Shown piece after piece: positions 1 through 64,000 of a DNA stretch of 64,000 nt. The stretch lies in contig NZ_CP042828.1 of NCBI RefSeq assembly GCF_008000995.1, positions 4,330,882 through 4,394,881 on the forward strand, given 5' to 3'. Position 1 is the first letter of the stretch; each line of letters starts with the position of its first letter. The notes under the pieces are model-generated. The model was not told where the DNA came from, did not search any database, and saw nothing but the letters and a program-made list of their open reading frames with translations. The translations under genes were made by a program, and so were the position numbers. Origin of the DNA: Ruania zhangjianzhongii (GTDB lineage: Bacteria; Actinomycetota; Actinomycetes; Actinomycetales; Beutenbergiaceae).

Positions 1-32
1 CGCAACTGGCGGCACGCCGGTCGGCGGCCAGC

Positions 33-773
33 TCATGCCCCGGTGCGGTGCCGGACCCAGACGTTCGGCTCGGTGTAGGTGGCCGTGCCGTGCCAGGTGT
101 CGCAGTGCACCGGCCTCAGCGCGCCGGGCACCTCGACCTCGCCACTGGCATCGAACGGCAGCCCGGTCCAGCGCCGCCATTCGGCGAGAGTGCCGGCCAC
201 CACCATCGATCGCGGTGCGACCTTCTCGATCCGACCGCCGGCACGCACGTGCACCCGCAGCCAGGGATCGGCCGGCAACCCGTCCTCGCGGGTCCGCCAG
301 GCGTACCGAGACATCGGCTCGCGGAGATCGTCCTTCCCGGTCGGGCGCACCGGAACCACCAGATCGGCGTAGCCGTGCCGGGCAGCGTTCTCCCGCACCG
401 CGGTGAGCATCTGGGCGGACAGGCCTTGGCCCTGCTTCCCGGCGAGCACGAGGATCTCCAGAGCGGCGAGTGCGTTCGGTGTGCCACCGGTGAGCCGGGC
501 ATGCAGCCCACGGCCGATCGCCCCGTCCCATCCGTCGTCGGGCAGCTCACCCTCAGCCAGCAGCACGGGAATAGCGTGCGCCTTGGCCACCACCTCGCCG
601 CTCTCGTCCTGACCGATGAGCACATGCTCACCGAACTGCTGCAGCACAGCCGGCGCGTAGTACAGATCACCGAACGGGTCCCGCCGGATGAACTCTGGCC
701 ACGGATTGGCCATCGCCAGCAGGGCCTCGAGCAGATCAGGGCGCTCGGCCAGGGTGGACGTTGTCAACTGCAT
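33..773 (-). CDS. GNAT-like N-acetyltransferase
   Basis: Predicted 246-residue protein resembling the GCN5-related N-acetyltransferase fold. The stretch LEILVLAGKQGQGLSAQML reads like the beta4/acetyl-CoA pyrophosphate-binding turn (Q/RxxGxG/A), followed by a helix and a hydrophobic strand (YADLVVPVRP). Substrate cannot be told. An upstream in-frame start exists at 863, but the ATG at 773 has a GAGGG ribosome site seven bases ahead, so it is preferred. It lies downstream of the flavin-type oxidoreductase on the same strand with about 100 bases between them, so the two may or may not be co-transcribed. The first 32 bases of the window hold nothing recognisable. Confidence 0.7.
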   Translation of the reverse strand: MQLTTSTLAERPDLLEALLAMANPWPEFIRRDPFGDLYYAPAVLQQFGEHVLIGQDESGEVVAKAHAIPVLLAEGELPDDGWDGAIGRGLHARLTGGTPNALAALEILVLAGKQGQGLSAQMLTAVRENAARHGYADLVVPVRPTGKDDLREPMSRYAWRTREDGLPADPWLRVHVRAGGRIEKVAPRSMVVAGTLAEWRRWTGLPFDASGEVEVPGALRPVHCDTWHGTATYTEPNVWVRHRTGA

Positions 774-869
774 GGGCACACCCTCGCACACGACCGCGCC
801 GCACAGCATCGGAGATTCCGGCGCAGTCACCACCCACCGGAGGTTGGCTGCTCCCAGGCCCACGCTGCG

Positions 870-1640
870 TTATCCCGCGTTGTGCGCATCCCGCCAGGCG
901 AGCGCTGTGCGCACCTCGTCCAGGTCGTACTCCGGGCCGGTCGAACCGATGGTGAACAGACCGGCTCCGGCCGCAACGAACTCCCCAGCCTGCTCCACAC
1001 CGGGCCACGCCGCCGAGCGCGCGATCTCCGCCGGGTCCCGGGCCACGTCCACGCAGTGCGCGTCGAGAATTCGGCTCTTATGGCTGAACGTGGCCAGGTC
1101 GCCGAAGGCGTGCCAGATGTTCGCGTACTGGGCCACCAGGCGCAGGGTCTTGCGCTCCCCGCCGCCACCGATCAGTAGCGGCAGCGGGCCCAGGGGCCGC
1201 GGGTTCAGCCGGGCGAGCCGGTCGGTGATCCGCGGCAGATAGTCCCCCAGCAGCGCGATCCGGGACCCCGGGGTACCGAACTCGTAGCGGTACTCGTCGT
1301 AGTCCTTCTCGTTCCAGCCGGCACCAATGCCGAGGATCAGCCGACCGCTGCTGATGTGGTCCACGGTGCGGGCCATATCCGCGAGCAGATCCGGGTTGCG
1401 GTAGCCGCCACCGGTCACCAGCGTGCCGATCCGGACCCGCTCGGTCTGCTCGGCCCAGGCCCCGAGCATCGTCCAGGCCTCGAAGTGGTATCCATCGTGG
1501 TCGCCTTGCAGCGGAAAGAAGTGGTCCCAGTTGAAGATCACGTCCACGCCGAGGTCCTCGGCGCGCAGCACCGCGCCCCTCATCCGGGAGTAGTCGGCGG
1601 CGTGTTGGGGCTGCAGTTGAACGGCAATCTCGACGGGCAT
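870..1640 (-). CDS. LLM-class F420-dependent oxidoreductase
   Basis: 256-residue luciferase-like (TIM-barrel) oxidoreductase. Family features are visible: an early VDVIFNWDHFFPL segment, the RVRIGTLVTGGGYRNP segment, and LILGIGAGWNEKDYDEY, the usual GxGAGW signature of F420-dependent LLM proteins. Its actinobacterial relatives commonly use reduced F420 rather than FMN, but substrate and cofactor are inferred from the family only. The reading frame stays open upstream to 1832, but the ATG at 1640 is preceded by AGGAAG and starts the conserved domain directly. It is a single gene between the GNAT and the DUF3048 lipoprotein. Confidence 0.82.
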   Translation of the reverse strand: MPVEIAVQLQPQHAADYSRMRGAVLRAEDLGVDVIFNWDHFFPLQGDHDGYHFEAWTMLGAWAEQTERVRIGTLVTGGGYRNPDLLADMARTVDHISSGRLILGIGAGWNEKDYDEYRYEFGTPGSRIALLGDYLPRITDRLARLNPRPLGPLPLLIGGGGERKTLRLVAQYANIWHAFGDLATFSHKSRILDAHCVDVARDPAEIARSAAWPGVEQAGEFVAAGAGLFTIGSTGPEYDLDEVRTALAWRDAHNAG

Positions 1641-1708
1641 CGGCACTTCCTTCTCTCCAGGGTCACTCTGCGGTCGATCAACAGGTCTGGTCAGCTTTCG
1701 AACGGGAC

Positions 1709-2758
1709 TCACTCGATGGTGACGCCGCCGCTGGTGGGCACCAGCTCCACCCAGGTATTTCCGGGGGCGAGCGCAACCGGCTCGCCGTCGAACGTCATCT
1801 CGAGCGGGTCGGCGTCCGCGTCTTTGCTCCACTGGCAGGCGAGGCTGCGCCCTCCTGCAGCCACGATCGCGTCCCCGCTGCCGGACAGTTCGGTCTCCGG
1901 CACGCTCGCACCCGAAGGATCCACGAAGGAGGTGGTCACGATCTCGACCCGAAGCACCACCACGTTGACGGCGGTGATCCGCCCGGCATCGGTCGTCACC
2001 GCGTCCGCGCCGCCCTCGGAGCGCAGCCAGACCTTCGCCTCGGCGTCCCAGCTCCAGCTCGGCGTCGCCGATGGGAAGGAGCAGCGAATGCTCCGGGCCC
2101 GGTCCCCTTCGGTGACGGCAGTGGCTTCGCCGGCGGCCTCGGCGAAGGCGAACTGCTCCGGCGGCGAGTCCTTGTGGTCACCGTCCGCGTTCTCCAGGAA
2201 TACCTGCGGGGCGCCGAGCAGGTTGTGCGGGGCGTACCGCTCGGCAGTGCGGGAGAAACCGGGCGAGCCGAGATCGTGCGAGAACAGCTGCAGCCCCGCG
2301 TCTCGGAGCGCGTTCACGAACGGCGCCTGCCCGCCGGAGAAGACCATCAGTCCGCCATAGGGGGCGGCGATCGCCGGATCCATCGGCCGCACCGAGCGCA
2401 CCGGGCCGAACGTCTCCGGAAGCTGGGAGTGGTACACCGCCCCGAACCGGGTGATGCCCCCTTCGACCATCTCCTCCCAGACCACGTCGGCCTCCTGCAG
2501 CCCGGTCTGCGGGCGGGCGGCAGCTGAGTTCTCGATCTTCACCGTCATCGCCGGCCGGTCCACGATGTCGCCGGTCGCCCCGGTCAGCGGCCAGGTCGGC
2601 TCCGGGGTGGGGCTGGGCGTCGGACTCGGCGTGGGGCTGGGCGTGGTCCGCGTCTTCGGAACGCCGTCATTGCACCCGGCCAACAGTCCCACCGGTCCGA
2701 GGAGTGCCGCCGCGGCGAGGACCTGACGGCGTGAGGCCGGCCGCTGCGAGATGGTCAC
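1709..2758 (-). CDS. DUF3048 domain lipoprotein (YerB-like)
   Basis: 349-residue exported lipoprotein. The N-terminus has twin arginines (SRRQVL), a hydrophobic stretch and a lipobox LLAGC with the modified Cys near residue 29; the RR suggests Tat export is possible. A Pro/Thr/Ser linker of repeated SPTP units follows, encoded by a short GC-rich tandem repeat near 2600-2640. The body carries DUF3048 landmarks: MTVKIENSAAARPQTGLQEA, the VWEEMVEGGITRF segment and GPVRSVRPMD. The biochemical function of DUF3048/YerB is not established; it is presumably a cell-surface protein. It is divergent from menE with only 32 bases between the starts. Confidence 0.85.
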   Translation of the reverse strand: MTISQRPASRRQVLAAAALLGPVGLLAGCNDGVPKTRTTPSPTPSPTPSPTPEPTWPLTGATGDIVDRPAMTVKIENSAAARPQTGLQEADVVWEEMVEGGITRFGAVYHSQLPETFGPVRSVRPMDPAIAAPYGGLMVFSGGQAPFVNALRDAGLQLFSHDLGSPGFSRTAERYAPHNLLGAPQVFLENADGDHKDSPPEQFAFAEAAGEATAVTEGDRARSIRCSFPSATPSWSWDAEAKVWLRSEGGADAVTTDAGRITAVNVVVLRVEIVTTSFVDPSGASVPETELSGSGDAIVAAGGRSLACQWSKDADADPLEMTFDGEPVALAPGNTWVELVPTSGGVTIE

Positions 2759-2790
2759 CGGCCAACACTACGCCGCCTACGCTTGCTGCT

Positions 2791-3915
2791 ATGCCGCAGA
2801 CACGGGTCGAACCAGAGTTCGAGACGCTGCTGCAGGGACTGGAACGGGCTCTCGGTGGTGGCCCGCCGGTGCTCCTGGCGCAGGTGGACCCCGCACGGCT
2901 TGCCGAGCACCCGGAGGTGGCGCTGGTCCTGGCCACGTCCGGCTCGAGCACCGGGCAGGGCCGGCCGGTGGGACTGTCCGCTGCCGCGCTGCGCGCCAGC
3001 GCCCGCGGCACCGAGGAACGCTTGGCCGGCCCGGGCCAATGGCTGCTCACCCTCCCGCCGCAGCACGTGGCCGGCATCCAGGTGCTCGCCCGCTCGGTGC
3101 TGGCCGGTACCACCCCGGTGCGTACCGCGCCGGGGGCGTTTCGCCCGGAGGCACTCGCCGAGACCATCGCTGAGATGCGCACCGACGTGCCGCGGTACGT
3201 CTCCCTCGTGCCCACCCAGCTGGTCCGGGTGGTGCGCAGCGAGACCGCCCTCGCCGCCTTGCGTAGCTGTGCCGCGGTGCTGGTCGGTGGCGCCGCCACG
3301 GCGACGGCGGTCCTCACCCGTGCGCGGGAGTCCGGTGTTCGGGTGGTCACCACCTATGGGATGACCGAGACCTGCGGGGGCTGTGTGTACGACGGCGTCC
3401 CTCTCCCAGGTGCGCAGGTGCGCCTGGGCGGGTCCGGCCGGGTGCTGCTCGCCGGTCCGATCCTCGCCGAGGGATACCTGGACGGAGGGCCACAGCCGTT
3501 CACCGAGATCGATGACACGCGATGGCTCCGCACGGGTGACGCCGGCATCCTCAGCGACGGTGTGCTCACGCTGGCCGGCCGGATCGACGACGTGATCGTC
3601 ACCGGTGGGGTGAACGTGCACCCGGCGGCAGTGGAGCAGGAGCTGGCGGACCTCGCCGCAGTCGCGGAGGTGTGTGTGGTGGGTGTTCCCGACCCGGAGT
3701 GGGGCGAGCTGCTCACCGCCGTGGTGGTGCCCGCGGCCGGACGTGAAGTGTCGCTGGAACTGTTGCGCGCCCGCACTGGGGGCGGTCCGAGCGCACCCCG
3801 AGCCGCGGTCACGGTGGCAGAGCTTCCGCTTCGCGGCCCAGGAAAGACCGACCGCCGGGCGGTCGCCGAGCTCGCTGCCAGCCAGCTCGCCCGGGGGCGT
3901 GGACAGCGACACTGA
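2791..3915 (+). CDS. menE: o-succinylbenzoate-CoA ligase (AMP-forming)
   Basis: 374-residue member of the ANL adenylate-forming family, shorter than most, as is typical of actinobacterial MenE. The P-loop-like motif LATSGSSTGQG lies near residue 50, the TYGMTETCGG motif near 188, RTGDAGIL in the A8 hinge region near 247, and the C-terminal subdomain begins at AGRIDDVIVTGGVN. MenE activates o-succinylbenzoate to its CoA thioester in menaquinone synthesis; the menA gene directly downstream supports that role over other acyl-CoA ligases. The ATG at 2791 has no ribosome site but a TACGCT -10-like box ends seven bases ahead, suggesting a leaderless message. Confidence 0.85.
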   Translation: MPQTRVEPEFETLLQGLERALGGGPPVLLAQVDPARLAEHPEVALVLATSGSSTGQGRPVGLSAAALRASARGTEERLAGPGQWLLTLPPQHVAGIQVLARSVLAGTTPVRTAPGAFRPEALAETIAEMRTDVPRYVSLVPTQLVRVVRSETALAALRSCAAVLVGGAATATAVLTRARESGVRVVTTYGMTETCGGCVYDGVPLPGAQVRLGGSGRVLLAGPILAEGYLDGGPQPFTEIDDTRWLRTGDAGILSDGVLTLAGRIDDVIVTGGVNVHPAAVEQELADLAAVAEVCVVGVPDPEWGELLTAVVVPAAGREVSLELLRARTGGGPSAPRAAVTVAELPLRGPGKTDRRAVAELAASQLARGRGQRH

Positions 3916-3967
3916 GCCCCCTCCTCCCCGGGGTATTGTGCTGCTCGCCCCGACGAACGGAAGTGTG

Positions 3968-4837
3968 ATGCCCTCCCTGCGTGCCTGGCTCGATGGCGCA
4001 CGTCCTCGTACGCTGCCGGCCGCCGTGGCCCCGGTGCTGGCCGGCACCGGAGCGGCCGCGCTGGAGCAGTCGGCCTCAGCCGGCAGAGCGCTGTTGGCGG
4101 CCGGTGTGGCGCTGGCGCTGCAGGTCGCGGTGAACTTTGCCAACGACTACTCCGACGGGGTGCGCGGCACCGATGATGTGCGCGTGGGCCCGACCCGGCT
4201 CACCGCCTCCGGCGCCGTGGCACCGGCGGCGGTGAAGCGCGCAGCGATGCTCTCGTTCGCGGTGGCCGCCGTGTTCGGGGTGGCCCTGTGCGCGGTCTCC
4301 GGGCAGTGGTGGCTGCTCGCTGTGGGCGCGGTCTGCGTGGCCGCCGCCTGGTTCTACACCGGTGGACGGCGACCGTACGGCTACGCGGGCCTGGGCGAGG
4401 TGAGTGTGTTCGTCTTCTTCGGCCTGGTTGCCACCCTGGGCACCACCTACACCCAGGCCGGCCGAATCACCGCGCCGGCGGTGCTGGCGGCATGCGGGAT
4501 CGGGTTCCTCGCCTGCGCACTGCTGATGGTGAACAACATCCGCGACATCCCTACCGACCGTGAGGCGGGCAAGTTCACCCTGGCGGTCCGGGTCGGCGAG
4601 ACCTGGGCCCGGCGGGGCTATGCGGCCTTCCTCGCACTCGGTGTACTCGGCCCGGTACTGATCGCGTTCTGGGCACCGTTGGCGCTGCTGCTGATGATCG
4701 CCGTGATCCCGGTGGTGGTGCTGTCCGGCCGGGTGCTCGGTGGCGCGACCGGACGAGATCTGATCCTGGTGCTACGGGACACCGGGTTCCTGGAACTAGC
4801 CGTCGGCCTTGGGGTGCTCGTCACGCTGCTCGTCTGA
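3968..4837 (+). CDS. menA: 1,4-dihydroxy-2-naphthoate polyprenyltransferase
   Basis: 289-residue integral-membrane UbiA-family prenyltransferase that attaches the isoprenoid tail in menaquinone synthesis. The N-terminus LDGARPRTLPAAVAPVLAG is characteristic of MenA. Two aspartate-rich prenyl-diphosphate motifs are present: NDYSDGVRGTDD near residue 58 and NNIRDIPTDREAGK near 190, with about eight hydrophobic segments. GGAAG precedes the ATG; an in-frame GTG lies one codon upstream. It follows menE by 52 bases, so the two likely form an operon. Its 3' end overlaps the convergent DUF4229 gene by 42 bases. Confidence 0.92.
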   Translation: MPSLRAWLDGARPRTLPAAVAPVLAGTGAAALEQSASAGRALLAAGVALALQVAVNFANDYSDGVRGTDDVRVGPTRLTASGAVAPAAVKRAAMLSFAVAAVFGVALCAVSGQWWLLAVGAVCVAAAWFYTGGRRPYGYAGLGEVSVFVFFGLVATLGTTYTQAGRITAPAVLAACGIGFLACALLMVNNIRDIPTDREAGKFTLAVRVGETWARRGYAAFLALGVLGPVLIAFWAPLALLLMIAVIPVVVLSGRVLGGATGRDLILVLRDTGFLELAVGLGVLVTLLV

Positions 4838-5200
4838 GCCGGCTGAGTCGCGGGTGCCCGAGCCGCGCGGTTCGTCTGGCTCGGCCGCTTCCTCGCCGAG
4901 CGGGGCGTCCTCGTCGTCGGCATCCGGGGCGAGCCGGTCCTCTTCCTCACCGAGCAGGGCATCCTCATCGTCGGCATCCGAAGCGATCCGATCCTCCCAC
5001 CCGGTCTTCCCGCGCCCACGGGAGGCCAGCCACTCGGCCGAGGCACGGCGAAACTTGTCCAGCAGCACGTAGGAAAGCCCGGCGCCGACCAGCACCGCGG
5101 CAACCACCAGAAGCACTCCGCGCATCCCGGCCAGGTAGAGACCACCGCCCGCCGCGACGATCAACAGGATGCGAAGCAGGCTGTAGACGAGTACGGGCAT
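4796..5200 (-). CDS. DUF4229 small membrane protein
   Basis: 134-residue protein with two N-terminal hydrophobic helices (about residues 4-24 and 28-46), followed by LLDKFRRASAEWL and a long acidic tail. This is the layout of DUF4229 proteins, often found beside menA in actinobacteria. The tail holds an internal duplication: the segment EDRIASDADDEDALLGEE recurs as EDRLAPDADDEDAPLGEE, encoded by near-identical DNA. Function is unknown. A TACGCT -10-like box ends seven bases before the ATG, suggesting leaderless expression. The 3' end overlaps menA. Confidence 0.75.
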   Translation of the reverse strand: MPVLVYSLLRILLIVAAGGGLYLAGMRGVLLVVAAVLVGAGLSYVLLDKFRRASAEWLASRGRGKTGWEDRIASDADDEDALLGEEEDRLAPDADDEDAPLGEEAAEPDEPRGSGTRDSAGSDEQRDEHPKADG

Positions 5201-5207
5201 GCCACAC

Positions 5208-5217
5208 AGCGTAGGCT
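5208..5217. promoter_or_regulatory. Overlapping divergent -10 boxes
   Basis: The minus strand reads TACGCT at 5213-5208, seven bases before the DUF4229 start. The plus strand reads TAGGCT at 5212-5217, six bases before the PLDc_N protein start. The two boxes share two bases, so both genes appear to be leaderless from one compact bidirectional promoter. This is read from sequence; start sites are not known. Confidence 0.5.
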
Positions 5218-5223
5218 CAGGTC

Positions 5224-5679
5224 ATGAGGTTTCTCGTCGTCCTGGCAGTGATCGCGATCACGGTCTACTCCGTGATCGATTGCGCACGCGCCGAGGACCG
5301 GCAGCGCAGGGGGCTACCCGCGTGGCTGTGGGTAACCGTGATCGTCGTGCTCCCCGGAGTGGGTGGCCTCGTCTGGCTGCTGGTCAGCCGGACGGCACCG
5401 GACCCGCGGCCACGTGGATACGCGCGGCCGAGCCGCCCGGTGGCCCCGGACGACGATCCGGACTTTCTGGCTGGACTGGCGCGGCAGACTCCTCGGGAGA
5501 GCCCCCAGGCGCCCGCACCGGACGTCCCAGAGACACCGGAGGAGTCCGGTTCAGAGCGAGACCAGAGCAGTTCCGAGCGTGACGACCCCGACGAGGATCG
5601 CGAGCAGAGGGGCAAGCCGAACAGTGAGGATGGCGAGCAGCCGACCCGCGAGGACCGCGGCCGGCGCAGCCCGGAGTAG
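5224..5679 (+). CDS. PLDc_N domain membrane protein
   Basis: 151-residue protein with two hydrophobic helices (about 2-16 and 36-56) separated by DCARAEDRQRRGLPAW, and a WLLVSRTAPDPR segment after the second helix. This matches the PLDc_N (phospholipase D nuclease N-terminal) domain, a short membrane anchor found alone in many actinobacteria. No phospholipase HKD motif is present, so no catalytic activity is expected. The C-terminal two thirds are hydrophilic, acidic and low in complexity. Confidence 0.7.
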   Translation: MRFLVVLAVIAITVYSVIDCARAEDRQRRGLPAWLWVTVIVVLPGVGGLVWLLVSRTAPDPRPRGYARPSRPVAPDDDPDFLAGLARQTPRESPQAPAPDVPETPEESGSERDQSSSERDDPDEDREQRGKPNSEDGEQPTREDRGRRSPE

Positions 5680-5783
5680 TCGGTCTCCCTCAGCACTGCC
5701 GTAGGCGCGAGGGTCGGAGTCGTAGGATTGCAGGTCGACGCAGCCCAGTGATTGCGCGTTGAGCCGACGGTCGCCGCCTCGCA

Positions 5784-6284
5784 TCACTCCGTCGGCGAGT
5801 CGGTCACTGCCTCCTGAACCTTCTCGATCAACTCCTGGGTTTGGCGAAGGTCGGCCGCCCCTAGCTCGGTGCCCACCCGATCTGCCCACTGCTTCTGGGC
5901 GACTGCGATCTCCGCGATCGCTAGCCGCCCCTCGTCGGTCGGGCAGATCAGCTTGGCGCGCTTGTGCTCGGGGTTGGCCTGGTACTCGGCGAGCCCCTCG
6001 GCGACTAGCAGATCCGCGACGCGTTGGACGCTCTGCCGGGCCATGCCGCGACCTCTGGCGATCTGGGCGACGGTGGCCGGTGCGTCCATCGCCATGTCGA
6101 GCACCACCCAGCGGGCGAGTGAGAGCCCCGAGACCCCCGCGAGCTCTTCGCCGATAGCGCTCACCCGCCCGCCCAGTTGTGCGATCGCGACGACCAGGCC
6201 GGTGAACAGGTCCCCTTCTGACGTCCGGGGCGGACGCTCATTCTTCTTGACAGCGTGCTGTCGTTCTCCTAGGCTTCGTGACAT
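5784..6284 (-). CDS. MarR-family transcriptional regulator
   Basis: 166-residue winged-helix regulator. The recognition region reads [28 protein letters not shown] and the wing [17 protein letters not shown], typical of MarR. It is divergent from the epoxide hydrolase gene. Two related palindromes, one inside the first codons at 6249-6262 and one across the start at 6284-6299, indicate autorepression and control of the hydrolase. No alternative in-frame start exists before residue 60, so the overlap of operator and coding region seems real. Confidence 0.86.
6249..6262. promoter_or_regulatory. MarR operator half-copy 1
   Basis: The plus strand reads GACAGC-GT-GCTGTC, a perfect 6-bp inverted repeat with a 2-bp centre. 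It lies within the first 12 codons of the marR gene, so binding there would block elongation or initiation of that gene. Its sequence matches the second site at 6284-6299 in 12 of the 14 core bases. Confidence 0.6.
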
Positions 6285-6299
6285 GACAGCATACTGTCA
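6284..6299. promoter_or_regulatory. MarR operator copy 2
   Basis: TGACAG-CATA-CTGTCA is a perfect 6-bp inverted repeat overlapping the marR start codon, 43 bases ahead of the epoxide hydrolase start. Its centre is 36 bases from that of copy 1. Two matching sites between divergent genes support a MarR-controlled pair. Confidence 0.65.
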
Positions 6300-6341
6300 C
6301 ATGATTTCATCACCGTCATGACGACACACGGGAGCGACCCG

Positions 6342-7592
6342 ATGGACCAGCAGATGACCACTCACCACCCCGTCACCGACACCTCCGTGACCGACGACTC
6401 TGTCACCGACGTCGTGGCAGCCGACAGCCCCGCAGACACCTCGATCCGCCCGTTTCGGATCGACGTCCCACAGTCCCAACTGGACGACCTCGTCAGCCGG
6501 CTGGGGCGAACCCGCTGGCCCGACGAGCTCTCGGGCGCCGGGTGGGACCGCGGGGTCCCCCTCGCCTATCTGCGGGAGCTAGTCGAGTACTGGGCGACGT
6601 CCTACGACTGGCGGGCTCAAGAATCACGACTGAACACCCTCTCGCAGTTCAAGACCACCATCGACGGCCAGGACATCCATTTCCTGCATGTCCGTTCACC
6701 GGAGCCGGGAGCGCTGCCATTGATCGTGACCCACGGATGGCCCAGCTCGGTCGCCGAGTTCCAGGACATCGTCGGCCCGTTGTCCGACCCGAGAGCCAAT
6801 GGTGCGGACCCGGCAGATGCCTTCGATCTGGTGATTCCGGCACTACCAGGATTCGGCTTCTCCGGGCCGACCACCGCACCCGGATGGACCTGCGCCCGCA
6901 CGGCGCGGGCATGGGCAGTACTGATGGGGCGACTGGGTTATGACCGCTACGGCGCCCAAGGCGGCGACTTCGGCGCCCTCATCTCCCCGGAGCTCGGCCG
7001 GGTCGATGCTGAACACGTCGTCGGCGTGCACCTGAACGCCGCTTCGGTCGGCTTCATCCCGTGGGGAGGGGTCGACGCGCAGACGACGGCGGAGATGACG
7101 GATCGCGAACTCGCAACTCTCGGCCGGCTTGAGCAGTTTCTGGGCGAGGGAAACGCCTACTTCCAGGTCCAGGCCACCCGACCGCAAACCCTCGCATACG
7201 CCCTCACGGACTCGCCGGTCGGGCAGTTGGCCTGGATCGTCGACAAGTTCGCGGCCTGGACCCACACCACGACGGGCTGTCCGGAGGATGCGGTCGACCG
7301 GGACGCGATGCTGACCGCGGTCATGTTCTACTGGCTCACCGGAACTGCGGGCTCGGCGGCCCGGCTGTACTACGAGAACATGCACTCCACGCCCGAGTGG
7401 GGACAGGCGCCTTCGCCAACGCCGATCGGCGTGGCCAACTTCGCTGAAGACGTGGCATTCCGCCGATTCGGTGAACGAGGCAACAACATCGTGCACTGGA
7501 CCGACTTCGACACCGGCGGCCATTTCGCCGCCCTGGAGACTCCGGATCTGCTGGTGAAGGATGTCCGCACCTTCTTCCGCCCACTCCGCTGA
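6342..7592 (+). CDS. Epoxide hydrolase (EHN family, alpha/beta-hydrolase)
   Basis: 416-residue soluble hydrolase. The N-terminal EHN domain begins at [19 protein letters not shown] and contains TRWPDE. The core has the oxyanion motif HGWPSS, then QGGDFGA, whose Asp fits the epoxide hydrolase nucleophile, and a late [15 protein letters not shown] with the catalytic His. These enzymes open epoxides to diols; the natural substrate is unknown. The ATG at 6342 is chosen because GGGAG lies seven bases ahead, whereas the in-frame ATG at 6318 has none. The first 40 residues are rich in Thr, Asp and Val and are not part of the domain. Control by the divergent MarR is likely. Confidence 0.88.
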
Positions 7593-7821
7593 CGGCATCG
7601 GGCTCCAATCCGGAGCGGGACGTCCAACGGCTCGCCCAGCGCTCGCGCTGCCGGCACCGCGTCGTGGCTAGTCAGGGTGAAGCGGATCGTCGGAGTCCGG
7701 CCGGCCGGCCGCCCCGGCGAACACCACTACCAGGTCGACCGCCGGAACCGGCTCGCGATCTGTTCCGCACACTGGTCGGCAGACCAATGCCGGTCAGCGT
7801 GACCGGGGCCCTCCACCTCAG

Positions 7822-7885
7822 CGGAGGTAGGTTCGCGGGATGGAGGCACGTTGCCACTTCCCTCCGATCCCCAAGGTTACCTCCG
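7822..7885. repeat. Palindromic intergenic repeat, copy B
   Basis: The arms at 7822-7846 (CGGAGGTAGG...ATGGAGG) and 7861-7885 (CCTCCGATCC...ACCTCCG) form an imperfect hairpin with a 14-base loop. The right arm is nearly the same as that of the hairpin at 32066-32092. It sits 52 bases past the ccsB stop, in the 345-base gap 7593-7937 between convergent genes. Nothing else is recognisable in that gap. Confidence 0.6.
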
Positions 7886-7937
7886 ATGGGGTGGGAGGTG
7901 CGGGGTGGGAGGTGCCGCGCGGATCAGAGCCGGAGGG

Positions 7938-8978
7938 TCAGAGCCCGGAGTAGGAGTGCCGGCCGTCGAAGAAGATGTTCACCACGTAGAAGTTGGCGAG
8001 CAGAGCGACGAAGCCGGCCAGGGCGAAGTAGGCGAACCGCTGCGCCGCCCAGCCGGTGGTGACCCGCGCGTGCAGGTAGGCCGCGTAGATCACCCAGATC
8101 ACAAAGCTCCAGGTCTCCTTCGGATCCCACCCCCACGGCCGGCCCCAGGCATGCTCGGCCCAGACCGCACCAGCCACCACAGTGAACGTCCAGGCCACGA
8201 ACGCCACCGCGTTCAACCGATAGGCGAACCGCTCCAGGTCCGCTGCCGCCGGGAGCGGATCGAGCACTCGGTCCAGCACCGTCGGACCGCTGCGGGCCCG
8301 CGCCGGAGCCACCGCGAGACTACCGCCGCCAGGACCCCGCTCGCCCACGGGAGCACCGTTGCCCCGGCCAGATCCGCCGCCACCAGAAGCTCCGCCGTCG
8401 CCATCAGCCGAACCATCCCCGCCTGGAACGATCGCCGGAGTCGGCTCGTCCGCACGCGCCTCCCGGCGTCCCTTGACCAGCTGCACCACCGAGGTGAGCG
8501 CACTCAGGCCGAACAGCCCCGTGGCCAAGGTGGCCACCGAGACGTGGATCACCAACCAGTAGCTGTCCAGCGCGGGCTGCACGCCGTCGGCCTCCACAAA
8601 CAGCACTGCCGTGGCGAGGAACAGCGCCAAGAATGCCAGCAGCGCGACACCGACCCCGAGGTAGCGGATGTCCTTGCGCCGCTGGATCCCGACGAACAGC
8701 GCCACCAGGAAGAACGTGAACATCAGGGTGAACTCGTACATGTTCGCCCACGGCACCCGGCCAGCGGCCACTCCGCGAAGCACGATCGCCACGAAGTGCA
8801 CCAGCACCGCGAGCCAGATCACGGACATGCCGATCCCAGCAGCACGCCGGCGCCGGTCCGGTTTGGCGCCGACGCCCAGGGCGGACACATCCACGGCGAA
8901 CGCCACCATAGCCACCACGTAGCAGGCCATCGCGCCGTACACCAGCAAGGTGCTCACGGCGCCGAGTTCGGTGTTCAC
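7938..8978 (-). CDS. ccsB: Cytochrome c biogenesis protein CcsB/CcsA
   Basis: 346-residue polytopic membrane protein of the heme-handling CcsA/CcmC family. The tryptophan-rich motif WGRPWGWDPKETWSF near residue 285, which faces the periplasmic side and contacts heme, is intact. About eight hydrophobic segments flank a Gly/Ser-rich insertion (near 190-225) that looks disordered. With ResB it forms the System II heme transporter and cytochrome c synthase. The GTG start overlaps the resB stop by four bases (GTGA), showing translational coupling. It is the last gene of a five-gene operon in the order known from Mycobacterium tuberculosis Rv0525-Rv0529. Confidence 0.93.
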   Translation of the reverse strand: MNTELGAVSTLLVYGAMACYVVAMVAFAVDVSALGVGAKPDRRRRAAGIGMSVIWLAVLVHFVAIVLRGVAAGRVPWANMYEFTLMFTFFLVALFVGIQRRKDIRYLGVGVALLAFLALFLATAVLFVEADGVQPALDSYWLVIHVSVATLATGLFGLSALTSVVQLVKGRREARADEPTPAIVPGGDGSADGDGGASGGGGSGRGNGAPVGERGPGGGSLAVAPARARSGPTVLDRVLDPLPAAADLERFAYRLNAVAFVAWTFTVVAGAVWAEHAWGRPWGWDPKETWSFVIWVIYAAYLHARVTTGWAAQRFAYFALAGFVALLANFYVVNIFFDGRHSYSGL

Positions 8979-10651
8979 GGTCTCTCCTTCGTCTGCTCCG
9001 TGGCAGGTTCATCCTCGCTGAGCGGGGCAAGCACCCGATCGAGCTCACGCCGCAACCCGGGGTCGTCACCGCGGGCCAATGCTGCCGCCGTGACCACTGT
9101 AGCCCCGCCCGGGCCGGGGATGATTCGGGCCCAGATCCGCCGCCGCGGCAGGAACAACGAACCGGTGAGCCCGGCGATCGCGATCCCGGCGAACAGCCCC
9201 ATCCACAGGATCGAGGGGTCGTAGCGCACATCGAGTGCGGCGAACCGCGGAATGTCGTTCAGGGTGATCGTGCCCAGGCCGTCCGGCAGATCGACGCTCT
9301 CCCCCGGCCGGAGCGTGATCCGGGCCGCCTCGGCCGGGTCCTCCGGATCGGGGACGGCGGTCAGCCCAGCGGTGTCCAGCGTGTACAGGTTCTGCGGGAC
9401 GCCGTCGTCCAGGCCAAGGTTCCCGGTGTACAGGTTCAGCATCAGCACCGGGTCCATCAGCTCCGGATAGCTGGAGGTGATCGGGGTGCCGTCCGAGGCG
9501 ACGGCCGCCGTGGGCAGCAGGCTGCCGCTGAAGCCGAGCTGCTCCAGCCCGTCAGCGGTGTCCGGCACCATGATCGCGCCGTTGGAGGTGTACCCGGCGT
9601 CGCCGCTAGGCAGGAAGATCACCGGCCCGGAGAAGGCCACCTCACCGGAGGCGTCGGTCACGGTCACGTCCGGGGCGTAGCCGTTGCCGGAAAGGTAGAC
9701 CCGGGTGGAGTTCGTCTCCAGCGGATGGTTCAACCGGAGCAGATGATCCCTGCTGTTCCCGTCCGGGCTGAGCAGAGAGATGTCCGCGATGAAGTCCCGG
9801 GGCTGTGCGTCCTCGGTGAATACGGAGCTGAAGTCGTTCAGCCGGACCCGGAACGGTTCCATCGCCTCAGCGTCGTACCAGGCACCGGTGTCGAAGGAGT
9901 CGTAGTCCACCGGGGAGTTGACGAACGTGCGGCCCTCGATGATCACGATCTGCCCGCGGTAGTGCACCAGCTGCCCCCACGCGGTCACCACCAGCAGACC
10001 GACCAGGGCCAGGTGGAAGATCAGGTTGCCGGTCTCCCGCCCGGTGCCACGTTCGGCGGAGACGGTGTGGATCGTGCGCTCCCGGCCGGCCGCGGTGGTC
10101 ACCGACTCGGTGCCCCATACCCGGCGGTAGCGCCGGCCCATCGTGCCGGCGAGCGCCTCCTGCACCTGGTCCGGTGTCAGCTCGGTGCGCAGCTCGGTGC
10201 GGACCGGGAACCGGGCGAACCGGCGCGGCACCCGGGTGGGGTTGGCGCGCAGGCTCTTCAGGTGGGAGACGGTGCGCGGGATGATGCAGCCGATCAGGGA
10301 GATGAACAGCAGCAGGTAGACCGCGGAGAACCACGGCGAGGAGAAGACGTCGAACAGGTGCAGATTGTCCAGCACCGGGGCCGTGTCGGGGTGGTCGCGG
10401 TAGTACTGCACCACCGCGTTCGGGTCCGAGGAGCGCTGCGGGAAGAATGCACCGGGCAGGGCCACTGCCGCCAGCAGCAGGAGCAGCATCAACGCCACCC
10501 GCATGCTGGTCAGCTGCCGCCAGGTCCAGCGCAGCCAGCCCTTGACGCCGAGTGCCGCTCCCCGAGGCGGCCGTCCCGAGCCAGTGGGCTTCTCCTCCAC
10601 CAGGGTCTCGCCGCTGCCGCTCTTCAGCCCTTCGGGCCGGTAGCTTCCCAT
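8975..10651 (-). CDS. resB: Cytochrome c biogenesis protein ResB
   Basis: 558-residue ResB/Ccs1 protein. Three hydrophobic helices lie in the N-terminal third (TSMRVALMLLLLLAAVALPG, a second around WFSAVYLLLFISLIGCIIP, a third in LIFHLALVGLLVVTAWGQL). A large extracytoplasmic domain follows, with YRGQIVIIEGRTFVN and FVNSPVDYDSFDTG, and a final helix near residue 490 (ILWMGLFAGIAIAGLTGSLF). It acts with CcsB to deliver and ligate heme to apocytochrome c. It sits 13 bases after ccdA and overlaps ccsB. Confidence 0.92.
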   Translation of the reverse strand: MGSYRPEGLKSGSGETLVEEKPTGSGRPPRGAALGVKGWLRWTWRQLTSMRVALMLLLLLAAVALPGAFFPQRSSDPNAVVQYYRDHPDTAPVLDNLHLFDVFSSPWFSAVYLLLFISLIGCIIPRTVSHLKSLRANPTRVPRRFARFPVRTELRTELTPDQVQEALAGTMGRRYRRVWGTESVTTAAGRERTIHTVSAERGTGRETGNLIFHLALVGLLVVTAWGQLVHYRGQIVIIEGRTFVNSPVDYDSFDTGAWYDAEAMEPFRVRLNDFSSVFTEDAQPRDFIADISLLSPDGNSRDHLLRLNHPLETNSTRVYLSGNGYAPDVTVTDASGEVAFSGPVIFLPSGDAGYTSNGAIMVPDTADGLEQLGFSGSLLPTAAVASDGTPITSSYPELMDPVLMLNLYTGNLGLDDGVPQNLYTLDTAGLTAVPDPEDPAEAARITLRPGESVDLPDGLGTITLNDIPRFAALDVRYDPSILWMGLFAGIAIAGLTGSLFLPRRRIWARIIPGPGGATVVTAAALARGDDPGLRRELDRVLAPLSEDEPATEQTKERP

Positions 10652-10664
10652 CAGCGCACCACCC

Positions 10665-11438
10665 TCACACCACCGTGGTGAAGCCGTCGATCAGGCCCTG
10701 CAGCCAGCCGGCCCACCGGGACCAGAGCCCGGTCACCAGCGCCAGGCCGAGCAGGATGAGCACTCCCCCGCCGGCGCGCATGATCACCAGCCGGTGCCGG
10801 CGCAGGAAGGCCACCATCCGGGTCGAGGACTTCAGCCCCATCGCCACCAGGATGAACGGCAGGCCGAGGCCGAGGCAGTAGAGCAGCACCAGTACCAGTG
10901 CCCGCACCGGGTCACCACCGCCCACCGCCAGGGACTGCACCGCGGCCAGGGTGGGGCCGATGCAGGGCGCCCAGCCGAGGCCGAACACGATCCCGAGCAG
11001 CGGTGCACCCCATACCCCGGCGCGTGGGGAGATGTGCAGCCGGCGTTCGCGTTGCAGGAACGGCATCGCGCCGAGGAACGCCAGGCCGAGCAGGATCACC
11101 AGTACGCCGAGTACCCGGGTGATCACGTCCTGCCAGCGGAACAGGGTGATCCCGATCGAGGTGAGCGCCATCGTGGCGAGGGTGAACACCAGGGTGAACC
11201 CGGCCACGAAGCCGAGCACACCGAGCACCAGGCGGGCCCGGGACCCACTGCCCTTACCGGCCGGGTCCGCCCCGACCATGCCACCGAGGTAGCCGAGATA
11301 GCCCGGTACCAGCGGCAGCACGCACGGTGAGGCGAAGGAGATGAAGCCGGCGAGCAGAGCCACCGGGGCAGCTGCGAGCAGTGATCCGGAGAAGACCACC
11401 TCGGCGAGGGAGGAGCCCCAGGCGGCCACGGGGGTCAC
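10665..11438 (-). CDS. ccdA: Cytochrome c biogenesis protein CcdA
   Basis: 257-residue membrane protein of the DsbD/CcdA family that carries reducing equivalents from cytoplasmic thioredoxin across the membrane to keep apocytochrome c thiols reduced. The two redox cysteines are in FASPCVLPLVPGYLGYLGG (helix 1) and GWAPCIGPTLAAVQSL (helix 4). Six hydrophobic segments are visible. The GTG start overlaps the tlpA stop by four bases. Partner: the TlpA-like thioredoxin encoded just upstream. Confidence 0.93.
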   Translation of the reverse strand: MTPVAAWGSSLAEVVFSGSLLAAAPVALLAGFISFASPCVLPLVPGYLGYLGGMVGADPAGKGSGSRARLVLGVLGFVAGFTLVFTLATMALTSIGITLFRWQDVITRVLGVLVILLGLAFLGAMPFLQRERRLHISPRAGVWGAPLLGIVFGLGWAPCIGPTLAAVQSLAVGGGDPVRALVLVLLYCLGLGLPFILVAMGLKSSTRMVAFLRRHRLVIMRAGGGVLILLGLALVTGLWSRWAGWLQGLIDGFTTVV

Positions 11439-12157
11439 ACCTCCTCCGCCAGGGTGTCGTCGATCAGCGCACGCAGTGTGCCCGGTTGCACCTGACCGAT
11501 GATCCGGCCCGACACCCGGCCCTCCTGGTCCAGCACTACAGTGGACGGCATGGCGCGCAGCGGCACCACGCCCTGCATCGCGGCGACGCCCTCGGCGTCG
11601 GTGTCGTTCAGGCTCGGGTAGGGCACCTCGAAGGAGCGTTCGAAGGCCAGGGCGGTGCCGGCGTCGTCGGTGTGGTTCACCCCGAGCAGGTGCACGTCCT
11701 GGTCGGCGTAGTCAGTGGCGACGGCGGCCAGGTCGGGCGCCTCCGCCCGGCAGGGTGGGCAGGCGGCGTACCAGAAGTTCACCACGACCACGTCCCCGCG
11801 CCAGTCGGCCAGGTCGATCTGCTCCTCGTCGTAGGTGGTGCCGGCCAGCTCGACCGGTGCACCGCGCTCCTCGGCCGGCCAGGTCTCGATGCTGCCGTCA
11901 CCGGAGACGTACCCGGCCTCGACACCGTCGGCCGGGTCATCCTCAGCTGCGGCACAGCCGGTGAGCAGAGCGAGAGCGCACAGTGCCGCAGCGACCGTGC
12001 GCAGTGCGCCACCACCCGGGCGAACGTGCCGGCCCGTGCGACCGGCGCGCGCTTGAGTGCTCGCACCACTACCCGGGTGAACGCCTCTGGATCCGCCGGC
12101 CCGCGCGCGTGCCCTGAGCCGGACCGGACCACCCACCCGGGGAGGCGGGTCGGTCAC
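11435..12157 (-). CDS. TlpA/ResA-like thioredoxin lipoprotein
   Basis: 240-residue thioredoxin-fold protein anchored as a lipoprotein: a hydrophobic stretch ends in the lipobox LLTGC. The redox centre is NFWYAACPPCRAEAPDL (CPPC), with the cis-Pro loop at PLRAMPSTVVLD. It probably reduces apocytochrome c and is itself reduced by CcdA. The GTG at 12157 overlaps the preceding stop by four bases (GTGA), which supports this start. It leaves an unusually long Arg/Gly-rich stretch of about 45 residues before the signal helix; no better-placed ATG or GTG is available, so the true start remains uncertain. Confidence 0.85.
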   Translation of the reverse strand: MTDPPPRVGGPVRLRARARAGGSRGVHPGSGASTQARAGRTGRHVRPGGGALRTVAAALCALALLTGCAAAEDDPADGVEAGYVSGDGSIETWPAEERGAPVELAGTTYDEEQIDLADWRGDVVVVNFWYAACPPCRAEAPDLAAVATDYADQDVHLLGVNHTDDAGTALAFERSFEVPYPSLNDTDAEGVAAMQGVVPLRAMPSTVVLDQEGRVSGRIIGQVQPGTLRALIDDTLAEEV

Positions 12158-12798
12158 GGAAGCACCGCCGTCGAGGGGTCTGGGAGGAGATCCCGGCAGG
12201 GTTCGGAGTAGTCCAGGGCGACCAGGGTGCCGTCCTCGAAGGTGAGGCTGGTCAGCGAGGCGAGCGTGCACCGGCGGCGGCGCGGGTCGTGGATCATCGA
12301 CCGTCCCTCGAGGGTGCGCCGCACGACCCAGATCGGCAGCTGGTGGGAGACCAGCACGGCCTCGTGCCCGGCGGCGTGGCGCTTCGCCTCTCGGATCGCA
12401 GCGAACATCCGCTCCGCCTGCTCCAGGTACGGCTCACCCCAGGAGGGCCGGCCCGGGTTCACCAGCTTGGGCCAGTACCGCGGGTCGAGCAGCAGGCTGG
12501 GGTCCTTGCCCACGGAGGTGCCCTCGAAGTAGTTCACCGCTTCGATCAGCCGGCCGTCGGTGTCGATATCGAGGCCGAATGTCTCGGCAAGCGGGGTGGC
12601 GGTCTCCTGGGCGCGCTGCAGCGGTGAAGCGGCCAGGTAGACGAGGTCTGCCTCGCGTGCGTCAAAGGTACTGGCGATCCGCCCGGCCATGGTCCGCCCC
12701 CGTTCGGAGAGCCCGAAACCCGGCCGGCGCCCGTAGAGCACCCGTTCGGGGTTGAAGACCTCGCCGTGCCGGAGCAGATGAACAGTGGTACGCACCAT
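12154..12798 (-). CDS. Histidine phosphatase family protein (GpmB-like)
   Basis: 214-residue protein with the LRHGEVFNPE signature of the phosphoglycerate mutase/histidine phosphatase superfamily; the catalytic His is in RHG near residue 10 and a second in VLVSHQLPIW. Substrate is unknown. It leads the cytochrome c biogenesis operon, the position held by Rv0525 in M. tuberculosis, so its presence here is conserved synteny rather than evidence of a role in heme handling. GAGACT ends six bases before the ATG, compatible with a leaderless promoter. Confidence 0.88.
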   Translation of the reverse strand: MVRTTVHLLRHGEVFNPERVLYGRRPGFGLSERGRTMAGRIASTFDAREADLVYLAASPLQRAQETATPLAETFGLDIDTDGRLIEAVNYFEGTSVGKDPSLLLDPRYWPKLVNPGRPSWGEPYLEQAERMFAAIREAKRHAAGHEAVLVSHQLPIWVVRRTLEGRSMIHDPRRRRCTLASLTSLTFEDGTLVALDYSEPCRDLLPDPSTAVLP

Positions 12799-12877
12799 GA
12801 CCCCAGTCTCGCAAACCTTCCTGGGTGCTCCGCGCCACCGGCCCGCGGCTCAGCCGTCGCGCCGCAGCGGGCGCGGG

Positions 12878-13363
12878 TCAGGAAGTGGGCTCGGGTTCGT
12901 GCTCGTCGGCGTCCAGGGCGGCACCGATGGTCTCGAAGATCCCCCCGAGCCGGGTGAAGTCCTCCGGCTCGAGCACGTCCACCAGCCGCGCGCGAACCGA
13001 CGCCACATGGTGCGGTGCGGCGGCCACCAGCCGCGCGTAGCCGTCATCGGTGAGCAGGCAGTCCACGCCGCGCCGATCGCCGACGCTGGACCGGCGCAGC
13101 ACCAGGCCGGCCTGCTCCATCCGGCGCACCGTGTGGGTGAGCCTGGACCGGGACGCCACCACCTGCTCGGCGAGCTGAGACATCCGCAGGCTGCGGTCCT
13201 CGGCCTCGCTGAGCCGCACCAACACCTCGTACTCGCTCATCGAGAGGCGGGCGGTCTCTTCCAGGTCCCGTTCCAAGGCGTTCAGCAGGGCCCAGCTGCC
13301 GATCAGGAACGTGCGCCAGTGCTGTTGCTGCTCGCTGTCGAGCCAAAGTGCGTCCCGGCTCAC
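12878..13363 (-). CDS. MarR-family transcriptional regulator
   Basis: 161-residue winged-helix regulator with SMSEYEVLVRLSEAEDRSLRM, recognition region LAEQVVASRSRLTHTVRRME and wing SSVGDRRGVDCLLTDDGY. It is divergent from the yceI-like gene. The GTG at 13363 is preferred because AGGAG lies eight bases ahead; the frame stays open to 13393, which would run into the shared promoter. A perfect 12-bp palindrome at 13412-13423 is its likely operator. MarR-YceI pairs are common in actinobacteria, often responding to oxidants or phenolics, but the inducer here is unknown. Confidence 0.86.
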   Translation of the reverse strand: MSRDALWLDSEQQQHWRTFLIGSWALLNALERDLEETARLSMSEYEVLVRLSEAEDRSLRMSQLAEQVVASRSRLTHTVRRMEQAGLVLRRSSVGDRRGVDCLLTDDGYARLVAAAPHHVASVRARLVDVLEPEDFTRLGGIFETIGAALDADEHEPEPTS

Positions 13364-13386
13364 ACCCGATCTCCTTTCCCTACCTC

Positions 13387-13423
13387 TTGACATCAGCGTA
13401 GAGGATCGTCATAGTAATTACTA
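13387..13423 (+). promoter_or_regulatory. yceI promoter with MarR operator
   Basis: TTGACA (13387-13392) and CATAGT (13410-13415) are 17 bases apart and form a good sigma-70-like promoter for the yceI-like gene. The perfect palindrome TAGTAATTACTA (13412-13423) overlaps the -10 box, so a bound MarR dimer would block RNA polymerase. AT-rich sequence is otherwise rare in this region. Confidence 0.7.
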
Positions 13424-13469
13424 CAACGTTCAACCATTCAATGCGCAACCACACGAGGAGCACACCACT

Positions 13470-14012
13470 ATGAGCACCATCCCCGTCGGCACTTTCGCCA
13501 TCGACGCCGCCCACAGCGAGGTCGGCTTCATCGTCCGGCACTCCGGTATCGCCAAGGTGCGCGGCCGGTTCACCGACTTCAACGGTTCGTTCACCGTCGC
13601 CGAGAACTTCGCCGACTCCAGCGCACAGGTCACCATCCAGGCCGCCTCGGTGCACACCGGCAACGAGCAGCGCGACGGCCACCTGCGCAGCGCCGACTTC
13701 TGGAACGCCGAGGCGACCCCGGAGTGGACCTTCGTCAGCACCTCGGTCTCCGGCAGCGGCGAGGAGTTCGTCCTGGGCGGTGACCTGACCATCAACGGCG
13801 TGACCAAGCCGGTCGCCCTGGACGTGGAGGTCAACGGCGCGATCGGCGCCGAGGGCGAGGAGCAGGTCGGCCTCAGCATCAGCACCGAGATCTCCCGCAA
13901 GGAGTTCGGCCTGACCTGGAACGTGGCCCTCGAGGGCGGCGGCCTGCTGGTCGGCGACAAGGTGAAGATCGTCATCGAGATCGAGGCTGCTCGCGAGACC
14001 GCGAACGTCTGA
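13470..14012 (+). CDS. YceI-family lipid-binding protein
   Basis: 180-residue YceI-like protein predicted to form the lipocalin-like barrel that holds a polyisoprenoid. The family opening TFAIDAAHSEVGFIVRHSGI, the KVRGRFTDFNGSF strand, QRDGHLRSADFWNAE and ISRKEFGLTWN near the end are all present. No signal peptide is seen, so it is probably cytoplasmic, as in many actinobacteria. The ATG has GAGGAG ten bases ahead. It is controlled by the divergent MarR, judging from the operator over its promoter. Confidence 0.92.
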   Translation: MSTIPVGTFAIDAAHSEVGFIVRHSGIAKVRGRFTDFNGSFTVAENFADSSAQVTIQAASVHTGNEQRDGHLRSADFWNAEATPEWTFVSTSVSGSGEEFVLGGDLTINGVTKPVALDVEVNGAIGAEGEEQVGLSISTEISRKEFGLTWNVALEGGGLLVGDKVKIVIEIEAARETANV

Positions 14013-14073
14013 CCACCAGCCCTCAGGCGCCAGCCGGTCAGCCCAGGGAGCGACCCCCGGGCGCCAGACGATC

Positions 14074-14141
14074 GTCTGAGTACTGGATGCACATCTGAGG
14101 ACCGAAGTTTCGGTCCTCAGATGTCCAGAAGGTACTCAGAC
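14074..14141. repeat. Long imperfect hairpin after yceI
   Basis: The outer stem GTCTGAGTAC (14074-14083) pairs with GTACTCAGAC (14132-14141). The inner 15-bp stem from 14092-14106 (CATCTGAGGACCGAA) pairs perfectly with 14109-14123, leaving a 2-base loop. TGGA/TCCA can add a short middle stem with unpaired bases on each side. No T-run follows. It may attenuate or protect the yceI message. Confidence 0.6.
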
Positions 14142-14157
14142 ACCCGCGCAGCGCAAT

Positions 14158-14198
14158 GAAACCGGCCCACTCGGAGATCATCCGGGTGGGCCGGTTTC
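14158..14198. terminator. Bidirectional terminator-like hairpin
   Basis: GAAACCGGCCCAC (14158-14170) pairs perfectly over 13 bases with GTGGGCCGGTTTC (14186-14198), loop 15 bases. The ends are A-rich and T-rich, so it can act for yceI (plus) and the glutaredoxin gene (minus), which converge here. Confidence 0.65.
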
Positions 14199-14214
14199 GT
14201 CGTGCTCGGCGCAG

Positions 14215-14451
14215 TCAGTCCAGTGCGGCGCGCAGGCGGTCGGGCTCGATCTGGTGGTAGCCGACCTGCTCGCCGTCGACCAGCACCACCGGTACCAGCT
14301 CGCCGTAGCGCTGGGCGAGGTCGGGGTCCTCGTCCACGTTCACCTCGGCCCAGGTCTCGCCTCGGTGGTCGCAGACGGCGCGCACCACCCGCCGGGCGTT
14401 CTCACAGAGGTGGCAGCCGGGCCGGCCGAGGAGTTGTACACGTGCGCTCAT
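14215..14451 (-). CDS. Glutaredoxin-like protein
   Basis: 78-residue thioredoxin-fold protein of the glutaredoxin/DUF836 type. The redox motif CHLC is in LLGRPGCHLCENARRVV near residue 11, and the cis-Pro motif is in ELVPVVLVDGEQVGYHQI. Such small proteins are common in actinobacteria; the electron partner is unknown. It stands alone, ending at the bidirectional hairpin. About 200 bases upstream (14452-14653) hold nothing recognised. Confidence 0.85.
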   Translation of the reverse strand: MSARVQLLGRPGCHLCENARRVVRAVCDHRGETWAEVNVDEDPDLAQRYGELVPVVLVDGEQVGYHQIEPDRLRAALD

Positions 14452-14653
14452 AGGTTCTCCCTCTGCTCAGGTGCTGCCGAGGAGCCCACTCACCGCGCGA
14501 CGGCGGTGCTCACCTGGGCGCTCAGCCGTCACCGGGGCTGGTCCGAGCCCACCCGGGCGCCGGCGGCAGCCAGCCACGTGCCGGCACAGCCGGGCAACTG
14601 GAGGGCGCGGCCGGGCCGGGCGGGTAGCTGTGGCAGCGGGACGCCGCCGGGTG

Positions 14654-14752
14654 CTACTTCTTGTTACGACGCTGGTGACGGGTCTTGCGAAGCATCTTGC
14701 GGTGCTTCTTCTTGGCCATACGCTTGCGGCGCTTCTTGATGACTGAACCCAC
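14654..14752 (-). CDS. Small ribosomal protein bS22 (AURKAIP1/COX24 domain)
   Basis: 32-residue very basic protein, from a GTG start: MGSVIKKRRKRMAKKKHRKM followed by a Lys/Arg-rich tail ending in RNKK. This is the sequence of the actinobacterial AURKAIP1/COX24-domain peptide, seen in mycobacterial ribosome structures as bS22 of the small subunit. Nearly half its residues are Lys or Arg. A weak GAGGT lies ahead of the GTG. It is next to a BldC-like gene on the same strand, an arrangement I recall as common in actinobacteria. It is short enough to be missed by gene callers. Confidence 0.9.
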   Translation of the reverse strand: MGSVIKKRRKRMAKKKHRKMLRKTRHQRRNKK

Positions 14753-14908
14753 GGGACCTCGCTACGAATCTACGGATGGCGCGAACGGCTCGCACCACAG
14801 TGGAACAAGGGGATATCTTACCGGCTCGGATCCGCCCCTCACGCCTCGCGTGAACGACCCCTGCGCTAGCCGGCCCGCGCGGCGGGCCGCCCGGCACCCG
14901 AGTACCGC

Positions 14909-15124
14909 TCAACGCCCGACGGCGGACTGCCCTTCGCCGAAGTCGAGCCCGTCGGAGAGCATCTTCTCCACAGCCGCCTGTGGCACCCGGTAGGACTTCC
15001 CCACCCGGATCGCCGGCAGCTCGCCGGAGTGCACCATCCGATACACGGTCATCCGGGACACCCGAGCCATCTCCGCCACCTCGGCGACAGTCAGGAACCG
15101 TGGCGCGGCGGCGGCGTCTGCCAT
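14909..15124 (-). CDS. BldC/excisionase-like MerR-type DNA-binding protein
   Basis: 71-residue single-domain winged helix-turn-helix protein: RFLTVAEVAEMARVSRMTVY then RMVHSGELPAIRVGKSYRVP. This layout matches BldC-family (helix_turn_helix_17, excisionase-like) proteins of actinobacteria, which regulate development or housekeeping genes rather than excise phage. The frame is open to 15187, but the ATG at 15124 fits the family length and has GAGAGGA upstream. No phage genes are nearby, so a true excisionase is unlikely. Confidence 0.82.
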   Translation of the reverse strand: MADAAAAPRFLTVAEVAEMARVSRMTVYRMVHSGELPAIRVGKSYRVPQAAVEKMLSDGLDFGEGQSAVGR

Positions 15125-15235
15125 GGCCTTGGTTCCTCTCCGGGCTCGCGGTGGGATGACATGTCGGGAGCCGATGCCGGTCCCCAACCAATCATCCTAG
15201 AGGGTTTTCGTGCGGAATTGGAACTCCCCCGACGA

Positions 15236-16411
15236 TCAGTCGGCCGTCATCGGCTCCAGACCGTGGTGCGGAAAGGCCGCCCGCCGGGTGGCCATGATCG
15301 CCCGATCGACGGGGTCTGCGGGGTCGTAACCGTCCAGCCACGGGCGGAACGAGACATCCCCGACCTCACCCATCGTGGTCGGCACTTCCGCTCCGGTCAG
15401 CTTCCCAGCGAGCTGCTGCCACGAGGCTGGGATCTCCGTGTCGGACGGGAAGTGGCGGCCGAGGCTGATCGCCACCAGATGGGACCACACGCGAGGCACC
15501 GTCCAGACCAGGTCGTAGCCGCCCCCTCCGGTCGCCAACCACCGGCCGCCGGCGTGATCTGCGGCCCAGCCGGAGATCAGTTCCGCGGCGGCCCGTTGAG
15601 CGTCGACGGAGACCTCCAACGCGGTCAGTGGGTCCCGGGCGTGGGTGTCGCACCCGTGCTGGCTGACCAGCACCTGCGGAGCGAACTCCCGTGCCACCGG
15701 CCCGGCGACGGCCTCGATCCCGCGGAGCCAGCCACGGTCGGACGTGCCCGGCGGCAGAGACAGGTTGATCGCGCTGCCGCGCGCGTCCGCTCCGCCGATA
15801 TCCTGGGCGAACCCGGTGCCCGGGAACAGCGTCTGCCCGCTCTGGTGCACGGAGAGCGTCACCACCCGGGGCTCGTTCCAGAAGATCCGTTCCACGCCGT
15901 CGCCGTGGTGGGCGTCCACGTCGATGTAGAGCACCCGCTCGCAGCCGTTGGCCAGCAGCCAGGCGATCGACGCGGCGACGTCGTTGTATACGCAGAAACC
16001 GGCGGCCCGGGAGGCCATCGCGTGGTGCATACCGCCGGCCAGGCTGACCGCATGCGCCGGGCGCTCGCCCCAGACAGCACGCGCGCCGGCCACAGTGGCG
16101 CCGACGATCCGGGCCGAGGCCTCGTGCATCTGCGGAAAGATGGGATCGTCGTCGGTGCCCAGACCCCTGGCCCGGTCCGGTGTGCCGGCGCTGGCTGCCC
16201 GCACCGCTCGCACATAGGCGGCCTCGTGCACGGTGGTGAGCGTGGCATCGTCGGCCACCTCGGCCGGGACCAGGTGCAGGTCCGAGTCCTCCAGCAGCCC
16301 GAGCGCTGCCAACAGTTCGAAGGTCAGCTTCAACCGCACCGGGGCCATCGGGTGGCTGGCGCCGAAGTCGTAGCCGAGCAGGCTCTCGCTCCAGGGCAGG
16401 GTCACGGACAT
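15236..16411 (-). CDS. acuC: Histone deacetylase family protein AcuC
   Basis: 391-residue zinc hydrolase of the arginase/deacetylase fold. The metal and catalytic motifs are SLAGGMHHAMASRAAGFCVY, LYIDVDAHHGDGVERIFW (metal Asp and His), and SQHGCDTHARDPLT with a later GGGGYDL. AcuC deacetylates and so reactivates acetyl-CoA synthetase in other bacteria; that role here is by homology. The ATG at 16411 has no ribosome site, but TACGGT ends seven bases ahead, pointing to a leaderless message. It is divergent from trkH. The reading frame is open on this strand to 17686, but the upstream part is the antisense shadow of trkH. Confidence 0.9.
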   Translation of the reverse strand: MSVTLPWSESLLGYDFGASHPMAPVRLKLTFELLAALGLLEDSDLHLVPAEVADDATLTTVHEAAYVRAVRAASAGTPDRARGLGTDDDPIFPQMHEASARIVGATVAGARAVWGERPAHAVSLAGGMHHAMASRAAGFCVYNDVAASIAWLLANGCERVLYIDVDAHHGDGVERIFWNEPRVVTLSVHQSGQTLFPGTGFAQDIGGADARGSAINLSLPPGTSDRGWLRGIEAVAGPVAREFAPQVLVSQHGCDTHARDPLTALEVSVDAQRAAAELISGWAADHAGGRWLATGGGGYDLVWTVPRVWSHLVAISLGRHFPSDTEIPASWQQLAGKLTGAEVPTTMGEVGDVSFRPWLDGYDPADPVDRAIMATRRAAFPHHGLEPMTAD

Positions 16412-16418
16412 GCAGGTC

Positions 16419-16424
16419 ACCGTA
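16419..16424 (-). promoter_or_regulatory. acuC -10 box (leaderless)
   Basis: The minus strand reads TACGGT, with seven bases to the acuC ATG. There is no Shine-Dalgarno sequence, so transcription may begin at or next to the start codon. Confidence 0.4.
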
Positions 16425-16501
16425 TCGGTGTTGCCCACGGCATGGCGCCGGAGCGCGTGGCACAGTATGCAACGACCATCGATGCGTAGAAGCGGAGAGT
16501 C

Positions 16502-17899
16502 GTGGACACCGAGCGTGTGGAGCATGTGCCGGAGGAGGGCACCTCTGCGTTCGTTCGCATCCGTGAAGGCATCGATGCGATCGCACACCGCTCGCCCGCC
16601 CGGCTGACGATCGGTGTCTTCGCCCTGGTGATCGCGGTGATCACCGGCCTGCTCTCGCTGCCGATCGCCACAGCGAGCGGGCAGCGTGCCCCGTTCGCCG
16701 ATGCCTTGTTCACCGCCACCACCTCGGTGTGCGTGACCGGGCTGGTCACCGTGCCGACGGCCACCTACTGGTCCAGCTTCGGGCATGCCGTGATCGCGGT
16801 CGGCATCCAGATCGGTGGCCTGGGCGTGATGACCTTGGCGTCCATCCTCGGCCTGGCGGTGTCCCGCCGGATCGGGCTGACCCAGCGGCTGCTTGCTGCT
16901 GCGGAGACCAAGACCACCAGGCTCGGCGAGGTCGGGTCGCTGATCCGTGCGGTGCTGGTCACCACTGCGGTCATCGAGGGGGTGCTGATGCTGGTGCTGC
17001 TTCCGAAGTTCCTGATGATCGGCTACCCGATCGGCCGGGCACTGTGGCACAGCCTGTTCCAGTCGATCTCGATCTTCAACAACGCCGGGATCATCATCGA
17101 GGAGACGCTGGCGCCGTACACCGGTGACTGGTGGATGTGTCTGCCGATCATCATCGGTGGGTTCATCGGTGCGCTCGGCTTCCCGGCGATCCTGGCGATC
17201 ACGCAGAACTGGCGGCGCCCGCGGCGCTGGTCGCTGCACGCGAAGCTGACCGTGGTCACCAGCGCCCTGCTGTTCGCCGTCGGTGCGGTAGCGATCGCCG
17301 CCCTGGAGTGGGGCAACCCGGACACGCTCGGACCGCTGTCGCTGAACGAGAAGATCCTGAGCAGCCTGCTCGCGGGGATGACGCCCCGCTCCTCCGGGTT
17401 CTCCACCGTGGAGGTGGCCTCGATGAGCGAGGGCACCTGGCTCGTGCAGGAGGCGCTGATGTTCGTCGGCGGCGGTAGTGCGTCCACGGCCGGCGGGATC
17501 AAGGTGACCACCTTCGCCGTCATGCTGTTGGCGATCGTCGCCGAGGCGCGCGGTGACCGGGACATCGAGGTGTTCGGCCGGCGGCTGGACCCGGGCGTGG
17601 TGCGGGTAGCGATCGCCGTGGCGTTCGTGGGCGCCACGATGGTCGGCGCGGCCTCGCTCGCGCTGCTCGTGCTCACCGACCTGCACCTGAACCAGGTGCT
17701 GTTCGAGGTGATCTCCGCATTCGCCACCTGTGGCCTGACCACCGGGATCACACCGACGCTGCCGGACTCGGCGAAGTATGTCCTGGTGGCGCTGATGTTC
17801 GCCGGCCGGACTGGCACGATGACCCTGGCTGCGGCGCTGGCCCTGCGGGACCGCCGGCGCGTGATCCGTTTCCCCGAGGAGAGGCCGTCCATTGGCTAG
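16502..17899 (+). CDS. trkH: TrkH-family potassium uptake channel subunit
   Basis: 465-residue membrane protein with the four pore-loop repeats of the Trk/Ktr/HKT family: TTTSVCVTGLVTV, SISIFNNAGI, GMTPRSSGFSTV and ISAFATCGLTTG, each with the selectivity-filter glycine. It moves K+ (or Na+) across the cell membrane and works with the TrkA-type regulator encoded next. The GTG start has GGAGA only three bases ahead, so initiation may be weak. The stop overlaps the trkA start by eight bases. Confidence 0.92.
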   Translation: MDTERVEHVPEEGTSAFVRIREGIDAIAHRSPARLTIGVFALVIAVITGLLSLPIATASGQRAPFADALFTATTSVCVTGLVTVPTATYWSSFGHAVIAVGIQIGGLGVMTLASILGLAVSRRIGLTQRLLAAAETKTTRLGEVGSLIRAVLVTTAVIEGVLMLVLLPKFLMIGYPIGRALWHSLFQSISIFNNAGIIIEETLAPYTGDWWMCLPIIIGGFIGALGFPAILAITQNWRRPRRWSLHAKLTVVTSALLFAVGAVAIAALEWGNPDTLGPLSLNEKILSSLLAGMTPRSSGFSTVEVASMSEGTWLVQEALMFVGGGSASTAGGIKVTTFAVMLLAIVAEARGDRDIEVFGRRLDPGVVRVAIAVAFVGATMVGAASLALLVLTDLHLNQVLFEVISAFATCGLTTGITPTLPDSAKYVLVALMFAGRTGTMTLAAALALRDRRRVIRFPEERPSIG

Positions 17900-18587
17900 G
17901 AAATCCGACCGTCAAGCGGCTACCGAGATCGACTACGGGCACGACGCCAGCGTGCTGGTGATCGGGTTGGGCCGGTTCGGCGCCTCGCTGGCTGCCACCC
18001 TGGACGGGCTCGGTCGGGACGTGCTCGCCGTGGAGCGCGACCCCGAGCTGATCCGTGCCTGGAGCGGACGAATGCCGCTCGTCGAAGCGGACGCCTCCAA
18101 CCCGGATGCGCTGGAACAGCTGGGCGCACGAGACTTCCCGATCGCCGTCGTCGGCGTGGGCACCTCGCTGGAAGCGAGCGTGCTGATCACCGGAAACCTG
18201 GTGGACATCGGCACCCCGCTGATCTGGGCGAAGGCGATCTCTGCCGAGCACGGCCGCATCCTGCAGCGGATCGGCGCGCACCACGTGGTATATCCCGAGC
18301 ATGACGCCGGCGCGCGGGTCGCGCACCTGGTCTCCGGGCGGATGCTGGACTTCATCGAGCTGGAGGACGAGTTCACCATCGTGAAGATGCGCCCGCCGAA
18401 GGAGACGCACGGGTTCACGGTCGGCGAGGCGGACATCAAACGCAAGTACGGCGTGACGGTGATCGGCGTGAAGGAGCCGGGCAAGCCGTTCGAATATGCC
18501 ACCGCGGACACCCGCATCGATGCCGGAGACGCGCTGATCCTGTCCGGTGACACCGTCCTGCTGGAGAAGTTCGCCGCCCGGCCCTAG
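17892..18587 (+). CDS. trkA: TrkA-family K+ uptake regulatory subunit
   Basis: 231-residue cytoplasmic gating protein. The RCK_N Rossmann domain has VLVIGLGRFGASLAATLDGL near residue 18 and VEADASNPDAL; the RCK_C domain follows (MRPPKETHGFTVGEADIKRK). It binds nucleotides and gates TrkH. RCK_C domains of KtrA/TrkA proteins bind cyclic-di-AMP in several Gram-positive bacteria, and disA is 3 kb away; the link is inference. TTG is used as start, and the 8-base overlap with trkH indicates tight coupling. Confidence 0.92.
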   Translation: MARKSDRQAATEIDYGHDASVLVIGLGRFGASLAATLDGLGRDVLAVERDPELIRAWSGRMPLVEADASNPDALEQLGARDFPIAVVGVGTSLEASVLITGNLVDIGTPLIWAKAISAEHGRILQRIGAHHVVYPEHDAGARVAHLVSGRMLDFIELEDEFTIVKMRPPKETHGFTVGEADIKRKYGVTVIGVKEPGKPFEYATADTRIDAGDALILSGDTVLLEKFAARP

Positions 18588-18624
18588 TGGGTTCGCGTTC
18601 CCGGAGGGGGCCGCAGGAGCAGGT

Positions 18625-19152
18625 TCAGCCGCGGGTCGGTGCGCTGCTTCGGCCGGCGGGAGAGCTGCTCAGCTCGATGTCCAGCGACTCCTGTGCGTAC
18701 CGCATGTTCTCGCTGTACTCGGGCTGCTCCAGGCGCTGCCAGATCGCCTCCTCCGGCACTGTCTCCACCTGTTCGGTAACCCACCAGATGTTGCCCAGTG
18801 GGTCTTTGACGCGCCCTCCGCGCTGACCGAACGCATTGTCTCCGAGTTCGGTGACCACGCTCGCACCCTGCGCGACCGCTCGAGCGACGGCCGCCTCGGC
18901 ATCGGGCACCCATACCCGCAGCAGGCTCGGCATCTGCGGCCATTCCGGGCGCCGGTCGAAGGCGAGCACCACGGTGGTGCCGACCCGAATCTCTCCGTGA
19001 CCGATCGATCCGTCGGCTGTCTGCACGCGGGCGAGCTCCTCGCCGTCGAAGACGGAGGCGATGAAATCGAGCAGCGCCCCGGTGTCGTCGGTGACGACCC
19101 AGGGGGCCACGGTGGTGTAGCCCGCCGGGGTGGCGGAATCGGTCCGGGCCAT
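18625..19152 (-). CDS. VOC/glyoxalase-fold protein (PhnB-like)
   Basis: 175-residue protein of the vicinal oxygen chelate superfamily. It opens with TTVAPWVVTDDTGALLDFIA and has HGEIRVGTTVVLAFD, DAEAAVARAVAQGASVVTEL, and GGRVKDPLGNIWWVTEQVE, the PhnB-like ending. Such proteins lack an assigned reaction. The ATG is preceded by AGGGAG. It is a single gene on the minus strand after trkA. Confidence 0.83.
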   Translation of the reverse strand: MARTDSATPAGYTTVAPWVVTDDTGALLDFIASVFDGEELARVQTADGSIGHGEIRVGTTVVLAFDRRPEWPQMPSLLRVWVPDAEAAVARAVAQGASVVTELGDNAFGQRGGRVKDPLGNIWWVTEQVETVPEEAIWQRLEQPEYSENMRYAQESLDIELSSSPAGRSSAPTRG

Positions 19153-19242
19153 GATGACTCCCTTGGTTGGTAGTCCTCAGGCTAGAGAGGATTGGTGCCA
19201 GTTACTGACCGCAATCCGCGAGGCCCCGACCGACGTGGAGCA

Positions 19243-20055
19243 CTACTCCTCGAGCGACCTGCCGAGCTCGACCGAACGAGCCCGGGCCGCCTCCACCGCG
19301 GCGACCACCCCGGCGCGCACCCCGTGCTGGTCCAGGGCACGTACCCCGGCCACAGTGGTGCCCGCCGGTGAGCTGACCTGCTCCCGCAGCACCACCGGGT
19401 GCTCGCCGGACGCTGCGGCCATCGCGCCTGCGCCGGCCACCGTCCGCGTCGCCAGCTCCAGAGCGGTCGCCCGGCTCAGCCCACCGAGCACCCCCGCCTC
19501 GGCGAGCGCGTCGATCAGGTAGAACACATACGCCGGGCCGGAACCGGAGATCGCGGTCACCGCGTCCTGGTCGGACTCGGGCACCCGCAGCACCGTGCCG
19601 GTACCGCTGAGCAGCTGGGCCACCTGGTCGAGGTGGGAGTCGGTGGTATGGGAACCGGGGCTCATCACGCTCACCCCCTGCCCGATGGTGGCAGGCGTGT
19701 TCGGCATCACCCGGACCACCGGCACCGGCGCTTCCAGGCGGGATTCGATGAACGCGGTGGGGATGCCGGCGGCGATGCTCACCACCAGTACCTCCGGCCC
19801 CAGCACAGGGTCGATCTCGGCGAGCACCGCGGCGACGTCCTTCGGTTTGACGGCCACGATCACCACGTCCGCGCAGGCCACCGCCTCGACGTTCTGCTCC
19901 ACCCAGCGGACGCCGTGCGCCGCGGCGCGCTCCCGGCCGTGCTCGGGCCGCCCGTCGCTGATCCGCACCTGTGCTGGATCCACGACGGTCAGCAGCGAGG
20001 TCAGTACCGCTTCGCCCATCACCCCCACGCCGATCAGGGCTGTGTCGCTGGCCAT
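19243..20055 (-). CDS. proC: Pyrroline-5-carboxylate reductase
   Basis: 270-residue NAD(P)H-dependent enzyme for the last step of proline synthesis. The N-terminal Rossmann motif IGVGVMGEAVL begins at about residue 8, VIVAVKPKDVAAVL and VRVMPNTPA follow, and the C-terminal family signature spans AISGSGPAYVFYLIDALAEA and REQVSSPAGTTVAGVRAL. GAGGAG lies seven bases ahead of the ATG at 20055; an in-frame GTG two codons upstream is less likely. It is divergent from radA. Confidence 0.93.
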   Translation of the reverse strand: MASDTALIGVGVMGEAVLTSLLTVVDPAQVRISDGRPEHGRERAAAHGVRWVEQNVEAVACADVVIVAVKPKDVAAVLAEIDPVLGPEVLVVSIAAGIPTAFIESRLEAPVPVVRVMPNTPATIGQGVSVMSPGSHTTDSHLDQVAQLLSGTGTVLRVPESDQDAVTAISGSGPAYVFYLIDALAEAGVLGGLSRATALELATRTVAGAGAMAAASGEHPVVLREQVSSPAGTTVAGVRALDQHGVRAGVVAAVEAARARSVELGRSLEE

Positions 20056-20159
20056 GGGCACTCCTCGGGCTGCTCGGGATCATCCGGCCGACGCTCGCCT
20101 GGCCGTGAAAGCACGCTACCGGTTCATCCGGCCTTACCGCCGATGTCACCGCCGCACGC

Positions 20160-20165
20160 TAGCGT
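20160..20165 (+). promoter_or_regulatory. radA -10 box (leaderless)
   Basis: TAGCGT ends seven bases before the radA ATG and no ribosome site is present. The spacing is the same as at the DUF4229, acuC and 28709 gene starts, supporting a leaderless transcript. Confidence 0.45.
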
Positions 20166-20172
20166 CTGGGGT

Positions 20173-21585
20173 ATGGCTGCTGCTCGCACTCCCCGCCCGT
20201 CCTTCCGCTGCGCCGAGTGCGGCTGGACCACGGCCAAGTGGGTCGGCCGGTGTGGCGAGTGCCAGGCCTGGGGCACAGTCGTCGAGGCCGGCGCACCTAC
20301 GTCAGGCCCACGCACGACGGCGGTCGCGGCCGTGGCGAGCCCCGCTCGCCAGATCGGTGAGGTGGACGCCCACGAAGCCCGCTACCGGCCCACCGGAGTG
20401 GGTGAGTTCGACCGGGTGCTCGGTGGGGGGATGGTGCCGGGCGCCGTCGTGCTGCTCGCCGGCGAGCCGGGCGTGGGCAAGTCGACCCTGGTGCTGGACG
20501 TGGCCGCCCGCGCAGCCTCGACGGGGCAGCGGGTGCTGTATGTGACCGGGGAGGAGTCGGCGAGCCAGGTGCGGATGCGCGCGGACCGGATCGGGGCGAT
20601 CCAGGACGGTCTGCTGCTCGCGGCGGAGACCGATCTGGCCACCGTGCTCGGTCACGTGGAGCAGATCCAGCCGGACCTGCTGATCCTGGACTCGGTGCAG
20701 ACCATCGGTTCGGCCGACGTCGATGGCACCCCCGGGGGCGTGTCCCAGGTGCGCGAGGTCGCCTCCGCAGTGATCGGCGTCGCGAAACGTACGGCGATGC
20801 CGGTGGTCCTGGTCGGGCACGTCACCAAGGACGGGTCGATCGCCGGACCACGGGTGCTGGAGCACCTGGTGGACGTGGTCTGCCAGTTCGAGGGCGACCG
20901 GCACGCCCAACTGCGGATGGTTCGAGCGGTGAAGAACCGCTTCGGCAGCACCGACGAGGTCGGCTGCTTCGCCCTGGCGGAGAACGGGATCACTTCCCTG
21001 GCCGACCCGAGCGGACTGTTCCTGTCCGGGCAGCGCGACCCGGTGCCCGGCACCTGCGTGACGATCACCCTGGACGGCCGGCGGCCGATGCCGGTGGAGA
21101 TCCAGGCACTGACCACGCACCAGTTCTCCTCGAACCCGCGGCGGACCACCGCCGGGGTGGACTCGGCGCGGGTGTCGATGACCCTGGCGGTGCTGCACGG
21201 TCGCCTCGGGGTGGACACCGCCGCGCGCGACGTCTACGTGGCCACAGTCGGCGGTGCGCGGGTGACCGAACCGGCCTGTGACCTGGCGATCGCGCTGGCG
21301 GTGGTCGGGGCGCGCCGCGAACTCACCGTGCACCACGGACTGATCGCCATCGGCGAGGTCGGTCTCACCGGCGAGGTGCGCTCGGCGATCGGGCTGCAGC
21401 GCCGGCTCGCGGAGGCCGCCCGGCTCGGGTTCACCCGGGCGATCGTGCCGGCGGCCGGGGATCTGGGCACCGTGCCGGACAGTCTGGAGGTGATCCGGGT
21501 GGCGAACCTGCACGAGGCGGTGGCCACCGCGGAGCGCGTGGAGAAAGTGCGCAACTCCGACCCGGTACCGCTGCGCCGGGTCTGA
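20173..21585 (+). CDS. radA: DNA repair protein RadA
   Basis: 470-residue RecA-like branch-migration helicase. The N-terminal zinc finger has CAEC and CGEC, the Walker A is [10 protein letters not shown] near residue 100, [18 protein letters not shown] follows, and the RadA-specific [11 protein letters not shown] motif is intact. The C-terminal Lon-like domain includes [13 protein letters not shown] and [12 protein letters not shown]. It processes recombination intermediates. The frame is open far upstream, but the zinc finger marks the true start at 20173. It is followed by disA after 97 bases, a pairing conserved in Gram-positive bacteria. Confidence 0.94.
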
Positions 21586-21682
21586 GCACTCGCTTCGTCA
21601 CCGGCGCAGCCCTGACCTGTCGATGCGGCATGCTCGCGTAGAGTGTGCTCCGACCAGCCCGCCTGGACGGAAGGAACCGTTG

Positions 21683-22762
21683 GTGCCCGATTCCACCCTC
21701 GCACCCATGCTGCGCGAGACACTGCGCGCCGTGGCACCGGGGACGGAGCTTCGTGACGGGCTGGAACGCATCCTGCGGGGCCGGACCGGTGCGCTGATCG
21801 TCCTCGGCAACGACGAGACCGTGGCCTCGATCTGCTCCGGCGGCTTCGAGCTGGACGTGCAGTTCTCCTCCACCCGGCTGCGTGAGCTGGCGAAGATGGA
21901 CGGCGCGATCGTGGTGGACGAAGGTGCCAAGCGGATCCTGCGCGCGGCCGTGCAGATGATCCCGGACGCGACCATCGAGACGACGGAGTCCGGTACTCGC
22001 CACCGGACCGCCGAACGCGCCGCCAAGCAGACCGGGTTCCCGGTGATCTCGGTGAGCCAGTCGATGCGCATCGTCGCGCTCTACGTCGGCGGACAGCGGT
22101 ACGTGCTGGAGGACTCCGAGGCGATCCTCTCCCGCGCGAACCAGGCCCTGGCCACCCTGGAGCGGTACAAGTCACGTCTCGACGAGGTCTCCGGCACGCT
22201 CTCCGCGCTGGAGATCGAGGACCTGGTGACCGTGCGCGATGTCACCTCCGTGGTGCAGCGCCTGGAGATGGTGCGCCGGATCTCCGCCGAGATCTCCGAC
22301 TATGTGGTGGAGCTGGGCACGAACGGCCGGCTGCTCGCCTTGCAGTTCGACGAGCTGATCGGCGGGATCGGGCCCGGTCTGGAACTGGTGGTCCGCGACT
22401 ACCTGGACGCCCGCGGCCCGCGCACCCTCGATGAGGTGCTCGACGCCCTGGCCGATCTGGATTCGGCCCAGCTCATCGACCTGCCGCACATCGCCCGGAT
22501 CCTCGGCATCGGCGGCCGGCAGGGCGAGTCGCTGGACTCGGCGATCGCCCCGCGCGGCATCCGCATGCTCACTCGAATCCCCCGCCTGCCGATGTCGGTG
22601 GTGAACGCACTCACGGGCCACTTCGGCACCTTGCAGAAGATGCTCGCCGCCACTATCGATGACCTCGAGGTGGTCGAAGGGGTCGGCGCCCAGCGTGCGC
22701 GAGCGGTGCGCGAGGGGCTGTCCCGGCAGGCCGAGGCATCGCTGCTGGAACGCTTCTCCTGA
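21683..22762 (+). CDS. disA: Diadenylate cyclase DisA (DNA integrity scanning)
   Basis: 359-residue enzyme that makes cyclic-di-AMP from ATP and pauses at branched DNA. The DAC domain has the catalytic DGA in [16 protein letters not shown] and the RHR triad in [16 protein letters not shown] helical spine follows (about 150-285), and a C-terminal helix-hairpin-helix DNA-binding domain ends the protein ([16 protein letters not shown]). The GTG at 21683 is chosen for AAGGAA seven bases ahead and the family length. It lies downstream of radA, which is known to modulate DisA activity in other species. Confidence 0.95.
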
Positions 22763-22829
22763 TCCTGCGGTCAGGCCGATCGGCCCAGCGCACCCCGTCC
22801 AGATTCGGCACCCGCCGCCGGAGCCGGGG

Positions 22830-23816
22830 TCAGTTCAGCGTGAGCGCCCGGCGCTCGGTCACCTCGCCACCGTCGACGGCGAGATTCACCTGCACACGAT
22901 AGGTCCCCGCGCGTGCTTCGCGCGTGTCGCTCGGGCAGTCCGCCGCACTCCGCCGGCCGCTCCACGTGATGGTGTTCTCCTCCACCGCTCCGGCGGCGAG
23001 CAGGATCTGCCGTTCGTCGCCGCTGGCCGGGCACTGCGCGGTGGTCCAGACCGTGTCATCACCAGAGGTGACCCTCAGCTCCAGACTCGCATTGCCCACA
23101 TCCAGCAGGCAGGGCACCTGTCCGGTATTGGTGATGGTGACCGGCACGTCCACCCGCGACCCGGCGGCGACTTCACCGCTGGCCAGGCCGAGCTCGAGAG
23201 AGACCGCATCCGGCTGGCAGCCGACCGGGTTGGCGAGCGCCTCCTCGTCCGGGCCGGTGGAATCCGCCGTCGGCTCGGCGGTGGCGTCGGAGTCGTCGGA
23301 GCCGAACCGGTCCAGCAGCACAGGCACACCTCGCACCACCCCGAAGGCGACGGCTGCCACCACCAGCAGCGCGAGGACGCCGACCACCACCCGGCGGCGG
23401 CGGAACGTCGCCGCCCGGTCCTGCGCGGCCTGGCGCCGTGCAGCGCTGGAGCTCGTCCCGCTGCCGCGGCCGGCCGCCGTCCCGGGCCGTTGCCGCGTCG
23501 CCGTTCCGGAGCTGGGCTGCTTCGTCGTCGAACGCTTGCCCCCAGCGGGTTTCGCCGCCGGGGTACCGGCGCCGCTGGTCTTACCTGTTCCGGCGCCGCT
23601 GGTCTTACCTGTTCCGGCGCCCTTGGGCTTGCCAGCTCCGGCGCCTTGGGACACCCGGGTGCCGGTCCGCTTCGCCCTGTCCGCCGTGCCGCGCGTTCCG
23701 GAACCACGGGTGTTCCTGGTCGCCCCCTGCCCCGAGCGGGAGCGCCCGGTCGCTGCACCCTGGCCGCGACCGGACGAGCCGGTGCGGCGCTCGGGAGTTC
23801 GGGGCTGTTTCGACAC
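22830..23816 (-). CDS. Basic low-complexity membrane-anchored protein, unknown
   Basis: 328-residue protein I do not recognise. Residues 1-140 are basic, Gly/Thr/Ser/Arg-rich and repetitive, including repeated GAGTGKTS units. One helix (VVVGVLALLVVAAVAFGVV, about 143-162) would anchor it with the basic part in the cytoplasm. The outer domain (about 200-328) has paired cysteines and a beta-sandwich look: SRVDVPVTITNTGQVPCLLD, WTTAQCPASGDERQILL and GTYRVQVNLAVDG. That is like bacterial proteins that measure or bind a ligand through an Ig-like fold, but no function is claimed. It is convergent with disA. Confidence 0.7.
   Translation of the reverse strand: MSKQPRTPERRTGSSGRGQGAATGRSRSGQGATRNTRGSGTRGTADRAKRTGTRVSQGAGAGKPKGAGTGKTSGAGTGKTSGAGTPAAKPAGGKRSTTKQPSSGTATRQRPGTAAGRGSGTSSSAARRQAAQDRAATFRRRRVVVGVLALLVVAAVAFGVVRGVPVLLDRFGSDDSDATAEPTADSTGPDEEALANPVGCQPDAVSLELGLASGEVAAGSRVDVPVTITNTGQVPCLLDVGNASLELRVTSGDDTVWTTAQCPASGDERQILLAAGAVEENTITWSGRRSAADCPSDTREARAGTYRVQVNLAVDGGEVTERRALTLN
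23566..23613. repeat. 24-bp tandem duplication in coding DNA
   Basis: Two exact 24-base units (CCGGCGCCGCTGGTC... through CTGTT, 23566-23589 and 23590-23613) followed by a partial third encode eight-residue GAGTGKTS-type repeats in the basic tail of the membrane protein. The exact identity suggests recent slippage, so length may vary between strains. Confidence 0.8.
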
Positions 23817-23885
23817 GACCTGACGGTAACCCGCCGACCATCGCTGCGCCGCGTATACGCGCCGGGACCGGGCGAGGTGCGCCGC

Positions 23886-24281
23886 TCAGCGACGAGACTG
23901 TCGCGGGCCCTTCTTCGCCTTCTGCTGCCGCACCCGTTCCTCCTCGGCCAGCACCTCCTGGTGCACCTGCCGCTCCTGCTCCAACCAGGCTGGCGGCTCC
24001 GCCCGGAGGGCATCGATCTCGGCAGTGGTCAACGCCTCGTCGGCCCCGGCCCGGAGCAGACCGGCAATAGAGACCCCGAGCCGGCCGGCCACCACCGGGC
24101 GCGGGTGCGGGCCCTCGCGGCGGAGCGTGTGCAACCACTCCGGCGGGTGCTTCTCCAGGTCGGCCAGCTGCGCGCGTGTCAACCAGGCGGACTGGAACTC
24201 CTCCGGTGCCGCAGGAAGGTAGATTCCCAGCTTCTTCGCCGCGGTGATCGGCTTCATCTTCTGGTCGGCGCTCGCGCTCAT
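23886..24281 (-). CDS. DUF5997 family protein
   Basis: 131-residue protein matching my memory of DUF5997: TAAKKLGIYLPAAPEEFQ, WLTRAQLADLEKHPPEWL and a basic C-terminal helix (QKAKKGPRQSRR). The function is unknown. It is divergent from the LysR-substrate-domain protein with only 33 bases between the two start codons, an arrangement often kept in actinobacteria, so a shared role is likely. CATACT ends six bases before the ATG, suggesting a leaderless message. Confidence 0.78.
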   Translation of the reverse strand: MSASADQKMKPITAAKKLGIYLPAAPEEFQSAWLTRAQLADLEKHPPEWLHTLRREGPHPRPVVAGRLGVSIAGLLRAGADEALTTAEIDALRAEPPAWLEQERQVHQEVLAEEERVRQQKAKKGPRQSRR

Positions 24282-24287
24282 GGGGGC

Positions 24288-24308
24288 AGTATGCCCCGCC
24301 GATACCCT
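24288..24308. promoter_or_regulatory. Compact divergent leaderless promoters
   Basis: CATACT on the minus strand (24293-24288) and TACCCT on the plus strand (24303-24308) each end six bases before an ATG. Neither start has a ribosome site. Both genes therefore appear to be leaderless with -10 boxes only nine bases apart. Confidence 0.45.
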
Positions 24309-24314
24309 GTCTGA

Positions 24315-25109
24315 ATGCCAGTTGCCCCGTTCCGGCTCGGATACGTGCCCGGCGTCACTCCCGCCAAGTGGGTCCGCACCTGGACCGAGCGCCACCAGCT
24401 CCCGCTGGAGCTGGTCCCGCTGACCGCCCCGACCGCAGCCGCGGCGCTGACCGAGGGGACTGTGGATGCCGCGCTGCTGCGCCCACCGGTCGACTCCGAG
24501 ACGGTCAGCGCCATCCCGCTGTACACCGAGGTCACCGTGGTGGTGGCGGCCAAGGACCATGCGCTGGCCGCCCTCGAGGCCGAGGAAGAGGCCACGGCCG
24601 CAGATCTGGCCGGCGACGTCCTGCTGCACCCTCTCGACGACGTCTACCCCGACACCAGCCACCTACCCGCCACGGTCCTCGATCACCGGCCGGCCACCAC
24701 CGCCGATGCCATCGAGCTCGCCGCCGCAGGAACCGGCCTGCTGATCGTGCCGATGTCCCTGGCCCGCCTCTACCACCGCCGCGATCTGCTCTACCGCACC
24801 CTCGCCGGAGCGCCGGGGGCGCCGGTGCTGCTCGCCTGGCTCACCGAACAGACCACCGACGCCGTCGAGGACTTCATCGGCATCGTCCGCGGCCGCACGG
24901 TGAACTCCACCCGCGGGCGCCGCCTCGAGCCCGAGGCCGACCCGTCCGACCAGTCCGGCCGGGACTCCGGTGCCCCTTCTGCGCGAGGCGGCTCCGCTGC
25001 CCGGGCGAGACCTGGCCAGGGTGGCGGACCCGCGAAAGGTGCCTACCGCCGTCGGCCATCATCAGCACGCGGTCAGCGGCCCGGATCCAGGCGCCGAGGG
25101 CGCCGATGA
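24315..25109 (+). CDS. LysR-type substrate-binding domain protein without HTH
   Basis: 264-residue protein that looks like the effector-binding domain of a LysR regulator: FRLGYVPGVTPAKWVRTW, GTVDAALLRPPVDS, PLYTEVTVVVAAKDHAL and AAAGTGLLIVPMSLARLYHR. The DNA-binding helix-turn-helix is missing: the protein starts directly in the first strand of the sensor domain. A basic low-complexity tail (about 200-264) follows. It may bind a ligand alone or act with the divergent DUF5997 protein. Its stop overlaps the mutY start by four bases (ATGA). Confidence 0.78.
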   Translation: MPVAPFRLGYVPGVTPAKWVRTWTERHQLPLELVPLTAPTAAAALTEGTVDAALLRPPVDSETVSAIPLYTEVTVVVAAKDHALAALEAEEEATAADLAGDVLLHPLDDVYPDTSHLPATVLDHRPATTADAIELAAAGTGLLIVPMSLARLYHRRDLLYRTLAGAPGAPVLLAWLTEQTTDAVEDFIGIVRGRTVNSTRGRRLEPEADPSDQSGRDSGAPSARGGSAARARPGQGGGPAKGAYRRRPSSARGQRPGSRRRGRR

Positions 25110-26026
25110 CGGCGCAGGACTCCCCGGACCCGATGGCGCTACGACGCCCGATCCTGCACTGGTACCGCGATCACGCCCGCGACCTCCCCTGGCGCCGCCC
25201 CGACACGTCCGCCTGGGGTGTGCTGGTCAGCGAGGTGATGCTGCAGCAGACGCCGGTGGTTCGGGTGGAGCCGCGATGGCGGGAGTGGATGACCCGCTGG
25301 CCCACTCCGGCGGATCTGGCCGCTGCCCCGACCGCTGACGTGCTGCGTGCCTGGGACCGGCTCGGGTACCCGCGCCGTGCGCTGCGGCTGAGAGAGGCGG
25401 CCCGCGCGATCGCCACCGAGCATGGCGGGATCGTGCCGGCGGACGAGCAGGTGCTGCGTGCCCTGCCTGGGATCGGCGACTACACCGCTGCCGCAGTCGC
25501 ATCGTTCGCTTACCGGCGCCGCGCGGTGGTCCTGGACACCAATGTGCGGCGGGTGCTTGCTCGGGCCGTCGATGGGCAGGCGCTGCCGCCACCCTCACCG
25601 CGCCGCGCGGAGCGCGAGCGTGCCGAGGCGCTCCTCCCCCGCGACGGCGCAGCCTCCGCCCGTTGGAACGTCGCCGTGATGGAGCTGGGCGCCCTGGTCT
25701 GCACCGCCCGCTCACCCCGGTGCGCGCACTGCCCGATCGCCCGCCGCTGCGCCTGGGTAGCGGCAGGACGGCCAGCGGACACGCACGCCGATCGACGGCG
25801 CAGCCAGGCGTGGCACGGCACGGACCGGCAAGCACGGGGCCGGGTGATGGCGGCACTGCGGGAGCAGGACCAGCTCTCCGCCGCCGAGGTGGCCGACCTC
25901 TGGCCCGAGCCGGGGCAGCGGGACCGGATCCTCGCCGCTCTGGTCACCGACGGGCTCGCCGAGGCCGAACGCGACAGCGACGGCGTCCCCCTCGCCTACC
26001 GGCTGCCGGCCGGCGGAGCGTCCTAG
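25106..26026 (+). CDS. mutY: A/G-specific adenine glycosylase MutY
   Basis: 306-residue base-excision enzyme that removes A opposite 8-oxoG. The catalytic Glu is in SEVMLQQTPV, the helix-hairpin-helix is LPGIGDYTAAAVASFAYRR and the catalytic Asp is in VVLDTNVRRVLAR. The four-cysteine cluster loop is C-x6-C-x2-C-x5-C in CTARSPRCAHCPIARRC. A C-terminal extension of about 80 residues is shorter than the NUDT-like domain of classical MutY, as often seen in actinobacteria. The start is fixed by the ATGA overlap with the preceding gene. Confidence 0.93.
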   Translation: MTAQDSPDPMALRRPILHWYRDHARDLPWRRPDTSAWGVLVSEVMLQQTPVVRVEPRWREWMTRWPTPADLAAAPTADVLRAWDRLGYPRRALRLREAARAIATEHGGIVPADEQVLRALPGIGDYTAAAVASFAYRRRAVVLDTNVRRVLARAVDGQALPPPSPRRAERERAEALLPRDGAASARWNVAVMELGALVCTARSPRCAHCPIARRCAWVAAGRPADTHADRRRSQAWHGTDRQARGRVMAALREQDQLSAAEVADLWPEPGQRDRILAALVTDGLAEAERDSDGVPLAYRLPAGGAS

Positions 26027-26119
26027 GCCCCGCGTCCGCGCGGCTTGGCCGTTGCCTGCACCCGTCTCCAGCGTGGGAGCAGAACGGTCGAAGTTTGCTG
26101 TGATGCTTCTTGGCCGCTA

Positions 26120-26138
26120 CGTTAACGCATGTTCATGC
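26120..26138. promoter_or_regulatory. Palindromes ahead of the DUF4038 gene
   Basis: CGTTAACG (26120-26127) and GCATG-TT-CATGC (26127-26138) are adjoining inverted repeats in an AT-richer patch, 55 bases before the DUF4038 gene start. They could be operators for a regulator encoded elsewhere. No riboswitch-like structure was recognised in 26027-26192. Confidence 0.35.
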
Positions 26139-26192
26139 ATAGGCGCTTGGATATCTGGCAAAGGGCGTCTCACCAACATTCGCGGAGGCAAC

Positions 26193-27737
26193 GTGTCTAA
26201 CGACGGACCGGACAAGATCGCCGATGGCTCACACCCTGGACTCTCCCGACGGCGGATGCTCGCCGCCAGCGTCGCGGCGGGGATAGGGGCCGCGGGCGCA
26301 GGTGGACTCCCGGCGGCTGCCGATCCGGGCGATGAGTCGACCAGCGGCGGGCAACTGGCCGATCTGCCAGGCCCGTGGGAGAACGGGAAGCTGATGGTCT
26401 CCGAAGACGGACGCTTCCTGCAGCACGAGAACGGAACGCCGTTCTTCTGGCTGGCCGATACCGCGTGGCTGCTGCACAAGCTGTCCCGGGAGGAGATGGG
26501 GCAGTACTTCGACAACCGACAGGAGAAGCAGTACAACGTGGTGCTCCTGCAGGTCATCCCGGCCAACCTGGAGTTCGCGGACTACTACGGGAACTCACCG
26601 TTCATCCGCAACAACATCCGCCGGCCGAACCCCGAGTACTGGGACCACATCACGCACATGGTGGAGGTAGCGGCACAGGCGGGGATCTACATGGCGATGA
26701 ACGCCGTCTGGCGCAACATCGTCAAGGACGGTCTGATGTCCGCCACCGATGCGGCGTGGTACGGACGATGGCTGGCCCGCCGCTACCGGGACTACCCGAA
26801 CATCGTCTGGCTGATCGGCGGCGACGCACCCGGCCACGAGAAGATGGAGGTCTGGCTCAGCCTGGCCGAGGCGATCCGAGGCCAGGACCCGGACCACCTG
26901 ATGACGTTCCACCCGAACGGCCGGTTCTCCTCCTCGACGTGGTTCCACAACGAGTCCTGGCTCGACTTCAACATGTTCCAGTCCGGGCACCGCAACTACG
27001 AGCAGACCTACAGCGGGGTCTCGCCGACCTACAACAGCATCGACGTGCCGACCTATTGGAAGGCCGAGGACAACTGGATGTATGTGCACGAGGACCACGC
27101 GCGCTACCCAGCCAAGCCGACCATGGACGGCGAGCCGAGCTACGAGCATGTGCACCAGGGACTGCACGACTTCTCCACGCCGTTCTGGGACGACACCGAC
27201 ACCCGCCGCTACGCGTACTGGTCCGTCTTCGGCGGTTCCTGCGGCCACACCTACGGCAACGGCGGCGTGATGCCGATGCACGTTCCCTCGGACGGGCCGG
27301 TGAACGGCTACGACGTCGCCGAGTACTGGTACGAGACGATGGACGATCCGGGCGCCGGGCAGCTGCAGCACATGAAGAACCTGATGCTGTCCAGGCCCTA
27401 TTTCCAGCGAATCCCCGGCCCGACGATGTTCGACGGGGACCCCGGGTTCCGCCACGACCGCCTGGTGGCGACCTACGGGGAGCACTACGCGTTCGCCTAC
27501 ATCCACACCGGCCGCTCGTTCTCGCTGCAACTGGGGCACGTCACCGGCGACCGGGTGGTGGCGTGGTGGTACGACCCGAGGACGGGAGAAGCGTCCCGCA
27601 TCGGCGAGTACGACAACATCGGAGTTCGGACGTTCAGCCCGCCCGGAGGCAAGCAGGTAGGCAACGACTGGGTCCTGGTGCTGGACGACGCTTCCCAGCA
27701 GTTCGGGAAACCAGGAGAGCCGATGGACCAGTCGTGA
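26193..27737 (+). CDS. Tat-exported DUF4038 glycoside hydrolase-like protein
   Basis: 514-residue secreted protein. A twin-arginine signal (LSRRRMLAASVAAGIGAAG) ends near residue 45. The DUF4038 barrel, related to the GH140 apiosidase, opens with GRFLQHENGTPFFWLADTAW and includes ANLEFADYYGNSPF, YPNIVWLIGGDAPG and KPTMDGEPSYEHV, whose acidic residues fit the active site. A C-terminal beta-domain (about 430-514, HTGRSFSLQLGHVTGDRVVA and WWYDPRTGE) matches the collagenase-like domain that follows DUF4038. CGGAGG lies six bases before the GTG. It stands alone without transporter or sugar-kinase partners. Confidence 0.85.
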   Translation: MSNDGPDKIADGSHPGLSRRRMLAASVAAGIGAAGAGGLPAAADPGDESTSGGQLADLPGPWENGKLMVSEDGRFLQHENGTPFFWLADTAWLLHKLSREEMGQYFDNRQEKQYNVVLLQVIPANLEFADYYGNSPFIRNNIRRPNPEYWDHITHMVEVAAQAGIYMAMNAVWRNIVKDGLMSATDAAWYGRWLARRYRDYPNIVWLIGGDAPGHEKMEVWLSLAEAIRGQDPDHLMTFHPNGRFSSSTWFHNESWLDFNMFQSGHRNYEQTYSGVSPTYNSIDVPTYWKAEDNWMYVHEDHARYPAKPTMDGEPSYEHVHQGLHDFSTPFWDDTDTRRYAYWSVFGGSCGHTYGNGGVMPMHVPSDGPVNGYDVAEYWYETMDDPGAGQLQHMKNLMLSRPYFQRIPGPTMFDGDPGFRHDRLVATYGEHYAFAYIHTGRSFSLQLGHVTGDRVVAWWYDPRTGEASRIGEYDNIGVRTFSPPGGKQVGNDWVLVLDDASQQFGKPGEPMDQS

Positions 27738-27909
27738 AGCCACCCACCCCCTCGCTCGCTCGTCCTCCCGCCCGGCGGACGGTCCGGCGCACCGTCCGGA
27801 GCTGAGCAGGGCACCCACTAGGCTCATCGCGAGCTGCCGCGCGAGGATGACCTCGCGCGGACGGCACTGGGAAGGCGAGCGCCGGGAGCGGGAGGAGCAG
27901 GACACGAAC

Positions 27910-28422
27910 GTGGACGAGGACGCAGCCCTGGAGGATGTGGCGATCGCGCGTGCGCTGCGCGCGCACACCCGCACCCTGTTGGTGATGTGCGCCGCGTGTG
28001 CAGTGCTGGCCCTGGTCGGCGCGGGAGCGCTGAGCATGGCCGGGCAGTACCGCAGCGATGTGCGGGTGGTGGCGGGACTGACCATGCTCGGCGGTGCACA
28101 GCTGCTCGCGATCGCCGCCGCCGCGATCGCCGGCCTCGGCTGGATGGGCATCGCCCGCGGTGTCGGTGAGCCGGGGAGCCGGACCAGCCAGGATGCCGTC
28201 CGGCGCGAGCTCCCACAGCGTGAGATCGCCCGCACCGCGCGGCGCCTGGCCGTGCTGCTGCGCGTCATCATCGCCCTCGCCGTAGTCGGGGTGACGATCT
28301 GGGCGATCGTGGATATCGGTGCCGTGATCGGTGCCGCTGTCGGCGCCGTACTGCTGGTGCAGGTGGCGGTGGTGCTCGCGATCGTGCGGGTGAACGTGCT
28401 GCTGCGACCCCGGCTGCCCTGA
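27910..28422 (+). CDS. Small integral membrane protein, unknown
   Basis: 170-residue protein with four hydrophobic segments in two pairs: about 22-40 and 55-82, then 115-135 and 140-162, separated by a charged loop (VRRELPQREIARTARR). I do not recognise the family. The in-frame ATG at 27847 has no ribosome site, while the GTG at 27910 is preceded by GGAGGAG at a 12-base spacing, so the GTG is preferred with low certainty. It converges with the next gene, 11 bases away. Confidence 0.6.
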   Translation: MDEDAALEDVAIARALRAHTRTLLVMCAACAVLALVGAGALSMAGQYRSDVRVVAGLTMLGGAQLLAIAAAAIAGLGWMGIARGVGEPGSRTSQDAVRRELPQREIARTARRLAVLLRVIIALAVVGVTIWAIVDIGAVIGAAVGAVLLVQVAVVLAIVRVNVLLRPRLP

Positions 28423-28433
28423 CGACGCTGGAG

Positions 28434-28709
28434 TTACCGGACGATCAGCCAGACCACGATCAGCACGGCGAGTATCAGCAGGGTGACCGGCCAGTTCGTG
28501 CGCCGGCCACCGCCGTCGTGACCGTACTGCCGGCGCCGGCGGTAGGACCGGTATCCGGAACCGGACGACCGTGACCGTGACCGTGACCGGCTGGAGAACG
28601 ATGAGCCCGATGACCGCCGGCGGGAGGACCCGAACGAGCTCCCACCGCCGGACCTGCTCCGAAACCGCGAGCCGCCGCTTCGCCTGAACCCGCCCATCCG
28701 CTTACCCAT
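28434..28709 (-). CDS. Ser/Arg/Gly-rich tail-anchored protein, unknown
   Basis: 91-residue protein: a basic Ser/Arg/Gly-rich N-terminal two thirds with SRSRSRS runs, then a single hydrophobic C-terminal helix (WPVTLLILAVLIVVWLIV) ending at the last residue. It would sit as a tail-anchored protein with a basic cytoplasmic region able to bind nucleic acid or acidic lipid, which is inference. TAGGTT ends seven bases before the ATG, with no ribosome site, so it is likely leaderless. Confidence 0.6.
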   Translation of the reverse strand: MGKRMGGFRRSGGSRFRSRSGGGSSFGSSRRRSSGSSFSSRSRSRSRSSGSGYRSYRRRRQYGHDGGGRRTNWPVTLLILAVLIVVWLIVR

Positions 28710-28716
28710 GGCACAC

Positions 28717-28722
28717 AACCTA
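28717..28722 (-). promoter_or_regulatory. -10 box for the Ser/Arg-rich gene
   Basis: The minus strand reads TAGGTT, seven bases from the ATG at 28709, the same spacing as at radA and acuC. Confidence 0.35.
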
Positions 28723-28746
28723 GCCAATTCCGCGCGAGGGCGGGCC

Positions 28747-29271
28747 TCAGTCCAGCTGGCGAAGCATCCGCGTGTTACCCAACGTGTTCGGCTTCACCCG
28801 CGCCAGGTCCAGGAACTCGGCGATACCGTCGTCCCGGGAGAGCAGCAGCTCCAGGTAGACCTCCCGGTCCACCACCTCGCCCTCGATCGGTGCGAACCCG
28901 TGACCGGTGAAGAAGTCCACCTCGAAAGTCAGGCAGAACACCCGGGTCAGCCGGTACTCCCGGGCCCGGTCGAGCAGCGCCTCGAGCAGCTCGTGCCCCA
29001 CCCCGGTGCCGCGCCGGTCGGCACGGACCGCCAGCGTGCGCACCTCGCCGAGGTCTTCCCACATCACGTGCAGCGCGCCACAGCCGACGACGTCACCGGT
29101 GCTGGGGTCCTCGGCGACCAGGAACTCCGGGACCGACTCGTAGTAGCCAACCAGGTCCTTGGCCAGCAGGATGCGCTCCTCCGCATAGGGGTCCACGATC
29201 GTGCGGATGGCGCGTGCGTCAGCGGGCAGTGCGGGGCGAATCACCAGGTGGGGCTGGTCGGCAGCTTTCAC
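28747..29271 (-). CDS. Amino-acid N-acetyltransferase (ArgA-like GNAT)
   Basis: 174-residue GNAT enzyme. Core motifs: VIRPALPADARAIRTIVDPY at the start, GEVRTLAVRADRRGTGVGHE with the acetyl-CoA loop RRGTGVG, and YRLTRVFCLTFEVDFFTGHG, which resembles the C-terminal domain of N-acetylglutamate synthases. Short stand-alone ArgA-type enzymes occur in actinobacteria (Rv2747-like), so a role in arginine synthesis is possible. The GTG start is four bases after the SorC regulator stop, so it is probably co-transcribed with it. Confidence 0.8.
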   Translation of the reverse strand: MKAADQPHLVIRPALPADARAIRTIVDPYAEERILLAKDLVGYYESVPEFLVAEDPSTGDVVGCGALHVMWEDLGEVRTLAVRADRRGTGVGHELLEALLDRAREYRLTRVFCLTFEVDFFTGHGFAPIEGEVVDREVYLELLLSRDDGIAEFLDLARVKPNTLGNTRMLRQLD

Positions 29272-29275
29272 CTGC

Positions 29276-30241
29276 TCAGCCTGCCACGCTCTCGGGACTT
29301 AGTCGCTCCAACAGCAGCCGCGCGGTCGTCTCGTCCGTGACCAGATCGGTAGCCACCCGGGCGCGCAGCGCACCGAGCAGCGCAGGGACCTTCGCCGCAC
29401 CGACCGCCACACAGACCCGGCGGCCCAGAGTGCGCAGCTCATGCGGTGTCGGGCCGGTCGCTCGGGCGTTGATGGCGATATCCCGGTAGGTGCCGTCCTC
29501 GCGCAGGAAAACGGTGCACACATCCCCCACCACCCGGTCAGCCGCCAGCTCGTTCATCTCCGTATCGTCCAGATACCCCGCGTTGTACACGTGCGAGGGC
29601 ACGTCGGCGGCGAGCGCGCCGACTCCGAACAGGGCGAGGTCCACCCGCCGCTGCACGGCCAGCACCCGACGGATGCTGCGCTCGCGCCACATCGCCTCTT
29701 TGGTCTCGGCGAAGTCGAAGAACGCCGGCACCGGGAACAGGTACGGCGTGGAGTCGAACTCGGTGGCGATCGTCGAGACCAGATCGCCGGCGTAGGTGAC
29801 GCCGCCCGCGTAGGTGTTCGCCGCTCCGTTCAGCTGCACCACGATGCTGCCGCGGGCCGGGCTGGGGTTCAGGTGCCGGGTGATCGCGGTCACCGTGGTG
29901 CCCCAGGCCACGCCGACCACCATGTCCGGACGGACCCACTCGGTGACCAGACCGGCGGCCACCATCGCCACCTGTTCCAGCCGTTGCACCTCGCTGGCAC
30001 GTTCGCGCACGGGCACCACGTGCGCCACGATGCCGAAGGTCGCCGCCAGCCGATGTCCGAGATCGGCACCAGTGCCGCTAGGGCGGCGCAACGAGATGCG
30101 CACGATGCCCTCGTCCCGGGCAGCCTTGATCAGGCGGGACACGGTGGACCGGGAGACGCCGAGCGTCCCGGCGATGACCTCCATGGTCTGGTCCTGGAGG
30201 TAGTACATCGTCGCGGCACGGTACGCATCGTCCTCACGCAC
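29276..30241 (-). CDS. SorC/DeoR-type sugar-binding transcriptional regulator
   Basis: 321-residue regulator. The N-terminal HTH is MYYLQDQTMEVIAGTLGVSR followed by STVSRLIKAARDEGIV. The sugar-binding domain follows, with VVGVAWGTTVTAITRHLNPS, QLNGAANTYAGGVTYAGDLV and GVGALAADVPSHVYNAGYL, which resembles the SorC effector fold that binds phosphorylated sugars. The frame is open to 30436, but the GTG at 30241 has AAAGGA eight bases ahead. It is divergent from glpK, with two tandem palindromes between them; control of glycerol kinase by a glycolytic or glycerol-derived phosphate is a reasonable inference. Confidence 0.88.
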   Translation of the reverse strand: MREDDAYRAATMYYLQDQTMEVIAGTLGVSRSTVSRLIKAARDEGIVRISLRRPSGTGADLGHRLAATFGIVAHVVPVRERASEVQRLEQVAMVAAGLVTEWVRPDMVVGVAWGTTVTAITRHLNPSPARGSIVVQLNGAANTYAGGVTYAGDLVSTIATEFDSTPYLFPVPAFFDFAETKEAMWRERSIRRVLAVQRRVDLALFGVGALAADVPSHVYNAGYLDDTEMNELAADRVVGDVCTVFLREDGTYRDIAINARATGPTPHELRTLGRRVCVAVGAAKVPALLGALRARVATDLVTDETTARLLLERLSPESVAG

Positions 30242-30266
30242 TCGTTCATCCTTTCCGCGAACAGCC

Positions 30267-30302
30267 TGCACGTTCGTGCACGATGGTTGCGCACTCGTGC
30301 GC
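30267..30302. promoter_or_regulatory. Tandem SorC-type operators
   Basis: TGCACG-TT-CGTGCA (30267-30280) and GCGCAC-TC-GTGCGC (30289-30302) are perfect 6-bp inverted repeats sharing the core GCAC-N4-GTGC. Their centres are 22 bases apart, about two helical turns, so two dimers or a tetramer could bind one face. They lie 26 bases upstream of the SorC start and over 130 bases before glpK. Confidence 0.65.
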
Positions 30303-30434
30303 TCGAGGCAACTATGGCGGTCAGGACACCGTGCAACCACACCGACGTGCCGGGCGGGTGCCGCAACCAGTGCGTGGTGAGGAAGCGTCGAGAAATTCCG
30401 CCTCGGCGGAGCCCTCCAACACCGAAGGAACGAC

Positions 30435-31952
30435 ATGCCTGACTATGTACTCGCCATCGATCAGGGCACCACGAGCTCCCGGGCGATCATCTTCAACCAC
30501 TCCGGTCAGATCGTGGAGAGCGGCCAGATCGAGCATGAGCAGATCTTTCCGAAAGCCGGCTGGGTGGAACATGACCCGCAGGAGATCTGGCGGAACACCC
30601 GTGAGGTCGTCGGGCTGGCGCTCGCCCGCGCGAGCCTGAGCAAGAGCGATATCGCTGCCGTGGGCATCACCAACCAGCGCGAGACCACCGTGGTCTGGGA
30701 CAAGAACACCGGTGAGCCGGTCTACAACGCCATCGTGTGGCAGGACACCAGGACCCAGAAGATCGTCGACGAGTTGGGCGGCCAGGAGGGCGCGGACAAG
30801 TACAAGGCCACGGTCGGCCTTCCGCTGGCCACCTACTTCTCCGGGCCGAAGATCCGCTGGATCCTGGAGAACGTCGAAGGCGTACGCGCCAAGGCCGAGG
30901 CCGGGGACCTGCTGTTCGGCAACACTGACGCCTGGATCCTGTGGAACATGACCGGCGGCGTCAACGGTGGCGTGCACGTGACCGACGTGACCAACGCCTC
31001 GCGCACCATGCTGATGGACCTGAAGACGCTGCAGTGGGACTCCGAGATCGCGGCGGACATGGGCATTCCGATGTCGATGTTGCCGGAGATCCGCTCCTCC
31101 TCCGAGGTCTACGGCAAGGGTCGCGAGGGTGGCATGGTGCCCGGGGTACCGATCGCCGGGATCCTCGGCGACCAGCAGGCGGCTACCTTCGGCCAGGCGT
31201 GCTTCGAGGTCGGGATGGCCAAGAACACCTACGGCACCGGCAACTTCATGCTGATCAACACCGGCGAGGAGGCCATCCCCTCCGAGAACGGTCTGCTGAC
31301 TACCGTGGCCTACAAGATCGGCGACCAGAAGCCGATCTACGCCTTGGAGGGCTCGATCGCGGTGACCGGCTCCCTGGTGCAGTGGCTCCGGGACAACCTG
31401 GGCCTGATCAGCGAGGCACCGCAGGTCGAGGCCTTGGCCAAGACGGTCGACGACAACGGCGGCGCCTACTTCGTGCCGGCATTCTCCGGATTGTTCGCCC
31501 CGTACTGGCGCTCGGACGCCCGCGGCGCCCTGGTGGGCATGACCCGGTTCGTGAACAAGGGCCACATCGCCCGCGCCGCGCTGGAGGCCACCGCCTACCA
31601 GACCCGCGAGGTGGTCGATGCGATGAACGCCGACTCCGGGGTGAACCTCAGCGAGCTGAAGGTCGACGGCGGAATGGTCGCCAACGAGCTGCTGATGCAG
31701 TTCCAGGCCGACATCCTCGGTGTGGACGTGATCCGCCCCGAGGTCGCCGAGACCACCGCCCTGGGTGCGGCCTACGCCGCGGGCATCGCCGTCGGCTTCT
31801 GGTCCGGAGAGCAGGACGTGATCGACAACTGGGCCGAGGGCAAGCGCTGGACGCCACAGCTGGACGCCGACGAGCGCGAGCGCCTGCACCGGAACTGGAA
31901 GAAGGCGGTGACCAAGACCTTCGACTGGGTGGACGAGGACACCCCGGCCTGA
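30435..31952 (+). CDS. glpK: Glycerol kinase
   Basis: 505-residue FGGY kinase that phosphorylates glycerol to glycerol 3-phosphate. The N-terminal [17 protein letters not shown] and [17 protein letters not shown] are the substrate and ATP motifs, and [20 protein letters not shown] and [17 protein letters not shown] lie in the middle. The length and motifs match GlpK closely rather than xylulokinase-like relatives. GAAGGAA precedes the ATG. No glycerol facilitator or glycerol 3-phosphate dehydrogenase is nearby. A long hairpin lies 71 bases after the stop. Confidence 0.95.
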
Positions 31953-31960
31953 CCGGCAAC

Positions 31961-32007
31961 CGGACCTGGCACGCCACCGGGCCACCGGACCTGGCACGCC
32001 ACCGGGC
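31961..32007. repeat. 22-bp direct repeat after glpK
   Basis: CGGACCTGGCACGCCACCGG plus GC occurs at 31961-31982 and again at 31986-32007, a period of 25 bases. It lies between the glpK stop and the long hairpin. Confidence 0.75.
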
Positions 32008-32022
32008 AACCGGGCCACCGGG

Positions 32023-32092
32023 CAACGGAGGTAACTTCGGGGATCGGAGGTGAGGTACATCCTCTCTCCGATCCCCGAAGTTGCCTCCGTTG
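32023..32092. repeat. Palindromic intergenic repeat, copy A
   Basis: Arms of 27 bases at 32023-32049 and 32066-32092 pair with one mismatch (CAACGGAGGTAACTT... with ...AAGTTGCCTCCGTTG). The 16-base loop can form a further GAGG/CCTC stem. No T-run follows, so it is not a classical terminator. The right arm closely matches the hairpin at 7861-7885 and resembles that at 44656-44679, marking a repeat family. Confidence 0.8.
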
Positions 32093-32153
32093 TTGCGGCA
32101 CCGCCGGGGACCGCGAGTTGCCTCGGCCGGTGACGGCGGTCCAGGCTGCGGGT

Positions 32154-33080
32154 ATGGACGCGAATTCCGCCAGGATCGGCGTGATCGGGCTGGGCACGAT
32201 GGGGGCCGAGATGGCCCAGCATATTGCCGCCGAGCATGCGGGCACCGGTGTGCTGGTGCACTCCCGACGGCGAGAGAGTGCCGCGGATGCCGAGGCGGCC
32301 GGAGCGCACTGGGCCGCCACGCCCGCAGAGATCGGCGCCAGCTGCGCAGTGGTGGTCACGGTGCTACCGGACCTGCCGGAACTGGAGCAGGTGCTCGCCG
32401 GTTCGGACGGTCTGCTCGCCGGGCTGACCCGACCGACCGGTCCGGCCGGGCAGGACCGCCGGGCCACACCCACAGTGCTGGTGATCTGCTCCACCTCCTC
32501 CCCCGGCGGAGTGCGCCGAATGGCCGCCGATCTGGAGGCGCGCACCGGCGGACTGCTGCACTGCGTGGACGCCCCGCTCAGCGGCGGCCGGGAGGGTGCC
32601 ACGGCCGCGACGCTGTCCATCTTCGCAGGCGGCAGTGCCGCAGATGTGGCTACGGCAACACCGGCACTCGCTCCCTGTGGCCGGGTGGTGCACCTGGGCC
32701 CGCTGGGCGCCGGTCAGGTGGCGAAGGCCTGCAACCAGCTAATCGTGGCTGCCACCACGGTCGCACTGGCCGAGAGCGCAGTGCTCGCCGAACGGTCCGG
32801 GCTGGACCTGGCCGCCCTGTTCGACATCCTCGGCGGTGGCTACGCCGGCAGCCGGCTGCTCGAGGTCAAGGCCGATAAGCTCACCCACCGCGACCACAGC
32901 CCGGACAGCCCCGCCAGGCTGATGATCAAGGACCTCCAGTTCGTTCTGGACGAGGCCGAGACGACCGGCACCCCCGACGAGCACGTCCGCCTCCTGCAAG
33001 ACCTCTACCGCCAGGTGGTCGGTGCTGGGCTGGGCGATCTGGACTCCACTGTGGTGCAGCGCTACCTAGCCGAACGCTGA
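32154..33080 (+). CDS. NAD(P)-dependent beta-hydroxyacid dehydrogenase
   Basis: 308-residue enzyme of the 3-hydroxyisobutyrate/6-phosphogluconate/tartronate semialdehyde reductase family. The Rossmann motif IGVIGLGTMGAEMAQHIA begins near residue 7, the substrate-site motif is DAPLSGGREGATAATL, and the catalytic Lys lies in GAGQVAKACNQLIVAA. The exact substrate is open; tartronate semialdehyde and glyoxylate are the usual candidates. The ATG at 32154 is chosen because it sits right before the fold; it has no clear ribosome site. Confidence 0.83.
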   Translation: MDANSARIGVIGLGTMGAEMAQHIAAEHAGTGVLVHSRRRESAADAEAAGAHWAATPAEIGASCAVVVTVLPDLPELEQVLAGSDGLLAGLTRPTGPAGQDRRATPTVLVICSTSSPGGVRRMAADLEARTGGLLHCVDAPLSGGREGATAATLSIFAGGSAADVATATPALAPCGRVVHLGPLGAGQVAKACNQLIVAATTVALAESAVLAERSGLDLAALFDILGGGYAGSRLLEVKADKLTHRDHSPDSPARLMIKDLQFVLDEAETTGTPDEHVRLLQDLYRQVVGAGLGDLDSTVVQRYLAER

Positions 33081-33350
33081 GCCAACCCGCCAACCCGCCA
33101 ACCCGCCAACCCCGCCAACCCCGCCACCAACCTCACCCGGCCACCCCGCCCGCAGCTCCACCCAGCCCGCAGTCCCATCCCGGGCGATTCGGCAGCCAGC
33201 CCGCCCGCAGTCCCACCCAGCCCGCAGGCCCACCCGAGGCGATTCGGCAGCCAGCCCGCAGAGGCGATACCGCGGAGCACTACTCACCGTGCCAAGTAAC
33301 GACTGAATGGATTCAGCAGGCGAGAGCAGGCGAGAGCAGGCGAGAGCGGG
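33081..33350. repeat. GC-rich short tandem repeats, non-coding
   Basis: The 461-base gap before the Gfo/Idh/MocA gene begins with AACCCGCC units repeated at 33083-33130. Two copies of GCGATTCGGCAGCCAGCCCGC follow at 33183 and 33239, and CAGGCGAGAG is repeated three times near 33319-33350. No conserved ORF was found. It looks like slippage-derived sequence; the promoter and operators occupy 33424-33513. Confidence 0.6.
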
Positions 33351-33423
33351 CACTGGGCTGCGGATAGGTACGGGCGGGGCCGGACAGGCGCTGGCGCACG
33401 GCCGCGAGAATCTCAAGGAGTGG

Positions 33424-33434
33424 GAAACGGTTTC
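33424..33434. promoter_or_regulatory. LacI-type operator 1
   Basis: GAAAC-G-GTTTC is a perfect palindrome of the LacI-family type, 33 bases before the -35 box of the Gfo/Idh/MocA gene. It resembles the sites at 33500-33513 and 44384-44395. Confidence 0.55.
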
Positions 33435-33466
33435 TAGTCGACCGGCCGCTTAGCGGCGCGGCTCAG

Positions 33467-33496
33467 TTGACATGACAAGTCTTCGTTGACTAGTTT
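33467..33496 (+). promoter_or_regulatory. Promoter of the Gfo/Idh/MocA-GH43-LacI operon
   Basis: TTGACA (33467-33472) and TAGTTT (33491-33496) are 18 bases apart. The -10 box is followed at once by the second LacI-type palindrome. Confidence 0.5.
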
Positions 33497-33499
33497 ATC

Positions 33500-33513
33500 A
33501 GAAATCGGTTTCT
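33500..33513. promoter_or_regulatory. LacI-type operator 2
   Basis: AGAAA-TCGG-TTTCT lies where the transcript would begin, centred about 77 bases from operator 1. Two sites flanking one promoter would allow repression by looping. Confidence 0.55.
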
Positions 33514-33541
33514 CGCCGCTGACCGCTACCTTGTCGACAGG

Positions 33542-34930
33542 ATGCCCATGTCTGACCGTTCTGCCCGCCGCTACGCCGTCATCGGGACAGGCGGGCGGTC
33601 GCGGATGTACATCGACGCCCTCACCTCGAGCCACGCCGACCTGGGCGATATCGTCGCGTTCCTCGACCCGAACGAGGCGAGGATGGCCCACTACGACCGT
33701 TACCTCGCCGAGCGCGGCCGGAGCGCACCACCGCACTTCACCCCAGAGTCGTTCGAGCAGATGCTCAGCACCGCTCGCCCGGACGTGCTGATCGTCACGA
33801 GCAAGGACTCCACCCACGCCGACCACATCGTGGCCGGCCTGGATCACGGACTGGACGTCATCACCGAGAAGCCGATGACCATCGACGTCCCCAGCCTGGA
33901 ACGGATCGTCCGGGCCGCGCAGGGGTCCACCGGCAACCTGACCGTCACCTTCAACTACCGGTACTCCCCGCGCAACTCCACCGTGCGCCGGCTGATCGCC
34001 GAGGGCGCGATCGGCACGGTGACGTCGGTGCACTTCGAATGGTGCCTGGACACCGTCCACGGCGCCGACTACTTCCGCCGCTGGCACCGGGACAAGGACA
34101 GCTCGGGCGGCCTCGCCGTGCACAAGTCGACACACCACTTCGACCTGGTGAACTGGTGGCTGGACGACGTCCCCGCGACTGTGTTCGCACTCGGCGGCCT
34201 ACGCTTCTACGGCGCCGAGAACGCCGCATCCCGGGGCCTGGCCCCTCGCCCCACGCTGGGCCGGGACCTCGTCACCTCCGGCGACCCGTTCGCACTCGAC
34301 CTGGCCGCCGATCCTCAGCTCAAGGGCCTGTTCCTGGACGCCGAGCACCTGGACGGCTACCACCGCGACCAGGATGTCTTCGGACCGGGCATCACCATCG
34401 AGGACAACCTCTCGGTGACCGTGGGCTACCAGGGCGGTGCTGCGATGTCCTACTCGCTGAACGCCCACTCCCCCTGGGAGGGCTACCGGGTAGCGTTCAA
34501 CGGCACCGAGGGCCGGCTGGAGCTGGACGTCGTCGAACGCGGGGCGGTCAGCAGCGACCGCTCCACCAGCGGTTTGGGGGCCGGAGGCAAGGAGCGCCCG
34601 GTCCTCGACCCGAGTGCCACCGAGGCCGAGCGCACCGGACAACGTCTGCGACCGCACGGCTCACGCTTGATGCTGCAGCGGCAGTGGTCCCAGCCGGAGG
34701 AGGTCCAGATTCCCGAAGGCGCCGGCGCGCACGGCGGCGGGGACACGATGCTGCTGGACGACGTCTTCCGCGGTGGGGCGCAGGACCCGCTAGGCCGCCA
34801 GGCCGGCTATCACGACGGCGTCCGGTCGGTGATCATCGGCGCCGCCGTCAATGACTCGCTCGCCTCGGCCCGCGCGATCCAGCTCGCCGACTACGGCGAA
34901 CTGCTGCACTCCGCAGTCCTCAACCGTTAG
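33542..34930 (+). CDS. Gfo/Idh/MocA-family oxidoreductase
   Basis: 462-residue NAD(P)-dependent sugar oxidoreductase. The N-terminal Rossmann fold has RYAVIGTGGRSRMYIDAL, the family Lys is in ITEKPMTIDVPSLERIV, and DKDSSGGLAVHKSTHHFDLV carries the HxxD-type catalytic region. The C-terminal part is longer than average. Likely oxidises a sugar released or imported by neighbouring genes; the substrate is unknown. A second in-frame ATG lies two codons in. It is first in a plus-strand group with GH43 and the LacI-DUF6807 protein; DUF6807 genes commonly lie by such dehydrogenases, as I recall. Confidence 0.88.
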   Translation: MPMSDRSARRYAVIGTGGRSRMYIDALTSSHADLGDIVAFLDPNEARMAHYDRYLAERGRSAPPHFTPESFEQMLSTARPDVLIVTSKDSTHADHIVAGLDHGLDVITEKPMTIDVPSLERIVRAAQGSTGNLTVTFNYRYSPRNSTVRRLIAEGAIGTVTSVHFEWCLDTVHGADYFRRWHRDKDSSGGLAVHKSTHHFDLVNWWLDDVPATVFALGGLRFYGAENAASRGLAPRPTLGRDLVTSGDPFALDLAADPQLKGLFLDAEHLDGYHRDQDVFGPGITIEDNLSVTVGYQGGAAMSYSLNAHSPWEGYRVAFNGTEGRLELDVVERGAVSSDRSTSGLGAGGKERPVLDPSATEAERTGQRLRPHGSRLMLQRQWSQPEEVQIPEGAGAHGGGDTMLLDDVFRGGAQDPLGRQAGYHDGVRSVIIGAAVNDSLASARAIQLADYGELLHSAVLNR

Positions 34931-34985
34931 CCCACCGGCTCTCCGGCCCACCGGCCGGCGGCCACCACACGCGAAAGTCCCGGCG

Positions 34986-36551
34986 ATGGCGCTTCCTCTC
35001 CACCCCGATACCCCGGCCCACCCGGGTGAGTACCGCAACCCGGTCCTGGACGAAGACTGGCCGGACCCGGACGTGATCCGCTGGGGCGACGGCTACCTGA
35101 TGGTCGCCTCCAGCTTCAATCGTGCCCCGGGGCTGCCGTTGCTGCGCTCGTCGGACCTGGTCACCTGGGAGATCGTCGGCCACGCCCTGCCGGGTCTGCC
35201 GCCGGCCGAGCACTTCGCCCTCCCCCGGCACGGCGGCGGCGTCTGGGCGCCCTCGATCCGCGCCCACCGCGGCACGCTGTATCTCGTCTGGCCCGATCCG
35301 GACCATGGCCTGTACGTCTCCACGGCGACCGACCCGGCCGGGCCGTGGTCCATCCCGCACCTCGTGCTCGCCGGACAGGGGTTGATCGACCCCTGTCCAC
35401 TCTGGGACACCGACGGCCGCGCCTACCTGGTGCACGGCTGGGCGGGCAGCCGGTCCGGGGTGAAGAACCTGCTCACGGTGAGAGAGGTCAGTCCGGACCT
35501 GAGGTCGGTCCTCGCGCCGGGGCGCACGATCATCGACGGCGCAGCGTTGCCGGGCTACCGCACGCTCGAGGGGCCCAAGTTCTACTTGCGGGACGGCTGG
35601 TACTGGATCTTCGCCCCGGCCGGCGGTGTGGCGACCGGATGGCAGGCGGCCTTCCGGGCCCGGTCGGTGTACGGACCGTACGAGGGACGCACCGTGCTGG
35701 CCCAGGGCGCTGGACCGGTGAACGGCCCGCACCAGGGGGCCTGGGTCACCGATCCCGGTGGTGCCGACTGGTTCGTGCACTTCCAGGACCGCGGTGCCTA
35801 TGGGCGGGTCACCCATCTGCAGCCGATGCGCTGGGACTCCGGCGGCTGGCCGGTCCTCGGCAACGACGGCGAACCGGTGCTGAGCCACGCTGCCCCGGTG
35901 AACTCCACCCGCCAGGGGATGCGCGCCGTCGACGGTAGTGATGACTTCACCGGCACGCTGAACCGGAAGTGGCACTGGCAGGCCAACCCCGATCCAGCCT
36001 GGTCCATCCTCAGCGACGGGCACCTGGACCTGCAGCCGATACCGAACGACCTCGGCGACCTGCGCCAGCTACCCCAGGTGCTCAGCCAGCAGCTGCCCGC
36101 CGTGGCGTGCACCTTCCAGACCAGCCTTACCCTGAGCCGCACCACCGAGCCTGTCCGCACCGGGCTGGTGCTGCTCGGTCAGGAGTACGCGTGGATCGGA
36201 ATAGAGGTCCGCGAGGGCGGCGCCCACCTGGTCTGCCGCCGCTCCGGAACGGACCAGAGCGCCGACCGCCGCCGGGTGGAGGAGCCGGTCATCGACCAGG
36301 CGCTGCCCGCTGCTGCCACGGTGCGGCTCAGGCTCAGCAGCGACGGCGCCGGCGCCGTGCAGCTGGCCTGGTCGACCGGCGACACCGACTGGGCCTGGGT
36401 ACCGCAGACCTTCACCCCGGTCGAAGGCCGATGGATCGGCGCAGAGGTCGGGTTGTTCGCCACCGCACCACCAGGGGCCGGATCGCCGCCATTGGCGCGG
36501 TACGGTGCCTTCCAGATGAGAAGTACTCAGTCGACCCCCGGGGAGGCGTGA
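34986..36551 (+). CDS. Glycoside hydrolase family 43 protein
   Basis: 521-residue enzyme without a signal peptide, so cytoplasmic. The five-bladed propeller begins at YRNPVLDEDWPDPDVIRWGD, whose Asp is the general base. DPCPLWDTDGRAYLVHGWAG carries the pKa-modulating Asp, and LEGPKFYLRDGWYWIFAP the acid Glu. The C-terminal beta-sandwich typical of GH43 beta-xylosidases starts near residue 318 (DDFTGTLNRKWHWQANPDP). Beta-xylosidase or arabinofuranosidase activity on imported oligosaccharides is likely. The ATG has only a weak ribosome site. The stop shares one base with the next start (TGATG). Confidence 0.9.
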   Translation: MALPLHPDTPAHPGEYRNPVLDEDWPDPDVIRWGDGYLMVASSFNRAPGLPLLRSSDLVTWEIVGHALPGLPPAEHFALPRHGGGVWAPSIRAHRGTLYLVWPDPDHGLYVSTATDPAGPWSIPHLVLAGQGLIDPCPLWDTDGRAYLVHGWAGSRSGVKNLLTVREVSPDLRSVLAPGRTIIDGAALPGYRTLEGPKFYLRDGWYWIFAPAGGVATGWQAAFRARSVYGPYEGRTVLAQGAGPVNGPHQGAWVTDPGGADWFVHFQDRGAYGRVTHLQPMRWDSGGWPVLGNDGEPVLSHAAPVNSTRQGMRAVDGSDDFTGTLNRKWHWQANPDPAWSILSDGHLDLQPIPNDLGDLRQLPQVLSQQLPAVACTFQTSLTLSRTTEPVRTGLVLLGQEYAWIGIEVREGGAHLVCRRSGTDQSADRRRVEEPVIDQALPAAATVRLRLSSDGAGAVQLAWSTGDTDWAWVPQTFTPVEGRWIGAEVGLFATAPPGAGSPPLARYGAFQMRSTQSTPGEA

Positions 36552-38440
36552 TGAGCACCACCGGCGCGGCGACGATCGCCGAAGTAGCGCGGACGGCCGG
36601 GGTCTCCCGCGCCACCGTGTCCCGGGTGATGAACGGTCGCGCCACGGTGGACCCGGCGATGGCCGCCCGGGTGCGCAAGGCCGCCCGGGAGCTGAACTAC
36701 TCCCCCAGCACCGTGGCCCGCAGCCTGTCCCTGGGCCGCACCCAAACGGTGGCGCTGCTGGTGCCGGATCTGGGCAACCCGATGTTCCAACAGGTGCTGC
36801 GCGGGGCGAATCAGGCCGCCACCAAAGCCGGCTACCGGATCCTGGTCGCGGACAGCATCGAGGAACCGGAGCGGGAGGCCGAGCTCGCGATCGAGGCCCG
36901 CCGGCGCTGCGATGCACTGATTCTGTGCTCACCGCGGATGCCGGAAGACCAGCTGAACGAGGTGCTCACCGCGACCGCCCCCGTGGTGCTGGTCAATCGC
37001 GAACCGCACGGTAGCGACGTCCCGGCGCTCGCCGTGGACTACGCCACCGGCATCCGCACTCTCGCCGAGCACCTGATCGGACTCGGTCACCGCCGGTTCA
37101 TCTACCTGGCCGGTCCCGTGACCTCGGCCTCTAACACCGCCCGGCTGGAGGGACTGGCGCTGCTGCAGGCGGCCCACCCGGAGATCAGCATCCAGCACAG
37201 CCCCTGCGGGTCGATGATCGAGGACGGCTATGCCGCCCTCGAGGCGGTGCTCAACTCCCAGGCGACGGCGGTACTCGCCTTCAACGACCTCGTCGCCTTC
37301 GGTCTGCTCGGCAAGCTGAACGAGACCGGGGTGGGCGTACCGCGCGGCATCTCGGTGGCCGGGTTCGACGACATCGCCTTCGCCAAGTACGCCACCCCCG
37401 CGCTGACCACGATGTCCGTACCCCAGATGGACCTCGGCCGGCACGCCTGGGACCAGCTGCACCAGCTGCTGGTGGGTGAGGCGGAGAGTACCTCCCTGTT
37501 CTTCCGACCCCGGCTGATCGAGCGGGTCAGCACCGGACCCGCCCCGGTCCAGCCGACCACCGCACCGGCCGCGCCGGAGGCCGGCAGCCTGCCGCTGTGG
37601 TCCCGGGACGACGACGCCGGTGTGCTGCGTGCGGCCGGGTCCTCCCTGGCCCGGTACGAGCGCCACCCGGCGATGCCGGACGTGCACGCACCGCGGCCGT
37701 ACCTGCACCCGGTGCACACCTGGAACGGCACCCCGCTGACCGAGATCTCCCCGCTGGACCACCGGCACCAGTACGGCGTCTCCCTGGCGGTCGCCCAGGT
37801 GAACGGCTCCTCGTTCTGGGGCGGGCGCACCTACGTGCGCGATGCCGGGCCCACGCTGCTGCAGATCCACGGCACCCAGGTCAGCCACGACATGACCCTG
37901 GTCGGACCGGCGCTGACCGAGCAGCTCACCTGGTTCGGCCATGACGGTGCGGAGCTGCTCACCGAACGTCGGCGGCTGACCGCACGGACGTTGCCGGCCC
38001 AGCACGGCTGGGAGCTGACCTGGCAGTCCCTGCTGCACGCGAGCGCCGGTCCGGTGACCATCGACTCCCCGGCCACCCAGGGCCGTACCGGAGCCGGCTA
38101 CGGCGGGATCTTCTGGCGCTTCCCGGACGACGGCGAAGCCTCGATCACCTGCGCCGATGGCACCGGCGAAGAGGTCGCCCACGGGTCCACCTCACCGTGG
38201 CTGCTGCTCTCCCGGGCGGGCGACCGGCCCTGGACGGCACTGCTGCTCCAGCAGGGTGAGGTGCGCCCGTGGTTCGTGCGCTCCACCGATTTTCTCGGTG
38301 CCGGACCGGCGCTGGCCTGGTCCGAGTCGTTGCACATCCCCGCCGGGGACAACCTGGAGGTGGGGCTGCGGGCAGTGCTGTTCGACGGCGTGGTCGGCGC
38401 CGACGAGGTCACGGAGCTGATCGAGTCGGTCACCGAGTAG
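36551..38440 (+). CDS. LacI regulator fused to a DUF6807 (PmoA-family) domain
   Basis: 629-residue protein with two modules. Residues 1-325 are a complete LacI regulator: HTH in TIAEVARTAGVSRATVSRVM with hinge helix NYSPSTVARSLSLG, then the periplasmic-binding-like domain (TVALLVPDLGNPMFQQVLRG, VSVAGFDDIAF-like ISVAGFDDIAFAKYATP). A Pro/Ala linker (about 326-343) leads to a DUF6807 domain at about 345-628 with RPYLHPVHTWNGTPLTE, DHRHQYGVSLAVAQVNGSSF and GYGGIFWRFP. DUF6807 is normally a separate protein of unknown reaction. GGGGAGG precedes the ATG. It probably controls this operon and the opposing ABC operon through the GAAACCGGTTTC-like sites. Confidence 0.88.
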   Translation: MSTTGAATIAEVARTAGVSRATVSRVMNGRATVDPAMAARVRKAARELNYSPSTVARSLSLGRTQTVALLVPDLGNPMFQQVLRGANQAATKAGYRILVADSIEEPEREAELAIEARRRCDALILCSPRMPEDQLNEVLTATAPVVLVNREPHGSDVPALAVDYATGIRTLAEHLIGLGHRRFIYLAGPVTSASNTARLEGLALLQAAHPEISIQHSPCGSMIEDGYAALEAVLNSQATAVLAFNDLVAFGLLGKLNETGVGVPRGISVAGFDDIAFAKYATPALTTMSVPQMDLGRHAWDQLHQLLVGEAESTSLFFRPRLIERVSTGPAPVQPTTAPAAPEAGSLPLWSRDDDAGVLRAAGSSLARYERHPAMPDVHAPRPYLHPVHTWNGTPLTEISPLDHRHQYGVSLAVAQVNGSSFWGGRTYVRDAGPTLLQIHGTQVSHDMTLVGPALTEQLTWFGHDGAELLTERRRLTARTLPAQHGWELTWQSLLHASAGPVTIDSPATQGRTGAGYGGIFWRFPDDGEASITCADGTGEEVAHGSTSPWLLLSRAGDRPWTALLLQQGEVRPWFVRSTDFLGAGPALAWSESLHIPAGDNLEVGLRAVLFDGVVGADEVTELIESVTE

Positions 38441-38452
38441 GCTGATGGCCCG

Positions 38453-39385
38453 ATGACGGCTGTGCTGACTGCGCTGGGCACGATGACGCTCATCGCGTTG
38501 GCCGGCTGGCTGCTCGCGACCACGAGGGTGCTCGGCCCGGAGGCGCCCAAGGTGCTCGCCCGGGTGGTGTTCACCCTGTCCACCCCGAGCCTGCTGATCA
38601 CCACGATCGGCTCCGCGAACCTGGAGCTGCTGCTCACTCCTGCGGCCCTGAGCACCTGGGTGAGCACACTGATCGTGGCCGCGATCGCCGTCGTGATCTT
38701 TGCGTTCCTGCTGCGCACGGACCGGTCGGTGACCACGATCGGGGCCCTCTCGGCGAGCTATCTCAATGCCGGCAACCTGGGTATCCCGGTGGCCGTGTAC
38801 GTGCTCGGCGACGCGCTCGCCGTGGTGCCCACGATGCTGCTGCAGCTGCTCGTGCTCGCCCCGGTGGCTTTCGCCGTCGGGGACGCCCGCCCCGGGCGGC
38901 GACGCCGGGATGCCGTGCTCCGTGCGCTGCGCAGCCCGCTGACCGTCGCCGCGCTGCTCGGTCTGGCGCTGGCACTGGTTCCGTGGCAGTTGCCGACGGT
39001 GCTGTGGGAGCCGCTGCACGCACTTGCCGCCACTGCCGCTCCGCTCGCGCTGCTCACCCTGGGCATGTCCATGGTGCGCTCAGCACCGCCTCCGGGTGCC
39101 CCGAAGCCGGCTCTGGACCGGCGGCACTGGGCGGGGGTGCTGGTCGCCACCGCGATGCGCACGCTGGTGCACCCGGCGCTGACCTACCTGGTGGCGGACC
39201 TGGTGGGCGTACCGCCCGAGGCGAGGTTCGCCGTCGTGCTGATGGCCGCGCTACCGACCGCACAGAACGTGCTGGTCTACGCGATGCAGTTCGACGCCGG
39301 GCAACGCCTGGCCCGGGACGCTCAGGTGATCACCACGTTCGCCTCGCTGCCACTGATGGTGGCGGTGGTGGCGCTGCTGCACTGA
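38453..39385 (+). CDS. AEC-family transporter
   Basis: 310-residue membrane protein of the auxin efflux carrier family with about ten hydrophobic segments. Characteristic features: VVFTLSTPSLLITTIGSANL near the N-terminus, ASYLNAGNLGIPVAVYVLGD in the middle, and VLMAALPTAQNVLVYAMQFD at the end. AEC carriers move small organic acids or amino acids; substrate unknown. It starts 12 bases after the LacI-DUF6807 stop, with TAGGCT nearby as a possible own -10 box. It converges with the ABC operon. Confidence 0.88.
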   Translation: MTAVLTALGTMTLIALAGWLLATTRVLGPEAPKVLARVVFTLSTPSLLITTIGSANLELLLTPAALSTWVSTLIVAAIAVVIFAFLLRTDRSVTTIGALSASYLNAGNLGIPVAVYVLGDALAVVPTMLLQLLVLAPVAFAVGDARPGRRRRDAVLRALRSPLTVAALLGLALALVPWQLPTVLWEPLHALAATAAPLALLTLGMSMVRSAPPPGAPKPALDRRHWAGVLVATAMRTLVHPALTYLVADLVGVPPEARFAVVLMAALPTAQNVLVYAMQFDAGQRLARDAQVITTFASLPLMVAVVALLH

Positions 39386-39386
39386 G

Positions 39387-40301
39387 TCAGCCCTTCACCG
39401 AGCCGATCAGCGCGCCCTTGACGAAGTAGCGCTGGATGAACGGGTAGACGATCAGCATCGGCAACGTGGCCACGGCGATCACCGCCATCTTCACCGATTG
39501 CGCGGGCGGGACCACGTCCACCACCGAGGCGTCGGCATTCAGCCCGCTGGCCACGATCACGATCTGGCGCAGCAGCACCTGGATCGGCCAGAGCGTGGAG
39601 TCGTTGATGAACAGGATCGCCCACATGTAGGTGTTCCAGTACGCCACGGCGTAGAAGAGCCCGATGGTAGCGATCGAGGCGACCGAGAGGGGCAGCACGA
39701 TCCGGACGAACACCCCGAACTCGGAGCAACCGTCGATCCGCGCCGCCTCTTCCAGGCTGTCCGGGATGCTCTGGAAGAAGCTGCGCATGATCACGAAGTT
39801 GAAGGCATTCACCGTGAACGGCAGGATCAGCGACCACACCGAGTCCAGCAGACCCAGCCCGTTGACCACGATGAACAGCGGGATCATGCCGCCGCTGAAC
39901 AGCATCGTGAAGACCACCAGGAAGTTGATCACCCGGCGGCCGCGCAGGTATCGCTTGCCCAACGCGTAGGCCATCAGCGAGGTGACCAGCAGGCTGAGGA
40001 ACGTGCCCACCACGGTGACGAACATCGACACCCCCATGGCCCGGAAGATCGTCGGAGTGGACAGGACGTAGCGATAGGCGTCCAAGGTGAACTCGCGCGG
40101 GATGATCACGAACGCGCGGGTAGCCAGTTCACCGGGGTTGGCCAGCGAGCTACCGATCACGTGCAGGAACGGCAGCAGACAGACCAGCGCGAACGCGATC
40201 AGCACGGCACTGTTCACCACGGAGAAGACCCGTCGCCCGGAGGTCGGCTTGCGGAGCCGGTCCGGGCGGTAGGTGATGGTGGTCTCGGACCTGGCGGCCA
40301 T
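39387..40301 (-). CDS. Carbohydrate ABC transporter permease (LplC/YtcP-like)
   Basis: 304-residue inner-membrane subunit of a CUT1 sugar importer. Six hydrophobic helices are visible and the EAA loop reads SLEEAARIDGCSEFGVFVRI, where the cytoplasmic ATPase docks. It pairs with the LplB-like permease at the head of the operon. Its start overlaps the stop of the preceding membrane protein gene (ATGA). No ATP-binding subunit is encoded nearby, so a shared MsiK/MsmK-type ATPase from elsewhere is expected. Confidence 0.92.
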   Translation of the reverse strand: MAARSETTITYRPDRLRKPTSGRRVFSVVNSAVLIAFALVCLLPFLHVIGSSLANPGELATRAFVIIPREFTLDAYRYVLSTPTIFRAMGVSMFVTVVGTFLSLLVTSLMAYALGKRYLRGRRVINFLVVFTMLFSGGMIPLFIVVNGLGLLDSVWSLILPFTVNAFNFVIMRSFFQSIPDSLEEAARIDGCSEFGVFVRIVLPLSVASIATIGLFYAVAYWNTYMWAILFINDSTLWPIQVLLRQIVIVASGLNADASVVDVVPPAQSVKMAVIAVATLPMLIVYPFIQRYFVKGALIGSVKG

Positions 40302-40780
40302 CAGGAGCTCCCGTCCCGGACTGGGCGCGCAGCGAACAGGCCGGCGCCGAGGAAGAAGAAGAACGCGATCGGGTAGGCGATCAGCTGGCTGCCCAGCAGG
40401 CACACTGCACCGGCGGCGAGCAGCCACCAGCCCGGCGCCCTCCGCCAGGGCCGGCTGCGGGTGAGCAGCACGGCCACAGCAGCCAGGGCGAGCACGAGCA
40501 GCAGGGTGAAGCCGAACCAGGCGCCGAGCGTGCGACCCGCCTCGAACGCCTCGGCCGACGAGAGGTCCTCCGCCCCACCCAGCAGCACCGGACGGACCAC
40601 GTCGGCGAACGCAGCCTCGTCGAGCCGGTTCACCACCAGGGCGAAGCCGCCGAGGAACAGCGTGGCCAGCACCGCCCCGATACCCGTCAGCCACAGTTCG
40701 GCGGTTCGGCGGATCGAGGGCGCGGGTGGGGGTACAGCCTCGTCCTGCGGCCGGCGCCGCTGCTCAGCCCTGGCGCTCAT
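40301..40780 (-). CDS. Membrane protein in the ABC operon, unknown
   Basis: 159-residue protein with about three hydrophobic segments (about 30-50, 91-109, 120-145), the last reading AAGAVCLLGSQLIAYPIAFF. I do not recognise it. It overlaps the small ORF before it by 17 bases and the permease gene after it by one base, so it is translated with the importer. The ATG at 40780 is preferred over an in-frame ATG five codons upstream. It may be an accessory to the transporter; that is inference from position. Confidence 0.6.
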   Translation of the reverse strand: MSARAEQRRRPQDEAVPPPAPSIRRTAELWLTGIGAVLATLFLGGFALVVNRLDEAAFADVVRPVLLGGAEDLSSAEAFEAGRTLGAWFGFTLLLVLALAAVAVLLTRSRPWRRAPGWWLLAAGAVCLLGSQLIAYPIAFFFFLGAGLFAARPVRDGSS

Positions 40781-40928
40781 CGTCACCCTGCACATCCAGG
40801 CGGATCCGGTCGCAGGTGCTGATCACCACGTTCCGGGGGCCGCCGCCGGCCGCGGCTGCCTCGTCGATCGCTTGCTGCAGTCCGGCGGTGGCCGGTGCGA
40901 GGGAGGAGACGTTCTCGAGTGTGGGCAC
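40764..40928 (-). CDS. Small ORF in the ABC operon (54 residues)
   Basis: 54-residue ORF with GTG start and a good AGGAAGG about nine bases ahead. It reads PTLENVSSLAPATAGLQQAI then DEAAAAGGGPRNVVISTCDR. The first part resembles the start of right-handed beta-helix (pectate lyase/polygalacturonase type) enzymes, so it may be a truncated remnant or a small conserved protein. It lies between the solute-binding protein and the membrane protein and overlaps the latter by 17 bases. Confidence 0.5.
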   Translation of the reverse strand: MPTLENVSSLAPATAGLQQAIDEAAAAGGGPRNVVISTCDRIRLDVQGDDERQG

Positions 40929-40993
40929 GAATGGAAGCCTTCCTGATCCTGCCGCGAGCGCCGGCCGGAGGGTGACCGGCGCCCGCGGCGGGA

Positions 40994-42511
40994 TCAACCG
41001 TTGACGCTGTTGTAGGACTCAGTGAACTCGGTGATGATGTCGTCCAGGCCCTGGCTGCGGACCGACTCGATCGCTTCCTCGTAGCCGGCCATGTCCAGCT
41101 CGCCGACCATGTACCGGTTGAACGCGTCCATCACGGTCTGGTCGATCGTGGACCACTGTCGGTCGTAGGTCTCCGAGGACAGTGACTGGGCCGGGTTGGT
41201 GACGGCGTACTCGGCGCTCTCCGCCATCAGCTCGTCCGCCCGGTTCACGTACTCGTTGTCCGAGGTGAAGATGATGACGTTGTCGGCGGGCCGCGAGCTC
41301 GCGTATGGCTGCACCTCCTGCTCCCACTCGGTCTGGTTGATCCGGGAGTAGACACCCTCGCCGTCGACCTCGTAGTGCTCGCCCTCGATGCCCTGCGTCA
41401 TCAGGGTGAACGGTTCCTCATCGAGCAGGCTGTCGATGAAGCCGAGCACCTCGCGCAACTCTTCCTCGGTCTCCACCGTCTGGGTGTTGATGGCAAGCCA
41501 GCCGCCCATGCCGCCGTTGGTGTCGGAGACGATCCGCCGCTCCACGTCCCCGGCGGTCATGTCGTTGATCTGCGCCCAGTCCATCGGCGTCTCCGGATCG
41601 ATGCTCTCCGCCAGTTCGAGGTAGCCACGGGCCTCGAACAGTCCGGTGATCACGATGCCGCCCTCGCCACGGGCGATGGCATCGCGCTGGTTGTCCTTCT
41701 GCATCGTGACGAACTCCTGGTTCATCCCGCCGCTCTCATACACGCTGCGGTACCAGGCCATCGCCTCCTTCCAGGCGTCGGTGGTGTATGCAGGCACCAC
41801 GTTCCCCGCGTCGTCGAGCTCGAACCGGTCCCCGGCACCGAAGTAGCCGGCGATGATCCGGAAGGACAGCGAGAAGCTCTCCGACCGCTCGATGAAGCCG
41901 GTGGTGTCATCCTCGCCGTTGCCGTCCGGGTCGTCCTCGGCGAACGCTTGAGCGACCTCGGCAAGCTCGGCGAGGGTGTGTGGGGTCTCCAGGCCGAGGT
42001 TGTCCAGCCAGTCCTGGCGCACCAGGACGCCATATCGGGCGATCGGCTTCTGGAACGGGATCCCGTACAAGTGGCCGTCCAGGCGGGCCACGTCGATCGT
42101 GGCCTGCGGGATCTGGGAGAGATTGTCGAACTCGGACAGATAAGGCTCCACGTCCCAGAACATTCCCGACGTCAGCGCGTTGCGCACCGTGGTGGAGTCG
42201 ATCTGGGTCAGGGAGGTGATGTGTCCGCAAGCGTGCCGGAGGCGAGCGCCGCGTTGATCTTCTCCTCCTTGGATGCGTCCGGCACCCACTGCATCTCGAA
42301 GTCGGTGCCGGTGTAGTCCACCAGTGCCTCGTGGATCGGACCATTCGGGTCGGGGGTGGTGGGCGTGTGCAACATCGACATCCCAGGTAATTGGGCCGTC
42401 ATCACCGCCGTCTCCTCCCTCGGTGCCGCCGTCGCTTCCGCAGGCGGTCAGGGCAAGGGCGGTGGCAAGTACGGCTGCAGTGCCGCCCGCCAGTCTCTTC
42501 CGGGTATTCAT
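40994..42511 (-). CDS. Sugar ABC solute-binding lipoprotein with compensated frameshifts
   Basis: 505-residue LplA-like family 1 solute-binding protein. A signal peptide ends in the lipobox ALTACGSDGG. The mature protein captures a sugar for the two permeases. Residues around 46-96 read as nonsense (DVAHAHHPRPEWSDPRGTGG), while the minus-strand +1 frame at 42405-42208 encodes the expected MLHTPTTPDPNGPIHEALVD and KEEKINAALASGTLAD. Two bases seem lost near 42375 and one near 42221, together restoring the frame. The rest (SGMFWDVEPYLSEFDN, GRIFLR-free) looks intact. The start overlaps the YesL stop. Confidence 0.85.
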   Translation of the reverse strand: MNTRKRLAGGTAAVLATALALTACGSDGGTEGGDGGDDGPITWDVDVAHAHHPRPEWSDPRGTGGLHRHRLRDAVGAGRIQGGEDQRGARLRHACGHITSLTQIDSTTVRNALTSGMFWDVEPYLSEFDNLSQIPQATIDVARLDGHLYGIPFQKPIARYGVLVRQDWLDNLGLETPHTLAELAEVAQAFAEDDPDGNGEDDTTGFIERSESFSLSFRIIAGYFGAGDRFELDDAGNVVPAYTTDAWKEAMAWYRSVYESGGMNQEFVTMQKDNQRDAIARGEGGIVITGLFEARGYLELAESIDPETPMDWAQINDMTAGDVERRIVSDTNGGMGGWLAINTQTVETEEELREVLGFIDSLLDEEPFTLMTQGIEGEHYEVDGEGVYSRINQTEWEQEVQPYASSRPADNVIIFTSDNEYVNRADELMAESAEYAVTNPAQSLSSETYDRQWSTIDQTVMDAFNRYMVGELDMAGYEEAIESVRSQGLDDIITEFTESYNSVNG

Positions 42512-43296
42512 ACTGCGCTTCCTTTCTGAAGGTGCCGCTCGGCGATACCCGGTCGATCCGGGTGTGCGAGGTCAGCGTGTGCGTCGTTGCGCTCGGCTCG
42601 GGCAGAAATCTCGGTGCGGGCAGGGTTTGCGGTGCCAACAGGGCCCGCGGTGCCGCCGCCGGTGGAGCCGTTCGCCGCGCTGGCTTCTTCGGCGTCCACC
42701 TCGGCAAGCTGGCGGAAGACGCCGCGCACGATCAAGCCGACGACGGTCATCGGCAGGGCGATCCCGACCACTGGGAGCAGCGGCAGCGCGAAGCGGTACA
42801 TCACCCAGTACAGGGCGGCTACTGCCGTGGTGCCGATGATCGTCCAGTGCAACGACCCCACCCCGAGGAGCAGTGCGGCACTGAGCGTGGAGCGGATCGT
42901 GGTGACGTCCAGGGCCGCAAGCACGAAGTACACGTACGCGGCGATCACGGCCAGCACCACCAGAGCCAGCAGGTTCGCCACCCGCAGGTACCAGTTCGCT
43001 GCGCTGAGCAGATTCACACCGATCACCACCGCGACCGCGAGCAGCACCCAGCTGACCAGCACCGGGCGCCAACGCAGCTCGGTGGCGTAACGCCGGAACG
43101 TGGCTGCTGCCGGTGGGAGTTCGCCGAGACGGAACCAGCGGTCGACGTACTTGGCGAATGCGTAGGTCGCGGGCCCGACGCCGAAGATGCCGAGGCCGAC
43201 CACCGTGGTGGCGACCCAGAGCAGGTTGAGCCAGAGCAGCCGGTAGAAGCCGGACAGCAGATGGTTGAGTCGGACCAGACCTTCGTAGGACAGCAT
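42508..43296 (-). CDS. YesL/DUF624 membrane protein
   Basis: 262-residue membrane protein with five hydrophobic helices and the family opening LNHLLSGFYRLLWLNLLWVA, then TYAFAKYVDRWFRLGE. YesL (DUF624) proteins accompany LplABC/YtcQ-type sugar importers and are needed in some of them, but their exact role is unknown. A variable, disordered tail of about 60 residues ends the protein. It overlaps the solute-binding protein start by four bases and follows the first permease by 26 bases. Confidence 0.86.
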   Translation of the reverse strand: MLSYEGLVRLNHLLSGFYRLLWLNLLWVATTVVGLGIFGVGPATYAFAKYVDRWFRLGELPPAAATFRRYATELRWRPVLVSWVLLAVAVVIGVNLLSAANWYLRVANLLALVVLAVIAAYVYFVLAALDVTTIRSTLSAALLLGVGSLHWTIIGTTAVAALYWVMYRFALPLLPVVGIALPMTVVGLIVRGVFRQLAEVDAEEASAANGSTGGGTAGPVGTANPARTEISARAERNDAHADLAHPDRPGIAERHLQKGSAV

Positions 43297-43322
43297 GGGA
43301 ACACCTCCTCCGCCTCGGCGGG

Positions 43323-44297
43323 CTAGTAGACGCCTTCTTCGCCGAACTTCTTCGCCATCCGGTTCGCGATGACCACGAGGAGCAGACCGACCAGCCCCTT
43401 GAACAGGCCGACGGCGGTGGCGTAGCTGAGCTGACCGTTCTGGATTCCCGCCGTGTACACGTAGGTGTCGAAGATCTCGGCCACCTCGCGGTTGAGGGAG
43501 TTCAGCAGCAGGAACATGTGCTCGAAGCCGAGCTCGAGGAAGTCACCGATGGCGAGGATGAACATCACCACGATGGTGGGCCGGATGGCCGGCAGGGTGA
43601 TGTGCCAGGTCTGCCGCCAGCGGCCGGCGCCGTCCAGTTCGGCTGCCTCGTACAGGCTCACATCCACCGCGGTGAGGGCGGCCAGGTAGATGATCGTGCC
43701 CCAGCCGGCAGACTTCCAGACGTTCTGGAACACATACATCGGGCGCAGCCAGTCGGGGTCGGTGAGGAAGCCGATCTCCTCCCCGCCGGCACCTGCGATG
43801 AGGTTGTTGATCGCACCGCCATCGGTGGTGAGCAGGACGTAAAACAGGGAGACCACGATCACCCAGGACATGAAGTGCGGCAGGTACACGATCGACTGCA
43901 GGGAGCGCTTGAACACCCGGGACCGGATCTCGTTCAGCATCAGCGCGAGGATGATCGGTACCGGGAACGAGAACACCAGCAGCAGCAGGGACACGATCAG
44001 GGTGTTCCCCAGCAGCATGAAGAACGTGTCCTCGGTGAACAGCCGCACGAAGTGGTCGAAGCCCACCCACGGGCTCTCCGCCACACCCAGGAACGGCATG
44101 TAGTCCTGGAAGGCGATGACCAGGCCGCCCATCGGCATGTACTTGAACAACAGGAAGTACACGATCCCCGGCAGCGCCATCAGGTACAGCGTCTTGTGCC
44201 GCCAGATGGAGGCGGCACGGTGCCTGGCCGGCCGCACCGGCGCATCGCTCGGTGGCGGGGCCGCCCCCTGGCGCCGAATGAGCGGAGGTGCGCTCAT
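43323..44297 (-). CDS. Carbohydrate ABC transporter permease (LplB-like)
   Basis: 324-residue inner-membrane subunit of the same CUT1 importer, first gene of the operon. The EAA motif reads SLYEAAELDGAGRWRQTWHI and six helices are visible, beginning at LYLMALPGIVYFLLFKYMPM. LplB-type permeases belong to the complex-saccharide group. AAGGTG lies ahead of the ATG. The promoter at 44407-44436 and the LacI-type site at 44384-44395 are just upstream, so the operon is likely repressed with the GH43 operon. Confidence 0.92.
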   Translation of the reverse strand: MSAPPLIRRQGAAPPPSDAPVRPARHRAASIWRHKTLYLMALPGIVYFLLFKYMPMGGLVIAFQDYMPFLGVAESPWVGFDHFVRLFTEDTFFMLLGNTLIVSLLLLVFSFPVPIILALMLNEIRSRVFKRSLQSIVYLPHFMSWVIVVSLFYVLLTTDGGAINNLIAGAGGEEIGFLTDPDWLRPMYVFQNVWKSAGWGTIIYLAALTAVDVSLYEAAELDGAGRWRQTWHITLPAIRPTIVVMFILAIGDFLELGFEHMFLLLNSLNREVAEIFDTYVYTAGIQNGQLSYATAVGLFKGLVGLLLVVIANRMAKKFGEEGVY

Positions 44298-44383
44298 CGC
44301 GTCGTCACCTTCGATGTTGTCGTCGCCCGCATTGGCGTTAGTCCCTCGCTCCGCATCGAGCCGATTGGTCAGGGAATCCGGCA

Positions 44384-44436
44384 GGAACCGGTTTCTCAGT
44401 GGAGTGAGAGTACAACAGAGTCACGACACTTAGCAA
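44384..44436 (-). promoter_or_regulatory. ABC operon promoter with LacI-type operator
   Basis: On the minus strand, TTGCTA (44436-44431) and TACTCT (44412-44407) are 18 bases apart. The palindrome GAAACC-GGTTCC (44395-44384) follows the -10 box by about 11 bases, over the transcript start. One arm base differs from the perfect GAAACC/GGTTTC. A weaker similar site, GAGACCGGTTACTC, lies at 44532-44545. The rest of 44298-44766 holds only the hairpin at 44616. Confidence 0.6.
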
Positions 44437-44615
44437 CGGGGTGAGTCTTTCCAGCGAATCACCATCAATTCACCCGATGTCATCGGAGCTCTCGGCATCA
44501 CCATTCCCCTGCGAATGGATCCATTTTTCGGGAGACCGGTTACTCACCGGCCCGTCCGGAAGCGAGTGCCGCCAAGGGATCCCGGGGTAGCCCACTCACG
44601 CCCCACTGCGCCCAT

Positions 44616-44679
44616 CGGAGACAACCTTCGGTGTCGGAGCAGAGCTGTACCTTGACTCCGATCCCGCACGCTACCTCCG
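44616..44679. repeat. Palindromic intergenic repeat, copy C
   Basis: The arms 44616-44639 (CGGAGACAACC...TCGGAG) and 44656-44679 (CTCCGATCCC...TACCTCCG) form an imperfect hairpin with a 16-base loop, the same loop size as copy A. It lies 88 bases after the xylB stop. Its right arm shares CTCCGATCCC and ACCTCCG with copies A and B. Confidence 0.55.
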
Positions 44680-44766
44680 ATCGCGAAGCGGTAGTGGCCA
44701 GTGCGGGCTCGCCGGTCAGCGGGTCGCCGGTCAGCGGGTCGCGCAGGTCGCGGTCGAGCGCGGAGG

Positions 44767-46224
44767 CTACCGCCGGGACATGGTCATCGTCCGGGCACTC
44801 GCGTACCGCTCGGCGAGGTCGGCGCTCGGCGACGTGGGAGCGAACGTCTTCTCCCCGGCCAGCTGCCACTGCGGCGGCTCGTCCTCGCCGCTGAGCGCCC
44901 AGGCGGCCTGGCGACCTGCGCCGTCGGCCACGTACTCCCCCGGCGCCGGTACCAGCACCTCGGAACCGAGCACATCCGGGGCGATCTGCTGCACGGCACT
45001 GGAGCGGGCGGCCCCACCGATGAGCAGCAGTCGGCGGGCGCGCACGCCCTGCTCCCGCAGTGCGGCGAGCGCATCGGCGAGTCCGGAGATCACCCCTTCG
45101 ACGGCGGCCCGCGCCAGGTGCGCGGGCGTCAGGTTGGCGCGGCGTACACCGTGGATCGCGCCCGTGGCATCGGGCAGGTTCGGGGTGCGCTCACCTTCGA
45201 AGTAGGGCACCACGGTCAGCCCGTCTGAGCCTGAGGGTGCCGACAGCGCCAGCTCGGCGAACGCCTTGTGGTCGACCCCGAGCAGGGCGCCGACCGCGTC
45301 GAAGACCTGGCTGCCGTTCAGCGTGGCCAGCAGCGGCAGGAAGTGCCCGCTCGCGTCCGCGAACGAGGCCACGGTGCCGCTGGCATCGGCCGTCGGGGTG
45401 TCCGAGACTGCCGAGACCACCCCGGAGGTGCCGATGGAGATGGCCACGTCTCCTACGCCCATTCCGAGGCCGAACGCGGCGGCTGCGTTGTCCCCGGCAC
45501 CGGCGCCGAGCACCAGCGTGCCGCCGTCGGGCCGGTTCACCGTGCGTGCGACGCCGCCCGGCGCCACCACGGTCGGCACGGCCACCGTCCGGCCGAAGCC
45601 GCGTTCGAGGAGATCGGGCTGATAGCTGCCGCTGACGGCATCGAAATAGCCGGTACCGGACGCATCCGAGGCGTCCGTGGTCAGCCGGGCAAGCCCGTCG
45701 GTTCCAGGGCCATCACCGGCCAGCCGCCAGGTGAGCCAGTCGTGCGGTAGCGCGACCGCGGCCACTCGGGCCGCATTTTCTGGTTCGTGCTCCGCCAGCC
45801 AGCGCAACTTGGTGATGGTGAAGGAGGCCACCGGCACCAGGCCGACGCGCTGGGCCCACACCCGCCGGCCGGCGTCCGGATCACCGTCGCCGAGCTCGAC
45901 GATCAGGTCCCCGGCGGCACCGGCACTGCGGGTGTCGTTCCAGAGCAGCGCCGGGCGGACCACCTCCCCGTTCTCGTCCAGGGCGACCATGCCGTGCTGC
46001 TGCCCGCCGACGCTGACGGCAGCGACGTCGTCCAGCCCGCCGGCAATGGTGATCGCTTGCTGCAGCGCCTGCCACCAGGCCTCGGGGTCCACTTCGGTGC
46101 CCGGCGGGTGGGGTGCGGAGCCGAACCGGCGCAGGGCGCCAGTGGCCGCATCCCGGATCACCACGGTCGCGGACTGGGTGGAGGAGTCGATCCCTGCTAC
46201 CAGGGCACCGTCGGATGAACTCAT
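44767..46224 (-). CDS. xylB: Xylulokinase
   Basis: 485-residue FGGY kinase that phosphorylates D-xylulose for the pentose phosphate pathway. The N-terminal [20 protein letters not shown], the [17 protein letters not shown] motif specific to xylulokinases, LLWNDTRS, and [20 protein letters not shown] near the ATP site are clear. It follows xylA by nine bases, so xylAB is one minus-strand operon under the ROK regulator divergent from xylA. Confidence 0.94.
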
Positions 46225-46233
46225 AGGTCCTGC

Positions 46234-47412
46234 CTAGCCGATCAGGTGCTGGATCGCCAACTGGTTCAGGCGGACGAATCCGTAATTGCGCTCACCGGCG
46301 GCGTCAGCGTCGAAGTCCTCGAACGCGCTGGTATCGGCGAGCAAGTCGGTCACCGACTCCCCCGCAGCCAGGGTGGGCTCGGACAGCTCGAGCACCCCCG
46401 AGTCGGCGAATGCCTGCTGGACGGCGGGGTCCGCGCGGTAGGCCTTGGCCTTGGCGGCGAGCAGCAGGTAGGTCTCCATGTTCGCCTTGGCGGAGTCCCA
46501 GACACCCTCATAGCCCTCGGTACGGGACGGCTTGTAGTCGTAGTGCCGCGGTCCGTCATAGCGGGGGCCGCCGCCGGGGAAGCCGTTCTCCAGCAGGTCC
46601 ACGGTGAAGAAGGCGGAGAGAAGATCGCCGTGCCCGAACACCAGGTCCTGGTCGTACTTGATCGAGCGCTGACCGTTCAGGTCGATGTGGAACAGCTTGC
46701 CGGACCACAGGGCCTGCGCGATCCCGTGGGTGTAGTTCAGACCGGCCATCTGCTCGTGCCCGGTCTCCGGGTTCAGTCCGACGATGTCGCCGTGCTCCAG
46801 CTCGGCGATGAAGCCGAGGGCGTGACCCACTGTGGGCAGCAGGATGTCCCCGCGCGGCTCGTTCGGCTTCGGCTCCAGGGCGATCTTCAGGTGGTAGCCA
46901 CGCTCCTTGATGTAGGCGGCCACGGTGTCGACGCCCTCGCGGTAGCGGTCCAGGGCGGCGTTGATGTCCTTCGCGCCGTCGTACTCGCTGCCCTCTCGCC
47001 CACCCCACATCACGAACGTCGTGGCGCCGAGCGAGGCGGCCAGGTCCACGTTGCGCAGCACCTTGCGCAGGGCGAACCGGCGCACCGACCGGTCGTTGGA
47101 GGTGAACCCGCCGTCCTTGAACACCGGGTGGCCGAACAGGTTCGTGGTGACCATCTCGATCACCAGACCGGCGTCGTCGGTGGCCTTCTTGAAGTCGGTG
47201 AGGATCTTCTCCCGGGTGGCGTCATCGCTGCCGAACGGGACGACGTCGTCGTCATGGAAGGTCACGCCCCAGGCACCGAGCTCGGCGAGCTTGGTGGCGT
47301 ACTCGCCCGGGTCCAGAGCGGGGCGGGTCGCCGCACCGAACTGATCCTGCGCGGTCCAGCCCACGGTCCACAGACCGAAGGAGAACTTGTCGTCGGGAGT
47401 GGGGGTCACCAT
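46234..47412 (-). CDS. xylA: Xylose isomerase
   Basis: 392-residue metal-dependent isomerase converting D-xylose to D-xylulose. The catalytic His is in [13 protein letters not shown], the metal Glu in [14 protein letters not shown], and metal ligands lie in [24 protein letters not shown] and HYDYKPSRT. The size and sequence match the group I enzymes of actinobacteria (used as glucose isomerases). GAGGAG lies eight bases before the ATG. It is divergent from the ROK regulator with an operator between them. Confidence 0.96.
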
Positions 47413-47528
47413 GGCGGGCTCCTCGTCGCTGAGTCGTGCGGGCGGGCCGATGCCTGGAGATCCTGGCGGAGCGGACGGGGCCGCTCGCTGCCGCGGACCG
47501 GAACGGCCACCGCTGCGACATGCTGTTT

Positions 47529-47543
47529 GTTGTTCCGCACAAC
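47529..47543. promoter_or_regulatory. Candidate XylR (ROK) operator
   Basis: GTTGT-TCCGC-ACAAC is a perfect 5-bp inverted repeat in the 162-base gap between divergent xylA and the ROK gene, 31 bases before the latter. The GTTTGTT...AACTTA surroundings resemble known XylR sites. It lies near the possible TAAGGT -10 box of the ROK gene. Confidence 0.5.
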
Positions 47544-47574
47544 TTATCTCGTGGCTGGACTAAGGTCAAGAGTC

Positions 47575-48756
47575 ATGGACCAGCCCAGTAGCCGCGCCGC
47601 CCGGCAGGAGAGCCTGCGTGAGCACAACCTCGCCCTGGTCGCGCGCGAGGTGCTCTCCGCCGCGCAGCCCCTCTCCCGCGCCGAGGTCGCCACCCGCACC
47701 GGGTTGAACCGGGCGACGGTCTCCCGGCTGGTCGCCGAGCTGGTGGCCGGACGGCTGGTGGTCGAGGACACCCCGGTGATCACCGGCGCCGGACGGCCCG
47801 CCACGCCGCTGCGTCCCGCCACTCGCACCGTGGGCGGGCTGGGGCTGGAGGTCAGCATCGACTTTCTCGGTGCCCGGGTGCTGGACCTGGCCGGGCAGCC
47901 GGTCGCCGAGGAGATCGTGGCCGGGGACCACCGCGGCTCCGAGGCGAGCGTCCTGCTCGGCCGGCTCCGCGAGCTGGCCGAGACAGTGGTGACCCGGGCC
48001 GAGGCCGCCGGCACCCGGATCGCCGGCACCACGCTGGCGCTGCCCGGCCTGGTGGCCCACTCCCGGCTTCTGGTGGCCCCCAACCTGGGCTGGCGGGAGG
48101 TCGACCCGGCCGAGCACCTCGATACGTTGCCCGGCGCCCGGCTCCGGCTAGATAACGAAGCCCGGCTGGCGGCACTGGCCGAGCTCGCCCAGGGAGGTAG
48201 TCGCTCATTCCTGTACGTCTCCGGCGGGGTGGGCATCGGTGCCGCTGTGGTCCAGGACGGCACGTTCGCCACCGGGGTGCACGGTTTCGCCGGCGAGCTG
48301 GGGCACGTCTGCGTAGATCCCGCCGGCCCGCGGTGCCGATGCGGAGCCACCGGATGCCTGGAGACCTTCGCCGGTACGGCCGCGATCCTGCGCGCTGCCG
48401 CACTCCCCGAGGCGAGCAGCCTGCGCGAGGTGAGCTCCGCCGTCGCCGACGGGAACGAGACCGCCCGCGAGGCGGTGGAGCGCGCCGGGCAGGCCCTGGG
48501 TACCGCTCTGGCTGCGCTGGTGAACCTCGTGGACGTGAACGAGGTGGTGCTCGGCAACACGCTGGCCGAGCTGGCCGAACAGATGCGCCCGGCGATGACG
48601 GCGGTGCTGGACGAGCGGGTGCTGGCGGCACAGTGGGCACCGGTGACCGTGCGGGTCGCCGATGCTTCCGCGCATCCGGCGCTCACCGGCGCAGCCCGGG
48701 CCGCCCTGGCACCGGTGGTCACCGATCCGGCCGGCTGGCTCGCAGCGACCGGCTGA
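47575..48756 (+). CDS. ROK-family transcriptional regulator (XylR-type)
   Basis: 393-residue ROK repressor. An N-terminal winged helix ([20 protein letters not shown]) is joined to a sugar-kinase-like ROK domain with [33 protein letters not shown] and the zinc motif [14 protein letters not shown]. In XylR proteins xylose binds this domain and releases the xyl operator. Divergence from xylA supports the xylose role. TAAGGT ends eight bases before the ATG; a ribosome site is weak. Confidence 0.9.
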
Positions 48757-48791
48757 GCGTTACGTCTGCGGCGACCTGCGAGACTGCGCTC

Positions 48792-49877
48792 ATGGAGAGC
48801 GCGCGACCTTCGGCAGCGGACCGGGCCTGGTGCGATGAGGCGATCCGGCGTGTGCAGGCCGATGCGCACCGGTCCGCCGATACCCACCTGCACCAGCTGC
48901 CGCTGCCGGACCGGTGGGGCATCGACGTCTATCTCAAGGACGAGTCGGTGCACCCGACCGGGAGCCTGAAGCACCGGCTGGCACGCTCCCTGTTCCTCTA
49001 CGCGCTGGCGAACGGCTGGTTGCGGGAGGGGTCCACCGTGGTGGAGGCGACCAGTGGAAACACTGCGGTGGCCGAGGCCTACTTCGCCCGGATGCTCGAC
49101 CTGCCGTATGTGGCGGTGATGCCGCGCAGCACCTCCCCGGAGAAGGTGGCCAGGATCGAGGCGTATGGGGGACGTTGCCATTTCGTGGCCGCTCCGCCGG
49201 ACATCTACCCCGAGGCGGAACGGATCGCCGCCGAGACCGGTGGGCACTACCTGGACCAGTTCACCTATGCCGAGCGAGCCACCGACTGGCGGGGGAACAA
49301 CAACATCGCGGAGTCGATCTTCGCCCAGCTCGAGGCGGAGCGGCACCCGGTGCCGCGGTGGATCGTGGCCGCGGCCGGGACCGGCGGTACGTCCTGCACC
49401 ATCGGGCGGTACATCCGCTATCGCCGGCACGAGACCCAGCTGCTGGTGGTGGACCCGGAGAACTCCGCCTACTACCCGGGGTGGAGCCTCGGCGTGAGCG
49501 ACTACACCACCGGGATGCCATCGCGGATCGAGGGCATCGGCCGGCCCCGGATGGAGGCCAGCTTCGTGGCCAGCGTGATCGACGACATGCTGCCCGTGCC
49601 GGACGCGGCCAGCATCGCGGCGATGCACCACCTGGCGGAGGTGTTCGGCCGGCGGGCCGGCGGTTCTACCGGAACCTGCCTGTGGGGAGTGTGGAGTCTG
49701 GTGGCCGGGATGCGTGAGCGCGGGGAGACCGGCTCGGTGGTCACGCTGCTGTGCGACCCGGGCGAGCTGTACGCATCCACCTACTACGACCAGGCCTGGC
49801 TGGCGAAGAAAGGGATCGACCCAGCGCCGTACCGCGAGCGCCTGGAAGGCTTCTTCGCCGGGGGCACCCTGGGCTAA
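48792..49877 (+). CDS. PLP-dependent cysteine synthase-family protein (Cds1-like)
   Basis: 361-residue fold type II PLP enzyme. The PLP Lys is in [19 protein letters not shown], the substrate loop is [17 protein letters not shown], and the phosphate-binding Gly-rich loop is [16 protein letters not shown]. The sequence is like the L-cysteine desulfhydrase Cds1 of mycobacteria, which forms pyruvate, sulfide and ammonia. That is by homology from memory. The ATG is 36 bases after the ROK stop, with GAGACT six bases ahead, so it may be leaderless. It is unrelated to xylose metabolism. Confidence 0.85.
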
Positions 49878-50086
49878 ACGGAACGGTTCCGACACACCTC
49901 GGGCGAGCCAGAGGTGGGCGCGGCAACGGCGGCCCACGTTCCCCGTCGCCGCGCCTAGGCAGTCTCCGCGAGGGCAACTGCGCGACGAGAGACCGCGCGC
50001 TGCGGTGGGCTGGGCCGCAAGATCCACACCTCTGTGAACGGTAGCGGGACGAGCCGAACTGTTCGGCCACTGGGCCCGCTCACCCA

Positions 50087-51100
50087 TCAGCGGATAGGCC
50101 GCATCACGCTCTCTCGCGCCACGATCCGCGGGGACGGATCGGCCACCACGCCGAGCCTAGTGGCGGTGCCAGAGAGCAGGGCTGAGACTTGCTCGACCGC
50201 CCGGATCCCCAGTTCCCGCATCGGCAGGAGAACCGTGGTCAGCCTCGGCCGTACCAACTCAGCGATCTCAGCGTCATGAATTCCCACCACTGACAGGTCC
50301 CGAGGCACATGCACGCCAGCGTCAGCGGCCGCCCCGAGCAGGCCGACGGCCGACATCACGTTGTTCACCACAACGGCGGTGGGCATCGATTCACCAGCTT
50401 GGAGCATCGCTAGTCCGGTAGCGCCAGCCTCTGCTCCATAGCCGCTAAATAGCGGGGGGCGAGGCTTCAGCCGCGCGCGCTTCATAGCGCCCACGTATCC
50501 CTCATGCCGCGGATTCAGGGGCTGGATGTCCTTGCCCCCAACGAACGCGATATCCGTGTGCCCGGCCTCAATGAGATGCCCTGCGGCCATCCGCCCCGCC
50601 GCGACCTCGTCCCCGGAGACCCACGGGTCATGGTCGTCCGACTGATACTCCACCAGCACAACCGGAGTGGGCCGGGACCGAAGTACGCCCAGCACCTCCT
50701 CATCGATCAGGCCACCACTCCGAAGCACAATCGCATCCACGGAGCCCTGACCCAGCAGCCGCGCGAGAAAGTGGCTGCCAGACCTCATCCACATCGTGTC
50801 GCCGAGCACGATGGCCCATCCTCGTTCCTCGGCGGCGTCATAGATGCCGTGGAACAGTTCCTTATACACCGGGTTCTCGAGGTTCTCCACAACAACGGCG
50901 ATGGTGCCGGCCTGCCGACGGCGGAGCGCGCGGGCCGCACCATTGGGCACGTACCCTACTTCAGCAATCGCCGCTTCGACGCGGGCCCGAGTCGCCTCGC
51001 TCATGCGAGTGTGGGTCGTGCCGTTGAGCACGGCAGAGACTGCCGACGCCGAAACCCCCGCGATTCGTGCGATGTCCTTTTGTGTCGCCATCTGCCTCAT
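50087..51100 (-). CDS. LacI-family transcriptional regulator
   Basis: 337-residue regulator. The HTH is KDIARIAGVSASAVSAVLNG, the hinge helix GYVPNGAARALRRRQAG, and the effector domain has VVGIHDAEIAELVRPRLTTV. A second in-frame ATG is three codons in and may be the real start. A 10-bp palindrome, AACGATCGTT, lies just upstream and suggests autoregulation. It sits downstream of the second ABC importer and is the nearest candidate regulator of the polysaccharide locus. Confidence 0.9.
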   Translation of the reverse strand: MRQMATQKDIARIAGVSASAVSAVLNGTTHTRMSEATRARVEAAIAEVGYVPNGAARALRRRQAGTIAVVVENLENPVYKELFHGIYDAAEERGWAIVLGDTMWMRSGSHFLARLLGQGSVDAIVLRSGGLIDEEVLGVLRSRPTPVVLVEYQSDDHDPWVSGDEVAAGRMAAGHLIEAGHTDIAFVGGKDIQPLNPRHEGYVGAMKRARLKPRPPLFSGYGAEAGATGLAMLQAGESMPTAVVVNNVMSAVGLLGAAADAGVHVPRDLSVVGIHDAEIAELVRPRLTTVLLPMRELGIRAVEQVSALLSGTATRLGVVADPSPRIVARESVMRPIR

Positions 51101-51103
51101 CGT

Positions 51104-51113
51104 AACGATCGTT
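51104..51113. promoter_or_regulatory. Candidate LacI autoregulatory operator
   Basis: AACGATCGTT is a perfect 10-bp palindrome beginning four bases before the LacI start codon. It does not match the 18-bp sites at 55833 and 56121, so those may answer to another protein. Confidence 0.45.
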
Positions 51114-51157
51114 GGGTCATCGGGTGACTTCCGGTCACGACTCCGACTGTCTTGATA

Positions 51158-52072
51158 CTACTTCAGACCAGTAGTGGCGATGCCCCGGACCAGATACCGC
51201 TGGCCCAGCAGGAACACCAGAAACAAGGGGATGAGGGAGACGATCGACATAGCGAACATGGCGCCCCACGACGACTGACCGGTGGAATCGAGGAAGGTCT
51301 GCAAGGCGATCGGCACCGTGTACAGTTCTGGGTCGGTCAGGAAGATTAGCTGCGAGAAGAAGTCGTTCCAGGTCCAGATAAAAGTGAAGATCGCTGTCGC
51401 GGCCAGAGCTGGTACCGCCAGGGGCAGCATAATTCGTAGGAAAATTCGACCGTGACCTGCACCATCGATACGTGCGGCTTCACTGAGCTCCTTGGGGACT
51501 CCACGGAAAAACTGGACCATGAGGAAAACGAAGAAGGCATCGGTAGCCAGAAACTTAGGAACGATGAGCGGAAGGAAGGTGTTGAGCCACCCTAATTCGG
51601 AGAAGAGAACATACTGCGGAACAATAATCACGTGGATCGGCAGCATGATCGACATCAGCATTACCGCGAACCACAGGCGTCGGAATCGAAAGTTCAACCT
51701 CGCGAAAGCGTAGGCCGCCAGTGAGCAGGACACCAGGTTCCCTAGCACCGCACCAGCGACCACGATGAAAGAGTTCATCAGATAGTGACTGAAAGGATCA
51801 GTCAGCACATTCCAGCCTCGAGAGTAGTTCTCGGCCGTAAACTCCGACGCAATCAGGCCGGGCTCACTGAAGATCAGAGCATCAGGCTTGAACGATGAGG
51901 CCAACATCCACAAGAGTGGATAGATCATCATGATCCCGACCACGATCAGGACGATACTCTTGACCACCCTGCGCGCACGCACTCGCCAGGATAGTGTCAA
52001 CTCACGGTGCCGTGTCGGACGCTCGACCACCTCGGTCTTCGCCGCTTCTTCGGGGGTTAGTAGCTCAGTCAT
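51158..52072 (-). CDS. Sugar ABC transporter permease (MalG-type)
   Basis: 304-residue inner-membrane subunit of a second CUT1 importer. Six helices are visible, with the EAA loop PKELSEAARIDGAGHGRIFL. It is the second permease; its start overlaps the first permease's stop by eight bases. The base composition is much lower in GC than the 0-50 kb genes. No ATPase is encoded in the locus. Confidence 0.92.
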   Translation of the reverse strand: MTELLTPEEAAKTEVVERPTRHRELTLSWRVRARRVVKSIVLIVVGIMMIYPLLWMLASSFKPDALIFSEPGLIASEFTAENYSRGWNVLTDPFSHYLMNSFIVVAGAVLGNLVSCSLAAYAFARLNFRFRRLWFAVMLMSIMLPIHVIIVPQYVLFSELGWLNTFLPLIVPKFLATDAFFVFLMVQFFRGVPKELSEAARIDGAGHGRIFLRIMLPLAVPALAATAIFTFIWTWNDFFSQLIFLTDPELYTVPIALQTFLDSTGQSSWGAMFAMSIVSLIPLFLVFLLGQRYLVRGIATTGLK

Positions 52073-53024
52073 CGTAGAAGACCCAATACTTCGAGGCAAA
52101 GAAGTTGATAGCAGTCATCGCCCCAATGATGATCAAGAGTAGCCATGCCATGGCTGACGCATACCCCATGTTGAAATTTCCAAAGCCTTCTTGGTAAAGA
52201 TATAGCGTGTAGAACAAGGTCGAGTCACTGGGTCCACCTGTGCCGCCGGAGACGATGAATGCCTGAGTGAACGTTTGGAACGCATTGATTATCTGAAGGA
52301 CCAGGTTGAAGAATATTATCGGGGTCAGCATTGGGAACGTTATGCTTCTGAACTTCCGAAACTTCGAGGCACCGTCCAAGCTCGCAGCCTCGTAGTACAT
52401 CTCCGGGACCTGCCGGAGTCCGGCGAGGAAGATCACCATGGGCGATCCGAACGTCCACACATTAAGGATGATCAGCGTCCCCAATGCATAGTCAGGATGC
52501 GAAACCCAGCCCTGGGTGCCGATCTGAATCAATGGTTGGATGCCGTTGAACCACTCGATCATCTGGTTGATCAGCCCGTTGGTACCGAACAGTTGCCGCC
52601 ACAGAATCGCGATCGCGACCGAGGCACCCAGCAAGGACGGCAAGTAAAAGACCGAACGGTAGAGGGCTAGTCCGCGCACACCCTTGTCCAGCACCATCGC
52701 CAGTCCCAGCGCAGCTGCAAGTTGCAGCGGTACGGAGACGAAGACGTAGGTGAAGGTCACTGCGAGAGACTGAATCAGTCGAGAATCCTGGAACAGGCGC
52801 TGGTAGTTCTCCAACCCCGCAAACACAGGATCCGAGAACAGGTCGTAGTTCGTGAAGGACAGGTACAGCGACGCGAGCAAGGGCCCTACGACGATAAGGC
52901 CCAGGCCCACGAACCAAGGAAGCAGGAAGACCGCGGCCGCCTTCCCATCGGCCCGCTCGGAGGGAGACTTGGTCGCCGACCTTCCTGTCTTGCTGAGCTT
53001 CGAGAGCTCACTCGTCACAGCCAC
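52065..53024 (-). CDS. Sugar ABC transporter permease (MalF-type)
   Basis: 319-residue permease with about six helices; it starts with a cytoplasmic basic tail and AAVFLLPWFVGLGLIVVGPL. The EAA loop reads VPEMYYEAASLDGASKFRKF. It partners the MalG-type permease to take up an oligosaccharide. GTG start with GGGGAGG ahead. GC is low for the window: one 60-base stretch from 52141 has only 28 G or C. Confidence 0.92.
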   Translation of the reverse strand: MAVTSELSKLSKTGRSATKSPSERADGKAAAVFLLPWFVGLGLIVVGPLLASLYLSFTNYDLFSDPVFAGLENYQRLFQDSRLIQSLAVTFTYVFVSVPLQLAAALGLAMVLDKGVRGLALYRSVFYLPSLLGASVAIAILWRQLFGTNGLINQMIEWFNGIQPLIQIGTQGWVSHPDYALGTLIILNVWTFGSPMVIFLAGLRQVPEMYYEAASLDGASKFRKFRSITFPMLTPIIFFNLVLQIINAFQTFTQAFIVSGGTGGPSDSTLFYTLYLYQEGFGNFNMGYASAMAWLLLIIIGAMTAINFFASKYWVFYDD

Positions 53025-53118
53025 GGCGCCTCCCCTTGAGTGTCGGGTTCATCATGGTCATTCCAATGCTGTCCTGGACCGCCCGGCGTGCGTAGGTAGG
53101 CCGGGCGGTCCGTGCGAA

Positions 53119-54468
53119 CTAGTTGGCTGCGGAGATGCTCTGGTCGAGTTCGTTCGCGAACTGCTCGGCAGCCTCCTCGGGCGAGAACTGGCCGAACAGC
53201 ATCTCTTCGGCATAGCGCCGCAGCACCTCCTCGGCTGTGTCCGCGCCGGGTGGGGGCGGCATCGGCGCAACCTCAGGGGCATCGGCTTCAACGGTGGCGA
53301 CAAAGTCCGCCATCATCTGCTGCTCAGGCGAAAGATCCTCCCTGATGTGCTCCACGACGTCTCCATTCGCCGGGATGCCGCGCTCGGCCTGCAGGATCTC
53401 GGCCGCCTCGAGGTTGCCCTGGAGGCAGTCCAGCAACTGTGCTGCCTCGACCGGGTGGGCGGTCTCTGAGGTAATCGACCAGCTCATCGACCGGAAGGTC
53501 TGACCCGTCTGGCCCGCTTCGTGAGTCGGCAGCTGCAGCAGTTCGAACTCTGAACCGGTGCCCGCGTGCAGGGCAGTGATCTCGTTGATCGGCCGTACCG
53601 CCAGCAGCGCGCGACTGGTACCGATCATCGTCTGCTCGATTCCTCCGCCCTGGTGCTCGACCGAGATGGACGCTGGGGCAGATCCGCCCGACTCCTGCAG
53701 GTCAAGTCCGTACTGCAGGAACGAGGCCACGACCCCAGTATCTAGGCCTACTCCGGTCTCTGTGTAGAGACCGTCGAGGTGCCCGAGTTGCCTCGCCCAA
53801 ATATTCAGGAGACGGATGTCCTCGCTGGGCTGCTGCAGCCCCCACACCTCACCGTCAGAAGCCTCGGACACGCTGCTCGCATAATCGAACAGATCGTCCC
53901 AGTTCCAGTTCTCATCGTCTGGCCGCTCAAGCCCATATTCCTCCATCATGGTCACGTTAAGGACGAGTCCGGAAGCGTTCGTAGTGATCGGAATCGAGTA
54001 GAGCGTCCCGTCAACCGCATCCGCGTTCAGCACACCAGGCGAGATGGCGGATGTGTCGATGTACTCTTCGACGGTGGCGATATCCAGCAGGCCGCCGCGC
54101 TGACCGTACGAGCTAATGGCGCCACTGACGACCTGAATGATGTCGGGCGGGTTGCCGGCAGCGAACTGGGTCGCCAGCCTGTCGTCATAGCCCTGGCTAG
54201 CAAACTCGGCTGAGGTGGTGATATTGCCGATAGCAGCTTCACATACTGCCAAGGCTTCCTGTGTCTGCTCGTGGCGACCCTCGCTGCCCCACCAGGCTAC
54301 GCGGATCTCAACGGCATCCCCGCCGTCGGTCGCTTCGTCATTGCCCTGGGACAGGTTGTCCGCCTGGCCACACGCGCCCAGAAGCAGCAGTGCTACTGAG
54401 CCCATCGCTAGGACTGCGGCGGTGCGGCGCGGCCGCCTCACTCGCAGTGGCAAACTGGCATTCCTCAT
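53119..54468 (-). CDS. Extracellular sugar-binding lipoprotein (ABC family 1)
   Basis: 449-residue solute-binding protein. The signal peptide ends in LLLGACGQADN (lipid-modified Cys near residue 33). The mature part has EIRVAWWGSEGRHEQTQEAL, FAAGNPPDIIQVVSGAISSY and SMSWSITSETAHPVEAAQLL, typical of family 1. It supplies the two downstream permeases. GGAGG lies six bases before the ATG. Its first 131 bases overlap the pyruvyl transferase-like gene in another frame. Confidence 0.9.
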   Translation of the reverse strand: MRNASLPLRVRRPRRTAAVLAMGSVALLLLGACGQADNLSQGNDEATDGGDAVEIRVAWWGSEGRHEQTQEALAVCEAAIGNITTSAEFASQGYDDRLATQFAAGNPPDIIQVVSGAISSYGQRGGLLDIATVEEYIDTSAISPGVLNADAVDGTLYSIPITTNASGLVLNVTMMEEYGLERPDDENWNWDDLFDYASSVSEASDGEVWGLQQPSEDIRLLNIWARQLGHLDGLYTETGVGLDTGVVASFLQYGLDLQESGGSAPASISVEHQGGGIEQTMIGTSRALLAVRPINEITALHAGTGSEFELLQLPTHEAGQTGQTFRSMSWSITSETAHPVEAAQLLDCLQGNLEAAEILQAERGIPANGDVVEHIREDLSPEQQMMADFVATVEADAPEVAPMPPPPGADTAEEVLRRYAEEMLFGQFSPEEAAEQFANELDQSISAAN

Positions 54469-55777
54469 CGTGTACCTCCAATTGGTCGCAGGCGAGTGCC
54501 GGCTCATAAGGCGCGACAGATTCGCCGTACAGGATTGTGCTGGCCATCTGCCGAAGTCGACTGCGAGCAACGGCATTCACTCTTGCGGACGTGTCACTCC
54601 ACCGCTGTGGGTCATCAATGATGCTGGTAACCGTCTCCGCCGCCGCCCTCTTAGCGCCCAGAGAGATTTCAATGAGCATGTCCGATCCACCCAGATCGTG
54701 GTACATGCGCCCCTTAACCGTCTCGGTAGGTTGGCGCAGGTACACAGTAGGAACCGCGTGGGCTGAAGCAATAATCGGCGAATGGCATTCCATGCTGATC
54801 ACCGCGCGACTCACGGAGTAGACGGCGCTGGCCTCTGCGAGCGACCAGAATCGATCCAGCACTCGGACCTGCGGTGCTACGTCCGGAGGTAGTAGCGGGA
54901 GGAGGTGCTCCCGCGCGTAGGCGGGTGCGTAGGACATCTCCGGGACAACGGCAGCCGGGGACTGGGTCTGGCGAACCCAGGTCACGATGGCGGCAACCAA
55001 AGGCCCCAGGTCGGCCTGGGAGGTCGCCGCATTGATCGCGTCCCTACGGAGGCTCTCCGAGGTGGGTTCCTCGCCGCGCATCTGGGCGTAGGGGGCATAG
55101 CGCAACCTCGGCACGAAACACGCGAAGCTGTCACTGCTCAGGTCCATCTCCTTAAGGAAGGGGTCGATGGTGGCAAGGTCGGCATCGCCATAGGAGAAGG
55201 TACCGTCAGGGCCGAACTCCAAAGACGCGGCCTTGATCTGCTGGCGGCGCAGGTAGTTCAGCGATATGGAGTCTCTGCAGAAAATGAACTCCGCAGAATT
55301 GAGAGGCTCCCGGGCTTCCTCGCTATGAAACGATGACGGGAGGAACTCCGCCATGGCTTGTAACTCGGCCAGCGTTCCCCAAGTCGGTGGGCAAACTGGA
55401 TCGACCGTCACGCCAGCGTATCCATGAGGCTTTCCCGTGGTGCGGGACCAATGCTGGAATTCGGCGTGGCGATTCTCGACGTCAGCTGCGGAACCATGGA
55501 CCATCACCTCCGCTGACCGCCATGCCTCTTCGAGTTCAGGCGTCGTGAAATGGCCGCTGCTAGTCAGCTTGCCCCGTACTATCGACACCTGCGGAAGGAG
55601 CTGGCGCATCAATGCCTCCTCGCGCTCACCGAGAGTTACCGGCCAGAGCGTGAGTTCTGCATCCCGATCCGCTTCCAACAATGCCGAGAGTAGTCCAGGC
55701 GAGTGCGCCGTATCGCCAATATTGACGTCTTGCCAAGACGAGCGAAGTAGCACTCTCCGCGACTTTGGGGAACTCAT
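54338..55777 (-). CDS. Polysaccharide pyruvyl transferase-family protein
   Basis: 479-residue protein with the family opening LLRSSWQDVNIGDTAHSPGL and a GT-B-like layout; a later SRAVISMECHSPIIASAHAV and VPTVYLRQ match the PPT C-terminal half. These proteins normally add pyruvate ketals to surface sugars, yet here it heads an importer operon beside a lyase, so it may act on an imported sugar or be non-enzymatic. The last 43 residues overlap the solute-binding gene and look unlike coding sequence (GGQPVPGQ end), so the natural stop may be lost. Start at the ATG with AAAGG five bases ahead. Confidence 0.78.
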   Translation of the reverse strand: MSSPKSRRVLLRSSWQDVNIGDTAHSPGLLSALLEADRDAELTLWPVTLGEREEALMRQLLPQVSIVRGKLTSSGHFTTPELEEAWRSAEVMVHGSAADVENRHAEFQHWSRTTGKPHGYAGVTVDPVCPPTWGTLAELQAMAEFLPSSFHSEEAREPLNSAEFIFCRDSISLNYLRRQQIKAASLEFGPDGTFSYGDADLATIDPFLKEMDLSSDSFACFVPRLRYAPYAQMRGEEPTSESLRRDAINAATSQADLGPLVAAIVTWVRQTQSPAAVVPEMSYAPAYAREHLLPLLPPDVAPQVRVLDRFWSLAEASAVYSVSRAVISMECHSPIIASAHAVPTVYLRQPTETVKGRMYHDLGGSDMLIEISLGAKRAAAETVTSIIDDPQRWSDTSARVNAVARSRLRQMASTILYGESVAPYEPALACDQLEVHDEECQFATASEAAAPHRRSPSDGLSSTAASGRVWPGGQPVPGQ

Positions 55778-55831
55778 ACACACCTTTCCAACGCGGCATC
55801 AACGCCGTAGAAATCCTGACGAGCCGCCTTG

Positions 55832-55880
55832 TTGACGTGTCGTTGCGTCAAAAGTTAGCACCACGGTTTAGAGGTGTCAA
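55832..55880 (-). promoter_or_regulatory. Importer operon promoter with 18-bp operator
   Basis: On the minus strand, TTGACA (55880-55875) and TAACTT (55857-55852) are 17 bases apart. Immediately after the -10 box lies TTGACGCAACGACACGTCAA (55851-55832), an inverted repeat with arms TTGACG/CGTCAA. The inner 18 bases are identical to the site at 56121-56138 in the divergent promoter. It starts the pyruvyl transferase-importer operon 55 bases ahead of its start codon. Confidence 0.8.
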
Positions 55881-56091
55881 ACATGTGGCATCTGCAGCGC
55901 AGTTCGCCACAGCGCCTGCGGTGGCGAAGGTGAGGACTCGGTACGCCCATTTCGGTTGATGGTGCCTGGCAGATCACAGACGCCCCGGGAACGACTGTCA
56001 TCCGGCGCACGACGCGTCCGCATGGCCGGTCGGTGCGCGCTTCGACTCGCCAGCCGAACATGACCAGTCCCGCCGAACACCCCTCACGCGC

Positions 56092-56138
56092 TTGACTCGA
56101 AGGGGTCAGTTTCTCTAAGGTGACGCAACGACACGTCA
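56092..56138 (+). promoter_or_regulatory. Lyase promoter with 18-bp operator
   Basis: TTGACT (56092-56097) and TCTAAG (56114-56119) form a promoter with a 16-base gap. TGACGCAACGACACGTCA (56121-56138) follows at once and is identical, in the same orientation relative to its gene, to the site in the divergent importer promoter. The 188 bases from there to the lyase start are a long leader with no ORF recognised. Confidence 0.78.
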
Positions 56139-56325
56139 TTCCCTTCGAAGTACGGCCGGAGCAGCACTGAAGCGCTCGACGTCCACTCGTTTCCCGCAGC
56201 CGAGCACCGCATGCGCCAGCTCACGCTCGAAGTCGCGACGTAGCGTCCGCTGGCGGGCGGGCGATCGCTGGCGAGGATCACGAACCCGTCCCATTCAGGG
56301 CAGAACACCCAAAGGAGGCACTGAG

Positions 56326-59300
56326 GTGCAACGGAGCATTCACCAGGCGACAGCCCGATCACGTATGCGCGCGGGAATTGCCGCCGGAGCCGCACTGGCT
56401 GTCGTGGCGACCGGTCTGATCTCGACCCCGGCGGCAGCCGACGACGTCTCGGATCTCACCGCGCTCTTGGATCTCTCCCGTCCCGAGCTGGCTCAGGTGG
56501 CAGCGGAGGTCGCGGCCGGCGACGCACCGGGCGCTGCCGAGGAACTGCAGGAGTTCTATGCCGGCCGGACGAACGTGGAAATTCCCGAACCCGGTCGAGC
56601 CGGAGTCGGTGAGGCGAGCGCGGACGAGTTGGCGAACGGGACCTTCCGCTTCGACGGCGTGACGCGCGACTTCTACGACGAGGGTTCGCAGCGGATCGAT
56701 GTCGACTGGCAGGACACTTGGGACGGTACGGAGGAGGCGCCGGGCGGGGGCCAGGTGTGGATGTCTGACTTCGCCTTTATGCCGACGCTGACCTGGGCGT
56801 ATATGAGCGAGCCGAACCCGCAAGTCCGCGCCGACTATGCGCAGGCGTGGATGGAGATCACGCTGGACTTCTTCGCCGACAACCCGGACTGGCCACGGAA
56901 CCGGAACCTCTCGGGAGCGAAGCGTCTCAACCAGTTGGTGGACTCCTTTTCCGTGTTCCGCAGCGAGCCCTCCGTCAACGCCGGTCAGCTGGTGGATTAT
57001 CTGATCGGGGTCGACGCCACGACGAGCCATCTCGCCGATGCGCTGGAGGCGCACCGCGGCAACAACTGGTTCTTGTCGATGGCCCGTTCCATCTACATCA
57101 CCTCGGTGTACCTCCCGGAACGCGCCGCATCGTATGAACAGGAGTACTTCGCGGTGCGGTCGTTCGAGTCGTTCCTGACTCAGCACGGCGCTCTGTTCAA
57201 GGGTGACGGCGTGTACCGCGAGCCGACGGTCAACTATCAGGCGTACGCGGCGGACCTGGTCAATTCAGTCGTTGAGGTCGGTGAGCTCAACGACCGCACG
57301 CTGCCCGCCTCCATCATCCGGACGACGGACTGGATCGCCGACTCGCTCTTCGCTACCCGCATGCCCAACCTCGAGGCCCCCCTGTTCGGAGATGCCGGTA
57401 ACGTCAACGCGGGCCGAGCGGCCATCGCGACGAGCGGTGAACGCCACGGGTGGTCGGACTTTACCTGGGTCGCGTCCGGTCGCGCCGAGGGCACCGCTCC
57501 GGGGCTGGGCTCGACGATCTACCCCAGCAGTTTCGGCGTCCAGCGCTCCGGCTGGGACGCCGACGCCCGTTACATGCACATCAACAACCAGAACACCTCC
57601 TACACCCGCTCTCACCGGCACCCGGATGACCTCAGCCTCATCATGGCTGCGTACGGTCGTCCGCTGATCGTCGATCCGGGCACCGCTGGTTACAGCTCGA
57701 CCCCGCTCAATGACTGGCTGCGCCGCACCACCGAGGCGCACAACACCATCGAGGTCGACGGGAATCCACAGGAGGCCGGGGTCACGCGCGCCTCCTACCT
57801 GTGGCGATCGAACGAGGGGCTCGACGTCTACCGGGGTGAGGCTCACGGCTACCGTCCGGTCATCCACGACCGCGTCGTCTACTTCGTCAAGCCAGGGTTC
57901 TGGATCGTCTCCGACGCCCTGAGCGGCGACACCGCAACGCACGACTACCGGCAGTTCTGGCACTTCCCGGGCGATCCGGTCACCGTCGACGCCGAGACCA
58001 ACGTCGCCACGATCGGCTTCGACACAGCTGCGGGTGCTGACCCGGTCTCCGGCGCGCAGCTAGTGCCTGTCAGCGCCGAAGGCTCTGACGCGGTCGCGAC
58101 AGTCCACGAGGGCGGCGCAGCTCGGGTCGGAGATGAGATGCTCACGGACATCGAGTACTTGTCCTACGACTGGACTAGCGACGGGCCGACCGGTCTGGAC
58201 ACGGTGATCGTTCCCGGTGAAGCCGGCCCGGCTCCCTCGGTGACTGCCTCCCGGATCGAGATGCCCGAGGTGGATCATTCCGTGGCGAGCGCTCTGGAGA
58301 TCGACCTCGCAGCGGCCACCGGTCGTTTCTACCTCTCCCGCGAGGAGACTCCCTCATCACGGTCGTTCGGCGACGCCACGACCGATGGCGAGACGGCCTA
58401 TCTTGAGCGCAGCGACGACGGCGATCTCACCAGGTACGCGCTGACCTCGGGGACATCCCTCATCGACGACGGCGAGACAATCGTCGTCGCCTCCGACCTC
58501 GTTTCCGACGTCAGTGTGAAACTCGCGGGCGACACCGCCGAGATCTCTCTCTCCGACCCCTTCACCGGAACGCTGCAGCTCAGCGCCGGCTCCGCAGACG
58601 AGGTACTGGTCAACGGTGAGGCGACGGACTTCACCCGCACCGGGGACGTGGTCACCATCTCCCTTGAGGAATCGTTCGAACCTGCCCTCGTCTTCGATGA
58701 ATCGTTTGACGAGAGCAGCCTGGAGAGCACCACCTATGCATTCGAGAACGGTTCACTCCAAGGCTGGCGACCGCGGCACGGCGATGACAGCTGGGAGCTT
58801 GGCGGGCAAGACGGGACCCAGTTGGCACAGACTTCCAGTGCCAACCGCCAGTCGTTCGCGATACAGCAGGATGTGCCTGCGGACGTCCGGATCTCGGCAG
58901 AGATCGTGCCCGGGGAGCGCAACTACGCCACGGCGCGGACGGGCTTGACGTTCCGCTACCACGACTCCCACAACTACTACCGGGCCAATATCCTCAAGTC
59001 ACGCGAGGGGGTACAGCTCCAGCTCGTGAAGGTTTACGCTGGCGAACTGACAGTCCTAGCCGAGACCGACCTGCCGATCGATGCGGACTCTGCGCACACC
59101 CTGTCCATCTCAGCGGTCGGGAGCCACCTGGTCGCCACAGTGGGCGACACATCGATCGCCGTCGACGACACTCGCCTATCGACTGGTGGCGTGGGTGCCT
59201 TCACGCATCGACAGGAGGCGCTCTTCGACAACATCACGATCACCGAGGCGGTCGACGGGGACCACTGGCAGGCCATCGGGGGTGACATCTCAATCGACTC

Positions 59301-60075
59301 CGATCAGTTGCGGATCACTCCCAGCAATGACAGGGCACATGTCCTCATGACCTCGGCCTTGCCGTCACGGTTCTCCGACGTCTGCGACTACGCCGTCAGT
59401 ACCACCGTCACGCTCGGCGACACCGGCGCTGCAGGAATCTCGCTGCGCGACACCGGGGACGCGTACGGGTACCGCATCCACATCGGTAAGACAACCCGCA
59501 ATTCCCAATACGCGAGCATCGTCCGAGAGGCGCACCGGTCCGGACCTGCGCAGATCGCGAGGACGTCCGTCAGCAACAACCTCGACGGGCCGGTCGAGCT
59601 GGGTGCCACCGTTCATGGCGACCGGATCACGGTGACGCTGAACGGCACACAGATACTCGAGGCCCGCGACACCCTGGTCCGCAGCGGTGGCGTCGGGCTG
59701 TACGCAATGGGGTCGGAGAGCGCGTTCGAGGACCTGACCGTTGCGGGTGGCTGCGAACGAGCCGAGTCCGATACCGGCGTCGAGATCCCTGCCTGGGATG
59801 CGGCCGGCACGTACACCGAGGGCGACCGTGTGACCTATGAAGGTGCGGTTTGGTCAGCGGCCTGGTGGACGCGGGACCAGGCACCCGGCGACCCATACGG
59901 TCCATGGCAGGAGGTGTCCAGCACCGAGGACGGCATCGCTGTGTGGACTGCTTCCAGGATCTTCACCGAGGGTGATGTCGTGGTGCACGAGAGTGAGCGG
60001 TACCAGGCGCAATGGTGGACGAGGAACGATCCTCCTGGTGATCCGCACGGGCCGTGGGAGCCGATCGAGCGATAG
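56326..60075 (+). CDS. Secreted heparinase II/III-type polysaccharide lyase with binding modules
   Basis: 1249-residue multidomain exoenzyme. A signal peptide (about 1-38, ending TPAAA) is followed by the heparinase II/III alpha-barrel (about 140-400) with LEAHRGNNWFLSMARSIYIT and a Tyr-containing NYQAYAADLVNS, then the beta-sheet domain with SHRHPDDLSLIMAAYGRPLI and TTEAHNTIEVDGN, the usual catalytic/metal-binding region. Two concanavalin-like domains (about 803-975 and 978-1140) follow, then two CBM5/12-like Trp-rich modules (VTYEGAVWSAAWWTRDQAPG and a second at 1204-1249). It probably cleaves an acidic polysaccharide; chitin-type binding domains suggest mixed substrates. GTG start, AAAGGAGG ahead. 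Confidence 0.9.
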   Translation: MQRSIHQATARSRMRAGIAAGAALAVVATGLISTPAAADDVSDLTALLDLSRPELAQVAAEVAAGDAPGAAEELQEFYAGRTNVEIPEPGRAGVGEASADELANGTFRFDGVTRDFYDEGSQRIDVDWQDTWDGTEEAPGGGQVWMSDFAFMPTLTWAYMSEPNPQVRADYAQAWMEITLDFFADNPDWPRNRNLSGAKRLNQLVDSFSVFRSEPSVNAGQLVDYLIGVDATTSHLADALEAHRGNNWFLSMARSIYITSVYLPERAASYEQEYFAVRSFESFLTQHGALFKGDGVYREPTVNYQAYAADLVNSVVEVGELNDRTLPASIIRTTDWIADSLFATRMPNLEAPLFGDAGNVNAGRAAIATSGERHGWSDFTWVASGRAEGTAPGLGSTIYPSSFGVQRSGWDADARYMHINNQNTSYTRSHRHPDDLSLIMAAYGRPLIVDPGTAGYSSTPLNDWLRRTTEAHNTIEVDGNPQEAGVTRASYLWRSNEGLDVYRGEAHGYRPVIHDRVVYFVKPGFWIVSDALSGDTATHDYRQFWHFPGDPVTVDAETNVATIGFDTAAGADPVSGAQLVPVSAEGSDAVATVHEGGAARVGDEMLTDIEYLSYDWTSDGPTGLDTVIVPGEAGPAPSVTASRIEMPEVDHSVASALEIDLAAATGRFYLSREETPSSRSFGDATTDGETAYLERSDDGDLTRYALTSGTSLIDDGETIVVASDLVSDVSVKLAGDTAEISLSDPFTGTLQLSAGSADEVLVNGEATDFTRTGDVVTISLEESFEPALVFDESFDESSLESTTYAFENGSLQGWRPRHGDDSWELGGQDGTQLAQTSSANRQSFAIQQDVPADVRISAEIVPGERNYATARTGLTFRYHDSHNYYRANILKSREGVQLQLVKVYAGELTVLAETDLPIDADSAHTLSISAVGSHLVATVGDTSIAVDDTRLSTGGVGAFTHRQEALFDNITITEAVDGDHWQAIGGDISIDSDQLRITPSNDRAHVLMTSALPSRFSDVCDYAVSTTVTLGDTGAAGISLRDTGDAYGYRIHIGKTTRNSQYASIVREAHRSGPAQIARTSVSNNLDGPVELGATVHGDRITVTLNGTQILEARDTLVRSGGVGLYAMGSESAFEDLTVAGGCERAESDTGVEIPAWDAAGTYTEGDRVTYEGAVWSAAWWTRDQAPGDPYGPWQEVSSTEDGIAVWTASRIFTEGDVVVHESERYQAQWWTRNDPPGDPHGPWEPIER

Positions 60076-60224
60076 CTCCCACACCCAGGCAACAATCGCG
60101 CCATGGTTCCTGAGACGAGGCGATCGTCCGAACGAGTCATGCGAGGCGCCCACCCCGTTCGTCGAGGCGGGCGCCTCGGATGCGTCGGCCAGGCCACACG
60201 GATATCCTCCACGGTCAGGCAGAG

Positions 60225-60230
60225 AGCGCT
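60225..60230. promoter_or_regulatory. LacI-type site near the 60244 regulator start
   Basis: AGCGCT, within GAGAGCGCTTAC, lies 14 bases before the ATG and may be an autoregulatory operator. The core matches the GCGC-centred site at 61910-61921. The flanking bases are only partly symmetric, so support is modest. Confidence 0.35.
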
Positions 60231-60243
60231 TACCATGTGGCCT

Positions 60244-61260
60244 ATGCCTTCGGTGACCCTCAGTGATGTGGCCCGGGAGGCCGGGGTGTCCCTGGCTACC
60301 GCGTCCCGTGCGATCAACGGCAGCGCGAACCGCACCGTGCGCCCAGAACTCCGGGAGCGGGTACTGGCGGCCGCCGGCCGACTGGGCTACTCCCCGGACG
60401 CGAACGCCCAGGCGATGGCGCGCGGGCGGACCACCACGCTCGGGCTGATCGTGCACGACATCGCCGACCCGTACTTCTCCTCGATCGCCGCCGGGGTCTC
60501 CGCTGCGGCCGAGGACGAAGGGCTGATGGTCACCCTCGCCAGCACGGCCCACCGTCCGGAGCGAGAGACGGTGCTGCTGGAGATGCTGCAATCCCAGCGT
60601 GCCCGGGCGATCGTGATCGCCGGTGGCCGCCAGGACGATCCGGAGGGCACCGAGGCGCTCCGGATAGCGGTGGCGGCATACGCCGAGCGGGGCGGCACGG
60701 TAGCGATGATCGCCCAGCCGATCCTGGACGTGAACACTGTGGCGATCGACAACACCGGCGGGGCGGCGGCGCTCGCCCAAGCACTGGTGGGCATCGGTTA
60801 CCGGGAGTTCGCCATCCTCACCGGCCCGGGGCGCCACCTGACCGGTGCGGAGCGGACCACCGGGTTCGCCGCTGCGCTCACCGAGGCGGGCCTGCCGGAG
60901 CCCCATCTGGTGGAGTGCGAGTTCACCCGGGACGGCGGCTACGCCGGAATGGCCGAGCTATTGCGCAGCGGGCCGAAGGTGCAGGCCGTTTTCGCCGTCA
61001 ACGATGTGATGGCGATGGGCGCGATGGCAGCCGCGCGGGACGCGGGGTTGACGGTGGGCGCAGATATCGGAGTTGCCGGGTTCGACGACATCCACACGCT
61101 GCGGGACGTCACGCCGGGGCTGTCCACAGTGGCGGTGCCGCTGCCGGAGGTGGGCCGGCTGGCCACTCACCTGGCGCTGCAGCCATCCTCGGAGAAGCCG
61201 CTGGTCGAGCAGGTGCAGGTGGAGGTAGTGCTGCGGGACTCGACACCACCGCTGACCTGA
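60244..61260 (+). CDS. LacI-family transcriptional regulator
   Basis: 338-residue regulator: HTH VTLSDVAREAGVSLATASRA, hinge GYSPDANAQAMARGRTTT, effector domain with GLIVHDIADPYFSSIAAGV and GVAGFDDIHTLRDVTPGL. An in-frame ATG three codons upstream is an alternative start; neither has a clear ribosome site. It lies 168 bases after the lyase and before a Gfo/Idh/MocA dehydrogenase whose promoter carries a GCGC-centred palindrome, its likely target. Confidence 0.9.
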   Translation: MPSVTLSDVAREAGVSLATASRAINGSANRTVRPELRERVLAAAGRLGYSPDANAQAMARGRTTTLGLIVHDIADPYFSSIAAGVSAAAEDEGLMVTLASTAHRPERETVLLEMLQSQRARAIVIAGGRQDDPEGTEALRIAVAAYAERGGTVAMIAQPILDVNTVAIDNTGGAAALAQALVGIGYREFAILTGPGRHLTGAERTTGFAAALTEAGLPEPHLVECEFTRDGGYAGMAELLRSGPKVQAVFAVNDVMAMGAMAAARDAGLTVGADIGVAGFDDIHTLRDVTPGLSTVAVPLPEVGRLATHLALQPSSEKPLVEQVQVEVVLRDSTPPLT

Positions 61261-61376
61261 CTCTGGTCGGGCGCGGGCGTGGTCGCTGGCCCGACACACC
61301 GCGGATGCGCTGGCGTCCGTGGCACACGATTGCCAGCGAGGGTCGAGGTCACCCGCGAATCTGCCAGGGTGGAGCC

Positions 61377-61739
61377 ATGTCAGACGACGTGGTGGACCTG
61401 AACGCCAAGTTCGAGCAGTTCTCCGAACACTGGTCACCCAAGCTGGTGGCGCGCCTGAACAACTATGAGGTGAAGCTCGTCCGGATCGAGGGCGAGTTCG
61501 TCTGGCACAGCCACCAGGACACCGATGAGCTGTTCCTGGTGCTGGAGGGTGAACTGACCATCCAGCTCCGGGATCGCGACGTCACTCTCGGCCCGGGCCA
61601 GCTCTACGTCGTGCCACGAGGCGTCGAGCACTGCCCGCGCGCGGATGGCGAGGTCAGGGCGCTACTCCTCGAGCCCGCGGGAGTGGTCAACACGGGCGAT
61701 GCCGGTGGCGACCTGACGGCGGTCGTCACCGAGATCTGA
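61377..61739 (+). CDS. Cupin domain protein
   Basis: 120-residue single-cupin protein. Motif 1 reads FVWHSHQDTDELFLVLEGEL (metal-binding His-x-His and Glu) and motif 2 is GPGQLYVVPRGVEHCPRAD (His). It could be an isomerase, a dioxygenase or a ligand-binding protein; the sequence gives no substrate. GGTGGAG precedes the ATG. It lies between the LacI gene and the dehydrogenase operon. Confidence 0.88.
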   Translation: MSDDVVDLNAKFEQFSEHWSPKLVARLNNYEVKLVRIEGEFVWHSHQDTDELFLVLEGELTIQLRDRDVTLGPGQLYVVPRGVEHCPRADGEVRALLLEPAGVVNTGDAGGDLTAVVTEI

Positions 61740-61748
61740 CCGGCGGCC

Positions 61749-61860
61749 GGTCTGGGCGCGGCGGTCGCGGGTCGCCGGTCTGGGCGCGGCGGTCGCGGGT
61801 CGCCGGTCTGGGCGCGGCGGTCGCGGGTCGCGGGTCTGGGCGCGGCGGTCGCGGGTGGCG
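61749..61860. repeat. 28-bp tandem repeat, four copies
   Basis: A GC-rich 28-base unit (GGTCTGGGCGCGGCGGTCGC plus GGGTCGCC) occurs in tandem at 61749, 61777, 61805 and 61833; the last two differ by one or two bases at the end. There are no spacers, so it is not a CRISPR. The unit likely arose by slippage and could vary between strains. Confidence 0.85.
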
Positions 61861-61876
61861 TGGTGCCGGACGCTCC

Positions 61877-61921
61877 TTGACGCGGTCCCACCTCGCCGTC
61901 TAGCCTTGGGAAAGCGCATTC
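61877..61921 (+). promoter_or_regulatory. Dehydrogenase promoter with LacI-type operator
   Basis: TTGACG (61877-61882) and TAGCCT (61901-61906) are 18 bases apart. GAAAGCGCATTC (61910-61921), a GCGC-centred palindrome with one mismatched pair, follows at the expected transcript start. It would suit repression by the LacI encoded at 60244. Confidence 0.55.
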
Positions 61922-61992
61922 CAAGCCACGACGGTTGGCCACGCCCACCAGCACCCCGGCAGTCGCCGTTCCCCACACCACCAGGAGACTCC

Positions 61993-63156
61993 ATGACCAC
62001 CCGCACTCTGCGAATCGCGATGAACGGCATCACCGGCCGCATGGGCTACCGCCAGCACCTGCTCCGGTCGATCCTGCCGATCCGCGATGCCGGCGGGGTC
62101 GAACTCGCCGACGGCACCAAGGTCCAGGTGGAGCCGATCCTGGTCGGCCGCCGGGAGAACGCCCTGGCCGAGATCGCCGCAGAGCACGGGGTCGCAGAGT
62201 GGACCACCGACCTGGACGCCGTCATCACCGACGAGCGCACCGACATCGTCTTCGACGCTTCGATGACCAGCCTGCGCGCCGACACCCTGACCAAGGCGAT
62301 GAAGGCCGGCAAGCACATCTTCACCGAGAAGCCCACAGCGGAAACCCTCACCGAGGCGATCGAGCTCGCGCGGCTGCGCGCCGAGACCGGGGTCACCGCC
62401 GGAGTAGTCCACGACAAGCTGTACCTTCCGGGCCTGGTCAAGCTCCGCCGTCTGGTGGACGAGGGCTTCTTCGGCCGGATCCTCTCCCTGCGCGGGGAGT
62501 TCGGCTACTGGGTGTTCGAGGGCGACCACCAAGCCGCGCAGCGCCCCAGCTGGAACTACCGCACCGAGGACGGCGGCGGTATGACCACTGACATGTTCTG
62601 CCACTGGAACTACGTGCTCGAGGGCATCCTCGGCTCGGTCAAGTCCGTGACCGCGAAGACGATCACGCACATCCCCACCCGCTGGGACGAGCAGGGGCAG
62701 GAGTACGCCGCCACCGCCGACGACGCCGCTTACGGGATCTTCGAGGTCGCCGGCCCGAGCGGAGAAGACATCGTCGCCCAGATCAACTCCTCGTGGGCGG
62801 TGCGGGTCTACCGGGACGAGCTGGTGGAGTTCCAGGTGGACGGCACGCACGGCTCGGCGGTGGCCGGGCTGCGCAACTGCGTCGCCCAGCAGCGCGGGCA
62901 CACCCCGAAGCCGGTGTGGAACCCGGACCTGCCGGCCACCGAGCCGTTCCGGGACCAGTGGCTGGAGGTCCCCGCGAACGACGATCTGGACAACGGCTTC
63001 AAGGCGCAGTGGGAGGAGTTCCTCCGGGACGTCGTCGCCGGCCGTGAGCACCGCTACGACCTGCTCTCGGCCGCCCGCGGTGTGCAGCTGGCCGAGGCCG
63101 GTCTGACCTCTTCCGCGCAGGGCCGGCGGATCGCGCTCGAGCCGATCACCCTCTGA
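61993..63156 (+). CDS. Gfo/Idh/MocA-family oxidoreductase
   Basis: 387-residue NAD(P)-dependent enzyme. The Rossmann opening RIAMNGITGRMGYRQHLLRS is unusual in having a dihydrodipicolinate reductase-like NGITGRMG turn. The family Lys is in HIFTEKPTAETLTEAIEL, and the catalytic region has VVHDKLYLPGLVKLRRLV and GGGMTTDMFCHWNYVLEGIL. CAGGAGA precedes the ATG. It heads an operon with the sugar isomerase/epimerase after it (11 bases), a common pair in inositol or rare-sugar catabolism; the substrate is unknown. Confidence 0.9.
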   Translation: MTTRTLRIAMNGITGRMGYRQHLLRSILPIRDAGGVELADGTKVQVEPILVGRRENALAEIAAEHGVAEWTTDLDAVITDERTDIVFDASMTSLRADTLTKAMKAGKHIFTEKPTAETLTEAIELARLRAETGVTAGVVHDKLYLPGLVKLRRLVDEGFFGRILSLRGEFGYWVFEGDHQAAQRPSWNYRTEDGGGMTTDMFCHWNYVLEGILGSVKSVTAKTITHIPTRWDEQGQEYAATADDAAYGIFEVAGPSGEDIVAQINSSWAVRVYRDELVEFQVDGTHGSAVAGLRNCVAQQRGHTPKPVWNPDLPATEPFRDQWLEVPANDDLDNGFKAQWEEFLRDVVAGREHRYDLLSAARGVQLAEAGLTSSAQGRRIALEPITL

Positions 63157-63167
63157 GGCGGCCGGAG

Positions 63168-64000
63168 ATGACCGACTTCCCCACCGGCGACCTGAGCCGG
63201 TTGTCCCTGAACACTGCTACCACCAAGGCGCTCACCCTGGCCGAGGCGGTGGACGTGGCCACCCGTGCCGGACTCGGCGCCGTCGGCCTGTGGCGCGACC
63301 GGGTGGCCGAGGCTGGCCTGACCCAGGCCGCCGAGATCGTCAAGGCCTCCGGTCTGCGCGTCTCCTCGCTGTGCCGGGGTGGCTTCCTCACCGCTGCCGA
63401 CCCCGCCGGGCAGGCGGACGCCCTCGCGGACAACAAGGCCGCGATCGTCGAGGCGGCCACGCTGGGCACGTCCGAGCTGGTGATGGTGGTGGGCGGCCTG
63501 CCCGCAGCACCGGGGCCGGAACAGCCGCCGGCCCCCGGTGGCGACCGGGACCTGGTGGCGGCCCGGCAGCGGGTGGCCGACCGGGTGGCCGAGCTGGCAC
63601 CGTTCGCCGGTGAGCACGGGGTGCGGCTGGTGCTCGAGCCGCTGCACCCGATCTTCGCTGCCGACCGTGCCGTGCTGTCCACCCTGGAGCAGTGCCTGGA
63701 CCTGGCTGCGAACTTCCCGGCCGAGCAGGTGGGGGTGGTGGTGGACACCTATCACGTGTGGTGGGATCCGAAGCTGCGCGAGCTGATTCACCGCGCTGCC
63801 ACCGAGGGACGCCTGGCCGGCTATCAGGTGTGCGACTGGAACCTGCCGTTGGCCAAGGACGCCCTGCTCTCCCGCGGGTTCATGGGCGACGGCTACGTCG
63901 ACTTCGCCTCGATCACGTCCTGGGTGGCCGAGACCGGCTACACCGGGGACGTGGAGGTGGAGATCTTCAACCAGGAGATCTGGGACGCCCCGGGCGATGA
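63168..64000 (+). CDS. Sugar phosphate isomerase/epimerase (partial)
   Basis: At least 277 residues of a TIM-barrel (AP endonuclease 2/xylose isomerase-like) enzyme; the gene runs past the window end. It starts LSLNTATTKALTLAEAVDVA and has the metal Glu in VRLVLEPLHPIFAAD, then VGVVVDTYHVWWDP (Asp, His), GYQVCDWN and VEVEIFNQEIWDA. GAGG lies nine bases before the ATG. Likely works on the product of the preceding dehydrogenase. Confidence 0.88.
   Translation, partial: MTDFPTGDLSRLSLNTATTKALTLAEAVDVATRAGLGAVGLWRDRVAEAGLTQAAEIVKASGLRVSSLCRGGFLTAADPAGQADALADNKAAIVEAATLGTSELVMVVGGLPAAPGPEQPPAPGGDRDLVAARQRVADRVAELAPFAGEHGVRLVLEPLHPIFAADRAVLSTLEQCLDLAANFPAEQVGVVVDTYHVWWDPKLRELIHRAATEGRLAGYQVCDWNLPLAKDALLSRGFMGDGYVDFASITSWVAETGYTGDVEVEIFNQEIWDAPGD

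Follow-up and report, generated by a model that had tools for sequence, protein, structure and literature searches.

The 64,000-nucleotide stretch of the Ruania zhangjianzhongii genome analyzed here (the window) contains a gene whose product, as judged from its sequence, is an intact LacI repressor joined to an intact C-terminal DUF6807 domain, an arrangement conserved in many actinobacteria. The explanation that we prefer, and to which we give about an even chance, is that a local sugar-operon repressor has been joined to its operon's own sugar-modifying or sugar-binding domain in a manner resembling the trigger enzymes. The gene is part of a sugar cluster, which in addition to the features given below contains an FGGY kinase and a xylose-isomerase-like protein (Pfam); by eye, we take these two to be a xylulokinase and a xylose isomerase, respectively.

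33548..34930, plus strand: Gfo/Idh/MocA-family oxidoreductase gene (Pfam)
34986..36551, plus strand: GH43 glycosidase gene with a GH43_C2 domain (Pfam)
36551..38440, plus strand: LacI-DUF6807 fusion gene, 629 aa, whose start codon shares one base with the stop of the GH43 gene
36572..36709, plus strand: LacI helix-turn-helix, residues 8-53, with recognition helix VSRATVSRVMN (Pfam PF00356)
36743..37534, plus strand: periplasmic-binding-protein-like sensor core, residues 65-328 (PF00532, 65-308; PF13377, 172-328)
37550..37573, plus strand: part of the linker predicted to be disordered, residues 334-341 (pLDDT below 50 in the full-length model)
37625..38422, plus strand: DUF6807 domain, residues 359-624, with a predicted galactose-mutarotase-like fold (PF14100, model)
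37769..37771, plus strand: Gln407 codon, a His in 33 of 33 stand-alone DUF6807 rows (alignment)
38453..39385, plus strand: membrane transport protein gene (PF03547), directly downstream of the fusion (Pfam)
39387..44297, minus strand: ABC sugar importer operon (Pfam, homology)
39387-40301 and 43323-44297, minus strand: permease genes of the importer (PF00528; Pfam)
40994-42511, minus strand: ABC substrate-binding-protein-like gene (homology; product without a Pfam match)
42508-43296, minus strand: DUF624 gene of the importer operon (Pfam)

The first-pass annotation had described this protein as a full LacI fused to a DUF6807 domain, and the Pfam matches bear this out, both parts being complete. 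The LacI helix-turn-helix was found at residues 8-53 with 57.2 bits against a cut-off of 27 (E 1.4e-15), the sensor core with 99.8 bits for Peripla_BP_3 (residues 172-328, E 2.4e-28) and 79.4 bits for Peripla_BP_1, and DUF6807 at residues 359-624 with 194.7 bits against a cut-off of 27 (E 2.9e-57), covering profile positions 4-269 of 270, so that the C-terminal match on which the description depended is present. Likewise, the three motifs named for this domain, RPYLHPV, DHRHQYGVS and VNGSSFW, all occur in the protein. LacI-type equivalogs of NCBIfam, for example RbsR at residues 7-329, match below cut-off only. True PmoA (particulate methane monooxygenase subunit A) was considered and rejected, being absent from the eight Pfam matches of the protein, whose DUF6807 part is modelled as a soluble beta sandwich. 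In an AlphaFold model built on the fusion alignment (mean pLDDT 82.1, pTM 0.51) both parts were modelled, and with this pTM their relative orientation was not predicted. The frame is uninterrupted over all 629 codons from 36551 to 38440, and full-length fusions in the same open frame, with 93% and 85% identity, are found in two other Ruania genomes (G004 and G002, respectively), which argues that the join does not stem from an assembly error.

Fusions of this kind are widespread. To count the taxa, genome contigs were searched with a profile, which gave 199 relatives; the fusion is present in 71 of the 80 loci with the best matches, a proportion biased toward fusions since the query was the fused DUF6807 alignment, and these loci belong to 18 actinobacterial genera ranging from Promicromonospora, Kribbella and Cellulomonas to Agromyces and Brachybacterium. 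The family sample of 24 genomes held 13 fused genes in 12 genomes, while in the unbiased samples the fusion was present in 33 of 248 genomes at the order level, in at least 10 of 394 at the class level (10 of the best 30 loci being fused and 20 not) and, among the matches listed, in at least 3 of 396 at the phylum level. By these sequence searches the architecture is conserved and widespread in Actinomycetota, not a one-off.

The proposed tie to a sugar operon rests on the surroundings of these genes. As stated in the first-pass annotation, a Gfo/Idh/MocA dehydrogenase gene is located nearby, two genes upstream of the fusion, and stand-alone DUF6807 genes beside such dehydrogenases, which it also described, do occur, Gfo directly following DUF6807 in 7 of 9 unfused loci. 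Among the 71 fusion loci, Gfo or GH43 occurs in 57 and one of them is adjacent on the same strand in 55, Gfo is directly next in 35, GH43 directly precedes in 19, and transporter genes are present in 54; neither Gfo nor GH43 was found in the remaining 14. The Occultella fusion loci are without Gfo, and one is also without GH43. A second kind of fusion, with DUF6807 at the C-terminus of a Gfo/Idh/MocA oxidoreductase, was observed in two loci (L023 in G008 and L063 in G280). Since DUF6807 directly precedes Gfo in most unfused loci, is itself fused to Gfo in others, and has Gfo or GH43 beside it in most LacI fusions, the fused domain occupies the place that a stand-alone DUF6807 would take. In Sanguibacter inulinus (L119) a second, separate DUF6807 gene directly follows the fusion and is itself followed by Gfo, the only such case in the 71 fusion loci.

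The LacI half can be assigned to this cluster by its predicted operators. Several fusion operons are preceded by palindromes that share the core AACCGGTT. In the window taken alone, a scan for strict palindromes detected none close to the fusion; once the motif had been derived from relatives, it was located in the window as well, each site having one mismatch. The operator-like features are listed here, none of them assigned to a strand.

33421..33436: weaker operator-like site, score 11.7, 78 bp upstream of the 33499 site
33499..33514: operator-like palindrome CAGAAATCGGTTTCTC, score 24.1, upstream of the Gfo/GH43/LacI-DUF6807 operon
44382..44397: operator-like palindrome CAGGAACCGGTTTCTC, score 25.2, upstream of the ABC transporter operon
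44530..44545: weaker operator-like site, score 13.9, upstream of the ABC importer operon

The 12-base form of the motif, with up to two mismatches allowed, occurs five times in the window compared to 1.03 expected, a number reached in none of 100 shuffles. The consensus SRGNAAYCGGTTNCYS is found at two places in the whole 5.1-Mb genome, both upstream of operons of the sugar cluster; the reversed control pattern is found at one chance place. A scoring matrix was built from eight operator sites and applied with a threshold of 15. Of the 61 fusion operons outside the training set, 45 are preceded by a site; for the starts of other operons in these loci the number is 24 of 225, and true regulon members may be among them. 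With a minimum score of 11, the motif is present in 12 of the 20 regulator operons from the loci collected first and in 56 of the 71 loci from the genome scan. The presence of the motif also follows the recognition helix, the motif being found in 53 of 56 cases with the residues RA, in none of 10 with QA, PA or VA (including L163, a QA helix whose score of 14.9 is just below the threshold) and in 4 of 4 with RS, QS or SA, with one further contig-end case uninformative. By sequence, the LacI half thus resembles a LacI-family member whose palindromic operator tracks its recognition helix. Two other Ruania fusions (L079 and L080) have the operator layout of the window. These data strongly support the prediction that the LacI half binds palindromic operators with the core given above and, because the predicted sites lie upstream of its own operon and of the neighboring ABC importer, that it is a local repressor dedicated to a plant-sugar cluster, probably one for a pentoside, and controls its own expression as well.

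For DUF6807, structure prediction and fold comparison gave a galactose-mutarotase-like fold, the model having the form of a supersandwich, and no solved relative was detected by sequence. Identity to galactose mutarotase-like proteins (PDB 3k25, 3q1n and 3dcd) is 7-10%, Aldose_epim (PF01263) is not listed among the Pfam matches of the fusion protein, and the catalytic His and Glu of mutarotases were not matched in an hhalign comparison with 20 mutarotases, which gave a probability of 0.6% over 24 columns only; an assignment of DUF6807 as a mutarotase was rejected on this result. Like stand-alone DUF6807 (PF14100; older name PmoA-like), the fused domain is full length and, apart from being joined to a DNA-binding regulator, it differs at two positions: of the 38 columns conserved to at least 90% in 28 stand-alone rows, the window protein keeps 36, the exceptions being Gln at 407 and Asp at 505. 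Position 407 is a His in all 28 of these rows and in 33 of 33 in a larger set. It is retained in 64 of 76 fusions and replaced by Gln in 12 including the window protein, among them 11 of 11 fusions of the Ruania/Occultella clade. Asp403 is lost in four fusions, all of this clade, and His386 in four of the 76, while eleven other conserved positions are kept in 76 of 76. The fused domain is under purifying selection. The fold, the residues and the neighbors suggest that DUF6807 acts within the Gfo/GH43 pathway, on one of its sugars or keto-sugars, although catalysis appears less certain for the window protein than for most other fusions because a His that is invariant in stand-alone domains is a Gln in its clade.

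In the explanation that we prefer, the LacI half would repress the operons of the cluster when the sugar is missing, as known for its family, and with the sugar present the sensor core would release the operators and the fusion would be produced along with its operon. DUF6807 would be the domain by which the operon modifies its sugar, acting on the series of metabolites that the Gfo/Idh/MocA enzyme also handles; it would convert the pathway sugar in most lineages, and in the window clade with its Gln407 would perhaps bind it instead. Joining the halves would link the dose and position of the repressor to DUF6807 activity, as in trigger enzymes. If so, DUF6807 gains a pathway, and a role that genetics can test, from a repressor whose operator is predicted and whose regulon is defined. 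Against this explanation, the domain is dispensable in five syntenic Ruania orthologues and many close relatives are unfused. Also against it are the 14 fusion loci with neither Gfo nor GH43, the Occultella loci, the replacements at His407, Asp403 and His386, the lack of a match to the mutarotase catalytic residues, the unpredicted orientation of the domains and the chance place of the control pattern.

Compared with known systems, the fusion shares with LacI-family repressors (PF00356 and Peripla_BP) the helix-turn-helix, the hinge helix and the sensor core and, by sequence, a palindromic operator with a central CG and a local sugar regulon; it differs by the approximately 280 additional residues that form DUF6807. 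A survey of LacI-family regulons defines members by two domains, and the words 'fused' and 'fusion' are absent from the accessible portion of its text (PMC4052901). The first-pass annotation had suggested a new kind of regulator, which is too strong, since enzyme-repressor proteins, the trigger enzymes PutA, BirA and NadR of E. coli, are already described in an earlier account (PMC8249747). Trigger enzymes are similar to the fusion in combining an enzyme-like and a DNA-binding domain in one chain and in controlling their own pathway, which for the fusion is predicted. In contrast to them, the fusion retains the whole of a LacI repressor, sensor core included, and its added domain is only enzyme-like, as known from sequence and model. 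While the class is known, a LacI repressor with DUF6807 would be a new variant of it. No paper on DUF6807 function or on a LacI-DUF6807 fusion was found in the open-access literature searched.

The plainest rival, which we consider possible but rather less probable, is a fusion of convenience, in which neighboring, translationally coupled LacI and DUF6807 genes became one frame and the halves work independently with only their ratio fixed. It is favored by the variable linker with its predicted disorder and by the existence of split forms with a 4-bp overlap, as in Jiangella endophytica (L166), where a separate LacI gene at 4877-5965 is followed by a DUF6807 gene at 5962-6795 (L283 is apparently the same species), and in G729 (L285) and G280 (L226/L301). 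In five Ruania genomes (G001, G003, G005, G006 and G007), moreover, the syntenic gene encodes a LacI of 334-359 aa without DUF6807, which is 71-77% identical to the LacI half of the window fusion and is located between glycerol kinase and PF03547 transporter genes. These unfused proteins (L093-L097) keep the same operator and nearly all invariant sensor residues, as the same rival would have it, and an HMM search of all six frames detected no Gfo, GH43 or DUF6807 in the five 19.5-kb loci; two of the genomes, G003 and G006, carry a divergent fusion at another place. Also in its favor, the LacI tree of 137 rows (96 fused and 41 unfused, with nine distant LacIs and the loci L203-L208, repeats of other rows, left out) requires at least five changes between fused and unfused states. 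A strictly single fused clade, hinted at by a tree of 103 rows that was poor in close unfused LacIs (ten duplicate loci and the minus-strand ORF of L154 having been dropped), was rejected after these were added. In the DUF6807 tree all 76 fused domains fall into one group of 81 rows together with five stand-alone rows (support 85), and one fusion event with later losses and splits is possible on these trees. However, repressors are normally scarce and tying an enzyme to one would be oddly uneconomical, the fusion persists in 18 genera, and in the window clade the domain stays under selection despite its changed invariant His. Fused, split and domain-less relatives, some at one locus in one genus, provide a natural series on what an enzyme-like domain adds to a repressor. 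In the class sample, eight loci with a stand-alone DUF6807 (L284, L288-L290, L292, L294, L295 and L299) have a partial LacI match within approximately 1.5 kb of the DUF6807 gene, the match being either truncated at the end of the locus or of low score (41-60 bits).

A bolder reading, which we consider unlikely, is that of a self-resetting repressor, in which DUF6807 would convert the inducer sensed by its own LacI core, or the keto form of it made by the Gfo/Idh/MocA enzyme, so that shut-off would be set by catalysis within the chain, with the Gln407 site of Ruania and Occultella retuned from catalysis to sensing. If true, every repressor would have its own inducer-clearing enzyme.

Regulators commonly use enzyme-like folds as sensors, and DUF6807 might be a second, non-catalytic sugar sensor (or an assembly domain), at least in the Ruania/Occultella clade, where His407 is uniformly Gln and Asp403 is lost in four members while purifying selection is kept. 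We consider this quite improbable, given the retention of His407 in most fusions and of the eleven other positions in all of them; for the window clade, a sensor instead of a catalyst is a fair alternative. Finally, an artefact in which two genes were joined by an assembly error or a lost stop codon has a negligible chance and was rejected, for although split versions occur elsewhere and the halves of L190 (G592) are in different frames at the junction, other Ruania species and 17 further genera, all assembled independently, have the same frame. L190, a close relative of the Sanguibacter fusion, was counted as unfused owing to its frame break.

A frame change of another kind was observed in the substrate-binding-protein-like gene of the importer operon (40994-42511), in which approximately 59 residues (36-96 region) are encoded in a different frame (42223-42399) from the remainder. 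As read from the sequence, two compensating frameshifts leave the open reading frame open and the segment between them scrambled.
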